A stretch of 64,000 nucleotides of DNA, taken from assembly GCF_020085105.1 (NCBI RefSeq), contig NC_058052.1, positions 15,576,233-15,640,232 of the forward strand, given 5' to 3'. The position numbers and the translations under genes are program-made. Source of the stretch: Siniperca chuatsi. Taxonomy: Eukaryota; Chordata; Actinopteri; Centrarchiformes; Sinipercidae. Of the stretch, positions 1 through 64,000 are shown piece by piece; the first letter of the stretch is position 1; every line of letters begins with the position of its first letter. The notes under the pieces were generated by a model, which saw only the letters and a program-made list of their open reading frames with translations, ran no database searches and had not been told where the DNA came from.

Positions 1-168
1 TGTCCTGTCAGTGTCCCATCTACCTTCCTCCATCTTCAAGAAAATGAATCAGTTGGTGACAGTGCAGATGTCAGTCATACTCAGTTAAATGTTAGTGCTA
101 CTTGAGCAGATATCGCTCGGCTGGCCGAAGAGGAAAAAGAAGAAAGGGGCTATTCAAGGTGCTGGAAC

Positions 169-3100
169 ATGTCTCTGTGGATGATACTGCCTGTTAGCCT
201 CCCAGTTCTGACCATCACTGGGATATGGGTTGTGTAAGTGTTACATATCTACATTTCAAAAATGTAAAATCCATGTATTAAGTCTATATAATTGTAAAAG
301 CTACAGATCATATACAACAAGCTGAGCCTAAAATGGTTTGTAAAATTGTTTGGAAAATTTGTCAAAGGGGAAAGAAACATTTTTTTCCATAGAAACGTGT
401 AATTTCTGCATTGTTAGCCACAAAATTAGTTTCGTCTTATTTGGTCATTCACTTTCCGCCTGGCACAAAGAAAACACCTTATCCTCAGCAGATTTATAAC
501 ATATTGCAAACTTCTTTTAAAATAAAAACACTTAACGTATATTCCCAAATAGAATAAAGTAGGGCTGAACAATGACAATATGTAATAAAGCAAATTTGGC
601 TCACTATATAAACCATTATACTGCTTAATGGTACCATAAAAACTGGTTTCACACACTTGTTTTGCCTGCATAGCCATTGACTAGCCACAATCATTTTCAC
701 ATTAGTTTTGAATACAGTGAAAATCAAATATGTTGTTTATGTTTAAGCAAAAACTTTTGATACCTCAGCATCACTTTCCTTCAGGAGAGCAACACTGCAT
801 ATTTACCCTGAATTCCTGGGAGCCATGGCAATTGCATGTATCCAGGAAGGATCTGGGATTATCACCCCTCTTTTAAGTGAGGCGTGCAGGTTCGCAGTAA
901 AGCTTAATTATCTGCAGTACAGTATCTGAGCAGATGTACCGGAAAGAAAAAAGTGAGTACCTTCTGGTTATGTTTTTGCTGACAGCTCTTCTCACTGCTG
1001 TTATTATTTTGGGAGGAGGAATGCAAACCCCAAGGGGAGAGAGACAGATGGCCCAATTCCAAATTGTCGTAGTTCTGTATCTAGGCTATATGATAACCCT
1101 AACCCTATGAGGAGTTGCGTTGGGAGTAAGTAGTCAAATCAGATGCCAAAGCTGAGACCTTGCACACCAATTAGTGTTTGTGGACATGGCTGCTTCACAG
1201 CCTCATCAGGCGTGTGTATTCAGGTGTACAGGGCTTTGCAGAAAATATGGGGTTGAGCTGTTAATGTTGCTACAGACCTATAATGAGATGGAAAACATGC
1301 AGGTGAAAATTAGTGCTAGCATTGCACATTTGTTGATCTGAGTTAAGATGCCAAATGCTGCAGACTGTCAGTGCCTTTAAACCCATTTCCTTCCTGTTAC
1401 CTTGAAAAGGGCACCTTGTTTCTAAGAGCAGTCAAGGGTCTTTTTCCAGACTAGTGGAATGTCAAAGGATGTGACATGTTGCATAACTCGCTCTTTCACT
1501 GTGGGTGACTGGGTGGGAGTAAGGTAAATACTGGAAGGGAGTAATAGACAGCGTAAGCAGAACTTGTACGAAAGGTCTGTGTGGAGCCAGAAGAAGGCTC
1601 AGGCTTGTGCCCACCCAAGAGTCTTGGCTTAGATTATTTAGCTGACCTTTTATGAGTTAAGCAATGTGTTTGAAATGGCAGTGTGGCTCCACTATACCCG
1701 TAAGCACATATTTTGCTATCGGTTTTAAAATACTGTACATTTTAGGCGTTACAGCAACCAGCCAGAGAAGCAAATGGAGTCTAGCCTATACTGCTAAAAT
1801 TCTTTAAAAGTTGATGCATCACATCCTTTTCTGTGATTTGTGATGTGTTATTTTTGCACAGCTTTTGGAAATTTTTACTGTCCATACCAGATTGTTCCAT
1901 GAAAGTCTTTCCTTAAATTTGCTTGCTCAATCCTAAATAAAAACATGGTCTGCTCCACCTATATAGTACTCACAGGCATACAATTACAGTTTACAACCAC
2001 TGCTGAGCTTTGATAGAGGTCTAATTATGTAAACAAACCTATTATTATAGCCTCCTCCGAGCACAGAATGCACTAGTTTAGTTCCACATGCAGCTAAAAA
2101 ACACCACTTCATTTAGAAATGTCCCAGAGCTGCACTGCTGCTATTTTAGCTTTGGAAGCTGACCAAATATAAAAAATGTGCCTCAAAAGTTATGGAAAAT
2201 TGAACAACTTCAGCTGGTACTAGTTTCTTTTCCTACATATTTTCTAATGAAGTCCCTTGGTAGTCCTCTACATGTGCTTCTTTTCTTTTCGTCAAGTTGG
2301 TGTCATTGTGCTGTTAAAGGGCTCAGAGCTGGAGCTCTGGCAGCCTTCTACCTGACGGCCATATTTCACTCACACCACTCACTGCATTATGCAAGAGCAT
2401 TGCTCTTTACAGACGACATGTTTGCCATCTGGCTTATAAGACTGTTACATGGTGATTCACCAGCCAATAACCAGCCCATCAAATGTTTCCACCCTCTACA
2501 GCAGTCAGTCAATACCAGACTTGCATTTTACCAATCACGTGTTGTGTTAGAAAACGAAGGAACAAGTTGCAAAAGTAATGACGCCTTAATTGAGTTCTGC
2601 CTTCTGCTTGTTCACACTTAAGACTGAGACTTGTGAAGATGAGCAAGATGAGCCACAAATAGATACTCCATAATGTTGATTTTTCTAACAGCAGTTAGTG
2701 CTCTTGGATTGGCTTAAAATCTAGCAGAATTAAGTGGAGAGATTGGCTGTCAAAGTAATGATTGTTGTTTAATTTGACCTTTTGTATATAGGATTTTGTG
2801 GTTGATCTCTCCCAATGTACAATACAATGCAAACAGATGAAATGATGTGATACCACAAAATTTAATACTAAATATAAGCTTTGATTAATGGCAAGCATCT
2901 AAACACTTAAAGGTGGGGTATGTGATTCAAATCCAATACATGTGTATTTGTCATATTCAGTGAATATCTCCTCACGGTCCGCTAGCTGTCTGTACAGTGT
3001 GTGAGCTGAAAAAAAACCTCAGGTGTTTGTACACAGCCCTGGCTCTGTAAATGGGAAACAAACAAAGTGGCTCGGATCGAGCCACACAACACCATTTCAG

Positions 3101-6100
3101 CCATGATTTGGGTGTCAGGTAAGGTTAAATGACTTGCACACGGACATTCAGCTTACTTTCTAGTTTGCCAAGATATGCTGTTGTTGTGATGTTTGTTATA
3201 GTAGCAGGAGAGTTGTGAGTATTGCTGTCTGGAGCTGGTTTGCTGGCTCTGGGAAACCGTCTCGTCCTCTCTGGCTGTTAGCTTCACAGCAGCATCTGTA
3301 GGGACAGTTTTCTAAACCATAGCCTGGCTAACATTAGTTGTATTACTTGCTGTGTCGTTGTTCGCTCTATATCATATTTATCGTATTTGTCATGGTATTG
3401 GAGTTATCCAGAATTGGATACCCCACCTTTAATGGATGAAAGTGATTTAGAGTGTAGAAGAAAAAACATGTGTTTTCAGTTGATCTGAGTGTGTCAGTGT
3501 GTGTTGTCTGACCCAGCCTTTTGACCCTGCTTTCAACCAGGGGTGAATGTGTGTCTGAAACTGTGCAGCTTTGGTATGAAACACATATTTATAATAGATA
3601 TTGGATTATTATATGATTACTTCTTTACTGAGTACTGAATTATTAGAGGACTATTATAAATAAAAAAATAATAAAAAAATGTAGTAGATATTGGCTGTGA
3701 CTGATTTTTCTAGTAATTATTTACCCACAACAATAATATAACTGTAACTACATAAGTGTTATACTATATTTTATCACATTGACCTATACTTTATTTTGAA
3801 GTGTGAGACCTTGCACTCAACTTAGGACATTCAGCTTTAAATTCTGACACTTTTGGTCACAGATATGGTATTGGAAATTATTTAGCACCAGAATCTTTGT
3901 CACACATAAAATATGTCTTGCTAGATACTGTCCTGAAGCGTGAAGTGTACGTGTGCATTGACATGTGTCTTGACATGTGTCTCTGTGCTTGTTAGTATCT
4001 TCTAGGTAGCGTGTGTGTGTGTGTGTGTGTCTTTGTGATATGTCTCGGCCCTTCAAAGACTGGTTTGTTGGATACTATTGGCTCTGGAAACATTCTTAAT
4101 TGGTACTTAACCTCCAACTGAACTACGACTAATTTCACAAATCAGGACAAATAGTCTCTGTGTCTGACTCTCTCTGTCTTTTTTCTGGCAGTTGAAAATA
4201 TTGTTTTGATCAGTGTTTACTGCCTGTGTGTGTGTGTGTGTGTGTGTGTGAATAATGAGGGGATAACATGACAATTGCTTTTCCTTCCAGAGCTTCCCTT
4301 CGTTGCCCTGAGATGTCCACACAGAAATAGGGCTAAAAATGATCATGCATTATTGCATATATTGATTATAGTTGTTAGAATTTAAAAGCACAGTTTTGCA
4401 CATGTTAACACCAAAGACTGATGACTATTTTTTACTCAGCTCTTCATATTGAGCAGTGCAACGAACCATTTAATACGCATTCTTCTGCATATTTGTATCG
4501 TTTACAGCTGCTGTTCCATATGACTTGAACAGAGCAGACACAGTTGAGCTGTACAAGTTGCTGGTGGGGAAATAATCAGTGACTCGACACAAGGCAGCAA
4601 TATTTAAGAGTGAGCCATTCACTGGTATTTCATCAGCCCAAAACAACTCATTCACTGGTAGAAACAAATATGCACTTTCAGTGCAACCTCAACATTTAGT
4701 TGTTAGTTGCAGTAATAGTTTCTGAAAATGGTCTATTAGGTGAAAATTAATTGGTTGATGATTTTTTTTTAAAGTTTCTGAATAGTTAATAATCATAGCT
4801 TAATTGTGCACCCTAACTTCAAAGATGTGAAGTAAGGGTGACAGCCCATGACAGCTTTTATTTATAGCCTGAGTGATACTGGATTTTTGATGCCGATATG
4901 GAAGTTGATATTTGGAAGTTAAAAAAACCCGATAACAATATGTCGACTGATAGTAACATTTTTGAAGCAACAATTTTGATACGGCTCCTTCAGATTTAAA
5001 AAAACAAACAAAAAAAACAACTTTAGGAATTGTGACTATACAAAGTGGGGCATATTATAGTTGAAAAATAACATTTTCAGTGCTCTCTGGTGGACAAACT
5101 ATGTAATGGTGACTGTTCTAAATGAACTCAAACCTAGTTTGGCATTTCTGAATTTCTTTATCAGGAGTCATATATCTGCACTGATACGATATATCTGCAA
5201 TAAGCTAATATCTGCCGATATCGCCTTATTTATTGGTGTAGCTTAGTTTCATTGTAACTGTGATTGTCTCAATCACATTATACACCCAGAGCTTCCATTT
5301 GTATCCAATGTTAAAGGTGCTATTGATAACATTGATAACATCCAGCCACTAGATGACGCACTCCCCCTCCCCCCTTCCATTACATTCCAGTGGTTGCCAG
5401 TTTGTTGCAACATTTAACTATACATTAGCTATAGATTTAGGTTACTTCGTGCGGTGGTGTTTCATGTAACGTTATCTATTGTAATCTTAGGATATAGCTA
5501 GCTAGCTTTAGGTAACCCTTTTTTCCCTATCATTTAATAATTACAGGGGCCCTATATTGCAACACTGTAAAATGACATTTCAATAATACTAGCTACAGTA
5601 AAAGTTGACGTTTGCCAGCGTATTTCATAGCGGATTATAAAAAACAGCTGAGCACCACACAGCAACGATGGCTACAGTGAGAAAGGACGACTATATGATC
5701 ATGTCACTATTTTCAGATTTTTATATTGACACGAGTACCATAGCTGTTGAGTAGCTAGCCACAAGTACCCCCAGCGAAATATCTCATAATAGGGCTAATG
5801 TTAGACTGCTAAATAAGATGACACCCTCAATAAAAGTCACGTTTTGAGTCTAAACACTATAATTGGCAAATTTACAGTAGTTCTGAACTTTAATTTACTT
5901 TCGACACGACACATTGGTAATATATTGGGATCCTACGTCCACTCCGTTCTTAAAGAAGAGCAACCATCTTTTCATAAGCAGACCAGTGACAATCAACTTG
6001 CCCTGCATAGACTTGTACTGGCCCCGGGCCATCGGTTATGTCAGACACTAGCCCACTTCTAAATCCCCTCTGATATGCATCTTTGTTATAACGTACATTG

Positions 6101-8475
6101 TTTGAGGGAACTATGACGTTAGGTAACTGGTCGCAACTGTCACTAATGCTAACGTAGCTCCTCAGGGATTGAAGCTGTTATTGTTCTAATATTGAGGACT
6201 ATAACTGTCGGTAGTTGTTGTTTTTTATTTTGTTTAAATATGCAGAACTGTAATTTCATGGGTTATTGTTGTTCGGATGATTAAGTTAAGATAGCTAATA
6301 CGTGCTAACGTCAGTGTTCGTTTTTTCCACACTAATTGGCAACTATACCACGTGATACCAACGTCATTATACTATTGGCTCACAAGCCTTGTTAGAAGCA
6401 GGAACCAAACGTCAGACATCTCACACAGAGATAAACAAAACATTCATTTTGGACCCGTCGAAACTTTTAAAATGACTAATTCACAATCATAATATTTTTC
6501 TTTTTAGGAAAAGTGATACTTTTATTCTGCACCTTTCTAAAAGCTCTGTGAATGTTTTACTCTTTTTTTTTTTAATATTCGTCTACATAAAAATGTTATC
6601 AATATAACCTTTAAATGTTTAATTCAGTTGTGGACACTAAACATGAATGAAAGACATAGAGCATTTTGACTGTAAAACAAGCATCAAAGTCTTTATCTGA
6701 AGTACAATGAGCTTGCAAAATACAGTTTCTATCTTTTGATCCTCTGGCCATTGACTTCTCTGTGGATGTGGCTGGTCAGTGACCTGACCAAATAAACACT
6801 ACTTTTGGATTTCAGTAGTAATCATACCGGTCTGACTGACACAAACCAGTCTTTTCTCTCTTTGACCCTCTTAGTGCCGTGTAGAGCGATGAGAAATGCT
6901 CAGGTGTCAGGTCACCTGGTCCTACAGTTTGAACAAACAGGTACATCTCAGTGGTAGGTCAGACTGACAGATTTTAGTGTTGTGGTGGTCACTGTTCACA
7001 TTCAGTAAATTAATTAATTTAAAAGACTGATGTAGGTGATTTGAAGTTGCATAACATATGACATTTTGGTAGTAAAAGTATAGCCCAAGTCTAGGTGGCC
7101 AATTCAAAACCAACACCGTACATAAGGAGTTAACTGTACTATAAATATATAATAATGTGTTAAGACATGACAGACAGCTTTAGGGTTTTGCTAAAAACAA
7201 ATATAATTTGTAATAATTTCTGTAATATAATTGTTTTACTTTCTTCTATTCAGGAAGTACGCCCTCACTGATTTTATGCCCCCTCGCTGTCGCTGTCTGT
7301 CTTCTTATGTGGCAACTCGCTGTTTGTTGCTTGAATTTGAAAATCAGTCCATATTCTGAATTATTACTCATTGAGTCACTTTGGATGACAATGTAATCAT
7401 AAAATAATCTCACAAAATACCAAATAGTTGCCTTTTATTTTGGCTAATCATACTATCTCTCTTTCAGGTACGCCATGGCCCTGTACAACCAGCATGTCTG
7501 CCCTGTGGATAACTGGTATGTTGCTTAATCTATCCTGTGTTTTGCTCCATCCTGCTTCTGTTGATCCCTACACACTACAAAATCATGCCTTGCAATCTGG
7601 TGATTTGTCATTGTCAGTGTCTTTCTCAATGTTTTTCTCTACGGAATGCAATTAGCTCTGTTGGTACATTAAGTAATGTGGGTGGATTATTAGTCAGTCT
7701 CACCTCACAAATGTTCGAGAGACACACAAAAATCTGCTCACATTATCCAAAAGAATAAAAGGCAGTAAAAATTAACATAGATCTAAACTATCATTTAACA
7801 TTTGTTTTTGTTTCATGCACTGTCAGTGAGTGACTGACTATTCCTCTGGACCCTGGGTTTGTTTCGGACCAGCTGAGGTTAATCTCTACCAGCAGAGCTA
7901 CTATTTGATGACACAGGGGTTCTCTGCCACTTTGACCAACACTAAAAACTAAAGAAAGCCTGGTTGTGACCCCACAACATGGCAAAAAATAAAGAAATAA
8001 TGTAAAGAAAAAAAAATGTGTTACTGTGCTGTGATCTAAAGGCTGAAAATGCTCATTATATCACAATTAAATATTTGTTTTTTGTTGGTAGGACTGAAGT
8101 TGTGCTGATATTTCCACAACTTAAAATAAATGTGATTTTGCTCCATATGTTTATCTTTTAACATTGAGTTTTGCAATATGTTTGGTGTTCCAGGTTGTAC
8201 AACCAGTCATGTGAAGAGGAGCTATATTTGCAGAGTGGGCCAACCTTATGCTGCACGCTAGACAATGTACCTCTCATCAGGTTAGTGAGACTCCCACCCT
8301 GAACCCAACCCTACCTCTCCCTGTCTGTCCCCCTGTCTCTTTTCTGTCTTTGTTTCAAGTTTCTGTCTGGTAATTAAATACAGGAACACTGTCCTATTGT
8401 TTTACATGACCCCTATCGGGACATTGTTGATAAAAAGCGAGTGAGCTTGAAGGAGACGGTTCTCCTGAGTGTGTG

Positions 8476-8520
<45 letters not shown>

Positions 8521-10580
8521 ATTCTGAAAATAACTTGGGGCTGAAATATCCTGCCTGCCACCGTGGCAGTTCAGAGGCAAAACATGGGTATGCACTTTAC
8601 CATATGAACACACACACACACACACACACAGAGGAGTCGGCTTACATTTGGGAGGAAATCAAGACACTCCCACTCTTTTGTTTAGCTTTTTGTCCCACTG
8701 AGCTTTCAACATCAAAGGCCAGTTGTAGAGTGTAAATACTGTGGTTTGTATAAAAAAAACCTGGAGAAAATTGAAAAAAAATGCTAATAAATCGCTGCTT
8801 ATGTTTTTATCTAAATGCAGATGACATGTAATGAGCATGATAATGTGCCCAGAAATATTAATAATATATGTGCAACTACAGATTAACAGAGAAACAGAAT
8901 ATCTAAATGTTGCAACGTTAATCTTTACTAATGCAGTGCTGCTGTTGCTTGATCAACAGTTTAGTGGTGAAGGTGGAAGGCACATTTTTCAGCTATATAT
9001 CATATGCTGTTGTAGTCAGCGAGTAATTGACTGAAATCAAACAATTTCAAATGACTAAAATATGACTAAATGTCCATAACCATCCATGAAAATACTAAAT
9101 ACATCAAAGAATTGTTTAAAAATCATCAGTGTGAGTATTAGTCCACAAAATTTTACGTTTTCACCTATGTGCTGAAGAATGTGTATGTGTGACTGCAGTC
9201 AGCTGAGAAGACTTTGGCTTTGTAGGCAGCAGGAGCTTGGGCACAGACAGCCTGTGTTGACTGTCTCCTGTCTTCCCCTCCTACAAACATTTCCCATTCC
9301 TAGAGGAGAGGCAGTATGCAGTAGGTGAAAAGTCAAAGGCTTGATGATGGATGTGAGGAAATGTGGTTCTACCCCCTGCTACTGCCTTATTGCATGAGCA
9401 AAAATGTATCTCTAAAAACATGCTATGTTTCAGAGTGCACAACGTGGGAGGGGAATTAGTGGTACTGTTGCTGCGTAGTGTGCGTAGGTTGATTCACAGT
9501 ATTTCTCTGATTTATTTCTGTGTACTCTTTCTTGCAGTAAATGTGGGACTCTTCCCCCTGAGAGCTGCTTCTTCAGCCTTATCTGCAGCACAGGCTCATT
9601 CATGGGTAAGGCATCACATGCACACACGGACAATACACACACACACACACACACACAATGTCGCAATCATTGATGTCAACATCGATTTCTGCTGTATTTT
9701 TTTCTGTAAGTTAAGAAGTCACAATATTAGGGCTTCAACTAACGATTATTATAATTATCCATCAATCTGCTGATTATTTTCTCGATTAATCGTTTTGTCT
9801 ATAAAATGTCAGAAATAGTGAAAAATGCCCTTCACAATGTCCAAGAGGCCAAGGTGACATCTTTAGATTGCTGTTTTTTTCTGACATCAGCAAATCCTCA
9901 CAATTCAAACTCGATAGATAGATACTTTAGTTAAGCCGAACACACACACAAGAATAGTGCAATACAGAACAATATTAAAACACAAGTACTAAAACAGTTG
10001 AAGTAAAAAGTAAAAGTATGCCCTCTAACATGTGCATGCATACAGTGTGCAAAATGGATGTACTTATAAGATTTAAATATAATATAAAAAGATGCATTGC
10101 ACTGTGCCAGAAGTTAGTCAGATGAATACATGAATACAAAACAGGAATGATGAATAAAAAAGGTTCCATCACTTTTAATTTCTTTCGTAAGATATTGATT
10201 ATAATTAAATTTGTTCCTCAAACTACATCAGCAGTAGAGAGTTTCCTTTCTAGTTGTTTTGGTCAACTATTTTTCTTATGTTAAGGCTTCAGAGTAGCAT
10301 TAATTTTGTTGCCTGGGCAAAACCTACAACCACTCTGACCAAGAACCAGTGAAAACTTTGCATGTGGTTATTTTGAATGAAAGGGAAGGTAGAAATGAGA
10401 AAAGAGTGTGTCCTTTAATAGGCACAAGGAAAACATGCATGATATAAAAGGAGGGAATGAGCTCCCATGTGCTGGTCTGTATGTTTTTTTGTGAGTCTAC
10501 ACGTGCTGTTCCCTGCATTAACTGGTGGGTCTGACTACCCTGATTGAATTAATGTTTCCCAGCTGTGGCTTAGACATGTT

Positions 10581-10619
<39 letters not shown>

Positions 10620-13600
10620 CATATATAAAGCGGGGGAGAGGTTCTTTTGCCTTGTTTGTCTTCTGCCTCTAGCAGCTATTTAAGGCTTGTCTGTCTGTCT
10701 GATTGGCCGATTCTGGACCGTTGCATGATACATCTGAGAGGGAGGCAGAGACAAATCCATGCTAAGAATGGGAGAGCCTTTCTGTGTGTATGTGTGTATT
10801 TATGTATATGGCGAGAGACTACACATGGTATACTGTGCTTGAGAGATCCTGGTAGGGACCAGACTGTTGCAGCTCAGTGTGAAGTCTGCTCAGGCAGTAG
10901 TTGAAGTCCAGCATTTGATCAGCACTGTGTACAAATACATATTGGTGTATTAGAAAGAGAGGTAGGTAAACACTGCACTGTGATTTCACTGTTAACTATA
11001 TAAAAATGAGATCAATTCAGAAAAAGTTATGTGGCAACCAAACAATGTAGCAGCCAAACAATGTAGCATCTCAAGGTTTAAAGCCTAAAAAAAGCAACAC
11101 AATATTGCAGATTTCCTGTCTCCACTGTTGACTGCATTGCTTAACCATGATTACAATTAATGTCTGGCTCAAGATGACTTGTAATTATGTTGTAACTTCC
11201 CAGTTAACTGTGTTTATCTACATAGCCATCCTGGCCCATTATTCCTTACATTGTGTCTGCAATATGACCAAGAAGGTTTAGAATTAACTCCACTAGCCCT
11301 ACCTATAGCTTCTGGTAAACACACTTTTCAGCAAACTAAATTTGATTTCATCTTACATCTTCCTTTGGACAGAAACAATAAGCAGTTTATCTTATCAATG
11401 CATTATCATATTATCCAAAATGTTGCAGTTCGTTTTGGGGTGCTATGGTTTTACTGGAGGCACAAGGTGTATCTTCTGTCCAGATTGTTTCTGGACATGG
11501 TTTAAATGGATTGTAGCCCGGCCGATACTGGATTCTTAAGGCCGTTACTGATATTTATATTTGGGAGTTAAAAAAAAAACCGATAATATATCGTCCGATA
11601 GTATTTTTTAAAACATAAACACATAACTAGAAAATGAATCGGCAACAATTTTGATAATTGAGTAATCCGTTGAGTCATTTTTCAAACAAATTCTTTCTCT
11701 GTTGGTCGGACCAAATGAGGAACCTAGTAAAGTAATATGGTCCCTTTTTCCCTTGTAAAACATAGATTGCAATATATCCTTTCAAACCGACGTACTTTAA
11801 ACACACTTATTCCCCCGCAACAGTATTATGACATATAACATCACAGTTGCCTACCTCCTGTTTGAACCACATTTCTTAGTTTAATCTGCCTGCATAGTAT
11901 ATTATTACATAAATAGTTGTAATTTTCACGGCAGCAGGACAGTGAAATAACTACACTATATTTGAGTCAAGCTGCATTTACACCTGGTCTAATAGATCTG
12001 TGACCACCTCTACAGGTGTTTTGCATGCTTCAATCTTCAGGTCAAATTGGTTGCATTTACATTTACAGCTGCCTTGTCCAATTAGTCAGACCAGTTAGTC
12101 TGAACATAGTGTATGTTGTTGTAAAGCAAGTTTATTATGGCTGTACAAAAGCAGGTTAAGCTAATGCGGCATGTAGCTGTACAACAGGCTATTGTAAATA
12201 TTAAGTGCTTAGCTTCTTAGCCTATTGATTCATGTCTTGTGCCTGCTACAGTTCGCTCATGGGTTCTCTCCTATCTGGGATAACATGGACTCAATGAACT
12301 GTATATTGTCTTGCCTCATAATTATTCTTCTCATTTTTATCCCAGTTCCCACCTCTCTGCTAGTGTACACACACAATGTTTCAAAGACAATGCACATATT
12401 CTTTTTCAGCATACCTCCTGTGGGAGCAAATGCAGCCGGTTGTTTGGGTTGAAGTGTATCTCCTTTTGGGGACTCCAGGGTTTATTTAACTGTGAGGTGT
12501 GGTGTGGCTGACGTGACATTTGTGTGAATACGCACTTGTGTACGTGCACTAGTTTTATTGTGTTCACCCATGTCTATGTGTGAACGCAAATGCAAGTCAG
12601 CAGGGTTGTATGTAACATTATAGTAGTATAACGTCTATATGACTGACATTGGTGTGTATGCACTAGTGTGAGTGTCAGTGTTTGAGCCAAGACTCTGCTT
12701 CCTCCCCTGGGCTTCCTGAGTTTGGCGAAAAGGAGTAAGGTTTGGAGAGGGCGGCTGTGTTGAAGATGACTAAAGCTGGGACAGTGTTAGGGACACTGGC
12801 ATGGCGTGTTTATGTAAACATATCTATTGTTGAGCTGTCAGACAACAGTATGTCCTGACTGTCAGAGGCCAGGTGGAGGTCAGCTATGGTGTTTACTCAT
12901 CAGACATGTAACCCTTATCCTGTGGGAACCTGTGACTCCTCAACATGACATGCATCCTCAAAGAAATATGCCAGAAAACAAATGTGCCTTTAGAGTGCAC
13001 AAAATAAAAGCAAAACATGTATTTGCTCAGAGAGAGTAATGGTGAAAAATGTTCTTTCTTGTCTTTAGGCCCAGCTTACATCATTTTATGGTAACTGCTA
13101 AATGCCGACAAGTTCAAACATGCTCATTTGTAATAATGACAGTCATCTTATAATGGAAATAGGAAAAATCCCCAGCCAGTCTGCAGCAGAGAAACCAAGA
13201 TGCCATAATCTAATGAAATAAACTAAAGTTGACTTTCTTGTCCCTTCAGCAACCAAGTTTGTTCTCCGTTTGGGGGAAAAAAAGGAGTAGGAAAAAAAAA
13301 CAAAGACAAGATTGTTTCCGAGCCTGGAGACACTGCTGTTTGTTTTTTCCATGATTGTAACTGAAATCACTTTGCCAAGATGATTTTAGTGCTGTGGGAA
13401 CAGAGGGCATCTCACACAAACAAGAACATACACTCACATGTTGGGCTTGAGGTTCTGAACAAACGTAATATTGATATACAATCTTATATACATTATATAA
13501 TGATATCTATTAAATTAGCTTCAGCTAGACTCCTTGTATTCATTACATCTGTTGCATTGCTTAACTGTTTGTAACAATGTTTATCTGTATAGTCCCTGTT

Positions 13601-15736
13601 AAATAAACAAATAAATACATGATATTTATTTTATGATAAAAAACATTAAATGCTAAATGTAGAGTTGTGTTTAATTGCAACATTTCAGTGATTTATTTAC
13701 AAGCAAAATTTACTCATATCACAATTAATCCTATATTCCGAAAATCCATGTTAAAATAACATTCAACAGTAAAATTTAAAAAAAGAACTGAAATGCTTTC
13801 CACATTTTAGTAAGACAAAAAACTTGGACTGCAGTCTGGTGCAGACTCTGTTGATGGTGTTTTCAACTGTGGTGTTGTGATGATTTGTCCTATCTTGTGA
13901 AATTCCCTCCGAGATTTATACTTGTGACTAACCTGCCACAACAAAATAAATGACAAAGAAGAATTGGCAGCTGCATTTTTTCCCCCAAATCATCAACGTT
14001 GTGAATAAAAGATTAATGAATAGAAGAACAATCAGTTCATATTGAGGTTGTGGCCAGGTTTTGAAATGTAACTGGTCATTGAGACGCTCCCTTAGAGCCA
14101 GACAGGCCACAACATATCCAAACCCTGACTTGTTGAGACAAAGCTTTACATTGTTAAGTCCTGCACTGACGTTTTTCTTTCCTCCCTGTGACCACGGTTT
14201 CCATTTTATATTCTCTTTTGGCAGCATAGACCCTCTTAAAGCCTATCTCTGACACAGAGATGGTGACAGAGTTAAAACAACAGTTCAGTCTCTGAGACTA
14301 TGTATGGGCTTCAGGTCAAGACACGAGGGGCTACTTGTCCCCTCTAATTCTCTCACCCTCCTCTTTTCCTCTCACCCCCTGTGCCCCGCTTTCACCAAGC
14401 CCAGCCAGCCTTCATCAAGCACCAGCCGAGAGGAGCTAACAAAGAGAAACCAAGCAGGGAGTCAGCTCCTCAGTGCACCAACAATACCCCCAGTCACAAC
14501 CCATTAGCACATCAGCAGTCATCTGTCCCATATACTGTACTTAGTTTCCCTCCGCCTTTTAATCTTTATGCAAGATTTAGACCAACCCCCACCCATGAGT
14601 CGTTCCCATTTTCCCGCCATTGCCTGCCTCTCATATTCCCACTTGTTCTCTTAATCACCTTCCAAGGAATTCTTGTGTATTTTGGCTAAATGAGGTGTGT
14701 GTGTGTTTGCATTAAATTGAAACCAGGCACTGTGAAATAATACAATACCAACAGTGTGCATGGTACTTTTCCAGAATAAGCCTAACTTTTCTCCCTTTCT
14801 TACAGCATTTCACTGTTCTGCTGGTGCAGTGATTTTAATGTGTTGAACCACCAGTCACTAACTGATCTTCTGTGTCTCTTTATGTCTCTTTCTGTAGTTA
14901 TGGTGATTGTGCTGTTCCGTTATGCCCACGTCATTGAGAAGCACCAAAATTGTGTTCTCAACACAGCAAGTCTCTCCACAGGCTGGATCTGTGCCGCTGG
15001 ACTCATCATGGTGGGCAACTTTCAGGTATGGTGATCCATGGTTTACTTGCCCAGTCAAACAAAAATAAAATGCAATAACAACATTTACAGTAAATTATAA
15101 AAAAGATCTAACATAGTAATAACAGAAAAGTAATAAGTTTGACAAGTGAAATAGAAATAAGTCCCAAGGGACAGTTTGTGTGTGCATGCATATGAGAGAG
15201 TGAGAGACCCTTATTGTGACAGTAAACCATAAATGGGACATATAAAACTGAACTATAACAACCTATTAAACAGAAATACATACTATAAGTCCTTTTTCAG
15301 GAAAATTCTCTGCCTCCAGTTTCTTTAATGTGAGAATTTGTTGCTTTTTGTGATCTTACGTCATATTAAGTTGAATATTTTTGGGTGTTGGACTGTTGGT
15401 CAGCCAAAAAGAAGACAAACGATGATGTCACCTTGGGTTCAAGGATATTATGATGGCCATTTTTCACTGTCTTCTGATGTTTTATAGACCTAACGATTAA
15501 TTAAAGAAAATAATCGGCAGAATTATTGATAATGAAAGTAACCAGTAGTTGTGAAAAACTACAAAGAACTGCATTTCAGTAGAATGTCAGGCTTTTTACA
15601 CAGCCTGTTGAAGGCAGGATTGTTGCACCATTATTTTCCCTCGCCGTTCTGTTTCTCAATGACTTTCAGGCCGAAGGTCATGACTTCATTTTTGCTTTTG
15701 CTTTAATCTTCCTCTAATGACCCCACCCCCTATCTA

Positions 15737-15818
<82 letters not shown>

Positions 15819-18800
15819 TGTATTTCAGAATAAATCTACATTCAGGTTTGTTAAAGTCTGTTCTGCCTTCATAGACACAATCCTGCACTGCTCTTCCTGG
15901 TAGTTTAGTGTTAAAACTTTGGCACTAAGTGAGGAAATTCAACCTGAATTCCTTCCCTGAAGATATTTGTTCTTTTGGAAAGAATTTCTTCAAGTTTAAA
16001 TATTTGGAGCCCTGGCTGTATGCCTTGACTTTATGTGTGTGTGTGTGTGTGTGAGTGTGTCTTTTTGAAAAAAGAAAGAGAGTGAGGGAACAGTTACGGG
16101 TAGCTTTAATGAGACATCCTTGGTGTTTTTCTAAAATAATGTGGTGGACTTCAGAGATAAAATAGACACAGTTTGGTTGGATGAAAAGTGGATACCTCTG
16201 TGAAATGTTGGTACCATTCTGGTTTTGTCCCTCAGTTTTAAATAATTGTTAAATAGTTGACGGGAAATAATGGAAGAGATATGAGGACAGAGACGACATG
16301 TGACTTACATGGGCCGCACATTGACCCTCTTGACCACCAAAATGCCCCTTCAGTTTTTGATACTAATTGTAAAATATATGCAGTGATACGTTTTTATTTT
16401 GAATGAAAACATGTTTCATTATAAAGTAGAATAATGTTTCCCTTGGATAAATTTGATGCTTTAATATGTTAAACTCTTGGCCCTCTCCTCTTGAATAGTC
16501 TTCCATTTATTTTCTCACAAGGAGAAGTGACTACAGAGATTTTCACTTTCTTATCTGTTTATCCTGTGACATTATCATATATAATTTACTTTGGTGTCTG
16601 TTGTGGAAACATAAGTGGAGGGAGGATGACTGAATAGCCAGTGCTCCTTCATATGGGACTGTGCTGATTCTGTATGTCAGGTGTGGTAGAGATGAGAAGG
16701 ATACTAAATCTTTTCTGTGGATGACATCTAAGTGAACTTCAGACATAAGTAGTTTAACTGTGTGATGAAGAAGAATCGTCTTACAGGAGTGTGTGGAACA
16801 GATGTGCAGTGGCAGTTTGTCTGAGTATGTATGAAGGTCGTCTTCCATCTTCTTCCCGCTTCTCCTCCAGGGCCTCTGCTCTGCAGAACTGGGAGGAATT
16901 TTACAGGAAGAGCCAGGGGGAAGTGAGTCATCAAGCCTGGCTATGCATGGAGAGGAGCTGGGCAGACAGGGTGTGTGTAGTAGAGGCCTCATCTATAACC
17001 AATCACAGGCCTGATCTTAGCCGCTTGCTCTCAGACTTGCATCTCTTACAGTCAGGGACATTCCAGTTGGATGGAAATAGATATTCTGCTGCAAAATGAA
17101 GCACAGACTCAAATTCACATGCTCAAAAATAACATGGACGGAGCCTCCACAGGCAAACTCCGCAAACAAGTTAGAATAGGAGAAGACAGCAGCCAAAATC
17201 TGATGAACCCGTAAGATCAGAGAGAGTGAAAGCAACAAAAACACAACACATGGCAACATACTCAGCGGCAACTGCTTCAGTTGGTAGCTATGTGTTACGT
17301 AAGGCTTTGGCAGCATAGCTGTGGTGTGGCCACTGGGGCTTTTCCTGTCAGGCGGTCTGATGGTTTGGGCAGAGAAGCACATAAATAGATGATGGAGAAG
17401 CACATCACTGCCACACAGAGGTCCATGAGTGTGACACGGCTAGGTCAAAAGCTGCCTTCAGGAAGAGGAGAGGAAGAAAGAGGTGTAGAAAAGCTGGCTG
17501 GACTGCTAATAATTAAATTCTTTAAAATGTTGTACATGTATGACATGGCCACAGGTGAAATATCTTATAATGGGCATTTGGTCTCACAGGAGAAGAGATC
17601 AAAGTAAGAAAAGATTATTAAATTGATGTAGTCTGACAGAAAAACAAAGACAATGGGGTTGCTGATTTGTGCAGCATCCTTGTCAAAATAGCAAACAGGT
17701 GCTCTTCAGATAAAACAAAAGCTACAACACTACTGTGGAAATTCTTTCCCTTCTTTGCATGTTGTAAAATATTATAAAAGATTGGGAAAATTGTGTACAG
17801 TTTCTGTGCATTGCCAAGCTGAAGGTCTGTTGAAAGTGCAATAGGTGGTGGTGACGCTTTCCGTTACAGATTTTGCTGTTTGGTACAGCAGGTGTGTCAT
17901 AAACGGTTGGAAGTCAATAGAGTTTCACTTCATCTCATTTGGTTCTCTTACCAGAAAGTGAAAACAGAAAGCTGGATGTCAGTTGGGCATGTACAACATG
18001 TACATCCTCCCACCCCTTATCACCCCGCACATTTTGTACATTCATCGTAATACACAATCATTCAAAAACATTTAACTGTTTAAATGCAGCACACAGTAAA
18101 AGTATTTATTTTAGATGGTTTATCCAAAATCCCCTCACCAGACACACATTTGTGACCAGTTCCCTCTCTATCGAGGGTGAACTCTGCTAATTGCAACATT
18201 GCACTGTGTAAACACCATTACTATTCATTTATGCAGGCAAACTGCTGGTCAGTTTCAGGAACAGATTTATCAGGCTGATCTTTCTTAGTCATCAAGCCGC
18301 ATTTTACGTAAGGACAAACACTGCAGAGGACCATGTCTAAGACCTTTAAGAATGACAGTGAAGGGGAACTGCACACATTCTGATGATTTTATCTGCAGAA
18401 AATTTCAACAGTGACCGATGAAGGCAGATGCTCAGAAAACTGTAGCTTCCGATGAACACATGTCGCCATAATGAGAGCTGTTGCTCTTAAGTGCAGCCCA
18501 GTCTTCTCTCCATCCTCATATCCCTCATATGTCTCTCCTCTTCCTTTCTCTCGTTGTTTCTTACTGCTTCTGCTGCCATATTTTAATCCACTTCACTGCT
18601 CTACCCATCCAAGTGTGAAAACATGTATAAAGTAGAACAGCAAAGGTTTAATGCATCATTAAGCCATCAAGCAATTAGTGATCTATTAGTGAATCTGGGA
18701 CACCAGGCAGTACGCACCCCCACACACACAAGCAGTACAGTCCATTGTGGAGTGTACGGATTAAGGTTGCATCTAACAATTATTTTAATTATTGATTAAT

Positions 18801-21672
18801 CTGCTGGCTGTATTCTTGATAAATCAGTTGTTTGGCTGATAAAATATCAGGAAATTGTGAAAAATACCCATCACAATTTCTAAAGTCCAAGGCGACATCT
18901 TCAGATTCCTTGTTTTATTCCAACATCAGTCCAAATCCCAAAGATATTCAGATCAGACAAAGACGAGCAGCAAATCCTCACAATTGAGAAGCTGGAATGA
19001 GGTAATGTTGTGCATTTTTGCTTAAAAAAAACTTAAATGATTAATAGATTATCAGAATATTTGCAGATTTATTTTCTGTGGATCGACTAATCGATTAATC
19101 ATTTCAGCTCTAGTATGAATACATTAGTTGAAACGAAAAGGTGCCAGGAGAACAAAGCATATGGTTGTTGTTTGTGCATGTGTGTGTTTTTCCATTACTA
19201 AGTATAGTGAGTAACATATTGGCAGAACTACAGACCCCCACAGTGCCAGTTTGATGTAGTTACAGTAAATGGAGAGGCGATGCAGTAGAAGAAATAGGAT
19301 TTTGTAATAGCCACTTTACTATGGAAGTGTACCAGAGTAAAATAGAATTCCCACTGTGAACAAAACACTGCTTTTTGAACAAAAACCTGTGGGAAAATGT
19401 GTAAGTCCTGGCTGCGTTTTCTCTCCCTTCTTCACTGCCAGCTCTGGAGATGTCACACGTAAATCTAATAAAAGACTGATATTGCTGCGTGAGGTTTTCA
19501 TATTGAATTGTCTGGAAATCTCACTTTGTTACTTCAAGGATTAGCCTACTGCACAAGAATGTTCAGTATGTACTACCCGGGTCAATGGACAAGTGGCTTA
19601 TAGGCCAAAAAACTAAATAACTTCTAGGCTATTGCTCTAATGATCCCTAAGAATTATGTGGAGCAAAGGGACATTGTTATTGTTAACACAAGGCTTTAAC
19701 CATTTAGCATTAGCCAATAAACGCAATTCTGTGTCATCTAGTCTAGTCCTTGGAGATGTGTTTTCTTGCTTTGGTTAAAGCTCCATTGAAACTTTTATCT
19801 GTTCTGATCAGTACATCTGAGCTCTGTGTGTGTGTGTGTGGATCCTGCAGTGGGAGCTCTGGTCACATGCTCCTGAGCAGCTCTTTTGTGTATTGTTTCT
19901 TAGAGTTCTTGTGACCACCAGGGAAAAGGAGGCGTTCTGTTGTGTTGCTTTCTGCTGTCGTTTACTACATGTCACCCTCTCTTTTTCACTTATTCTTCTT
20001 TGGCTCCTTACTAAAAGAAATCATAAGAGGCTTTGAACAAAGATTTACACAACAAAGAATAACCTGACCCAACAGCTTGATGTAGAAGCTGTCTGATGTT
20101 GCCCCCAGCTGATCGTTTCCACGTGGTGGTTTCTTTTTCAATAAGTGTTTCTGTCAGCTGCTAAACTGCTGATTTTGTGTATTATCTTTGTCTTTACCCA
20201 TGTTAATGTAACCCCTCTTTCTCCTCGTGTTATTATTTATATGACAGGTGGATAATGCCAAAGTTCTCCACTATGTCGGAGCAGGCATTGCCTTCCCCAC
20301 CAGTATGCTGTTCGTGTGCCTGCAGTCAGCGCTGACTTACCGTCTGGCCAAGACCCAGGGGGAGTACAACGTGGCCCACCTCCGGCTCTGCATGACCCTG
20401 CTGGCCTTGGTAGCCTTGGTGCTCAGTATCCTCTCCAGCTACTAACAGATGGCAGCATTCGAGGCTGTCGAGTGCTTTAGAATAGAGCGTAGTACTGCCA
20501 GCTTGATTAAGGACAGAGACTTACCCTCCACATTATATCACAACAGCCATTTCTCTCCAGTATTCAATGTCAAATACAGCTATACATGAGAGTAGATTCA
20601 AAGAGTGATAGAAATATTGAGGACAGGGTAGAGGACATGCTGTCAAACAGGTCTGTTTTACATGTCACTCAGTGCCGCGAAAACTGATAGACATGGTTTA
20701 AAGGAATATTTTGACATTTTGGGAAATACGGTTATTTGTTTTCTTGCTGACAGTTAGATGAGAAGATTGACTCCACTCTCATGTCTGAATGGGAAATATG
20801 AAGCTGCAGCTGGTTACCTTAGCTTAGCATAAAGACTGGAAACAGCTAGTCTGGCTGAGTAACAAAATCAACCTACCAGCACCTCTAAAGCTCACAATTC
20901 TTTAAAATTGTACTGTACTGTGTATATATGCCTAATGCTCTTTACCAAGGCGACTAAAACTGGTAAATGCTACTTCTTTGTTTTATTGTTTTGCCTTAGA
21001 CAGTGTTGAGACTGACAGTAGCACTACTTCAAAAACACAGCCCCCCCTGAAATTCTGTAAAGTGTTTTGGCATCTTATAAGCCTTTAAACTCATGGATAT
21101 ATCGTATTGGACTTCCTGGTTCAGGTTTCTTCTTCTCACTTGTACCTTAAGCAATATGCCCACATTAACACAGCCCCATATTGACTTTTTGAAGCAGTGC
21201 TATTTTTGTTCTGAGCACCAATTGTTTCTTTTCATAATAAGAAAAGTCTCAGCTCCTTCCTCTGAGTATTGAAATAAGTGGATTGATACTTGAATTTTGC
21301 AGTCAGGCCAATGTTAGGCTGCCTACACACGAACATCTCAGAATGGTGAGCACAGGCTTTCACACTGCTTCGCTGTTGTTGTCCTTAATCATGTTTTCAG
21401 GTGGTGTGTTTTTCTGTCAGGAGAGCTTCGTCCTGCAACACGCATCAGCCATCTTTGAATGGGTGTTCTGCGTCATCATCATGCTGTTTTACGGGACATT
21501 TGCTTTTGAGTTTGCCAGCATGTCAGGAGATACTATGGCAGTGCTGGCTAGAGGAGGGGCCCTGGGACCTGCTGGGAGAGAACACAAGGTGGACGCACTG
21601 GGAGCACTGGGAGGGCCCGGTCCACACACACAGTCACATCCACACCAACCTGAAAACATGTCCATACTGTAG
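169..21672 (+). CDS. tmem150a: Transmembrane protein 150A (Frag1/DRAM/Sfk1 family), 7 coding exons
   Basis: Coding exons: 169-233, 7468-7515, 8194-8280, 9538-9605, 14898-15025, 20248-20425 and 21401-21672. All have GT/AG boundaries and phases that join cleanly to give 281 aa (human TMEM150A is about 271). The start is the ATG of MSLWMILPVSLPVL, matching the family N-terminus. About six hydrophobic segments are visible (roughly residues 5-25, 78-96, 112-130, 138-158, 175-197 and 208-230). The first luminal loop carries a cysteine-rich stretch (CPVDNW, CCTLDNVPLISKCG, PPESC) and an N-Q-S sequon at N41. The conserved VGNFQVDNAKVLHYVGAG and FYGTFAFEF signatures identify TMEM150A. The family (yeast Sfk1 relatives) acts at the plasma membrane with the PI4KIIIalpha/EFR3/TTC7 complex to tune phosphatidylinositol phosphate levels. 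The C-tail is Gly/His-rich and poorly conserved, as expected. Non-coding upstream exons are probably outside the window. Confidence 0.92.
2907..3432. mobile_element. MITE-like element with perfect 15-bp terminal inverted repeats
   Basis: The left end reads TTAAAGGTGGGGTAT (2907-2921) and the right end is its exact reverse complement (3418-3432), enclosing 526 bp with no coding potential. The outermost TTAA/TA may be the target-site duplication, so the true element may be 2-4 bp shorter at each end. This is typical of a non-autonomous DNA transposon; the superfamily cannot be fixed from sequence alone. Confidence 0.75.
4861..5236. repeat. Dispersed palindromic repeat rich in CGATAT motifs
   Basis: Contains GTGATACTGGATTTTTGATG, GGAAGTTAAAAAAACCCGATA and, at the far end, ATATCTGCCGATATCG in the opposite sense, so the two halves are roughly inverted. 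A second copy lies near 11514-11680. The repetition is visible by eye; the family name is not known to me. Confidence 0.5.
5311..6614. mobile_element. 1.3-kb non-autonomous DNA transposon with terminal inverted repeats
   Basis: The left end is TTAAAGGTGCTATTGATAAC. The right end (about 6593-6614) is the reverse complement with a few mismatches (ATGTTATCAATATAACCT then TTAA). Both ends sit at TTAA, the same as the shorter element at 2907-3432, suggesting a TTAA or TA target. No transposase frame is visible, so it is non-autonomous. Confidence 0.65.
8479..8519. repeat. (GT)n microsatellite
   Basis: About 20 uninterrupted GT units in tmem150a intron 4, with a (CA)n tract nearby at 8609-8630. 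Other short GT/CA tracts occur at 4011-4030, 4225-4250, 9634-9657, 10583-10612 and 16033-16053. They generate spurious long open frames. Confidence 0.95.
9728..9915 (+). repeat. CGATTAATCG-type dispersed repeat, 5' portion
   Basis: Begins with GGGCTTCAACTAACGATTAT and continues through TCGATTAATCGTTTTGTCTA and AATGTCCAAGAGGCCAAGG. It matches the same family at 18763-19113. Lies in tmem150a intron 5. Confidence 0.7.
11514..11680. repeat. Second copy of the CGATAT-rich dispersed repeat
   Basis: Shares GGCCGATACTGGATTCTTAAG, GGGAGTTAAAAAAAAAACCGA and GCAACAATTTTGATA with the unit at 4861-5236. It lies in tmem150a intron 5. Confidence 0.5.
15295..15565 (-). repeat. CGATTAATCG-type dispersed repeat, inverted copy
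   Basis: Reads in the opposite sense to 18763-19113: TTAATGTGAGAATTTGTTGC, CTTTTTGTGATCTTACG, TGTCACCTTGGG and TTTATAGACCTAACGATTAA occur in order. Lies in tmem150a intron 6. Confidence 0.6.
15737..15815. repeat. Compound (TC)n(AC)n microsatellite
   Basis: About 24 bp of TC repeat directly followed by about 55 bp of AC repeat, in tmem150a intron 6. Confidence 0.95.
18763..19113 (+). mobile_element. Near-complete CGATTAATCG-type palindromic element
   Basis: About 350 bp starting GGTTGCATCTAACAATTATT and ending GACTAATCGATTAATCATTT then CAGCTCTA. The ends are inverted relatives of each other, and the middle carries AGCAAATCCTCACAATTGAG. At least six partial copies occur in this window (9.7, 15.3, 34.5, 44.8, 50.6 and 52.1 kb). 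I recognise this as a common teleost non-autonomous DNA element; the superfamily is not certain. Confidence 0.65.
20698..20895 (+). repeat. Common teleost interspersed repeat (TTTAAAGGAATATTTTGACA)
   Basis: Contains the recognisable strings TTTTGGGAAATACGGTTAT, GTTAGATGAGAAGATTGA, TTAGCATAAAGACTGGAAAC and CCTACCAGCACCTCTAAAGC, which recur throughout fish genomes. It lies in the last intron of tmem150a, between exons at 20248-20425 and 21401-21672. Confidence 0.65.
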
Positions 21673-24600
21673 CCTGCTGGCACATCTAGATGCCACAAAG
21701 TTGGCTTGTTTATTCCTTTCGAACGCTGGTTGTTGAATGAGTTTAATTATTCATTTCCAGCCACATTTGTCTGAAGCTTTTGAAATGAACCAGGCCAGTG
21801 CAGTCGCCGTTCACGGCAGAGTGGATTCTTCTATTTCAACCCCAGGGGTGTAGATCTTCTGCTGCAGTGGAGAGCTCAGCTTGTATTGTGCTCACATCAG
21901 AGCTCGGTGTGTCTAAAGAACTTGTTTGCATTTTGCACATTGCACAAGTGTGAAACCAATTTTTTTTCTCAGCTTAGTCCTGTCCTCAGCGACCAGCAGA
22001 GGAATATTTTGTCAATCAGATCAAGAAAATGTACTTTTCCCCCTGAGATCCTGTAACCTGTGTCAGTAAGTGGCCTTGGACTTTCATTGTACGTGAAGGA
22101 GTGAAGGCTGCTGGACGGCCTAGCTGACAGTATTACAGTAGTGAGAGAGGGAGAGAGAGAGGAAAGATGGTGTTACAAGGTCAGACCCGAGGCTTGTTTT
22201 CCCATGGTTGAATGAAATAAATGCAAAGAAAGTCTGTCAAATAAAATAGTATATAAATGTTTTCGTCAATCCTTGAGATAGAACAGGGCAGCGGTCTGCT
22301 TTTTGCAATCATTTAAACCTGCATTAAGCAATGTTTTTGATATTAACAAATAAAATAATTGTAACGTCAAAGAGTCCTTCATAGTACCAAATCCCCTGAG
22401 AATCAACACCATACTCTACATAGATTTTAGCTGCTTTTAGCTGACTGTTTTTGTTATTCAGCCTGCATACTGTGTCAGGCTGACTGGACACTACCTTCCA
22501 ACCAAAGTGGATGGTAAAGACAGTCGACCATTTGACAAGCTGAAGACCCAGATATTTTTTCTCAGGAGTTGGTTAACCAAGGCTAAAAGAAAAGTGAATA
22601 TTGGACTCATATTCTTCAGGTGGCCATTAGGATAATAATGTTGCTCTGTGTCTGCTGGATGTGTAAGTATGCACAGACGTTAGCCATAACAACTCAGTTT
22701 GTTTTGTGGTCATAAATCGCTTAATGCAGCTTTAAAATATGTACCATCAACAACTTTAAGTTTGATCAGCAACTCCACATTGCAAGCAAACACTATTTTT
22801 AAAATCTCCATGGGACCCACATTGTGTTTGCGTGTCTGGATGCTTTGGGTGATGTGCCATATCATTATTTTAACTGCATACACAATATACAGTAGACCTA
22901 GTGCCTTCAAACCGTTGTCACTGAGTCTGGGGGAAAAAACAAAGTTTCCCCCCTACTGTTAGTATCAGCACACTATATCGACCTTAAACCTCAAATAGTA
23001 TTCGCTTCAACTTCCTCTCTGTGGAGTAAATAATATGAAAGAGAGATGATACAGTGTCCAGAGGCCAAATGCATACCAGCTAATTCAAGCCAGAGCAGTG
23101 GGCTTATTGAGTTTAGTGATGAGGCATCACACGTGTCTTCAGGTCTTAAGGACGTAGGTCTGCATCTCATTATTCCCCAACAAGGAGGAGCATGCTCTTA
23201 TTGCTTTACCTACTTTTTCTTTAAATCTCAGAGCTCTCCGTAGTTGGAGTTTGTTCAGCTGGTGTAGCGAGACAAAGGGAAAAGGAAGGATTTGTAATGT
23301 AAGACATAACTGAGCTGCACTGTCCTGCCTCCGTGTTACTATACAGCAGAATATGCCAAATATCAGTTTGCCTGTGGTATCGGTGCTACAACACAAAAGG
23401 CCTTATCCTGTAATAAGCAGAGCAATAAGCAATAAGATGTAGGCATAGCGTCAGTCTCAGCATCATTGACTGATGATAGTGGAGGAGCATTGACAGATGG
23501 TTGCATGCAAGCCTGTGAATGCCAGGAATACCAAAGCGGGTATTTGCCATTACCACTTAATTTACATTGAAAACTGCTCCCTGCTAATACCTACACTGAC
23601 TTGATGTTTTGATATCTGTCAGTGTAGTAGCCTCATGGTTGGATATCTTTTTCTTTCAGTTGTTCCTCTGTGCAGATATTCAAATGTTGATTGTATTCTT
23701 TGACTTTCTCTGATGTTCTGTGCTGTGTTGTAATACAGAGAGTTGTGCCAGAATTGCTGTTTATATTTGTAGGAATTGTTCAACATCTCAGTGTAATATT
23801 AGCACACTCTGAGCTCTCTTGTGAACAAAACAGAGCAAGCAGAGGGTTTACAACAGTAATGGTCTTGTTAGTAGGCCTTCACACAGTAAACATAGCACCC
23901 CCACACACTGGCCACATGTTGGGCAGAGGTTTCGTTAGTGCCAGTATTTTGGGTGCAAGTGGTTTAGCTGCTCAAAAGACCATTCTTCAAACACAGTTTT
24001 ACAATCTGTTACAGAAAGACTGAAATGTAGTAATTTACTCTCAGACTGAATGTATGAGTACTCTCAACAAGGCTGAAGTGGAAAAGCTTGTGCACGCAGT
24101 ACTGCGAAACGAGCTGGAAGGTCGAAAACACCAGCCACGCCACTGATCACTTGCTTCTCTCTACTGGTCAAACTGCTTATTGCATGAGTTTGTGTTGCAA
24201 CCAGAGCTGTAATGTTGTAGCTCAGCTCACATGCGGTCTTGTTCTCTACTTGAAAAATTCAAAAAATGTTTTGTATCCACAGCCAAGAATACCCAGTCAG
24301 CTACACGTTTAGGCCAAATGCTGCTTTTGTTTTGCTTCTAAATTTACTAAGAAGGTGGAGCTACGTCATGAAGAGTGCTTGAACTCCAGCCTGTGCTTCT
24401 GGCTGTAGTTCAGCGGTGATCTTCAGATTGTTCTACCTGGCATCACCTGGAAGTAAAACTTGGCCTTGTGACCATACGCTGCTTTTACAATATGCATTCT
24501 TCTAACAAATCACAGTACAGATTTGATGCATTTTAAATGTTAAGTCAAATGATGGTGCTGCTCTAGAAAGAAACATTCTGTCATTACACATTTACTAAGA

Positions 24601-25358
24601 GTGTTTAATTGTACATAATGATTTATGGATGTTAGGAATTCTGCATAATGCCGCCATTTCCAGTTGAACACTACAAAAATGAGTAAAATATTTCTTTTGA
24701 GAAACTCTTTCATTCAAATTCACATTTTGCATGCCTGCTCGGCCTCCCTCTCTACTTCCTGTCTTTTTTTTTCTCATTTACTGATCAGTCTGAACTTTGC
24801 ACTCAGGAAAATGTCACGACACCAGCTGCATTGTTTAATTCAAAACAGAATGAACTCTGCTTGCTTCTGCCTTCTGTTGTCTTTGTTTTAATGGCATTCG
24901 TTTTATGTTTGAGGATTCGTCATGTTTGTTTTGTGTAGCATAGGTGCAACTGCTTTTTCACAGTTGTAGGATTGAGAGTTAGCCATAATATAATAATTAT
25001 TTTTGTTAATCATTACTCTGTAAAGCTTAAAAATAAATATTCCTATATAGTTAGCTTGTGAGAATGCTTATGCTACTTACATGGTTAAATATCTGCAAGA
25101 AAAACTATCTTACTCATGCAAGCAGTAGATCATTGGTGAGAGCATTCTGACAAACTAACTAGCGTCTATAAACCTCACAGAAATCTGTTACTCAATTCTC
25201 AAATTGCAAAATGCTCCCTATGTGCCTTATGTATTATTTTGATGATGAAAACCAAAGGTTTAGGTTTATGTTGTAAATTCTATTTTGATGAAAAGTCATG
25301 ATTGTATATACAGAATATGCCTTAATGTTCAACAAATAAAAACTGTTTAAAAAAAAAA
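21673..25358 (+). other. tmem150a 3' UTR / convergent intergenic stretch
   Basis: No coding exon is recognisable after the TAG at 21670-21672. Candidate polyadenylation signals are AATAAA at 22216-22221 (proximal) and 25335-25340 (distal, followed by an A-rich run). The stretch is largely non-repetitive and has no open frame with a recognisable domain. Whether it is all UTR cannot be decided from sequence. Confidence 0.45.
25335..25340 (+). terminator. Candidate distal polyadenylation signal of tmem150a
   Basis: AATAAA followed within 8 bp by an A-rich run. It sits 65 bp from the opposite-strand signal of the converging mat gene, as expected for tail-to-tail genes. Confidence 0.45.
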
Positions 25359-25404
25359 GCATGTTGTGGAAAGAGCCAGACAACAGTTTATATCTTTAAT
25401 TTTC

Positions 25405-25410
25405 TTTATT
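25405..25410 (-). terminator. Candidate polyadenylation signal of the mat gene
   Basis: TTTATT on the plus strand, giving AATAAA on the minus strand, about 1.6 kb beyond the mat stop codon at 26993-26995. Confidence 0.45.
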
Positions 25411-26992
25411 GTTTAATTATTTACATTGTCCAGTTTCTCTGCCAACAAGGTTGACAGAAGATGACACAGATCAACACATTAAATAGAGGAAAAACCTCTC
25501 TTACTAAAACAATGCCGGCTCTAGATGAAAGCACGGATTGTTACGCTCACCACAAAGTCCTAAACCGCTACAGATGTGAAGTTTTTAAGGTGAGTACTGT
25601 TCACACTTCCTCAGTCCCATCAGAAGTGTTTCAGAAGGAAAGTATTAGATTAAATACTTTTAAGCGTGATTAAGCAATGGTGAAAGCTGACTTAATTACA
25701 TTTTTCTAAATGCCCCATGAGAAATTTTAATAAACACTCCCTTTTTTCCTCAAAATCCATGGAGAAGGATCTCTGCCTGCAATATAGAGCTGCAATGTAA
25801 CTAGGTAACAGATGTTTTTAGATATAGCAAACTTCTGCTAAATATCTCAAAGATAGAGAAGGAACAGACTGTATAAAACAAGAGGAGATCTGCATCTGCA
25901 GCAAGGTATTCTGTCAGATATTAATTTGGATGAGCATAGCCTTGTAACATTGTAAAAATGCAGCAATTGTAAGACATCAGTGGTCCACTAAATGCTTTAG
26001 TCTCAACAGTGTGCAGCTTGGTAATCCACTGCAAAGAGAGAAGAATCTGATTCACAATCAAGTCACAGTTCTAGTTATTTGCTACAATGAGTCACATTTA
26101 CAGACTCAGTCACAGCAGCAGGCCTGCAGGATAAAAAAACAAGGAAAACAAAGACATAAAGATACAAATCAGCCACCAGGTGAGCTGTGTGGCAATAATA
26201 GCGACTTGATATTAAAACAAAACAGGGCTCAAAGGATGACAGAGCAGAAGAGCAGTATGAAAACATAAGACTAAATGGCTATTTCACATTTGCTTGATTG
26301 TAACATATGTTTAAGAGATAAGAGTTTTAATGACCTGTCTTCTTGTACAATGGTGATCGTAACAGTGCAGTTTCCTGTCGCACACATTACAAAATAAGAC
26401 TTAGAAAAGGAATTTTACAGACATGACAAAAAGATAAAATCTTCTAAAGCCAAGCATTTGGTTGAGCAATAATTACACTTCTGACATTCATATGATAGTC
26501 ACTGAAATACTTGCCGTTGTCGATAGCTACTTCTGTAAATTAAGCACTGAGGTTGTTTCTGTACATCATACTGGTCGCATAAAGCAACATTCACAGCTTT
26601 GAGGTAAAACTGCTTCTAGTGGGGTAGAAGTATTTATCTTGAGACTAGTTGTAGTACTAGTAGTTTTTTGCTGTGGTGTTCCTTTACAGTAAGTTATCAA
26701 GAATTTTTTTTGACTAATGATTGTACGTATATTTCTAAAGCACCAATAATTGGATGTTTTGTGGGCTAGAAAAGGATTGGTTACTGAGATGTCCTCTTCT
26801 CATTGGGAGAGTGTCCCATTATATGTCCGTCGGCTACATATAATTATCTTCTTGCCTGTTTAAAGCTGACTTATGTCTAACTTTGGCTTTAGTTCTTCCT
26901 GTTAAAAAATGTCCTATCAGGCAGTTGTAGCCCATGAAGAGGTGTCTTGTTCAGCCTCCAGGTGAGTCAATCAGGGCAAGCAAGCGGAGTAT

Positions 26993-29900
26993 TTAGTAGA
27001 CAAGCTTTTTGGGCATCTCCCAAGTAAACTCTGATCGGCCAAAGTGGCCATAAGAGGCTGTCACCTGGTAGATCGGCCTCTTCAGGTTCAGTTCCCTGGG
27101 GAGGATACAGAAGAAATGCAACATCAGAGGTGAGACTGTAAGCACATCACAGGATAACACCAGTGTTGTTGTTTTAATTCTATATATGTAGTTCTGGTTG
27201 TCCCTTTTTCGTTTGTTGTATTTCTGATTGGTTTCACATCAGCAGACAAAACCATTTGCAGGCATTCATTCTTGTACAGCATGGAAAATATATTTCTACG
27301 GACTTAAAAACTGAAAATTCATCAAAATTTAAACCCTTAAATGTGATTATTGTAATTTTATTTTTTAATAGTGTTTCTTCTTGTGATTTTATATCACCTG
27401 ACGTATAAATGAGGAAATTATCTTTCGAAAAAGTTGCGCCATGAACTTTTTTGTCATCTTAGTTAGTTGGGATGATGTTTAAATCAGTAACACGGGGGGT
27501 GGCGTCTACGGGGAACCTCATTTGGACAGACAGCCTTTTCTGTTCGGGGGATCAATATGTGGAACCCACAGAAGTGAAAATGTATCATGATGACCAGGAT
27601 CATTTTAAACTTTTTAAAGAGGGATCAGTCATGTAGCCATGAAGCATCTGGTGCTTGTCATTGAGTTTGATGATCATTTTATTGTATCTTTGCTTGTGTT
27701 TTGTGCTGTTCTGTATGTATTCTATTGTTGAGTTTTGTTTATTTTAAAGGCCCATCTAGTGACGGGCATTGCAAACTGGCTTAGCTTATAAATGCTGTGG
27801 CATGTGGCATTTGGTTCATGCTAAATACTTGTCCCTATACAAATAAACATGAAATAAATAAATAAATTCAAGGTTTATCAACTGAATGTTTATCTAATCT
27901 TTCCATCTGTAATTACATACAGACTTCACTGCAAAATAGCTGAGAAATGTAAATGTAGACAAAGACTACCATCTTAAAGCCACTGAGGGGAAACTCTTTC
28001 GTTACAGCTGCATTGACGTGATAGTGAGCAGCTGTAAAGAAAGAGTTTCCCCTTGGGGATCAATAAAGTATTTCTGATTCTGATTCTGATGTGTACAAAT
28101 GTCCAATTTTGGTGCCCCCTAGTGGTAATATAAAAAAAATGCACAGCTGCAGAAGAAAGCAGCGCGCAGACTTCACCAATTTTCACCAATTAGATTGTCT
28201 AATTTTTCCAGAAACAAAAACGTATGCCATCAGGCGAATCTGAAAGACTGTCTTGCATGTGGGGGATACAGAGTTCATATATTTGCATGTTTACCTGACA
28301 ATGACTCCTGGCCGCAGATCAAAGTTCTTGTTAACAATGTGGAGCAGCTCTGACTCTGTTCTCTGGGAGGAACCGTAGGTGAACAAGGAGATGGACAGAG
28401 GTTGGGCCACTCCGATAGCATAAGACACCTGTAACACACACAGACAGGTAGATAGAAATGTTTATATCAGCGCATGTTTATGCTTCAAACGCTGGTCAAT
28501 GAATGATTGAATGAAGCTGTACACTCACCTGAACCAGAACTCTCCTGCACAGTTTGGCTTTGACCAGAGACTTTGCCACCCAGCGAGCAGCATAGGCAGC
28601 GGAGCGGTCCACCTTTGAGAAGTCTTTGCCAGAGAAAGCTCCGCCCCCATGAGCTCCCCACCCTCCATATGTGTCTACAATGATCTTCCTGCCTGTCACA
28701 CCAGCATCACCCTGTTGGACAAAAAAAGGGGGGAAGATAAGCAAAAATCAGTGGTGACTTTTTAAGTTTTTTTTTTTGCTTTCTAGATGAAATAAGCAGT
28801 TAGCGTGTGATGGTCACCTGGGGTCCTCCAATGACGAAGCGACCACTAGGCTGGAGGTGGTAGATGGTCTTGTCGTCCAAATATTTAGCAGGAACCACGC
28901 CATTGATCACCTGATAGAATCGATGCAACATTAACACCAGAAGATATGACCTAATTTCCTGAGCAATACATTAGTCAGAGCCCAGTTAGGTGTGTTTGTG
29001 AGGATCTACCTTCTCCTTGAGGACCTTCTTCTGTTCCTCCAGCGAGATGCAGTCATCATGCTGCACAGAGATCACGATGGTGTGAACTCTCTTGGGGATC
29101 ACAGCTCCGTCCTTCTGGTCATAATGTACTGTCACCTGTGGGACAGACAGTTGGTACGCAATGTTGGAATTTGTCATAATTACTCACTTAATCTACAATT
29201 CTCTGTATTTTACTCTCATTTCCCTACAGGATGAGTTTCCTGCAATTGTATCTGTTTTCTTCTGAAGACTTTGAATGAAATTTCGGCCCGATATCTTATA
29301 ACATCCCAGAAAAAAAGTGTCTGTATCTGTAATAGTCTATGATTTATGAAGCTGCAGCTGGCCCCTTTTTTTCTGGTGTTGAGACCAGGTAATTACACAC
29401 TTTGTTAATTCATGAATACTTCTTTGGTGTAGTAAAAATGTGTGCTCAGTCCAATCCGGGATTAATCTAAAACTCTGTGTTCGAATACCTGGATGTTCTA
29501 ACAAACCTACGTTTGAACCGGGACACAATGGCATTAGACACTTAATGTCACAGAGTTGCAGTCAGCGGCTAACTGCCTCTAAATCAGTCAAAAGTCTATT
29601 ATTTCTACACAGAGAGCTTTATCTTAAATACTTGCAGTAGCCACTGTTGATCCGATTTTGTCTGCTGGCACCAAAATAAATCTCTTGGAAGACATCCAGA
29701 GTGGAAACAATAAAGTAATTCACAGAAAGACTGCTGTGGTGTTATAATACACAACCTCACCTGTGTTTTAGAGTCGGGACGCAGCCAGGGGATGGTGCCG
29801 GCGCGTCTGAGTTCAGCCATCTTTGCGTTGAGTTTGTGGGCTAAAACGATGGTGAGAGGCATGCACTCCTCTGTCTCATCTGTGGCGTAGCCGAACATCA

Positions 29901-32900
29901 GACCCTGCAGAGAGAGAGAGAGAGAGCGAGAGAGTCAGAACAGAAAAAGAAAGATGCAAACTGTGCAGCATAATGACACAGATCAGCAGGAAATAGTAAT
30001 GCTGATTGAATCTGTGGGCTTTTAGATAAAGTTATGTTTTGAGAAGAGATTTATAAGAAGATCTGCAAGCTTTATTTTACATCCTTAGACATGGATTATA
30101 GATACTGCAAAATGTATGTGTTGGCTTTTTTAATTGTTGACTTTTTCATGGTTTAACACTTAAATTTACTTAACAGTAAATGTGAGCGTTGATTCATCAG
30201 TATTAACAATCTATTAATGTTATGTATAATAATCTATCAGTCACAAGAGTACTTTTACTTTTGAATGAAGTATATTTAGCTGATAATTCTACCGTACTTT
30301 TACTAAAGTAGGATTTTAAATGCAGGACATTTATTTGTAATGGAGTATTAACTTAAGTGAAAGATCTGAGTACTTCTTCCACCACTGCTGAATTTCTAGC
30401 AGCGAAAAGAAATGGAACAACGGGTGCCTCTAGCTGCTTGGTATCTGCATGATAATCACCAACATTCATTTCACCAAATGTCTTTAACACTGTAGTATCA
30501 AGTCAAACAAACTGTGATATTTGTCTTTTGTCATTATCACCCAGCCCCTCCCCACGAGCCAGCATGAGGCCAAAGGACACATTGTCCTGTTGTAACAGAC
30601 AAACCTGATCTCCCGCTCCAATGTCCTCCTCCTGTCTGTCAACGTGGACTCCCTGAGCAATGTCCGGACTCTGCTGCTCCAGAGCCACCAGCACGTTACA
30701 TGTCTTATAGTCAAAACCTACAGAAGGAAAGGGAACGAGAAAGTGAAGAGGAAACGCTGACAACACAAACCTTTATTTTTGTTGATATCCATTTTTATTT
30801 TCTCACCTTTGTCGGAGTTGTCGTAGCCGATGTGTTTGATGGTGTCCCTCACCACCTTCTGGTAGTCCACGTTGGCCCGTGATGTGATCTCTCCACAGAG
30901 CAACACCATGCCAGTCTTACACACCGTCTCTGTCAATACAATCAACACACATACGATGCTTTTAAATATCACGTTATCTTACAAACTCTTTGGACACTAC
31001 TGACTACTTTTAAACTTCAATCACTTGGAAATAGCTGATGCAACAACATGACAGGCCTGGCTGCTGTTATCAGCATGTTCACAGGGTTACACTTGTGAGT
31101 GGTCATCTTGTGTTTATTTATTGAAATACAATAAATAATCTCAACAATGCTAATGACTTAAATTCCAGGCGAGATTCAGGCCAGTGGGTCAGTTTGTTTA
31201 TACTCAGCTATGTTGCCCTTTGTCTTACTTAGGAGAATAAGTTAAGCTAATGAGATGACTCCTTTTTTTAAGCCATAACCTAAACCTCTCTCTCACCGTG
31301 TCTCCGTCTGGATTCTAGTTTACTCACCGCAGGCCACTTTGGCATCTGGGTCCTGCTTCAGGTGAGCATCCAGGACAGCATCACTGATCTGGTCACATAT
31401 CTTGTCTGTGGAGAAAAAGCGACAAACAAAAAGTTTAGATTCAGAACAGAGATGGTGCGATTTGAATTTATAATTGCACTGAGATTTCTAGGCCTGTTTA
31501 TTTGAGATATCTGAGCTTTGGAGGCAGTTAAAAAAAATTATATTGTATATATATTCTAGAATTATTATAGCAGGTTTTGCACAATATTAACAATAGAAGC
31601 TGTTAGCTTGAGAGGCCAAGTTTAAAACTATTTCTCTGAATGGTTTCACATTAATATAACAGGAAGAGTGTTGGATTTTAATTGTATCAGTTGGATTTGA
31701 GTGCAGCAGCAGGACAATGCCTCACAAACCGCTCCATTCATCTCTCTCTGTCGTCCTGCTGAAGCAATGCAGCACACAGGTTACATCAGAAACAACATCA
31801 ACATCTGGTGGTTATAACCCCACAATGTAGTTTTAACACAATTTATCAGGCATGGAGCAATAAAATCCACATTAAATGTTTTCCATCTTTACTCAAATTG
31901 ACTTTGCAGTTGGTCTACAGTCTGCAGGTGTGGGACTACATATCTTTGTGACAGGTCTGACTCTGATCCCCAAAAAAAGGCCACTATCTGTGGGAATAGC
32001 CCAGACCAAAAGGTGTGCGTCGCAGCCTTCTACCAAGGCCACACACCTCTGTGAATGTACAAACAGTGTATGGAAAGTTTTAACCCTCTGATATTTATCA
32101 TTAGTATTTGGCTTATAGCTGTTATTCGATGGTGAGCAAATACAGAATCCAATATCAAGATTTTTTTTTAAAAGAAAGGTTCTAACTAAACAGTGAGGTT
32201 GTAAGAAGATAAAAACACGATGACACATGGCTGGACTGGCAGTTTTGAAATCACATGTGGACTATAATAAACAAAAAGGAACACAAATTTTATTGTTACT
32301 GTTACTGTACTGACCATGTTTTCAGGAAAATGAAACCATCTGCTTTTCTTCACACTTCTTCAAACTTTCATCCAAAATGTAAGGCATTTCTCCAAATCAA
32401 AATCAGAGAAATTATTTTCTAACACTGTGGTTTTACATAATACTGTGGGCTCACAGCTGTCATGTTCTGTCGTTATCTGTGAAGCTGCACCATTGGTTTA
32501 CTCTGCTGCGTTTACTGATTATTGATTTAGCACAGGGAACTTTGTAAGGTTACATATTTGTGGAAGGATTACAACACATTGACGGAGGGGCAGTGTAGAG
32601 GGTAGAGTGCATTTTAACTTTTATCATTAGGTTTTAAGTTAGGTGTGTACAGAACTTCAGGGTATCACTTTACTTTAACCCCCCAAATTTAGCATTTATT
32701 ATAATACAGTATATAATCATTTAATAGATGTTTTATAACACACTGTAAGACATTTTTAAGTTATTTTTAATATACAGTCAGCGATTATAACTTCTCCTAT
32801 GAATACATATTTTAGATTATCACAACTGTGTTTTACTATATTGTCATTCATTATCTGTTTTTACGCCAGCCTCCATTAATGAGCGCTCACTGGAGGAGTT

Positions 32901-33768
32901 ATAGTTGTTACGTTAATACATTAATAAACACTTATATCAGCTTACAACTACAATATAATGTGTTATAAACCATTTATTAAATGTTTATACATTGCTTATA
33001 AATGCTAAATAGGGGGACTTAAAGTGTTACCAACATGGGATTGTTCATTTTTGGACTTGAATGACAAGAGTTAACAGCCATCACTTTAGGTCACTTTAAT
33101 TAAGACAAGTTGTTCTGTAGCAGCAATTTGCATGCTTTGGATTGACATGTATGGGATTATGCCCTTTTTCCACGCTAATGTGCCAGTTGTACCCCAGAAC
33201 CAGTGTGGAGTTCACATGTCACTCTGCACTCTCCTTTGCTGGTCACTTTTTCTTCAGCGTACAACCATACACCAATCTGTCACACACACACACACACACA
33301 CACATTCATGTCCTGCTGCCCATAAGTGAGAGTGAGGGGCAGTAAACACATGTTGCTGTGAATGGAATACCAACCATGCCTGTAAGAGTAAATATGCAGC
33401 AATGTGGAGTTATTTTGGACAGTCCAACTTGCATAGAGTTTAGTCATATGCATGTCTATGTTTCTGCAAAATAACTTTTTAAAATAAAGTTTTAGTAGAA
33501 ATGTTACATCTCTTCCTCTGTGTATAAATAAGAAAAGAGGTAAAGTTTTTGAAATTGTATGTTTTGGATGTTTTTACAACAAAGTGTTAAGTGATTTGAC
33601 AAGTTGTGAAATATAGTAAACACTTTAAAACATTTAATTTTTAGTGTGACCTTTAAGTCCTAGTTTCACACACAGGAAGCTAAAGTTGATTGAAGACTCA
33701 CCTGGATGTCCCTCTCCTACGGACTCCGACGTGAACATGAAAGAGCCGTCGTCTAGCAGATCACTCAT
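26993..33768 (-). CDS. mat1a: S-adenosylmethionine synthase (methionine adenosyltransferase, MAT1A-type), 10 coding exons
   Basis: Coding exons in transcript order: 33702-33768, 31328-31405, 30807-30929, 30605-30717, 29761-29904, 29010-29135, 28818-28910, 28529-28711, 28295-28428 and 26993-27095. Phases close exactly to 387 aa (human MAT1A 395, MAT2A 395). The enzyme makes S-adenosylmethionine from methionine and ATP in the cytosol. Visible signatures: ATP-binding [17 protein letters not shown] at the N-terminus, GAGDQG (residues 123-128) and the P-loop-like GGGAFSGKD (270-278). [25 protein letters not shown] and [12 protein letters not shown] favour MAT1A over MAT2A, as does the neighbouring prxl2a gene (MAT1A-PRXL2A is the human 10q22 order). 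Oddity: the MAT1A-specific cysteine in the gating loop (mammalian C121) is glycine here (G112, IAQGVHVD), as in MAT2A. The N-terminal ~8 residues before FMFTSES are short and divergent. Assignment to the MAT family is certain; to mat1a probable. Confidence 0.93.
27987..28052. repeat. Stem-loop: 25-bp inverted repeat with 16-nt loop
   Basis: Left arm 27987-28011 and right arm 28028-28052 are reverse complements with a single mismatch (core GGGGAAACTCTTTC...). It lies in the last intron of the mat gene and is directly followed by an L2-type LINE tail. Confidence 0.8.
28041..28092 (+). mobile_element. 3' tail of an L2-like LINE fragment
   Basis: Contains TTGGGGATCAATAAAGTATT followed by tandem TCTGAT units, the usual fish L2/Maui-type 3' end. 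Only the tail is recognisable. A similar tail (CCCCTTGGGGACAATAAAG) is at about 61026-61055. Confidence 0.6.
30240..30395. repeat. Dispersed repeat ending in AGTACTTCTTCCACC
   Basis: Carries GTACTTTTACTTTTGAATGA and GAAAGATCTGAGTACTTCTT, shared with 34680-35455 and with 48590-48640. Lies in a mat1a intron. Confidence 0.55.
32661..33031. mobile_element. 371-bp MITE with terminal inverted repeats
   Basis: Left end GGTATCACTTTACTTTAACC and right end (reverse complement) GGTAACACTTTAAGTCCCCC, both continuing into a shared TTTAGCATTTAT. The interior is AT-rich with no coding frame. Lies in intron 1 of mat1a. Confidence 0.65.
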
Positions 33769-33870
33769 TTTTATCTACAGGGCCAGGTACTCGGCAAGAC
33801 TCAGTACTCTCAGGGAGAAAAGGTTCCTCAGTTCCCACCAACAAGCAGTCCAGAGAGATCTGGAGGCTGC

Positions 33871-33876
33871 TTTATA
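33871..33876 (-). promoter_or_regulatory. mat1a: Candidate TATA box of mat1a
   Basis: TATAAA on the minus strand (TTTATA on plus) lies 103 bp upstream of the ATG at 33768, which would give a 5' UTR of about 70-80 nt. A second AT-rich candidate (TATATAT) is at about 33986-33992. Mammalian MAT1A promoters are TATA-containing, which fits. No transcription start evidence is available. Confidence 0.45.
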
Positions 33877-34003
33877 TTCCTGCTGGTTCTCTGTAAGAGA
33901 GAAATGAAGAAAGGGAGGCCAACAGCCCTGCAGCCAATACAAAGTCTATCCTACGAAACTCCACGCCTGTGTCCACATGGCCCAATATATATGGGCTAAG
34001 AGA

Positions 34004-34006
<3 letters not shown>

Positions 34007-34080
<74 letters not shown>
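34007..34080. repeat. (CA)37 microsatellite upstream of mat1a
   Basis: A 74-bp uninterrupted CA tract about 240 bp upstream of the mat1a ATG and some 130 bp upstream of the candidate TATA box. It is the longest perfect dinucleotide tract in the window and likely length-polymorphic. Confidence 0.95.
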
Positions 34081-34085
<5 letters not shown>

Positions 34086-34523
34086 ACATATGTCATGTGA
34101 ATCCATGGGACAGTCCATTCCAGGGGGGAGTGGATGATGGGAGGGTATTTCAACTCATGGAAACTGCATGTTAACCCCTTGTGTACAGTATGATGCTTGA
34201 GTGGGTGTTTATGGTCAGCACCTCTGCTTTGACAGCTCTGCTTTAGGATGCAATGCCTCTTGCGCGGGAGCAGGAACATCTTAAATCGGCGGTCCCCGCC
34301 CCCCGTCACACCGATGGGACAGCTCTGTCTGCTGGGACTCGGCCAGGTTGGGGAAACCTATGGACAGAGGGAGAGAGAGGTAGTTGTTGTCAGCTGTGAA
34401 AATGATGCAATTACTCCTGTTTACATCATGTTCTGAACAAAGTTAGTTTGTTCAATAGTGGTGAAAGAACAGTAATTAGGAGGAGAAGGAACCAAAACAA
34501 TGACATACGAATGTAAACAAAGT

Positions 34524-34680
34524 AGAGCTGCAACAATTAGTCGATTAATCAATTAGTGAATTGAAAAAAAATTAATCGTTTAAATAATTTTTCAAGCAAA
34601 AATGCCAAACATTTGATGGTTCCAGGTTCTCAAATGTGAGAGTTTGCTGCTTTTCTTGGTCTTACATTATAATAAATTGC
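34524..34680 (-). repeat. CGATTAATCG-type dispersed repeat, inverted half-copy
   Basis: Starts AGAGCTGCAACAATTAGTCG and includes TTCTCAAATGTGAGAGTTTG, in inverse orientation to 18763-19113. Confidence 0.6.
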
Positions 34681-34931
34681 AATGGAAAGTACATTTAGTC
34701 AAGTACTGTATTTAAATTAAGTAACATTTTGAGGTACTTGTACTTCTTTATACTTCAATACATTTCAGAGGAAATTATTGTGCTTTTTACTCTGCTACAT
34801 TTATGTTTACAGCTTTAGTTACTAGTTACTTTGCAGATTAAGATTTTACATGAAAAAGAAAGTTTATAAAAATATAATGAATTGTTATTTATTAAACTAC
34901 CCATCAGTATAAAATACTAAAAAACACTTTT

Positions 34932-35168
34932 GGTGACACTTTACTTGGATAGTCCACCTACAGATAGGTTCTAGAGTATTTGTAACATTTCAACTGTTTC
35001 GCTGTTGTCTGTAGATGTTCAACAGATTATCAATAAAGTATATGTGACAATTCATGAACATGCCCTAACCGAGATGTTTTTTTGTGCCTAAACCTAACCA
35101 ACCCTTTACTACAGTTGAATTGTAGTCTTGTAGAATCTGTAGACGGACTATCCAAGTAAAGTGTAACC
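34932..35168. mobile_element. 237-bp MITE nested inside another repeat
   Basis: The left end GGTGACACTTTACTTGGATA and the right end (reverse complement GGTTACACTTTACTTGGATA) differ at one position over the first 20 bp and continue to match for some 10 bp more. The flanks on both sides belong to the AGTACTT-type repeat, so this element inserted into that one. Confidence 0.75.
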
Positions 35169-38100
35169 TTACAATTAGCTCCACTCTGACCAGCTACAAT
35201 TGATGCTTATACATTAATGCATCAGTAATAATAACCCAACATTATAATATATAATAATATAACATAACAGGCATAATAACATTTTGCATAATAAGTACTT
35301 TTACTTTTGATGTTTTAAGTACATTTTACTGATAATACTTAATGTACTAAGATTTTGATTGCTGGACTTCTATTTGTAATCGAGTATTTCTACATTGTGG
35401 TATTGCTACTTTTACTTAAGTAAAGGATCTGAATTCTTCTTCCACCTGGGTTGTTTACTCTTTAAAAATGCATTACATTTTATAAACTAATCAACCAACT
35501 GATCAACTATAGAGGTCAAATACATGTAGAGGAGTAATTTGCCTCTGAACTGTAGTGGAGTACTTGAGTAAATGTACTTAGTTACTTTCAACCACTGTGT
35601 TTCGTATGTGAAATCTTCTACCTGCAAAGGAACCAAAAGCTGTGACTTTAAAATAAATGTAGAAGAGTAAAAAGTACAGTATTTTCCTCTGAAATGTAGC
35701 AGAGTAGAAGTTTAAAGTAGCATACAAAAGAAAATGTAAGTATTTCAAATGAGTACAGTACAGTACTATGTAATTAGTTACTTTTCATTACTGCCAATAA
35801 TTAAGTTTAGAGCAGACAGTCACCTGTTGTCTAAATGCTCTTTTCCATCTAAGTCCCAGCCTGAGGCTTTTGTGTCTGTACACAACTGCAGAAAATATCG
35901 AGCCATTTCCTGAGAGAAGATCAAATAATGAAGATGTGTCTCTCAGATATCTCAGATATGGCTTTTCAGGTGACTCACTGTGCCTGTTTTTGCAGAAAAT
36001 CAGGGACTGTATAGGACTGTTTGTGCAAGTGATGCAGGCAGACACACACAAACATACTGTATGTGCATGCACAAACATACACCTGGAGAAACAACGGGAC
36101 TGTCAACCGTACACAGACACAGACTGTACCTTTTCATATGGTATACAAGCTCTGCAGACAGTGAGAGATAAACCAATCTCTCTTTATTGGAGCATAAATA
36201 GTGCAGAGGGACAAACCCTTTCTCTCCATCTCTCTCTCATCTGGCTCTAATTTCAGTTGGTGTTGAGTTGGCCTCATGAAATGAGAGTAGAATTTTAACT
36301 AGCTCTCAGTAGTGAATATAATACCACTCTTCCTTACTGCTTTAAGCCTCATTTAAAGCAGATTTAACCAGAACAACAAAAAGCACAATCTACATTAACC
36401 ATAGAGCCAATGTAAGCAGTGACTGTATGACCTTTTTTCTTTCCAATTTTACACAAAATTGGCTTGAATTTTCAGATACCATGTCCTAGCTTCTTTTTGT
36501 ATTTCAGAGTATTTGTAAAACTACAGTAGGTCTGTAGGTCAATGAAATTGCGGGGCTTTTGTGGGCCTTTGGTAGATGCAGCTTGTTTTTTTCATGGCGA
36601 AAACTCAAAAAGGGGCCCCATAAAGGAGTCGATGAGCCTACTCACCCTACTTTCCTTTTCAACCATGAATTTAATTTTATTGGTTTTTTTTTAATCGCTC
36701 ACTACTGTATTCTGTAAGGCATATAATATATATTTAGAAAATCTGATTTAATATTATGCAGTGGGCTATGGTGGGCTTTTTTCCTGTATCCCTCTATTCT
36801 GGTGGCATTGTAGATTTCCTACAGTGTTTGGTACCTCTTGAAGGGGCCCCCTGAGCTTAGTTTTGCCTTTTTTTTGGTTTTGTTGGACTTGGTAATTTAG
36901 TCTTTTAAATCAATTTTTAAAAAACAAAGTGAAAAAAAGTGAAAATCTTGTACCACAAGTCCAGACAGAGATACGACAGGAATATTATAGCAATATTATA
37001 CAGGATTTAAGTGATTAACTGTGAACTAGTGTTCTGATTTCTTTATGATTCAGTAGGCATACTTTTGGCAATTTCTATACTGTGTTTATGAAGAATATTA
37101 CTGATTATATATATTATTCAGTGACTGGGGAAGAGGGCCCACAAACAAAGCTCTGTTTCCCCCCCCTCTGCTATTAGCCTATCCCTGCACATTAATCAAA
37201 TTGCCTCTTTGAACTCCCGCTGCCAGTTAAACCTCACAAATCCACATATTGATTTTTTGTTTTCATGGTTGTTCACAAAGCTGTTTTACCACCATTCACA
37301 ATTTGTTTAAGTTTTTTGCAGCTGTGAGAAGCTCCTCCATTTCCTTAGTGCATTGCATTGTGGGATAATAACAGCACACTCAAAGATCAAGGTTTTGTTA
37401 GTATGCATACTGCGTCATACTTTATTTAGTCACTTCTTCAGCAATAACAACCTGCTTAGATCTGGCATGTAGTATGGAATCGGGACACAGCTACTGTCTA
37501 CAGGTCAGAGTTCAGACAAATGTAAGAGACGTGAACTACATTAAACGAGAGACGACATGAATGTCCTGCCTGATGTCAAAGAGAGCAGAGAGCCAGTCTG
37601 ATGGCACAGTGCGCAGCCTCTGGATGATAGACCCCTGTTTATTTTGGCCTGACTACAGTCTGTGTGCCAGGATGAAAACCCTCAAAGCACCACACGTGTT
37701 ACGTGTGCACATGTGAACCATATCTGAAAAAGAGAGAGACTGACTTCCCTCTGAGTTTGTGTGGTTTGCCTCCAAACATTTGTTAATGACTGACATGGGA
37801 AAGGGATTATTTTTTCAGCACCAACAAGATTGTTCTGGTTATGTTGAAAGATAACAGCTATCAGAATTTTGACAACATGTCAGCATGAATAGCATGAATA
37901 GGATGAATGTGTGTTGGGGGCTATACTTATTTCTTAAATATAATACTGTAACCCTCAAAGTAACTGTAACTTATTGTGGGAAACCACTCATTTTCCAGCA
38001 AGTAAGCTTTTGCCTAAATCAATCTGTAATTTTTAAAAACAATGAATTTTTAAATTCAATTTCCAGGTACATATTTGTTTTGATTTATTTTTTTCATATT

Positions 38101-41100
38101 TAGTTTTGTACATTATGAAACACCATTTTGATCCATATCAGGTATTTTTATTGTCTATCTTGAAAGATTTAACTTCTTAAGCACTGATTTTTAAACCATT
38201 TTATATTAATAATCTTCATAGAGACCCAAACACATGGACAGATGTTGAAAAAGAAACTGGAACACAGGTTTTTAATTTACCGGCTGCAAGGACACGTGTG
38301 TTGATGTAAGCAAACAAACTGACTGAAACAAACAGTCATGGCAAGGGTTACTCTGCTCCTTTTTCGAAACAGCCCCAATCAACAACAGGTACACCTTCAC
38401 ACTACTCCATACCACAAATTTAAATCGACAAATGTTTCAATCCCAGCGGAATCTCTGTCAGGTCAATCTGTGTATTAAAATACATTTTTGGTTTGGAGTC
38501 AGTGTGCAGGTGTTACTTCTTCTTGATGTTGGTTTCCAATACACTCCAACTGATTTGCGTACAGTTAAGCAATCCCATAAAATAAGCAGGGATGCAAAAA
38601 TACTAGAGTGAGGGGCCACTTGTACTTTCTCTGTGCATCACGACTGATACTGAAGGAGACATACCTTCTCCATCAAATGAATTCTAATAAAAGAACAACC
38701 TGTCTGCTGTATGATCGCTGCATGAATGGATGTACATAATCCTATAGGTAAAGAGGGAAACAGCAAATGTTTTAGATATATTCTAAAATGAATGTCATTG
38801 CTGCCACTCTACAGGCCTTCTCTGTATAGTATGAGTTCAATAGGCCGGTGTGAAGAGGTAGATGAAACCTACCTAGGACATGCTCTAGATAAAGTTTAAA
38901 GTTCAAGTCCTCCTGAACCTTCATCCTCAGTGGATGAAGAGTAAAATGATAAAGGCTTGAAGGCTTGTTTCAAATCTTTCACCTAATCATTTGACAATTA
39001 GAGTGAGCTCAGTCGATGTCCACCCAACGAGTATGTCAGAGGGCATGAAAGTCCTCTTTCTTTTTACGCATCATTCATGCTGATGTGACGTAATGACGTG
39101 CAGCTGAAACAAACTAAGTGAAAAAAACAGACAGACATTGTACATTCATCATTGAAATACTATAATTCCACAGTGTCTGACAGTATCGTATTGTACATAT
39201 TTTTATATTTTATGTCAATTTTCTATTTATGCTTCTTGACTTGCAGTACTTGCTTTATATGTTCTACTATGTTTATTGTTATGCACCAATATACCAAGGC
39301 AAATTCCTTGTATGTGAAAACTTCAGCATGATAAAAAGAAAATAAAAATACTACACACAAATGCAGAACAGTCTCTTCAACTTCTGTCTGATTGGCTACA
39401 TGAAATGTGTGTCATACTGACCCCCATTGCGTTTCAATTTAAAAGCCAGGGTTAGGGTTTTGGGGTTTGAGAGTCAGTCAGACTCAAACTTGACAGAACA
39501 GGATGAGATAAATGAACCCTCGTGGACTCGGGGGCCGTTAACAACTGTTTGTCTTTCCCCAGGTTCAAGGACACGCAGTTTACCTCCAGTAGCTCGTCTC
39601 TCCGTACTCTCAGCTTGTCCGGTCACCAACCAGTTTCATCTGGACGGCAGTCAGAATGAGTTGGATCTTACCAGTCATGAACTTTTATTGCATGGCTGAG
39701 AGATTGTGGAGTGATTGGTGTGGACAACTTGTTATATAAGGAATTACATAATGAACAGTAGATAATCTGTTTACTGTATGTTTATAGATATTTCTTTTTA
39801 TCAGTGTTATTGTTCTGTGTTTTTACAGACTTTTACAGACTTAGCTGGTTTTCTGTGTTAGGGCTTATTTCTTACTGTGTTCATTTTGTTGGGCGTCTTG
39901 TTTGTATTTATCTGAAGTTTTGGCCTGAAAGCTGTTTATAGCATTATCAGGCTGACGTTCAGCATTAGAGAAATATTAATATTGCCAATTTTCTTCACAC
40001 AAAGTTTTTTAAGTTCACTCAAAACAAAGCAATGGAAGTCTGTCTGTCGGCTTGAAACAGATCCAGAAGCAGATCTCGCTTCCCAAATTAACTAGGGCAG
40101 TAATTACTATCATGCTCACTGTCCTTTTACTACTACTAACTTTGCTCTCTGATTGGCTTCACTCGAACAATAAGAATCATGACATGTCAACCAATGCCTG
40201 CGAGTGACACCACACAGGAGGTGGGGTGCAAATCTTCAGCAGTGATTTGCTGTTGGTCCTGCACACTCCCCACTAGAGCAGCACTGGTCCAAGAAGAGAC
40301 TGTTCTGTATTTGTGTGTATGCTTACGTGTGTGTGTTTACATGTGTGTGTGTGCCCAATGAGAATACCAGTGGCAAAACAGTCTTACCAACCCAAGACCT
40401 CACTTAAACCTTTGAGCATTGTGATGTGTGAAATGTTTACAGTAAATTGACTCATACATTGATTATCTGATGCGTACGCCTCACTTTGTCATATAATTGC
40501 CATATAATTTGGGAAAAAATCCATTATGTTTTTTAGCAGATGACCTGAAATGGTTTACAGCAACAAAAACAAGAATCCAGGCTGACTCTATCACACACAG
40601 TCCAGCTTATGGCCGAGCAGAACAGCCAGAGGGAGTGTAGCAGCTGGGCTCATGGAGTGTCGTCCTATCCCAGCCCATTTTGGACCCTCAGCACATTCCT
40701 CTGTGAAGCTGCCACCAATGAGTGAAATATAACCATATATATACCATTCTAGCAATGCACTTTCATCACACATATTACGCATGAGCATGACAATGTTTTC
40801 ACTTCACTTGTCTACCAGTAATACCTTGTAGAAAAGTGTAATGAAAAAGCAATAATACTCTGACACGGAGTCAGAGAGGTAATGTAAATTCACCCCCTTC
40901 TGTTTTTATCAATGGTTCCTCTTATATAGCTTCTGTCTCCACTGGTGGTGGTTCTTAAAAGGGTCATAAAATAGAGACAGGATGTTTTTGAAGATGGACA
41001 CGATCTATGCAAAGCATTGTAATCCTGAAAAAAAGAATTGTCTCTTATATTGTTACAATCTATCTTCTTTGATTATGGAGGGAGTGCTCTCCTCGAGCTT

Positions 41101-41322
41101 TTAGAAAGACTGTAATACAAACTTTTCTAATATTCTTCTCTCCTTATGTCTGTAAATGAATGTGAACAAACCATTAGAAACAGCTCTCAATATCAGGGAA
41201 AAAGCATCCACTAATTAACTACATGTGGCCTCAAGACCATAGAGTTGAATCAACTTCTGCTTGACAAGTAAAACTGCTCATTTCAAGCTTCATAAAAAAG
41301 GAGTTTTTTTTTTAGGGCTGAT

Positions 41323-41332
41323 GTATTGAATT
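41323..41332. repeat. 5' target-site duplication of the LINE
   Basis: GTATTGAATT, repeated exactly at 44659-44668 on the other side of the element. Confidence 0.85.
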
Positions 41333-44300
41333 CCCCTCCTTGAACCGCCACCTTAACGTGGTGGAGGGGTTTGAGTACCCGAATGACCCTGGGAGCTATG
41401 TTGCCTGGGGCTGTATGCCCCTGGTAGGGTCACCCATGGCAAACAGGTCCAGGGTGACGGGTCAGACCAAGAGCGGTTCAGAAGACCCTTATGGATTATT
41501 TAAAATCAAGGCCAGTTACGTCGCCCGGATTGGCGCTACCGGGGCCCCACCCTGGAGCCAGGCCTGGGGTGGGTGTCCGACGGCGAGCGCCTGGTGGCCG
41601 GTGACCCGGCCGGGCACAGCCCGAAGGAGCGACGTGGGGCCGTCCTCCCGTGGACCCACCACCCGCAGGAGGATCCGTAAGGGGCCGGTGCAGAGAGATC
41701 TGGGCGGCAGTCGAAGGCAGGGGCTTCGGCGACCAGATCTCCGGACACAGAAACTGGCTCTAGGGACATGGAATGTCACTTCGCTGGGGGGGAAGGAGCC
41801 TGAGCTTGTGCGGGAGGTTGAGCGTTACCGGCTAGATATAGTCGGCCTCGCCTCCACGCACAGCCTGGGCTCTGGAACCCGTCTCCTCGAGAGGGGCTGG
41901 ACGCTCCATTTCTCTGGCGTTGCCGGCGGGGAGAGGCGGCGGGCTGGTGTGGGCCTGCTCATAGCCCCACAGCTCAGCCGTCACGTGTTGGAGTTTACCC
42001 CAGCGAACGAGAGGGTCGCGTCCCTCCGCCTCCGGGTGGGGGACAGGTCTCTCACTGTTGTGGCGGCCTACGGGCCAAACAGCAGTGCAGAGTACCAGGC
42101 CTTCTTGGAGTCCCTGGGAGGGGTACTAGACAGTGCACCACCCGGGACTCCGTTGTTCTACTGGGGACTTCAACGCCCACGTGGGCAACGACAGTGACAC
42201 CTGGAGAGGGGTAATCGGAAGGAACGGCCCCTGATCTGAACCCGAGCGGTGTTCAGTTGTTGGACTTCTGTGCTAGTTACAGTTTGTCCATAACTAACAC
42301 CATGTTCAAGCACAAGGGTGTCCATCAGTGCACGTGGCACCAGGACACCCTAGGCCGGAGGTCGATGATCGACTTTGTTGTCGTATCATCTGACCTCCGC
42401 CGCGTGTCTTGGACACTCGGGTGAAGAGAGGGGCGGAGCTGTCAACCGATCACCACCTGGTGGTGAGTTGGATCCGCTGGCGGGGAGGAAGCCGGACAGA
42501 CTTGGCAGGCCCAAGCGTATCGTGAGGGTCTGCTGGGAACGCCTGGCGGGGCCTCTGTCAGCAGGGTGTACAACTCACACCTCCGGGAGAGCTTCTCCCA
42601 GATCCCGGGAGGTTGGGGACATTGAGTCCGAGTGGACCATGTTTTCCACCTCCATTGTCGATGCGGCGGCTCGTAGCTGTGGTCGCAAGGTTTCTGGTGC
42701 CTGTCGCGCGGCAATCCCCGAACACGGTGGTGGACGCCGGAAGTAAGGGATGCCGTCAGGCTGAAGAAGGAGTCCTATCGGGCCTTGTTGGCTCGTGGGA
42801 CTCCCGAGGCAGCTGACAGGTACCGGCAGGCTAAGCGTGCTGCAGCCCGTGCGGTCACAGAGGCAAAAACTCAGGACTGGGAGAGGTTCGGAGAGGCCAT
42901 GGAGGAGGACTATCGGTCGGCCTCAAAGAAATTCTGGCAAACCGTCCGACGGCTCAGGAGGGGGAAGCAGTGCTTCACCAACACCTTGTACGGTGCGGGT
43001 GGAGAGCTGTTGACCTCGACTGGGGATGTTGTCGGACGGTGGAAGGAATACTTTGAGGATCTCCTCAATCCCGCTGTCACGCCTTCCGAAGAGGAAGCGG
43101 AGGCTGGGGACCGGAGGCGGACTCATCCATCACCCTGGCCGAAGTCACTGAGGTTGTTGGCAAGCTCCTTGGTGGCAAGGCTTCGGGGTGGATGAGATCC
43201 GTCCTGAGTATCTTAAGTCTCTGGATGTTGTGGGACTGTCTTGGCTGACACGTCTCTGCAACATCGCGTGGCGGTCTGGGACAGTGCCTCTGGACTGGCA
43301 GACCGGGTGGTGGTCCTCTGTATAAGAAGGGGGACCGGAGGGTGTGTTCCAATCACAGAGGGATCACACTTCTCAGCCTCCCGGTAAGGTCTATTCCAGG
43401 GTACTGGAGAGGAGAATTCGTCCGATAGTCGAACCTCGGATTCAGGAGGAGCAGAGTGGTTTTCGTCCCGGTCGTGGAACACTGGACCAGCTCTATACTC
43501 TCCATCGGGTGCTCGAGGGTTCATGGGAGTTTGCCCAACCAGTCCACATGTGCTTTGTGGATCTGGAGAAGGCATTCGACCGTGTGCCCGGGGCGCTTTG
43601 TGGGGAGTGCTCTGGGAGTATGGGGTCCGGGGCCCTTTGCTAAGGGCTGTCCGGTCCCTGTATAACCGAGCAGGAGCTGTGTTCGCATTGCCGGCAGTAA
43701 GTCAGACCTGTTCCCGGTGCATGTTGGACTCCGCCAGGGCTGCCCTTTGTCACCGGTTCTGTTCATAATTTATATGGACAGAATTTCTAGGCGCAGTCAG
43801 GGGCCGGAGGGTGTCCGGTTTGGGAACCACAGGATCTCATCTCTGCTGTTTGCAGATGATGTCGTTCTGATGGCTTCTTCAAACCAGGACCTGCAGCATG
43901 CACTGGGACGGTTTGCAGCCGAGTGTGAAGCAGCTGGGATGAGAATCAGCTCTTCCAAATCTGAGGCCATGGTTCTTGACCGGAAAAAGGTGGTTTGCTC
44001 TCTTCGCGTGGGTGGGGAGTCCTTGCCCCAAGTGGAGGAGTTTAAGTATCTCGGGTCTTGTTCACGAGTGAGGGACGGATGGAGCGTGAGATTGACAGGC
44101 GGATCGGTGCAGCGCCTGCAGTGATGCGGGCGCTGTATCGGACCGTTGTGGTAAAGAAGGAGCTGAGTCGAAAGACAAAGCTCTCGATTTACCGGTCAAT
44201 CTACGCCCCTGCCCTCACCTATGGTCATGAGCTTTGGGTAGTGACCGAAAGGACAAGATCGCGGATACAAGCGGCCGAAATGGGCTTCCTCCGCCGAGTG

Positions 44301-44658
44301 GCTGGGCGCTCCCTTAGAGATAGGGTGAGGAGCTCAGTCACACGGGGAGCTCGAGTAGAGCCGCTGCTCCTCCACGCCGAGAGGAGCCAGCTGAGGTGGC
44401 TAGGGCATCTGATCCGGATGCCTCCTGGACGCCCCCCTCGGGAGGTGTTCTGGGCATGTCCCACCGGGAGGCGGCCCCGGGGAAGACCCAGGACACGCTG
44501 GAGGGACTATGTCTCTCGGCTGGCCTGGGAACGCCTCGGGATCCCCCCGGAGGAGCTGGAGGAAGTGTCTGGGGCGAAGGAAGTCTGGGAGTCCCTGCTT
44601 AGACTGCTGCCCCCGCGACCCGGCCCCGGATAAGCGGAAGAAGATGGATGGATGGATG
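41333..44658 (+). mobile_element. RTE-clade non-LTR retrotransposon, full length but frame-broken
   Basis: A 3326-bp element flanked by a perfect 10-bp duplication (GTATTGAATT) and ending in a short (GGAT)n tail at about 44645-44658. It has no LTR. A GC-rich leader begins CCCCTCCTTGAACCGCCACC. An apurinic endonuclease-like domain follows (about 41755-42200: LALGTWNVTSL, LDIVGL, VVAAYGPN), then reverse transcriptase (about 43150-44050: GFRPGRGTLDQ, FVDLEKAFD, catalytic FADD at 43849-43860). The C-terminal region (44058-44633) has RWLGHLIRM and ends at TAA. The short GGAT-type tail and domain order fit the RTE/Rex3-like group of fish LINEs. The full 5' end and intact duplication suggest a fairly recent insertion. 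GC content is far above the surroundings. Confidence 0.88.
41755..44633 (+). pseudogene. LINE endonuclease/reverse transcriptase ORF, disrupted by frameshifts
   Basis: The polyprotein is spread over several frames. The first frame runs 41340-42197 but loses register near 42160, where the conserved D-F-N-A endonuclease motif should occur. The RT region changes frame near 43190, again in the linker after AFDRVPG at about 43590-43610, and again at about 44055, where the frame passes from 43717-44124 to 44058-44633. The copy therefore cannot encode a continuous protein. Residues that remain visible include the RT FADD box. Confidence 0.8.
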
Positions 44659-44668
44659 GTATTGAATT
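44659..44668. repeat. 3' target-site duplication of the LINE
   Basis: GTATTGAATT, identical to 41323-41332. Confidence 0.85.
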
Positions 44669-44794
44669 GCATTATTAAGTAAGAACTTCATAAACTGGAA
44701 ACTCACTGTACAGTACAAGTACTTGGGCAGATGTAAATGGAAACACTGTCTTATTGACAACAACAACAAAAAACTATTGGTATAATGAAGATGA

Positions 44795-45106
44795 TAATAA
44801 ATTAATCATTTCATAAATTGTTCAAGTAAAAATACAAATAAATGCAGCACCGGCCTCTCAAATGTGAGGATTTGATGCTGATCTTTGTCATGTTTGATAG
44901 TAAACTGAATGTTTTGGGGTTTTGGCCTGCTGGTTGGATAAAACAAGCAATTTGAAGACGGTCATGGTCCCTTGGGTCATGGGAAATTTCAGTGGGAATT
45001 TTTTCACTATTTTCTGACACTTTATAGACAAAACAATGAATCGATTAATTGGGAAAAGAACTGTCAGATTAATCGATAACGAATTGTTGGGTAGCCCTGA
45101 ATTCAG
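44795..45106 (-). repeat. CGATTAATCG-type dispersed repeat, inverted copy next to the LINE
   Basis: ATTAATCATTTCATAAATTG, CTCAAATGTGAGGATTTGAT, TGATAGTAAACTGAATGTTT and the end TTGGGTAGCCCT match the family at 18763-19113 in inverse sense. Confidence 0.7.
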
Positions 45107-45639
45107 CCACGGAGCAGGCTTGGTGTGTCTGCTCTGTAATGTCACTAACCTCCTGCAGGGGGCGGTCCTGCTCTGAGCCACGGCAGCTGGCAGAGTGATG
45201 TCAGGGCCTCTGCAGCTACTTTGGGACTGACCTGAAGAGACATTGAAAAGACAATGAAAATCTTACAAATACATTTTTATGCTCTCCACTGACTGTATAT
45301 ATTAGTATATTTCAGTAAATAAGAAATTCAGATGGTGGTCATTAACTTAATTAAAAAGATCAGGAGGGTTGTGGATGTTGGTATTGTTCTCAAATACTTA
45401 ATTACAGATGCGATTTATTATATTTTCATGGATGTTAACAGCTTGAACATAATCAAGGCAGTATAACTGATGAAATAAATATTCAAAAATGCAGTTACAT
45501 TGCTCTGATGAGAGCTCCACTCTGCACCATGCTGAACCTGGCACTGAGGATTCAGCTCAACGTGAGCCTTGTTTCACACCAGTCTTTGAGGAATTCCTCT
45601 GGTGTTACGTTCACATAAGGAAGGCTTTCACTGTGATTG

Positions 45640-45714
45640 GACTGATCCGAGTTTAAGGGGCTTAAGGGGTTGTAAACATCAGATTCCTCCACATTAGCAG
45701 CGAGGCACAGTCTG
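45640..45714 (+). other. Candidate 5' UTR exon of SelU/PRXL2A copy 1
   Basis: The stretch ends in a strong donor (CTG then GTGAGT at 45715) and would splice to the acceptor ending at 46189, 26 nt before the copy-1 ATG. Exact start unknown. Confidence 0.4.
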
Positions 45715-46215
45715 GTGAGTATCACCTTTTTACATTTTTTGTTGACATATTGTACATTAGCAAATGGTAAATTAACTGTTTAGCCATTAAAAACTTGACT
45801 ATTTCATCTTATTGGTATTTTTCTTTTGTTAATATGTGGAATTTGTGCACGTTGTTAATCCAATCAATCCATTCTGAATGAGTGTTGAGCGGTCACACAG
45901 AACAGCGCATTCCTGCTTTCTGAACAATAACGTGACATTTGTATAAAATCCTTGTGTTTGGGGTGCTTAAGAAGCGTAAGACAAGTGTGATGATCATCTA
46001 TTACAACGATTAGATAAAGAAATTAACAAAGCATGCATGACTGCGCCTGTTTCTGATGCACAAAGCTAAATAAAGACACAGATAATAGCCATGTTAAATT
46101 GAGCTGACCGATAAGGTAAAAACATCTTAATCTAAAAGTTGAAGCAGAACATATTTGAAAGTTAATCTTTTTGCACGTTTTCTCTGTAGGTGGCCTGTGG
46201 AGCGAGTTTAGGGTC

Positions 46216-47436
46216 ATGGTGACTGTGACTATGCTCCTGAAGGCGGTGAGCCTGTTTGTTGCAGAGTTCATCAGCTCCATCACAGACTGGTTCCAGACCA
46301 AACCAGCATGGGCCAACCTAGAAGTGCTGGAGGACACAGAACTGAAGACCACCGGAGGCGGTGAGTCAGAAAACAGAAACAAGCTGACATGCTGCACTTG
46401 GGCACTGCGAAGTTACATTCTTTTTAGTATTAAATTCCCTGTCTTTACAAATAACACCAATACATAAAGTTTTCGTGTCTGTATGACAAACTCTTAACTG
46501 GCTAAAACAGCGAGTGCATCATTCATAAGTGCCAAGATATTTAAAGGACTCCTTCATCTGAAGAATATGAGTCATACCTTATGAAGGAGAGTCAGTGACA
46601 TTTAGATTCAATAACGCTCCTCTGTCTCTTTCAGTCCATGAGCGACACAAGGCCAAATCTCTGTGGGAGAAGACTGGAGCTGTGGTCATGGTTGTACGGC
46701 GACCTGGATGATTATTGTGCAGAGAGGTATGAAATGACATGCCTGTACGTGTATCAGTAATGACAACTCTGCAGTCACCTAACTAGTAAATCTTCATTCA
46801 TGCTAACTGTTTCTCTCTGCCCTTCCCTCTCTAGGAGGCTGCCGAGCTGTCCTCTCTCAAGTCCCAGCTGCAGGACCTTGAAGTCCCTCTGTTTGCCGTG
46901 GTCAAAGAAAACCTTGGCAAGGAGCTGGACTGCTTCAAGAAGTACTTCTCTGGGAAGGTCTACGTGGATCAGAAGGTCTACTTTTGCAAAACCCTCCCCT
47001 ACACATGGCTTTAAGATATTAAGTGAAACATGGAGGGTTACAGAATTCAAGATAATAAGCTGCTTTTATATTATTCTCATAGAGAAATTTCTACGGCCCT
47101 CAATTGAGGTGGATGTTTCTCTCCATGTTTCTGCGTATTGGCGTGTGGAGGAACCTCTGGCGGGCCTACCGGAAGGGCTTCGGGGGAAACCTAAGAGGTG
47201 AAGGACTTGTCCTGGGTGGAGTCTTCGTCATTGGGCCTGGAGATCAGGTAGGCTGCAACTGACAGAATAAAAAAATTCTGACAAGCTTATCTGGACGTTT
47301 ACATGGGTTTTGAATGTGTTATTTTTCCCCCCAGGGTATTCTACTGGAGCACCGCGAGAAGGAGTTTGGGGATAAAGTGAATACGCTGGCAGTACTCAGA
47401 ACAGCCCGCAAAATGCGAGATGACATAGCAAGATAG
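46216..47436 (+). CDS. Selenoprotein U / peroxiredoxin-like 2A, tandem copy 1 (Sec-containing)
   Basis: Coding exons 46216-46360, 46635-46726, 46835-46975, 47083-47247 and 47335-47436 give 214 aa if the TGA at 46709-46711 is read as selenocysteine (codon 74). The family is a thioredoxin-fold, redox-active protein (human PRXL2A/FAM213A has Cys at this position). Signatures: LWEKTGAVVMVVRRPGU, the U-L-L-C redox pair (U74, C77), CREEAAELSSLK, LGGVFVIGPGDQ and GILLEHREKEFGDKVN. Exon lengths 145/92/141/165 equal those of copy 2, showing origin by duplication. The N-terminus (MVTVTMLLKAVSLFVAEFIS) is hydrophobic but unlike the GMWS anchor of PRXL2A. A downstream SECIS candidate (47731-47799) supports decoding. 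A polyadenylation signal AATAAA is at 47898-47903. Confidence 0.92.
46709..46711 (+). other. Selenocysteine codon (TGA), copy 1
   Basis: In-frame TGA between CGG-CGA-CCT-GGA and TTA-TTG-TGC. It aligns exactly with the cysteine of the human PRXL2A PGCFLC motif. The conserved exon continues in frame beyond it and a SECIS candidate lies about 1 kb downstream. Confidence 0.9.
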
Positions 47437-47730
47437 ACCTCAAAATGAATGGACTGTTAGTGTGGCATTATGTAATAATGGCTGTAGCATGTTTCCATTT
47501 GCACGGTCTGCATTCTTTAAACCTAAGCCAGGAGCTTTCTCTACCCAACAACATCTAACACTGTACTCTACTCATATTGCATTTGTTCCATTTGTAAATC
47601 TAATGTCATTCTGGATGCATTCAGTGTTTGCTGATATGTTATGCAATGTCACAACTCTGTGGTTAAAATGTGGCACTTTAACAGTTTATTGACCAACTGT
47701 CTGCATTTCTGGTCTTGGTTGTGTGATGGT

Positions 47731-47799
47731 CTTTTGTGTGTTTTAATGAAGATTTGTTTCTAAACTCTGCTGAGAGGACAGCTCTGATGCCAGCACGCA
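47731..47799 (+). promoter_or_regulatory. SECIS element candidate (form II), copy 1 3' UTR
   Basis: 310 nt after the stop. Core quartet ATGA at 47746-47749 faces TGAT at 47785-47788. Twelve nt separate the ATGA from AAA (47762-47764), which precedes a CTC/GAG mini-stem, the form II layout. Helix II pairs GATTTGTTT with GGACAGCTC (one mismatch, G-U pairs allowed). Helix I pairs TTTGTGTGTT-type sequence with AGCACGCAAA over about 10 bp. Confidence 0.88.
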
Positions 47800-47897
47800 A
47801 ATCCAACACTTTAAACAAGACAGTCTTGGCCTGACATGAGGGAGATTGAACTGTTGGGAGTGATTAAACGCATTTTGTGTTTGTCATCTGATAAACC

Positions 47898-47903
47898 AAT
47901 AAA
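47898..47903 (+). terminator. Polyadenylation signal of SelU copy 1
   Basis: AATAAA about 100 nt after the SECIS candidate, giving a 3' UTR of roughly 480 nt. Confidence 0.6.
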
Positions 47904-48039
47904 CCAGTCATGCTTACAGAAAGAGTATCTGCCTATTTACCTGCTCATGTGTCTTGTTTTGGCTTGTCTTGCGACTTACAAACATTCTTGTCAAAGTTAA
48001 AATCTTTCTTTGCCAGCCATCTTGCTCGATTAGTTTCCC

Positions 48040-48129
48040 TGCTCAGTGGAATGTTTAGTGCGCCTGCGCCGAGATCTGTTTACAAAACGCTTGGTGAGAG
48101 CGACGCTGTGTGTTGCTTCATTGATTCTG
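48040..48129 (+). promoter_or_regulatory. Candidate promoter / first non-coding exon of SelU copy 2
   Basis: GTGCGCCTGCGCC at about 48059-48070 resembles an NRF1 site. It is followed by an exon-like stretch ending in a strong donor (TCTG then GTGAGT at 48130). The likely splice target is the acceptor ending at 50998 of the copy-2 first coding exon. Inferred from motifs only. Confidence 0.4.
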
Positions 48130-48589
48130 GTGAGTGTGCCTTTTTTAAAAACGTCTCCTTTAACTTTATATAACAGTGGCAGCATCTAAACAACAGGTGC
48201 ACCTGCTAGCTCTAGGCCCAGACTCAATAAACTAAAGACTAAACCTTTAGCCGAGCTAACAGATAATTTATCGACCGTTGCTACGACACTGTCGTCACTG
48301 TCTCTGTGCCGTCTGTGACTAGCAACAGTAACTTTGTAGGACACTGAAAGTATGTATTTATTATGTAATCATCACTCTAATATCTCAAAAATGCTAAAAT
48401 ATCCTAGTCCTACTCGGTTACAGTTTTAAGTGTAGCCTGTAGAGCCATTAGGTAATGTCATTGATTAGACATTGACAGTAACAACAAGGTCATTATCTGT
48501 ATAATTTGCTGTCTTCCTGCGGGCGGACAGGGCGGTTACTGGTTAAGATATTTCTGCCACCTCATCTTTACATGTAGGTTAAGTGTCAG

Positions 48590-49108
48590 CAGTGGAAGAA
48601 GTATTCAGAGCCTTTACTTAAGAAAAAAGTAGCAATGTCACAGGGTAAAAAAAAAATGAATGTGTTATTTTTTTTAAATGTAGGCTATTTATTCATTTTA
48701 TAATACAAAATATTAAACCAGAACAAACAGGAAATAATATATCACACAACTACACACAGTTGCCAGACTAATAATAAACAATAATAAAAATAACAGCACA
48801 TTAATGACAGGTACAAATCAAGTTAGGTAATATATTTACCTTTTTTCAGCTATTGATAAACAGCGAGTAAAGCAAGAAATGGATCAGTACTGATGCTGTG
48901 TTGAATTGTTGCAGAAAGAGTATTACAAATTGGGGTTTTAACATCTGATAAAAAACATTTACTTTGGAAAGATGGAGAAGCTTAATTATCAAAAGTTAAA
49001 GTAAAGTTCAGTATGCAGAAGGTCATGGAGTAAAAAGTACAATATTTCCCCTTGAAGTGTAGTGGAGAAGAAGTATAAAGTAGCATAAAACGGAGTAAAA
49101 TTAAGTAA
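48590..49108. repeat. AGTACTT/AAGTAGCA-type dispersed repeat
   Basis: Contains AGTGGAAGAAGTATTCAGAG and, at the far end, AGTAAAAAGTACAATATTTC and GAAGTATAAAGTAGCATAAA. It is shared with 35640-35720 and, inverted, with 30240-30395. It separates SelU copies 1 and 2. Confidence 0.55.
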
Positions 49109-49157
49109 AAGTTACTTTACACCACTAGACATAGTGTCTAGTGGTGTAAAGTAACTT
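49109..49157. repeat. Perfect 23-bp inverted repeat with a 3-nt spacer
   Basis: The arm 49109-49131 (AAGTTACTTTACACCACTAG...) and the arm 49135-49157 are exact reverse complements around TAG. The left arm continues from the AAGTAGCA-type repeat. Confidence 0.9.
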
Positions 49158-50010
49158 GTCCTAGCATCATCCAGGCATCTCATGAATATAATACAACTCT
49201 TGATTTATTAGATGTGTTCATCATTAACAAAGTATTGGGCAACACCACGTCATGTTTGCAGTACCAGTGTTGACAGCTCCTTTCACTCCTCGCTCTGCAG
49301 ACACATTCAAGGAACCTAGACTCTTCCTTGTGTTGCAGGCGTAGGCGTCTGTCCCTATTGGCTGCTGCTGTTATTTTTTTTCAGCCCTTTGTCCTCCCCA
49401 GTGATAAAGTGTCAGAACACAAATGCATTTGGCTGATTTAGTGTTTGACACTGGATGAGCTAAGTCCCGGGAGAAAAGATATTTCTTCGCATTTTGGAAA
49501 CAAGTTAGTATATAAAACAATTTTAGTTTTCAATTGGTTATAGACATAAGATAGATTTGATCCTTCTTAAACTTGAATTTCTCTGTGTAGCATATTGTAA
49601 ACTGATTTATATGTTTGTGTTTTCAGTGTAATTTATGTGTTGATGTGTTTAAACCACAAACAAGAGAGCTTAGGGTGCAAGAAAAGGAAGTTTCTTTGTA
49701 AATGGAGAACTGTTACACTCCAGTAAGATGATTAAAATCAAAACCACGCTTTGATCGTGCTTTACTTTCGGTATAACACAGTCTACAGGGTGGGTAATAA
49801 TTCTTAATAAGCAAATGTAACACCTGGCTAACAAGGTATAACATTTTGTCTGGGTAGTCTAAACATGAAGAATGATGCCTAGGTGTTTTTCTCTTAAATC
49901 TGTGAAGTCAATTGCAGGCTCCTTGAAAGTAGGGCTTGCAGTAGAGGTGGATTATACTGTCTTTGAAATGGTCTGTGGCATAGAAAGGACTTGTGTTTCT
50001 TTCTTTCAGT

Positions 50011-50423
50011 GATATCTTGAGGGTGTTTGTAGTCAGAGGGTCAGACTTTTGCCACGGTCCCGATGCTGGCTCTGTCCAGGTGTCCGACAGCTTTGAGGTG
50101 GAGACTATCCCTGCGTTGCTCTGCCCTCTCTTTGGGGAGCACTACCATGAGCAGCCAGCCCTCCACCGCAGCCAAGCCCCAGTTTCTAAGAACCCAGACT
50201 GCTCTGTTTCACCAAAGTAAAGCCAAAGCCAGCCCTGACCCAAACAAGCCCGCTTCAGGCAAGGACATATCTGACTGCATACAGTTAGCTGTTCTACCCA
50301 AACTTCAAATGTGTTGTAGAAAATGTTACAGTTCTGACCTGTGCACAGTGTTTCCCTGCTTTCTGCCCACTTTGTGCTGGAATGACTCTAGACCTTCATG
50401 ACACTGAAGAGTGACAAAATAAA
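50011..50423 (+). other. Possible unassigned exon with polyadenylation signal
   Basis: A good acceptor (TTTCTTTCTTTCAG ending at about 50009) is followed by an unusually GC-rich, non-repetitive stretch with overlapping open frames (49993-50220 and 50063-50401) and AATAAA at 50418-50423. I recognise no protein family in either frame. It lies between the likely first exon and the coding exons of SelU copy 2, so it may be an alternative terminal or 5' UTR exon. Confidence 0.25.
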
Positions 50424-50559
50424 TGAGTCATTTAATAATAATGATTTTATCATTTTTAAAATGTTTTGATAAGAGTCATGATTAAAGTTTGTAGTTTTAA
50501 CATTAACTCAGGACTGGAGTGTCATCTACTGCTGCTTGTTTGTCACCTTGGGCTTTTTT

Positions 50560-50655
50560 CCCCCACATTTTTCAGTATCTTCTGACCAAACAATTAATCA
50601 AGAAGATTAAGGCAGATTATTTGATAATGAAAATAACTGTTAGTTGCAGCCCTAC
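50560..50655 (-). repeat. CGATTAATCG-type dispersed repeat fragment
   Basis: TCTGACCAAACAATTAATCA and the end AACTGTTAGTTGCAGCCCTA match the terminal part of the family. Another small fragment is at about 52086-52125. Confidence 0.55.
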
Positions 50656-51027
50656 ATTACACTGCAAGATTTCCTAAAGAAAAAAAACTATTAAAATAAA
50701 TTAAAAAATTAATGAGGTTTAGATTAGAGTAAGGTGAGAAGAGGCTATGCTGGTAAGAAAAAAAAAGCACCACACTGACATGTTGATACAGCACTACGCT
50801 CAAACACAAGACAGAATCTGCAAGCTGGGTCTTGTTGGTCTCTTGGCCTCAGGGAGATCTGAGGTCTTTGTAAGAGAGAAAGTGTGTGTGTTTAGTCTGC
50901 AGTGCACAAGTAGCGAAAGAAATGTTCCTTTTGTATTATGACCATGTCAGACTTGTGACACATTTCTCTTCTCATGTTGCTGCCTTTTTGTGCTGCAGTG
51001 TTGTCCTCTGGGTCCGAGCTTGAGGGG

Positions 51028-52914
51028 ATGGGGATGTGGTCGTTGGGTCTGGGCGCTGTCGGAGCTGCGCTAGCCGGGATCTTCCTGGCCAACACTGATC
51101 TGTGTCTGCCTAAAGTTGCCCAGGCATCGCTCGAGCACCTTGAAGATGCCGACCTGCGCTCCACCATAGACGGTAGGCAGGCTCTCTGATTGGCTGTTTA
51201 ATAATGTCACCGACCAATAAGCCTGTCTTAACACCAGCTGTTGTTAAACCCATTAGGAGGAGAATTTGCATTACATCAGCACAAGAATCAGCCATTTTCT
51301 TTACTGCTGCATGTTTGTATGCATTGTACATGCAGTGAATGAGGTTCTGTGTGGTATTTAAGGCAAAGCTGCTTTCTTAAATCTGCTGGTATTACAGATT
51401 AGATCATTGTAAAGGTCTTTGCCGAAGCTGAAGGTCAAGTTACTGGGTTACTGTTAAGCATATTCAACATATAGATGTTCCATGTGACTATGGACATCTA
51501 GCTTTTTCTCCATTTGAAGGCTGCATCTTTTATCTTCCACACTATGGCTTTATTGAATACTTAAAGCAGTAAAACACATTAAATCCATGTGACTTTCTTT
51601 GATCGGGAACATGTCAGATTGGAGCTTTGTTTTAGAAACAGTTTCTTCTTGTTTTGTCTGCAGATGGCAAGGTCATCAAAGCAAAGAGCCTGTGGGACAC
51701 GAACGGGGCTGTGGTCATGGCCGTACGACGACCCGGATGATTTTTGTGCAGAGAGGTGATGGAGAGGGTGTTACACATAACTCAGCATATGAAATAGTGT
51801 ATGTGGGTAATATTTTCCATGATGATGATATCTCTCTCCCTCTGTGCAGGAGGCCTCTGAGCTGTCCTCTCTGAAGCCCCAGCTGGACGAGCTCGGGGTC
51901 CCTCTGGTTGCTGTGGTGAAGGAGAACGTCGGCTCAGAGATCCAGGACTTCAGACCGCACTTTGCTGGGGAGATCTACATAGATGAACAGGTTAGCAGTG
52001 GTAGATAATATCAGATCTTCCAGATCTCATCCTCATGTATCTCAGCATCACACACTGATAATGACAACATGTCCCAAAACCTGGCAACTAACGAATACTT
52101 TCATTATCAATTAATCTGCATTATTGTATTGTATTTTCTTAGGCTTCTATGATAGAAAACATTCAGACAAATAGAAATTATTCACATTTGGGAAGCTCAA
52201 GCTATTAAACAATTAATTATTAAAATGGCCAGTAAATTGTCAATTGATTAACTTTCTGTCTATTAACATAAATTTTTAATGGTCCTTTTATGGGGAATAG
52301 GCTATTAAGTAGTTATTGCTGTAAAATAAAAATAAGTCAAATATCTTGAGAACTAGATTTTAAGCGATCCTTCTGCATTACTGTATTCATCTGCCAAGGG
52401 GCAATTTGGCAAATGAGGTGATAAAGCAATTTTGGCCGTTCAAACATTAGTAAAATAAATCCATCGCATTACAGAAAATCATTACATGGAATGAAAAACG
52501 ACATCCAGCTAATCCTTTCCTACATGATACATTTCTCTTGATTGGGCTGACTAAAACCAAACTAATGTGATTGTAGAAACACTTCTACGGCCCACTGCAG
52601 AGGAAGATGGGGGGTCTGGGGTTCATTCGCCTCGGAGTGTGGCAGAACTTCATGCGGGCCTGGAGGTCCGGTTACCAGGGCAACATGAACGGCGAGGGCT
52701 TCATCCTTGGCGGAGTGTTCGTCATCGGAGCGGGAGACCAGGTAGCGTAGCAAACATCTGGACTTAATGAAAGCTTTATAAAACATGTCTGTATTTTAAT
52801 TGTGTGTTGTGTTTGCAGGGGATTCTCCTGGAACACCGTGAGAAGGAGTTTGGCAATAAGGTGGAGATCGCAGATGTTTTAGAGGCTGTTAAGAAAATTG
52901 TACCAGTGAAATAA
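51028..52914 (+). CDS. prxl2a: Selenoprotein U1 / peroxiredoxin-like 2A, tandem copy 2 (Sec-containing)
   Basis: Coding exons 51028-51172, 51664-51755, 51850-51990, 52577-52741 and 52819-52914 give 212 aa with the TGA at 51738-51740 read as selenocysteine (codon 74). The start MGMWSLGLGAVGAALAG aligns with the PRXL2A hydrophobic N-terminal anchor (GMWSIGAGALGAAA in human), making this the more orthologous copy. Other signatures: AVRRPGU then FLCRE (U74, C77), VAVVKENVGSEIQDF, FYGPLQRKMGGLGFIRLG, NGEGFILGGVFVIGAGDQ and GILLEHREKEFGNKVE. The family has a thioredoxin-like fold and antioxidant activity. The same phases and exon lengths as copy 1 show tandem duplication. The C-terminus ends KKIVPVK. 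Human carries Cys where this gene has Sec. Confidence 0.94.
51738..51740 (+). other. prxl2a: Selenocysteine codon (TGA), copy 2
   Basis: In-frame TGA between CCC-GGA and TTT-TTG-TGC at the position of the human PRXL2A redox cysteine. Coding conservation continues through three further exons, and a SECIS candidate lies downstream at 54866-54936. Confidence 0.9.
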
Positions 52915-53328
52915 GTTTTTTTTTTTCCATAAAACAAATGCCATTAGACAAAGTTACAGTGTATTTAGATCAAAACTAGAATTGAAGAAATAATTAGCAT
53001 TTTTAACTTGACACATATTGAGTTGTAGTCAGAGTCTGTCCGTCACTGTTTGTGTTGTTTAATATCACTATATTGTCTGTCTTTTGCACATTAATTTACT
53101 GTTGGTTACAAAAATTTAGCTGTGAAATTCAGGACAGAGCCAATATTATTTCAGGATTTGTCACTGATTATTCCTCTTTACCTCTGCAGACACCTCAAAG
53201 CTAATTTATTTTGAGACGGGTATTAAAAACAGGTACTAAGGGACTTAAAGGCAGCACTTTCATTCAGGTACATCAACCATTACATTTAAGATCATTTGAA
53301 ATCTTCTGTTTAGAGAACCACATAACGC

Positions 53329-53560
53329 CATCTTGGAATTATAAGGTTCCATCTGCATGCTGAGCAGTTTTGAGATATTGAGCTTCAAAGTTTTTGCATT
53401 CCAAATAGCAAAAATTATATGTAGAATAAGTCTCTTTCACAAGTGAAAATGACAGACAACCTAAATGTATTCTAAATGCACAATATCACAAATCCTGTCA
53501 AATTTGTAAATGGGTTTTTTGGAACAGGTCAAATGTAGATAGAACCTTGTAATCCTAAGA
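53329..53560. mobile_element. Small inverted-repeat element A in the copy-2 3' UTR
   Basis: The left terminus CATCTTGGAATTATAAGGTT and the right terminus GTAGATAGAACCTTGTAATC are imperfect inverted repeats of about 25 bp. It is followed 10 bp later by related element B. Confidence 0.55.
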
Positions 53561-53570
53561 ACTCACGTTC

Positions 53571-54726
53571 TGCTTGGAATTAAAAGGTTCCATCTAGAAA
53601 ACATGAAAAGAAGCAATGATGAGGAACACAAACAGTTTGCTCATAATTAACAGTGTCTAAATGTATGAGAAAATTAATTTAATGCTTTCTGACATTTTTA
53701 TGACATTTATTTCTTCTTTTAGGACAAATTGTATTTTTCTTATTCAAAAAAAGCATTGCAGGTAACGTATAAAGGTCAGTGCTAAATATTTTGTCCAGTG
53801 TAAAGGTCAATTTTAGGTAGGAATATGGTTGGTTATTAAACACATTATTCTAGGAACCATTAGTTTAAGTTTCCTTTGGGTTAGAAAGCAAGCAGCTACT
53901 GTAATAAATCTAACCAGGACTTTATTCCACAGAAAGTGGTAAGGGAAAGTATAAGGATTTTCTTGATATTCTCTCTACAGATCAGTATAGCAGGTAAATA
54001 AAATGTTGCATTCATCTACTATAGGAATTGTCCCAGCAATTAAGTGTAACGGCAGTGTTAGGTTTTGTTTTATATCAGAAATGTTGACTCTGATGCACCA
54101 AAATGTTTTATTTTGGGGGGAAAGTAAAGGGAAAAAAATAGATGGATGAATAAAATGAGTGTTTATGTTGTAATTAAGACCCCATCAATTAAATGTAGAC
54201 TATTTAATGACCTTTAAGGCTTAATGTTTATCAAATTTAAGACATTTTAAGACTTTTTAAAGAACTGCAATACATGTGTTCATGTTTCACAAAGTTTTAT
54301 AAACTTAATACATTTTTTTTGAAGGACAGCAGTACAAATACCAGGCCAGTTCAGTCTTGCTGAGGAGATTATTTAGATTGTTAGCTAACATGCTAGCCAG
54401 CTAACGCTACCTACTAATGTTAGCATGAATGTTAGTCTGGCAGCTAATGCTAACATTAAGACGTAAGCACTAAAAGGATAGATTCATGTTATTTGAAGTC
54501 TATACCCTTTATTCCAGTCATGGGCAAAACCCCAAACCTATCCTTTAGCTATTAATGTTAGCATTATTTGCCAGACTAACATTAGGAAGCTAGCGTTAGC
54601 TAGCTAGCATGGTAGCTAACAATGAAAATAGTCACTGAGCAGTGCGGCAACATGACAAAGAAGCAGAACCTGATTGGTCCTCATTTTGGACAAAAATGTC
54701 AGATAGAAGCTTATAATTCCAAGGTG
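53571..54726. mobile_element. 1.16-kb inverted-repeat element B in the copy-2 3' UTR
   Basis: The left terminus TGCTTGGAATTAAAAGGTTC and the right terminus (ending at 54726) AGCTTATAATTCCAAGGTG are inverted relatives of the same family as element A. Near the right end, 54380-54630 is itself an imperfect palindrome built of GCTAGC/GTTAGC motifs. No transposase frame is visible. Elements A and B separate the SelU copy 2 stop codon from its SECIS. Confidence 0.6.
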
Positions 54727-54853
54727 ATGCATAAATCAAAGGCTGGATTACACATTTGATTAATTATTCTATTAACTCTTTCTGTGTTCTGTGTTATCTC
54801 TGTTTCCTTCTCCTGGCCAGGCACTTAAATGGGCCTCCAACATGGCAGACGAG

Positions 54854-54872
54854 TGTGTGTGTGTGTGTGTGT
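54854..54872. repeat. (GT)n tract abutting the copy-2 SECIS
   Basis: Nine to ten GT units immediately 5' of the SECIS core. The sequence just 3' of the core (ACAGACA) is complementary to them. Confidence 0.9.
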
Positions 54873-54936
54873 TATAATGACAACTTGACTCTAAACTCAA
54901 CACTGAGAGGAGCAGGTTTGATGCTCAAACAGACAT
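54866..54936 (+). promoter_or_regulatory. prxl2a: SECIS element candidate (form II), copy 2, displaced
   Basis: About 1.96 kb after the stop. ATGA at 54877-54880, then 12 nt, AAA at 54893-54895, a CTC/GAG mini-stem (54896-54898 with 54905-54907) and TGAT at 54919-54922. Helix II pairs AACTTG and CTCT with GGAG and CAGGTT (10 bp with one bulged A). The quartet, the spacing, AAACTC, TGAGAGG and TGATGC are shared with the copy-1 SECIS. Helix I uses the tail of the adjoining (TG)n tract. Confidence 0.88.
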
Positions 54937-54980
54937 GTTCTGCAACTGACGCCATGTTGAGGAGTGTTTGTGGTGCCTGT

Positions 54981-54983
<3 letters not shown>

Positions 54984-55029
<46 letters not shown>
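54984..55029. repeat. (GT)n microsatellite
   Basis: About 23 GT units downstream of the copy-2 SECIS and upstream of the AATAAA at 55073-55078. Confidence 0.95.
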
Positions 55030-55035
<6 letters not shown>

Positions 55036-55072
55036 TTGTGTGTACCTGTACATGTGAATAATAGCTGCAGGA

Positions 55073-55078
55073 AATAAA
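55073..55078 (+). terminator. prxl2a: Candidate polyadenylation signal of SelU copy 2
   Basis: AATAAA (with another at about 55086) downstream of the SECIS. It gives a 3' UTR of about 2.2 kb, of which some 1.4 kb is inserted repeat. Confidence 0.55.
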
Positions 55079-55770
55079 AGCAATGAATAAAGAAGACCTC
55101 ATCACCATAGCTTCATTGTGCTCCTGTGTGTTTAATTTCCTCTGTATGTTGGGGCAACACTTGACCATAACACAATTTACACGTGTTGGTGGTAGATTCT
55201 CAGCAGGAGCAAAATAACCAACTCTTGTGAATGTCTTTGTATTTCTAGCACAAAAAAACAAACCTAAAATATAAAACTGCAGTACTCTGTGTTCCTTTAT
55301 ACCACGGCCACAGAAAATTCTCAATTCTGATTGGCAGGCAGGTGTGGATTAATTTTTAGTAGCTGGACTGTATAACCACCTATGATGTGGATATTTGTTT
55401 GCTGTTTCAAATTAGTATGTAGGTTCTTTGCCTCCGCATCCTTCATTACAGTCATGGAACATACAACTTGTCTGGTATTATCCTTTATATATTTCATGCA
55501 TTTATATCAGATGGTAAACATTTGCACTCCAAATGATTAGGATGGACTACAGAACAAAGATGATTCTGCTTTAAAATGTTTAAAAAATAATAGACTTTTT
55601 CTTCTTATTTGTACAAGACAGCAGTCTGCCTTGGTCCAGTTTGTGTCAGATTAATGGAGGGTAGGTATACTTGTTGATGTGAAAAAACTTGTTCTTCTGG
55701 TCAATCTTCACTTTGATGAACAGAACAATAAACTCGATGAGCCTCAGTTGTCCTTACTTGAATATATAAG

Positions 55771-58700
55771 TTTATTACAACACAAATCTGTCATCAGAGA
55801 ATAACTTGGTACATCTTGTATACATGGACACAGTCAAATACCCAAACACTTAAAGTAACATTATAGTCACTCAGCTTTATACAGTATGCCCCACGTCACA
55901 TAGAATCACGTATAATTACGCCACTGGGGAGGAGGCAGACAATGTGGGTTACCCTCGGTTGGTGCCATTCCTCATCCTTGACTAGCAGAGGAGTCTAACA
56001 AGGTCCCATCTTATCAGTATCTACAAGCACCCAGAGGACTGTGTGAGGCCTCCAAGATGAACCACTATGCCCCTCCAAAAATTTAACATTCCCTCATATC
56101 TACACATTTCTATCACACTTACAGTTTAAATTATATACCCACTCTCTTTTCCCTTTAGTCCAATGGCTTTTTCATCAAATCCTGTGTACTTTCCAGTAGC
56201 ACTAAATATACAGGAAAACAACTAAAATGAGCAAATCACCTTATATTAAATTTATAGCTACAGAAACAGAATATCCACATACTATGACTGAAAACTGAAG
56301 GCAAAGTTCTCATTTTCTGCTGAAAGCCAGAGATGGGTCCAAACATGTCAGTAAAAATTCACCGGTTACCACGTTTAAATCACTAATCCTGTGAATTATT
56401 TTATCCTCATACATCTAAACACAAGACATCCACTACTGGTACACTTACATGTATAACGCACGTTAATGTTTGTATGTCCAAGCTAGGTTGTTCACTTTGT
56501 GTGTGTGGCCAAAACATACTATTTAACAATTCAGATAACATCCTTAGTTTAATCTTTGTTTTATCTGATTCCTTCATACCTTCCTGGTTGTTAAACAAAC
56601 AAGCCTAATCAGATCTGTACTGGGTAATATTCACCTTCATTTTCAAGTTAATTTTCTGGCCTTTCCTCAAGAGCCAGATGACGATATTATATTTAAAAAA
56701 TATTTATAATACACAACATTTCATAATATCAAATTAAGCAGAAAGGTTTGGACATTAATGTTCCATATTTTATTCTATTGCTCTGAGTAAAACACAATTC
56801 ACATCAAGGAAATATATTTCAACACAATACAAAATAGAGGGAGAAAACACTGTGCACCTATACTGACAGGTATAGGTATAGCTTGTATTTAAGTTGTATG
56901 TACGTATATGACATAATCAAAACATTCATGGAGTGTAACAATAACAGAGATTGTCTTTACATTTGTGCCTTCAGTATGCAAAGATTTGACTTTTTTTTTC
57001 ATGGCATGCACAACCAAAGTTAGAAATTAGTGGGTTCTCAACCAGTGTGCCAAAATTCACTAGTGCTATGTGGAGAAAAGTCAACTTTATTATGAGATTT
57101 TACTGTAATGTCAATAAAATTGCTAACAATAATATGACCTTTAGCTTAACTAAAATGTATGTTGGGATTTATTTATGTATTCAGTATGTTAACTGTGTGT
57201 TAATAGCATAATGATGTTCTTGAAAAATTTGGTGTGCTGTTGAGTGTTGCACTGACACTGAAGGTTGAGGACCACTTGTAAAAAGTGTAAAACTGTAAAA
57301 AACTAAAACCTGGTTTTTCATGAGAAAAACCTGGCAAAAGGTCCATACGATAAAGCTGAAACACACTTCTTCTCCTCAATCCTGTACAATTCATACCCGT
57401 CTCATCTTTGGCTAGATCTATGGGTGCGACATGTTATGGTGGTACAGTACAGTCACAAGCTGAGATACATGTTTACAAATGTGTTTAAATACCGACTAAA
57501 ACCCTCCAGTTTTGTTCTTGACACTTTTGCGCCATAATTCAAAAAGCAGAAAAACACAAAGGAAAAAAGCAACTAATCTACTTGGTTATGGGCAATGAAA
57601 GCTGCCAGATAATGAATGAATTACAAATTAGCAGTAACATGACATTAGTTCATTCAACATTATCCAGCATTATAAACAAATACACTCTGCAATATATACT
57701 TTAAAAAGCTCTTTTTAAATAGCAACACAAATCCAACTAGCTCCTATAGCAGCACAGCAAAGGTCATATAGTGCAGTTTCACCCTCAGAAGGAAAACACC
57801 CCAAACACAATGCACAATAACTACCATCAGCACTGATAACGGGAAAAAAATGTCTTGACTGAGAAATAGTTTTGCTCATGGGGTTAAATGTTTATATGAA
57901 AATATGAATGACGACAGAGAGTAAAAGAGCAAAAGGAGAGCTTCTTTCCAAAATGAGATTTCCATCATTTAAAAATAATACAAAGACATCCACATTCTCA
58001 TATAGAAGTGAGAAGTCATATCAAGACGCTCTCTTTCAGGAGAGGGTCGTGTATGTATATAAAATGTGGCAAATTCAGGTGGCAACATTTTTCAAAAATG
58101 ATCTGGAGAGCACTTTGGAAAGAAACCCTTCAATTTTAGGATCACATATAAACACAATCATTGTGTATTTCTGTCTGCACAGAAGTTGATTCATAAAATT
58201 ACAATAGTTGTGCAGTTGCTACAGTCGCTTAACACCCACCATCAGTTTACTTTAAATGAATGATTGAACTTCAAATTTCAGAAACAAACCCAAGTGACTG
58301 ACATTGTTGTCCAATGCATATGTGGGGCCGGTGGATTCACCAACAGAGGCACACCTTTCAGTTAAAATTTCTCTTGCATACTCACTCTTTAAAATTCCTC
58401 ATGCATATATATCTCCAAGAAAATTAGACTTATTCTTGCATAATCCAGACAGACGACACTGGGATACAGCTGATATTTCCTCACGTACACCATCATCACT
58501 AACTAACTAACCACACTGGACAGTCGTGTTTGGAGAGTTTGGTTGACAATGTGAATGAATTTGATCAGAGAAGCTCAAACTCAGCCAAACTGTCCACTTT
58601 AACAATGCAACAACAAAGACTGTGCACACAGTTACCCATTGCCCTGACCTACAAATAAGCATTTAGTATTATGATTTTGTCACGCCACATTAGCTACTTT

Positions 58701-60063
58701 CATTTGGTACAATGGGACATCTATGGCTCAAGTGCAAACAACAGTTTTGCAGATGGCTAGCTAGCTGTTGCACATGAAAACCCTGTATCTCCAATTTTAA
58801 GGAACTGAAATTAGACAGCTTCTACATATAAACTTCTCATGCAATCCTCCAGTTCAAGTGTGGATATTAAAACCAGCAAAATCTGAGTTACAAAGCAACA
58901 GCAATACATTGTTGTCCATCCTCTGCATGTCGCTATATTTAAATTTAGCAACATGTAGACAGTATATTCATCCACCTGACAACCACTGAAACAAACACCA
59001 CCAGCTACAACAATCAAATAATTCATTCATATGCCACTAAAAATAGCGACTGCACTAGTTCATAAAGTGATCTCAGTTGAATAAAAGGCCTTGAAAAACA
59101 GGCTGCCGCTGCCATGGCAACAATACATATTTATGCTGATAGAAACCACACTCAGTGTTTACTGATGTACTCTATGGCTGTGCTTCATGAGCTTTTGCAG
59201 TATAATTTCTACATATTTTCTTTGCCACGTGTATCTAGCACCTCATTGCCTGGTCTATATTGCCTGGAATATGAAGGAGCATAAGTACACTTAAAGGAGA
59301 GTTGAAGAGAGTAAGAAGCTGCACCAGATAACGAGGAGTACAACACACAAGGAAGTTATTCATCAAGGGTTGGACTATTATTTAGAGCTAATTAACACAC
59401 TGGTTTTTCCAGTATAACTACCTGGTGGATCTACAAGGTGGAAATTAATTAGTGGCAAGAATCTTAACATACTAGTCACACTAGTCAGTGTGTAATAGCT
59501 TAAAATAATACTTTTCAAAACAGAATAATGCAACGATGACTAGCAAGAATTGGAAAGAGGAAATCTAAGTGAGTATGGGACACAAGGCAAAAAAGATTGT
59601 TACATTCAGAAGCAATTACATATACGATTTACAAGCACAAGCCTCCATTTTAAACTGGAGTTACAAATAATTTATCTGAGGGTTTAAAACTTCGATGAAC
59701 CTGAATACAACATGAATTATTGGTGAACACAAATCAGTAACTTCATGAACTGCGACCAAAGGAAGACACACCACAACACAATAATAGGAGTTTTCTTTTC
59801 TAAGTAGTGCCATCTATGTGCAGAGAGAACTGTAAGTGATCTTCCTTCTCAAAGTGAATTGTTTTCCCTTCAGTGAATTCTCTTTTTCAAATGGTCAAAC
59901 AATCAACGCCCTCCACTGTTAAACTCGGAGCAGCTCCATGCTGTCAAATTCAAAAAAACAACTGCAGCAGTACACATAACAAAAATGCATAAATAAATGT
60001 TATTTTACCCTTCCACTTGTGCCCACAGGACAATAGATATATATGTGTGAGTGTCTGTATGTC

Positions 60064-60094
<31 letters not shown>

Positions 60095-60112
60095 GAGGTG
60101 TGTAGGCTATTC
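55771..60112 (-). other. Probable long 3' UTR of the sideroflexin gene
   Basis: No coding frame of note lies on either strand and little obvious repeat. A minus-strand AATAAA (TTTATT at 55771-55776) could end a 4.3-kb 3' UTR; nearer alternatives exist (e.g. about 57085). The stretch between 55090 and 55770 shows nothing recognisable. Confidence 0.4.
60064..60086. repeat. (GT)n microsatellite just beyond the sideroflexin stop
   Basis: About 11 GT units, 27 bp from the stop codon in the 3' UTR. Confidence 0.9.
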
Positions 60113-62747
60113 CTACAGGCCCTTGTTGAAGTAGACGGTGGTGGTGTGGGGACTGGCCTGTCGTATCCTCTCCTGCAGATCTGCTTCCAGCCCGCTCACA
60201 CTCATAGAGCTACAAAGAGATGGTTGAACATGATTAGAAATGCTGCTACAGGTTAGATAACACTTAATGTACAAGTATAACATCCCCTCTGTAAGGAGAG
60301 TGATGTGGTTGTTGGTTACCTTTTCTGTGGGAAGAGGGCGCAGCACAGAGGAGTTGCAAACACCAGGCTAAAAGCAAGACACAGAAAGGGATGTTTTAGA
60401 CGGTGTCACTCGTTCCATTTTAAGTACAGATACTTGCAAGTCCACAAAAAAAAAATCACCATAGATACTGTTATGTGTAATTTACTTACCACAAACCTAC
60501 GAGCCCCACCTGGACCGGAGCGTTTAGAATTGGGAACCGCTACAGGGAGAAAAAAAAAAAAAAAATCATAGAAGGCAGAACTGCAGTGAATCAGGGAGAC
60601 AAATTGGAAATTTGACAAGTTTGTCTGCAGGGACCGTCCACGGGCATAAGCATTCAATGTATGTGTAACATGTGGAATGTGACAGGACTCCTTTCAGCCT
60701 CACTAAATACCTGCACACCCAGTAAATCCACTGACTTAACATAAGAACAATATGAAAGTCATGCATGCAGTATGCTTACCTTCATGAAAGCTCTCTTCTC
60801 CAGGACGTTCATTATAACCGGAGGAATAGCTGTAAAAAATAAAAATAAGTCAGATGAAGAGTTCTGTTTCATGAAGAACAATTGAAAAGAAAATTTCACA
60901 CTTTAGTATGCATCTAACGCTGATGATCAGTTTTCCATATAATAATGATTGGGTGATGATGGGACGACAACGGCTGGATGTGCAAGAGGTTTATGTTATG
61001 CCGTCACTAATGTACATTATTTTATGTGAGCTCCCCCTTGGGGACAATAAAGTTAAAGTTGAGTTTAAAAAATTCTGTATGTAAGTCCAATATTCACTCT
61101 TCTTTAAGTCTCCACCGACTCCTGAGAGAAATATCTGGCTCTTTAGCTGCTTAATGCTCCATTATGTTCACCAAGTAAAAAACAGTTGCTAACTGTGTCT
61201 GTCTGCTGTTTGGTGCTGAGCAGGTAGTGTACAGTGGGTTTTTAAGAGCTTTTTCAGTGAAAACAGCTGCGGCCGAACATAATGCTATGAGAGCGGTGAG
61301 AGTGAACCAAAACAGTAAAGTTGCAGGCTGGACAGATAAACAATGAGCTGAAACTCACTATAAAGCTCTGTAAAGACGAGGCGAGCTGCAGATTCAGGTG
61401 ATAATTCTCTGTAAGTTCAACAATACCAGAGACTCCTTTCACAGTCACATTGTCATTTGATACATTGTTATTGTATATATAAAAATATCGATTATAGCCC
61501 CTTTAACAAACCAGCAGATATAATGTTGACATTACCCATTGCTGGCACTGCCATGCCTATCCTTGACACCACCACCTGCACGATGGCCTGTTTGGCAGCA
61601 TTGGGAGACTCTCCTAACCTGTTTCCATTCTCATCCGTCACAGGGATACCGTACTTCAACTCCCTGGAAGAAGGGGAAAGAAAAGTGATGTAGAGCAGTT
61701 GTAGCAGTTCTAAAAGGTCCTGCGTGAACAAAGCAGAAGTCATTGGCTTTTACTTTAGAGATCTCACCTCTGTCTCATGAAGGGAATGTTAATACAGTTA
61801 GCAGCAGCAACAGCAGCAAAGGGGACAAACCGGCTGACGATTGGAGGGAGACGCTGCAAAGGTGGGGCAGAATCAGAGACAAATTCAGACAACCAGCATC
61901 AAATCTCTGCACATATACACAAATACATATGCAGATCAGCGTGTCTGTATATGAGTTACTTTGTTTGACTTCATCTGCTTATTCACATGAACCACAGGCA
62001 TTACCGTAGCTAGAGACTTGAGTCCCAGGGCAGTGACTACAGCTCCAGTAGTAGCACTGACATAGGCTGCACCAAGCTGACTGCAAAGAGACAGATGAAT
62101 TAGACGCATTTCACACATTATAAATAGGATGAAGACTGCGGCTAAGAATCTTATCAGGTACACCAAAGTGATATATTTCAAATAGTTGCCTCAGTAAGAG
62201 TGCAAATTCATGCTATGTATGAATATGCAAAGGTAAAAAACAAGAACATCCTCACAAATAATGATAAGGCAGAGGAAGACACTGTAACATTCATCCTCAA
62301 TGACATGCTTAATCCATGAAAATGCATTTGCATGTTCTGAAGGCAACCCTCTTCTTATTCATTAACGCATGCATTTGATGCTTTTCTGCAGCATCTAAAA
62401 GGTGCTTTTTGTGGCACAAATGAAAAGAGTATGCAAATGCACATTGACCTGACATCAACCGGGAGCATATAACCTATGTCAGCATGAGTGCATGGTGACA
62501 TGGGGCTGAACATACTTAACAGTGGAACGTAATACCGCTGTGAGGGAAGGGGAGAGGACAGCAGCTCCCACAGCCTCCTTACAGACACTAGTTTAGAGGG
62601 AGGACAGGAATGATCTACAGTGGAAGTGAAGTGAGAAGTCCTCCCTACTTCACGGTCATGGGGGCATCTCCACTACGGTTGGTGTAGTTGACGACAGCGT
62701 TGAAGGACTGGTTAACCCACTGCCAGAACACCACTGCCGGCGTAGTC
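60113..62747 (-). CDS. sfxn3: Sideroflexin (SFXN3/SFXN1-type mitochondrial transporter), 3' eight exons
   Basis: Exons in transcript order: 62649-62747, 62005-62080, 61768-61853, 61536-61663, 60780-60829, 60490-60539, 60320-60367 and 60113-60209. They encode the C-terminal 210 residues of a protein of about 320. Signatures: [104 protein letters not shown] and the ending VYFNKGL. The family are inner-mitochondrial-membrane transporters; SFXN1/3 import serine for one-carbon metabolism. GLKSL and MAVPAMAIPP lean to SFXN3, while [15 protein letters not shown] and YFNKGL resemble SFXN1, so the paralog is tentative. SFXN2/4/5 fit less well. The 5' exons lie beyond the right edge. Confidence 0.9.
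61026..61060 (+). mobile_element. L2-like LINE tail fragment
   Basis: CCCCTTGGGGACAATAAAGT in a sideroflexin intron, resembling the tail at 28041-28092. Confidence 0.45.
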
Positions 62748-64000
62748 CTGTAAACATGAGGGAACAACAACAGTGTGTTTGAGTGTACAGAACAAACTAC
62801 AATGTTTGGCACTGCAGCGAAAGAGTTTGGTGACAATCTAAAAACTGTCACAGTAGAGCATACAAGTCCCCACAGGTGTGTTAAATCATAACTGTCTACA
62901 GATGAGATGTTTATGTGTGCTGTTCGCCAGTCCCCACAGCAGAACTTACTTATTTCACGCTGCAACTACTAATTATTTACATTATCAGTCAACCCAGAAG
63001 CTTTGAATGAAGCTAGTATGCATAAGTGAAAGATCAAGACATCAGAAATCACAGGTTTGTCTCAGAGGGCTTTGCACTCTGTACAACAAATAACACCCTT
63101 TACCCTAGTGGTTCTCTTAAACAGACTGAATTCTTATCAATCATTAACAATACTGGGGGAGCAACAAATAAAAAAGGAGCCAAGCTGAATTCGACTTAAA
63201 TAAAATAAATGATTCAGGTCAGAATGATAGCATCTGCAAACTCTTTTTTTTTAAATTTAAAAAACAGAAATCATATTCATTCAACTTAGTTCCGCTCCAT
63301 AACAGTGCCTCTATGCCCACCCCACAGTTTGAGAAGCAATACTTTACCCTTAGACGCTCGATCCATGTTGCTGTTACCCAGTGAAACATACTGGATTTAT
63401 ATCGTTGTCCCTTATGAACTAAATTGTGTTTTGAAGTAAAACCTTCTCTCTGATTTGGTCTTTTCAATCATTCAGTGCAGATGAACCTACAAGGGTTTTG
63501 CATATTCTTTCCTTTGATGTCTTAACTTCGCTTTTTTTGTTGTGCTTATGTTTACTATTTAAAGCCACTTTGTGTAGAATTTGAGATTACAGACATTGGT
63601 GCCCTCCAGTGGTAGTATGCAAACATGACTGTGGTAGACCACTGATCACTAGAGTCTGATCACCAGACAAAATTAATAAAATTCTAATGATATAAAATAT
63701 GGAGATCCAAAGAGTTTATAAGGCATTATGAAATAATAAATAAATACAGACAAAATATATATGATAACCATGAAATACATTTGTATAACTCGACTCAATA
63801 TTTTGAGATGTTATTTCTTCCTGCTTATTTTTGTAATAACAGGGTTTATTGTAGATAATTTTATTTCTTACGTACATCGCCATTTTTTCCAAGGGCTGTT
63901 TTATTTCATAATTCCACTTTTCATCAACTCTTTATCTGTCAAGACAAACGGCAAAGCATTATGTTGATTATGATTATGTATTAGACTGAATAATTTCTTA
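62748..64000 (-). other. Sideroflexin intron reaching the window edge
   Basis: The acceptor is at 62748. No upstream exon (the TFYR-ending exon expected next) is recognisable up to 64000, so this is intron. AT-rich, nothing else seen. Confidence 0.6.

Follow-up and report, generated by a model that had tools for sequence, protein, structure and literature searches.

Structure and conservation of the tandem genes

Does this locus encode two neighboring selenoproteins, of the sort that routine gene calling would probably cut short at an in-frame TGA, and how old is their arrangement? The window, that is, the whole stretch of 64,000 nucleotides of Siniperca chuatsi DNA that was analyzed, carries two forward-strand genes that we are highly confident in predicting to be Sec-type SelU1 (PRXL2A) selenoprotein genes in tandem, given their exon models, their in-frame TGA codons and the SECIS-like elements found past both stops. 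The coding sequence of gene 1 (SelU1b-like) spans 46216-47436 and comprises exon 1 at 46216..46360 (145 nt, phase 1), exon 2 at 46635..46726 (92 nt), exon 3 at 46835..46975 (141 nt), exon 4 at 47083..47247 (165 nt) and exon 5 at 47335..47436 (102 nt, ending in a TAG stop). Exon 2 holds the putative Sec TGA at 46709-46711 (codon 74), in the context RRPG-U-LLC. Gene 2 (SelU1a-like) spans 51028-52914, with exon 1 at 51028..51172 (145 nt, phase 1), exon 2 at 51664..51755 (92 nt), exon 3 at 51850..51990 (141 nt), exon 4 at 52577..52741 (165 nt) and exon 5 at 52819..52914 (96 nt, ending in a TAA stop); its TGA lies likewise in exon 2, at 51738-51740 (codon 74), in the context RRPG-U-FLC. The two coding sequences are arranged head-to-tail with 3591 nt between them. 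The preliminary description of a SelU/PRXL2A pair 3.6 kb apart, sharing exon lengths of 145/92/141/165 nt and, inside a U-x-x-C motif, a TGA in frame at codon 74, was thus confirmed by the exon models, the fifth exons differing in length; its proposal of a Sec-type identity gains support from the exon structure, the motif, the family match and the SECIS-like elements.

All eight introns (four per gene) are of the GT-AG type. With U read as Cys, 114 of the 209 aligned residues are identical between the two products, and both match the Pfam family AhpC-TSA_2 (PF13911; 67.7 bits for one gene and 85.0 bits for the other, with a cut-off of 27). The NG86 dN/dS between them is about 0.30, a rough value at a dS above 1. 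A third intact copy, located on contig C20 of the same genome, extends this comparison: over the three pairs of intact copies, dN/dS ranged from 0.27 to 0.30 (NG86) and from 0.29 to 0.37 (LWL85), RRPG, U/C74, C77 and REEA were invariant, and the TGA occupied the same place in all three, the frames of genes 1 and 2 being otherwise open. This conservation fits the expectation under purifying selection. The identity of 114/209, the dN/dS of about 0.30, the AhpC-TSA_2 match and the presence of a SECIS-like element 3' of each stop together indicate that the gene pair is not a chance finding.

Gene 2 may have an additional, predicted coding exon upstream. The stretch ahead of its ATG at 51028 (50999..51027, forward strand) is open in frame (LSSGSELEG) and contains a TTG that aligns with the ATG (MSF...) of a decayed copy on C20. 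The candidate optional exon, a prediction only, lies at 50010..50258 on the forward strand; from its first ATG at 50063 it offers 65 codons plus 1 nt; it has a GC-AG donor, and its phase 1 fits the acceptor ahead of 50999. When 86 kb of C20 were compared with it by tblastn, the top match had an E-value of 0.70. The encoded residues include five Arg, four Lys, 11 Ser and one Asp, with no Glu; mitochondrial targeting by this exon was considered on residue make-up alone.

SECIS-like elements downstream of both genes

Past the stop codons, we found one SECIS-like element for each gene (RF00031), both on the coding strand. That of gene 1 (47736..47798) scored 34.9 bits against a gathering score of 35, lies about 300 nt past the stop and is followed by an AATAAA at 47898. 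That of gene 2 (54867..54934) scored 33.9 bits against the same threshold and lies 1.95 kb past the stop, and hence 1.95 kb past the end of the region covered by the preliminary description; AATAAA motifs follow at 55073 and 55086, and seven poly(A)-like signals intervene between the stop and the element. In the alignments, the SECIS_1 matches of both genes show AUGA, the apical AAA and UGAU. Their E-values were 0.00053 (gene 1) and 0.00098 (gene 2) in 10 kb; across the whole window they rose to 0.0034 and 0.0063, respectively.

The Rfam scan of the window at gathering scores returned no match, and the elements surfaced under E-value thresholds alone. The window scan under an E-value threshold also produced four sub-threshold microRNA rows whose E-values were comparable or lower (mir-466, 9.1e-5 and 4.9e-4; mir-3688, about 0.0045 twice), so the SECIS E-values by themselves are no proof, and it is position and motifs that carry the case: at E-values up to 1, only two SECIS-like places occur in the 64 kb, each on the coding strand and 3' of a SelU1 stop. 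Folding compared with shuffled sequences gave z-scores of -1.19 and -0.76 for the window elements, which are not significant, and -3.29 for the element of the C20 gene; in a genome-wide SECIS search in which 150 of 23198 candidates were scored, the C20 element was listed and neither window element was. From their position and motifs, we read the elements of genes 1 and 2 as probably real, within 3'UTRs whose extent we infer.

A second, half-decayed pair on C20

Contig C20 harbors a second pair, consisting of an intact Sec gene with its SECIS followed by a decayed copy. The intact gene shows the motif of genes 1 and 2 around its TGA, has exons of 92/141/165 nt and carries a SECIS of 39.3 bits, over the Rfam cut-off. 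The decayed copy shows an 11-nt deletion just ahead of the place of the Sec codon and a TAA within exon 4; exon 3 was not found, nor was any SECIS match at E-values up to 1. It thus presents a selenoprotein gene in decay, having lost its Sec site and SECIS core beside intact sisters. Downstream of both pairs, PDZ-type exons and then a Fez1/LZTS gene follow in the same order, and the C20 pair sits in a duplicated region. The second pair, intact Sec gene plus decayed copy, with its matching flanks, is what is new here. By exclusion and partial likeness, we infer the names SelU1a for gene 2, SelU1b for gene 1 and SelU1c for the intact C20 gene.

Date of the tandem duplication

The half-decayed second pair, which like the SECIS elements did not figure in the preliminary description, bears on when the tandem arose. 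Trees and quartets were built with this genome's own SelU1 copies as the only fish sequences, and a 15-topology test used five sequences other than PRXL2B, with exon 1 of the decayed copy left out. A gene on contig C2 of this genome is a PRXL2B-like candidate. In the best quartet, gene 1 paired with the intact C20 gene, and the decayed copy joined gene 2, with RELL values of 0.869 and 0.860 for protein and 0.926 for nucleotide data. Most of this signal comes from exon 4, whose informative sites (12:1:5) group across contigs. Since the best tree groups across contigs, the tandem duplication probably preceded the teleost genome duplication, a reading of the sequences that has moderate support.

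A later origin, in which tandem duplication inside Percomorpha gave rise to SelU1b, SelU1c was tandemly duplicated on its own to give the C20 pair and the common layout is coincidental, appears unlikely. It agrees with the published placement of SelU1b in Percomorpha and of SelU1c in the whole-genome duplication, as given in the part of PMC3316567 drawn on here, and the informative sites of exon 1 (1:6:1) and of the SECIS (2:5:2) lean to gene 1 with gene 2, whose SECIS elements are the most alike (0.67, the other five pairs reaching 0.52-0.59). Nor do the AU tests reject the rival quartets (p of 0.095-0.103 for protein and 0.061-0.062 for nucleotide data), and the informative sites over all pieces together stand at 20:17:10. 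Nevertheless, it needs two independent tandem duplications of one gene beside the same neighbors, and exon 4, like the best tree, pairs the copies across contigs. We consider it likely that SelU1b is no percomorph novelty: the SelU1 tandem pair would be older than the duplication of the teleost genome, SelU1b and SelU1c would be duplicates of one of its members, and one of the resulting four SelU1 copies, the partner of SelU1a, would afterwards have decayed beside SelU1c here, whereas it could be intact in other fish. The side-by-side arrangement, together with the fourth copy in decay, would then lead to a simple revision of when fish gained their extra SelU1 selenoproteins.

Integrity of the genes and proposed decoding

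It is very improbable that either window gene is a pseudogene of recent origin whose TGA acts as a plain stop. The SECIS scores slightly below the cut-off would suit such decay, but the frames are open bar the TGA, all eight introns GT-AG and dN/dS about 0.3, the TGA position is kept in every intact copy with a SECIS-like element 3' of each gene, and the truly decayed copy on C20 looks different, with its deletion, missing exon 3, TAA and lack of a SECIS match. Escape from the TGA through alternative splicing without exon 2 is scarcely credible, since skipping an exon of 92 nt shifts the frame, and exon 2 carries the U-x-x-C kept in all three intact copies. As selenoprotein genes, both would have the UGA at codon 74 of their mRNAs read as selenocysteine, with the 3'UTR SECIS hairpin recruiting the Sec machinery. 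The predicted product is a thioredoxin-fold, peroxiredoxin-like protein of presumed redox function, with the U-x-x-C pair as its putative active site.

Comparison with known systems

SelU1a/PRXL2A (formerly FAM213A or C10orf58) has a U-x-x-C in a peroxiredoxin-like protein, likewise seen here. Against a provisional human PRXL2A sequence, gene 2 was the closest copy in both exon 1 (27/57 residues) and exon 4 (38/55); over five exons, gene 2 matched at 137/221, the C20 gene at 135/220 and gene 1 at 115/214 residues. Because gene 2 and the C20 gene are equally close to this human sequence, calling gene 2 SelU1a is tentative. Prostamide/prostaglandin F synthase (PRXL2B, SelU3; PDB 9us9) belongs to the same family (E-value of 8.2e-20 against gene 2), and the U of gene 2 aligns with the first Cys of its Cys-x-x-Cys, as does that of the C20 gene (typed with Cys); 9us9 differs in being more distant and in having Cys in place of Sec. 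In sponge, the neighboring SelU genes Aq.SelU3_b and Aq.SelU3_c, one of them incomplete and without SECIS according to the portion of PMC3473315 used, resemble the C20 pair, but this cluster differs in being SelU3, in an invertebrate, with no duplicated block bearing a second pair in that portion. The part of PMC3316567 drawn on here does not mention SelU1a and SelU1b as neighbors or a fourth, decayed copy. It does report Cys in mammalian PRXL2A and extra Sec-SelU1 genes in percomorph fishes (the preliminary description had likewise named Cys in mammalian SelU and multiple SelU1 paralogs in fish), and gene 1 and the intact C20 gene fit, by exclusion, the extra Sec-SelU1 copies SelU1b and SelU1c that it describes in bony fishes.

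Two adjacent, probably Sec-type SelU1 genes

The coding exons of the two head-to-tail SelU1/PRXL2A genes, located at 46216-46360, 46635-46726, 46835-46975, 47083-47247 and 47335-47436 in gene 1 (SelU1b-like) and at 51028-51172, 51664-51755, 51850-51990, 52577-52741 and 52819-52914 in gene 2 (SelU1a-like), bore out the preliminary description, which had reported shared exon lengths in two adjacent genes and, in both, an in-frame TGA at codon 74 (46709-46711 and 51738-51740, respectively). GT-AG boundaries were found at all eight introns, four in each gene, and with the TGA read through as selenocysteine (U) the products comprise 214 (gene 1) and 212 residues (gene 2), 114 of 209 aligned residues being identical. 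Both score far over the cut-off of Pfam AhpC-TSA_2, a family from which we infer a redox function for them. A reverse transcriptase fragment (RVT_1, 67.5 bits) was detected at 43666-44121, upstream of gene 1 by some 2.1 kb, and Pfam returned nothing for the adjoining ORFs at 41322-42194 and 44046-44630; elsewhere, the ORF at 21241-21669 matched Frag1/DRAM/Sfk1 with 31.1 bits against a cut-off of 30.3.

For gene 2, an upstream coding exon was predicted at 50010-50258, with a pyrimidine-rich acceptor and a GC-AG donor. Its first ATG lies at 50063, a TAG stop in the same frame lies at 50030, and splicing to the acceptor that precedes 50999 would preserve the phase. The composition of the predicted 65-residue leader (9 basic residues, 11 serines and one acidic residue) resembles that of a mitochondrial presequence, which we regard as a lead. 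The best match to this candidate exon in 86 kb of contig C20 had an E-value of 0.70.

SECIS-like elements of the two genes

At its curated cut-offs, Rfam returned no match in the window, and the SECIS_1 matches emerged under E-value thresholds. These matches lie on the coding strand downstream of the stop codons, at 47736-47798 in gene 1 (34.9 bits, overlapped by a SECIS_5 match with E 0.29) and at 54867-54934 in gene 2 (33.9 bits), and both fall short of the gathering score of 35 by about 1 bit or less. The whole-window scan at E up to 1 gave seven rows in total, in which the SECIS rows had E-values of 0.0034 and 0.0063. Since two mir-466 rows (E 9.1e-5 and 4.9e-4; 41.3 and 38.5 bits against a cut-off of 85) and two mir-3688 rows (E 0.0045 and 0.0046; 33.6 bits against 84) were also present, E-values of this order evidently arise far under cut-off as well; one SCARNA7 row had E 0.38 (21.7 bits against 65). 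It is the near-cut-off scores, the core motifs AUGA, apical AAA and UGAU contained in both alignments, and the location downstream of two TGA-bearing SelU genes that together speak for SECIS elements. Against this counts the distance of 1.95 kb from stop to SECIS in gene 2, with seven poly(A)-like signals in between. Also against it are the minimum-energy folds, which were no better than shuffles (z -1.19 for gene 1 and -0.76 for gene 2), and a genome-wide SECIS search that scored 150 of 23198 candidates and listed neither element. At 54857-54880, a (GT)n repeat runs into the 5' arm of the gene 2 element and pairs in the predicted stem.

An intact gene and a decayed copy on C20

When the assembly (719 Mb in 65 contigs, the window being C11:15576233-15640232) was queried with gene 2, 16 matches were obtained, nine on C11, six on C20 and one on C2; gene 1 as query yielded 17, of which one, on C17, was weak (E 3.43). 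An intact SelU1 gene occupies positions 3146-5276 of the extracted C20 stretch (L029), with exons of 151/92/141/165/114 nt, GT-AG at its four introns, a TGA at codon 76 and a SECIS element over cut-off at 5594-5655 (39.3 bits). This gene is followed on its own strand, after some 1.8 kb, by a decayed fourth copy (L029:7117-8490; C20:5743116-5744489), which keeps a shortened exon 1, exon 2, exon 4 with a TAA, and exon 5; tblastn found no exon 3 there (best E 3.7, opposite strand). The copy's exon 2 bears a frameshifting deletion of 11 nt immediately ahead of the Sec position, and in L029:7452-7532 the TGA position aligns as TGT, a Cys codon, so that a Sec-to-Cys change may have preceded the decay; another placement of the gap is possible. 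MAFFT aligned a SECIS relic behind this copy, in which GTGA replaces ATGA and the apical AAA has undergone a GAG-type change; Rfam at E up to 1 reported no SECIS there, and the fold equalled shuffles (z 0.05).

Duplicated regions and probable order of duplications

ORFs from 164 kb of C11 were compared with those from 86 kb of C20, ten matching ORFs being analyzed with Pfam. Downstream of both SelU1 pairs we observed PDZ-type exons followed by a Fez1 gene on the opposite strand, in identical order; judging by their sequences, these neighbors are probably pdzd7 and lzts2. Fez1 was over cut-off in all four ORFs tested (two per contig), and PDZ (PF00595), in six, was over cut-off in two (one per contig), under it in two and absent from two. 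Many further rows of the comparison look repeat-like. We read the two stretches as one duplicated block, which would most simply originate from the teleost genome duplication. The segment 5817-6582 matches C20:5726017-5726730 in inverted order and several frames (~50-92% over short pieces); two ORFs tested there had no Pfam match, and it is perhaps a conserved noncoding element.

Three trees are possible for gene 1 (1), gene 2 (2), the C20 gene (3) and the decayed copy (4). The protein quartet favored (1,3 | 2,4), with RELL 0.869 on exons 2, 4 and 5 and 0.860 with exon 1 added (rivals AU 0.095-0.103), as did the nucleotide quartet on exons 2, 4 and 5 (RELL 0.926; rivals AU 0.061-0.062). Informative sites, ordered 13|24 : 12|34 : 14|23, were 1:6:1 in exon 1, 2:2:2 in exon 2, 12:1:5 in exon 4, 3:3:0 in exon 5 and 2:5:2 in the SECIS, or 17:6:7 for exons 2, 4 and 5 and 20:17:10 for all five pieces; the signal for 13|24 therefore sits in exon 4. 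Pairing of gene 1 with gene 2 is favored by the SECIS sites and by exon 1, whose alignment is unsure. With a presumed human PRXL2A sequence added, ((1,3),human,(2,4)) topped the 15 topologies (RELL 0.67), and summed RELL was 0.84 for the three 1+3 topologies and 0.04 for the three 1+2 topologies; AU at 5% rejected five of the 15, none of them among these six. Judged by pairwise identity, the long branches appear to be those of gene 1 and the decayed copy, and their attraction would favor a tree other than (1,3 | 2,4). Taken together, the layout and the trees suggest that the SelU1 tandem duplication probably predates the genome duplication.

Relation to known SelU1 genes

Compared with the presumed human PRXL2A sequence, gene 2 was nearest by fraction in exons 1 (27/57), 4 (38/55) and 5 (21/31), and the C20 gene in exons 2 (24/31) and 3 (37/47). 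Summed identities were 137/221 for gene 2, 135/220 for the C20 gene and 115/214 for gene 1, and the near-equality of the first two makes the names within SelU1 tentative.

Multiple Sec-SelU1 genes are already known. The accessible part of PMC3316567 describes SelU1a, SelU1b and SelU1c in fish, SelU1c deriving from the genome duplication and SelU1b from a duplication in Percomorpha, with SelU1b lost in medaka and Cys-containing in stickleback. That same part uses "tandem" three times, of SelW2 and GPx genes, and contains no description of SelU1a/b as neighbors or of a fourth copy. Among the matches listed in the literature on SelU1/PRXL2A, neither a tandem layout in fish nor a decayed copy was found. 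A SelU3 cluster in a sponge, one gene of which is incomplete and lacks a SECIS, appears in the accessible part of PMC3473315. In the Protein Data Bank, gene 2 and the C20 gene each matched two entries, all of them prostamide/prostaglandin F synthase; the U-x-x-C of both genes lines up with the Cys-x-x-Cys of this enzyme.
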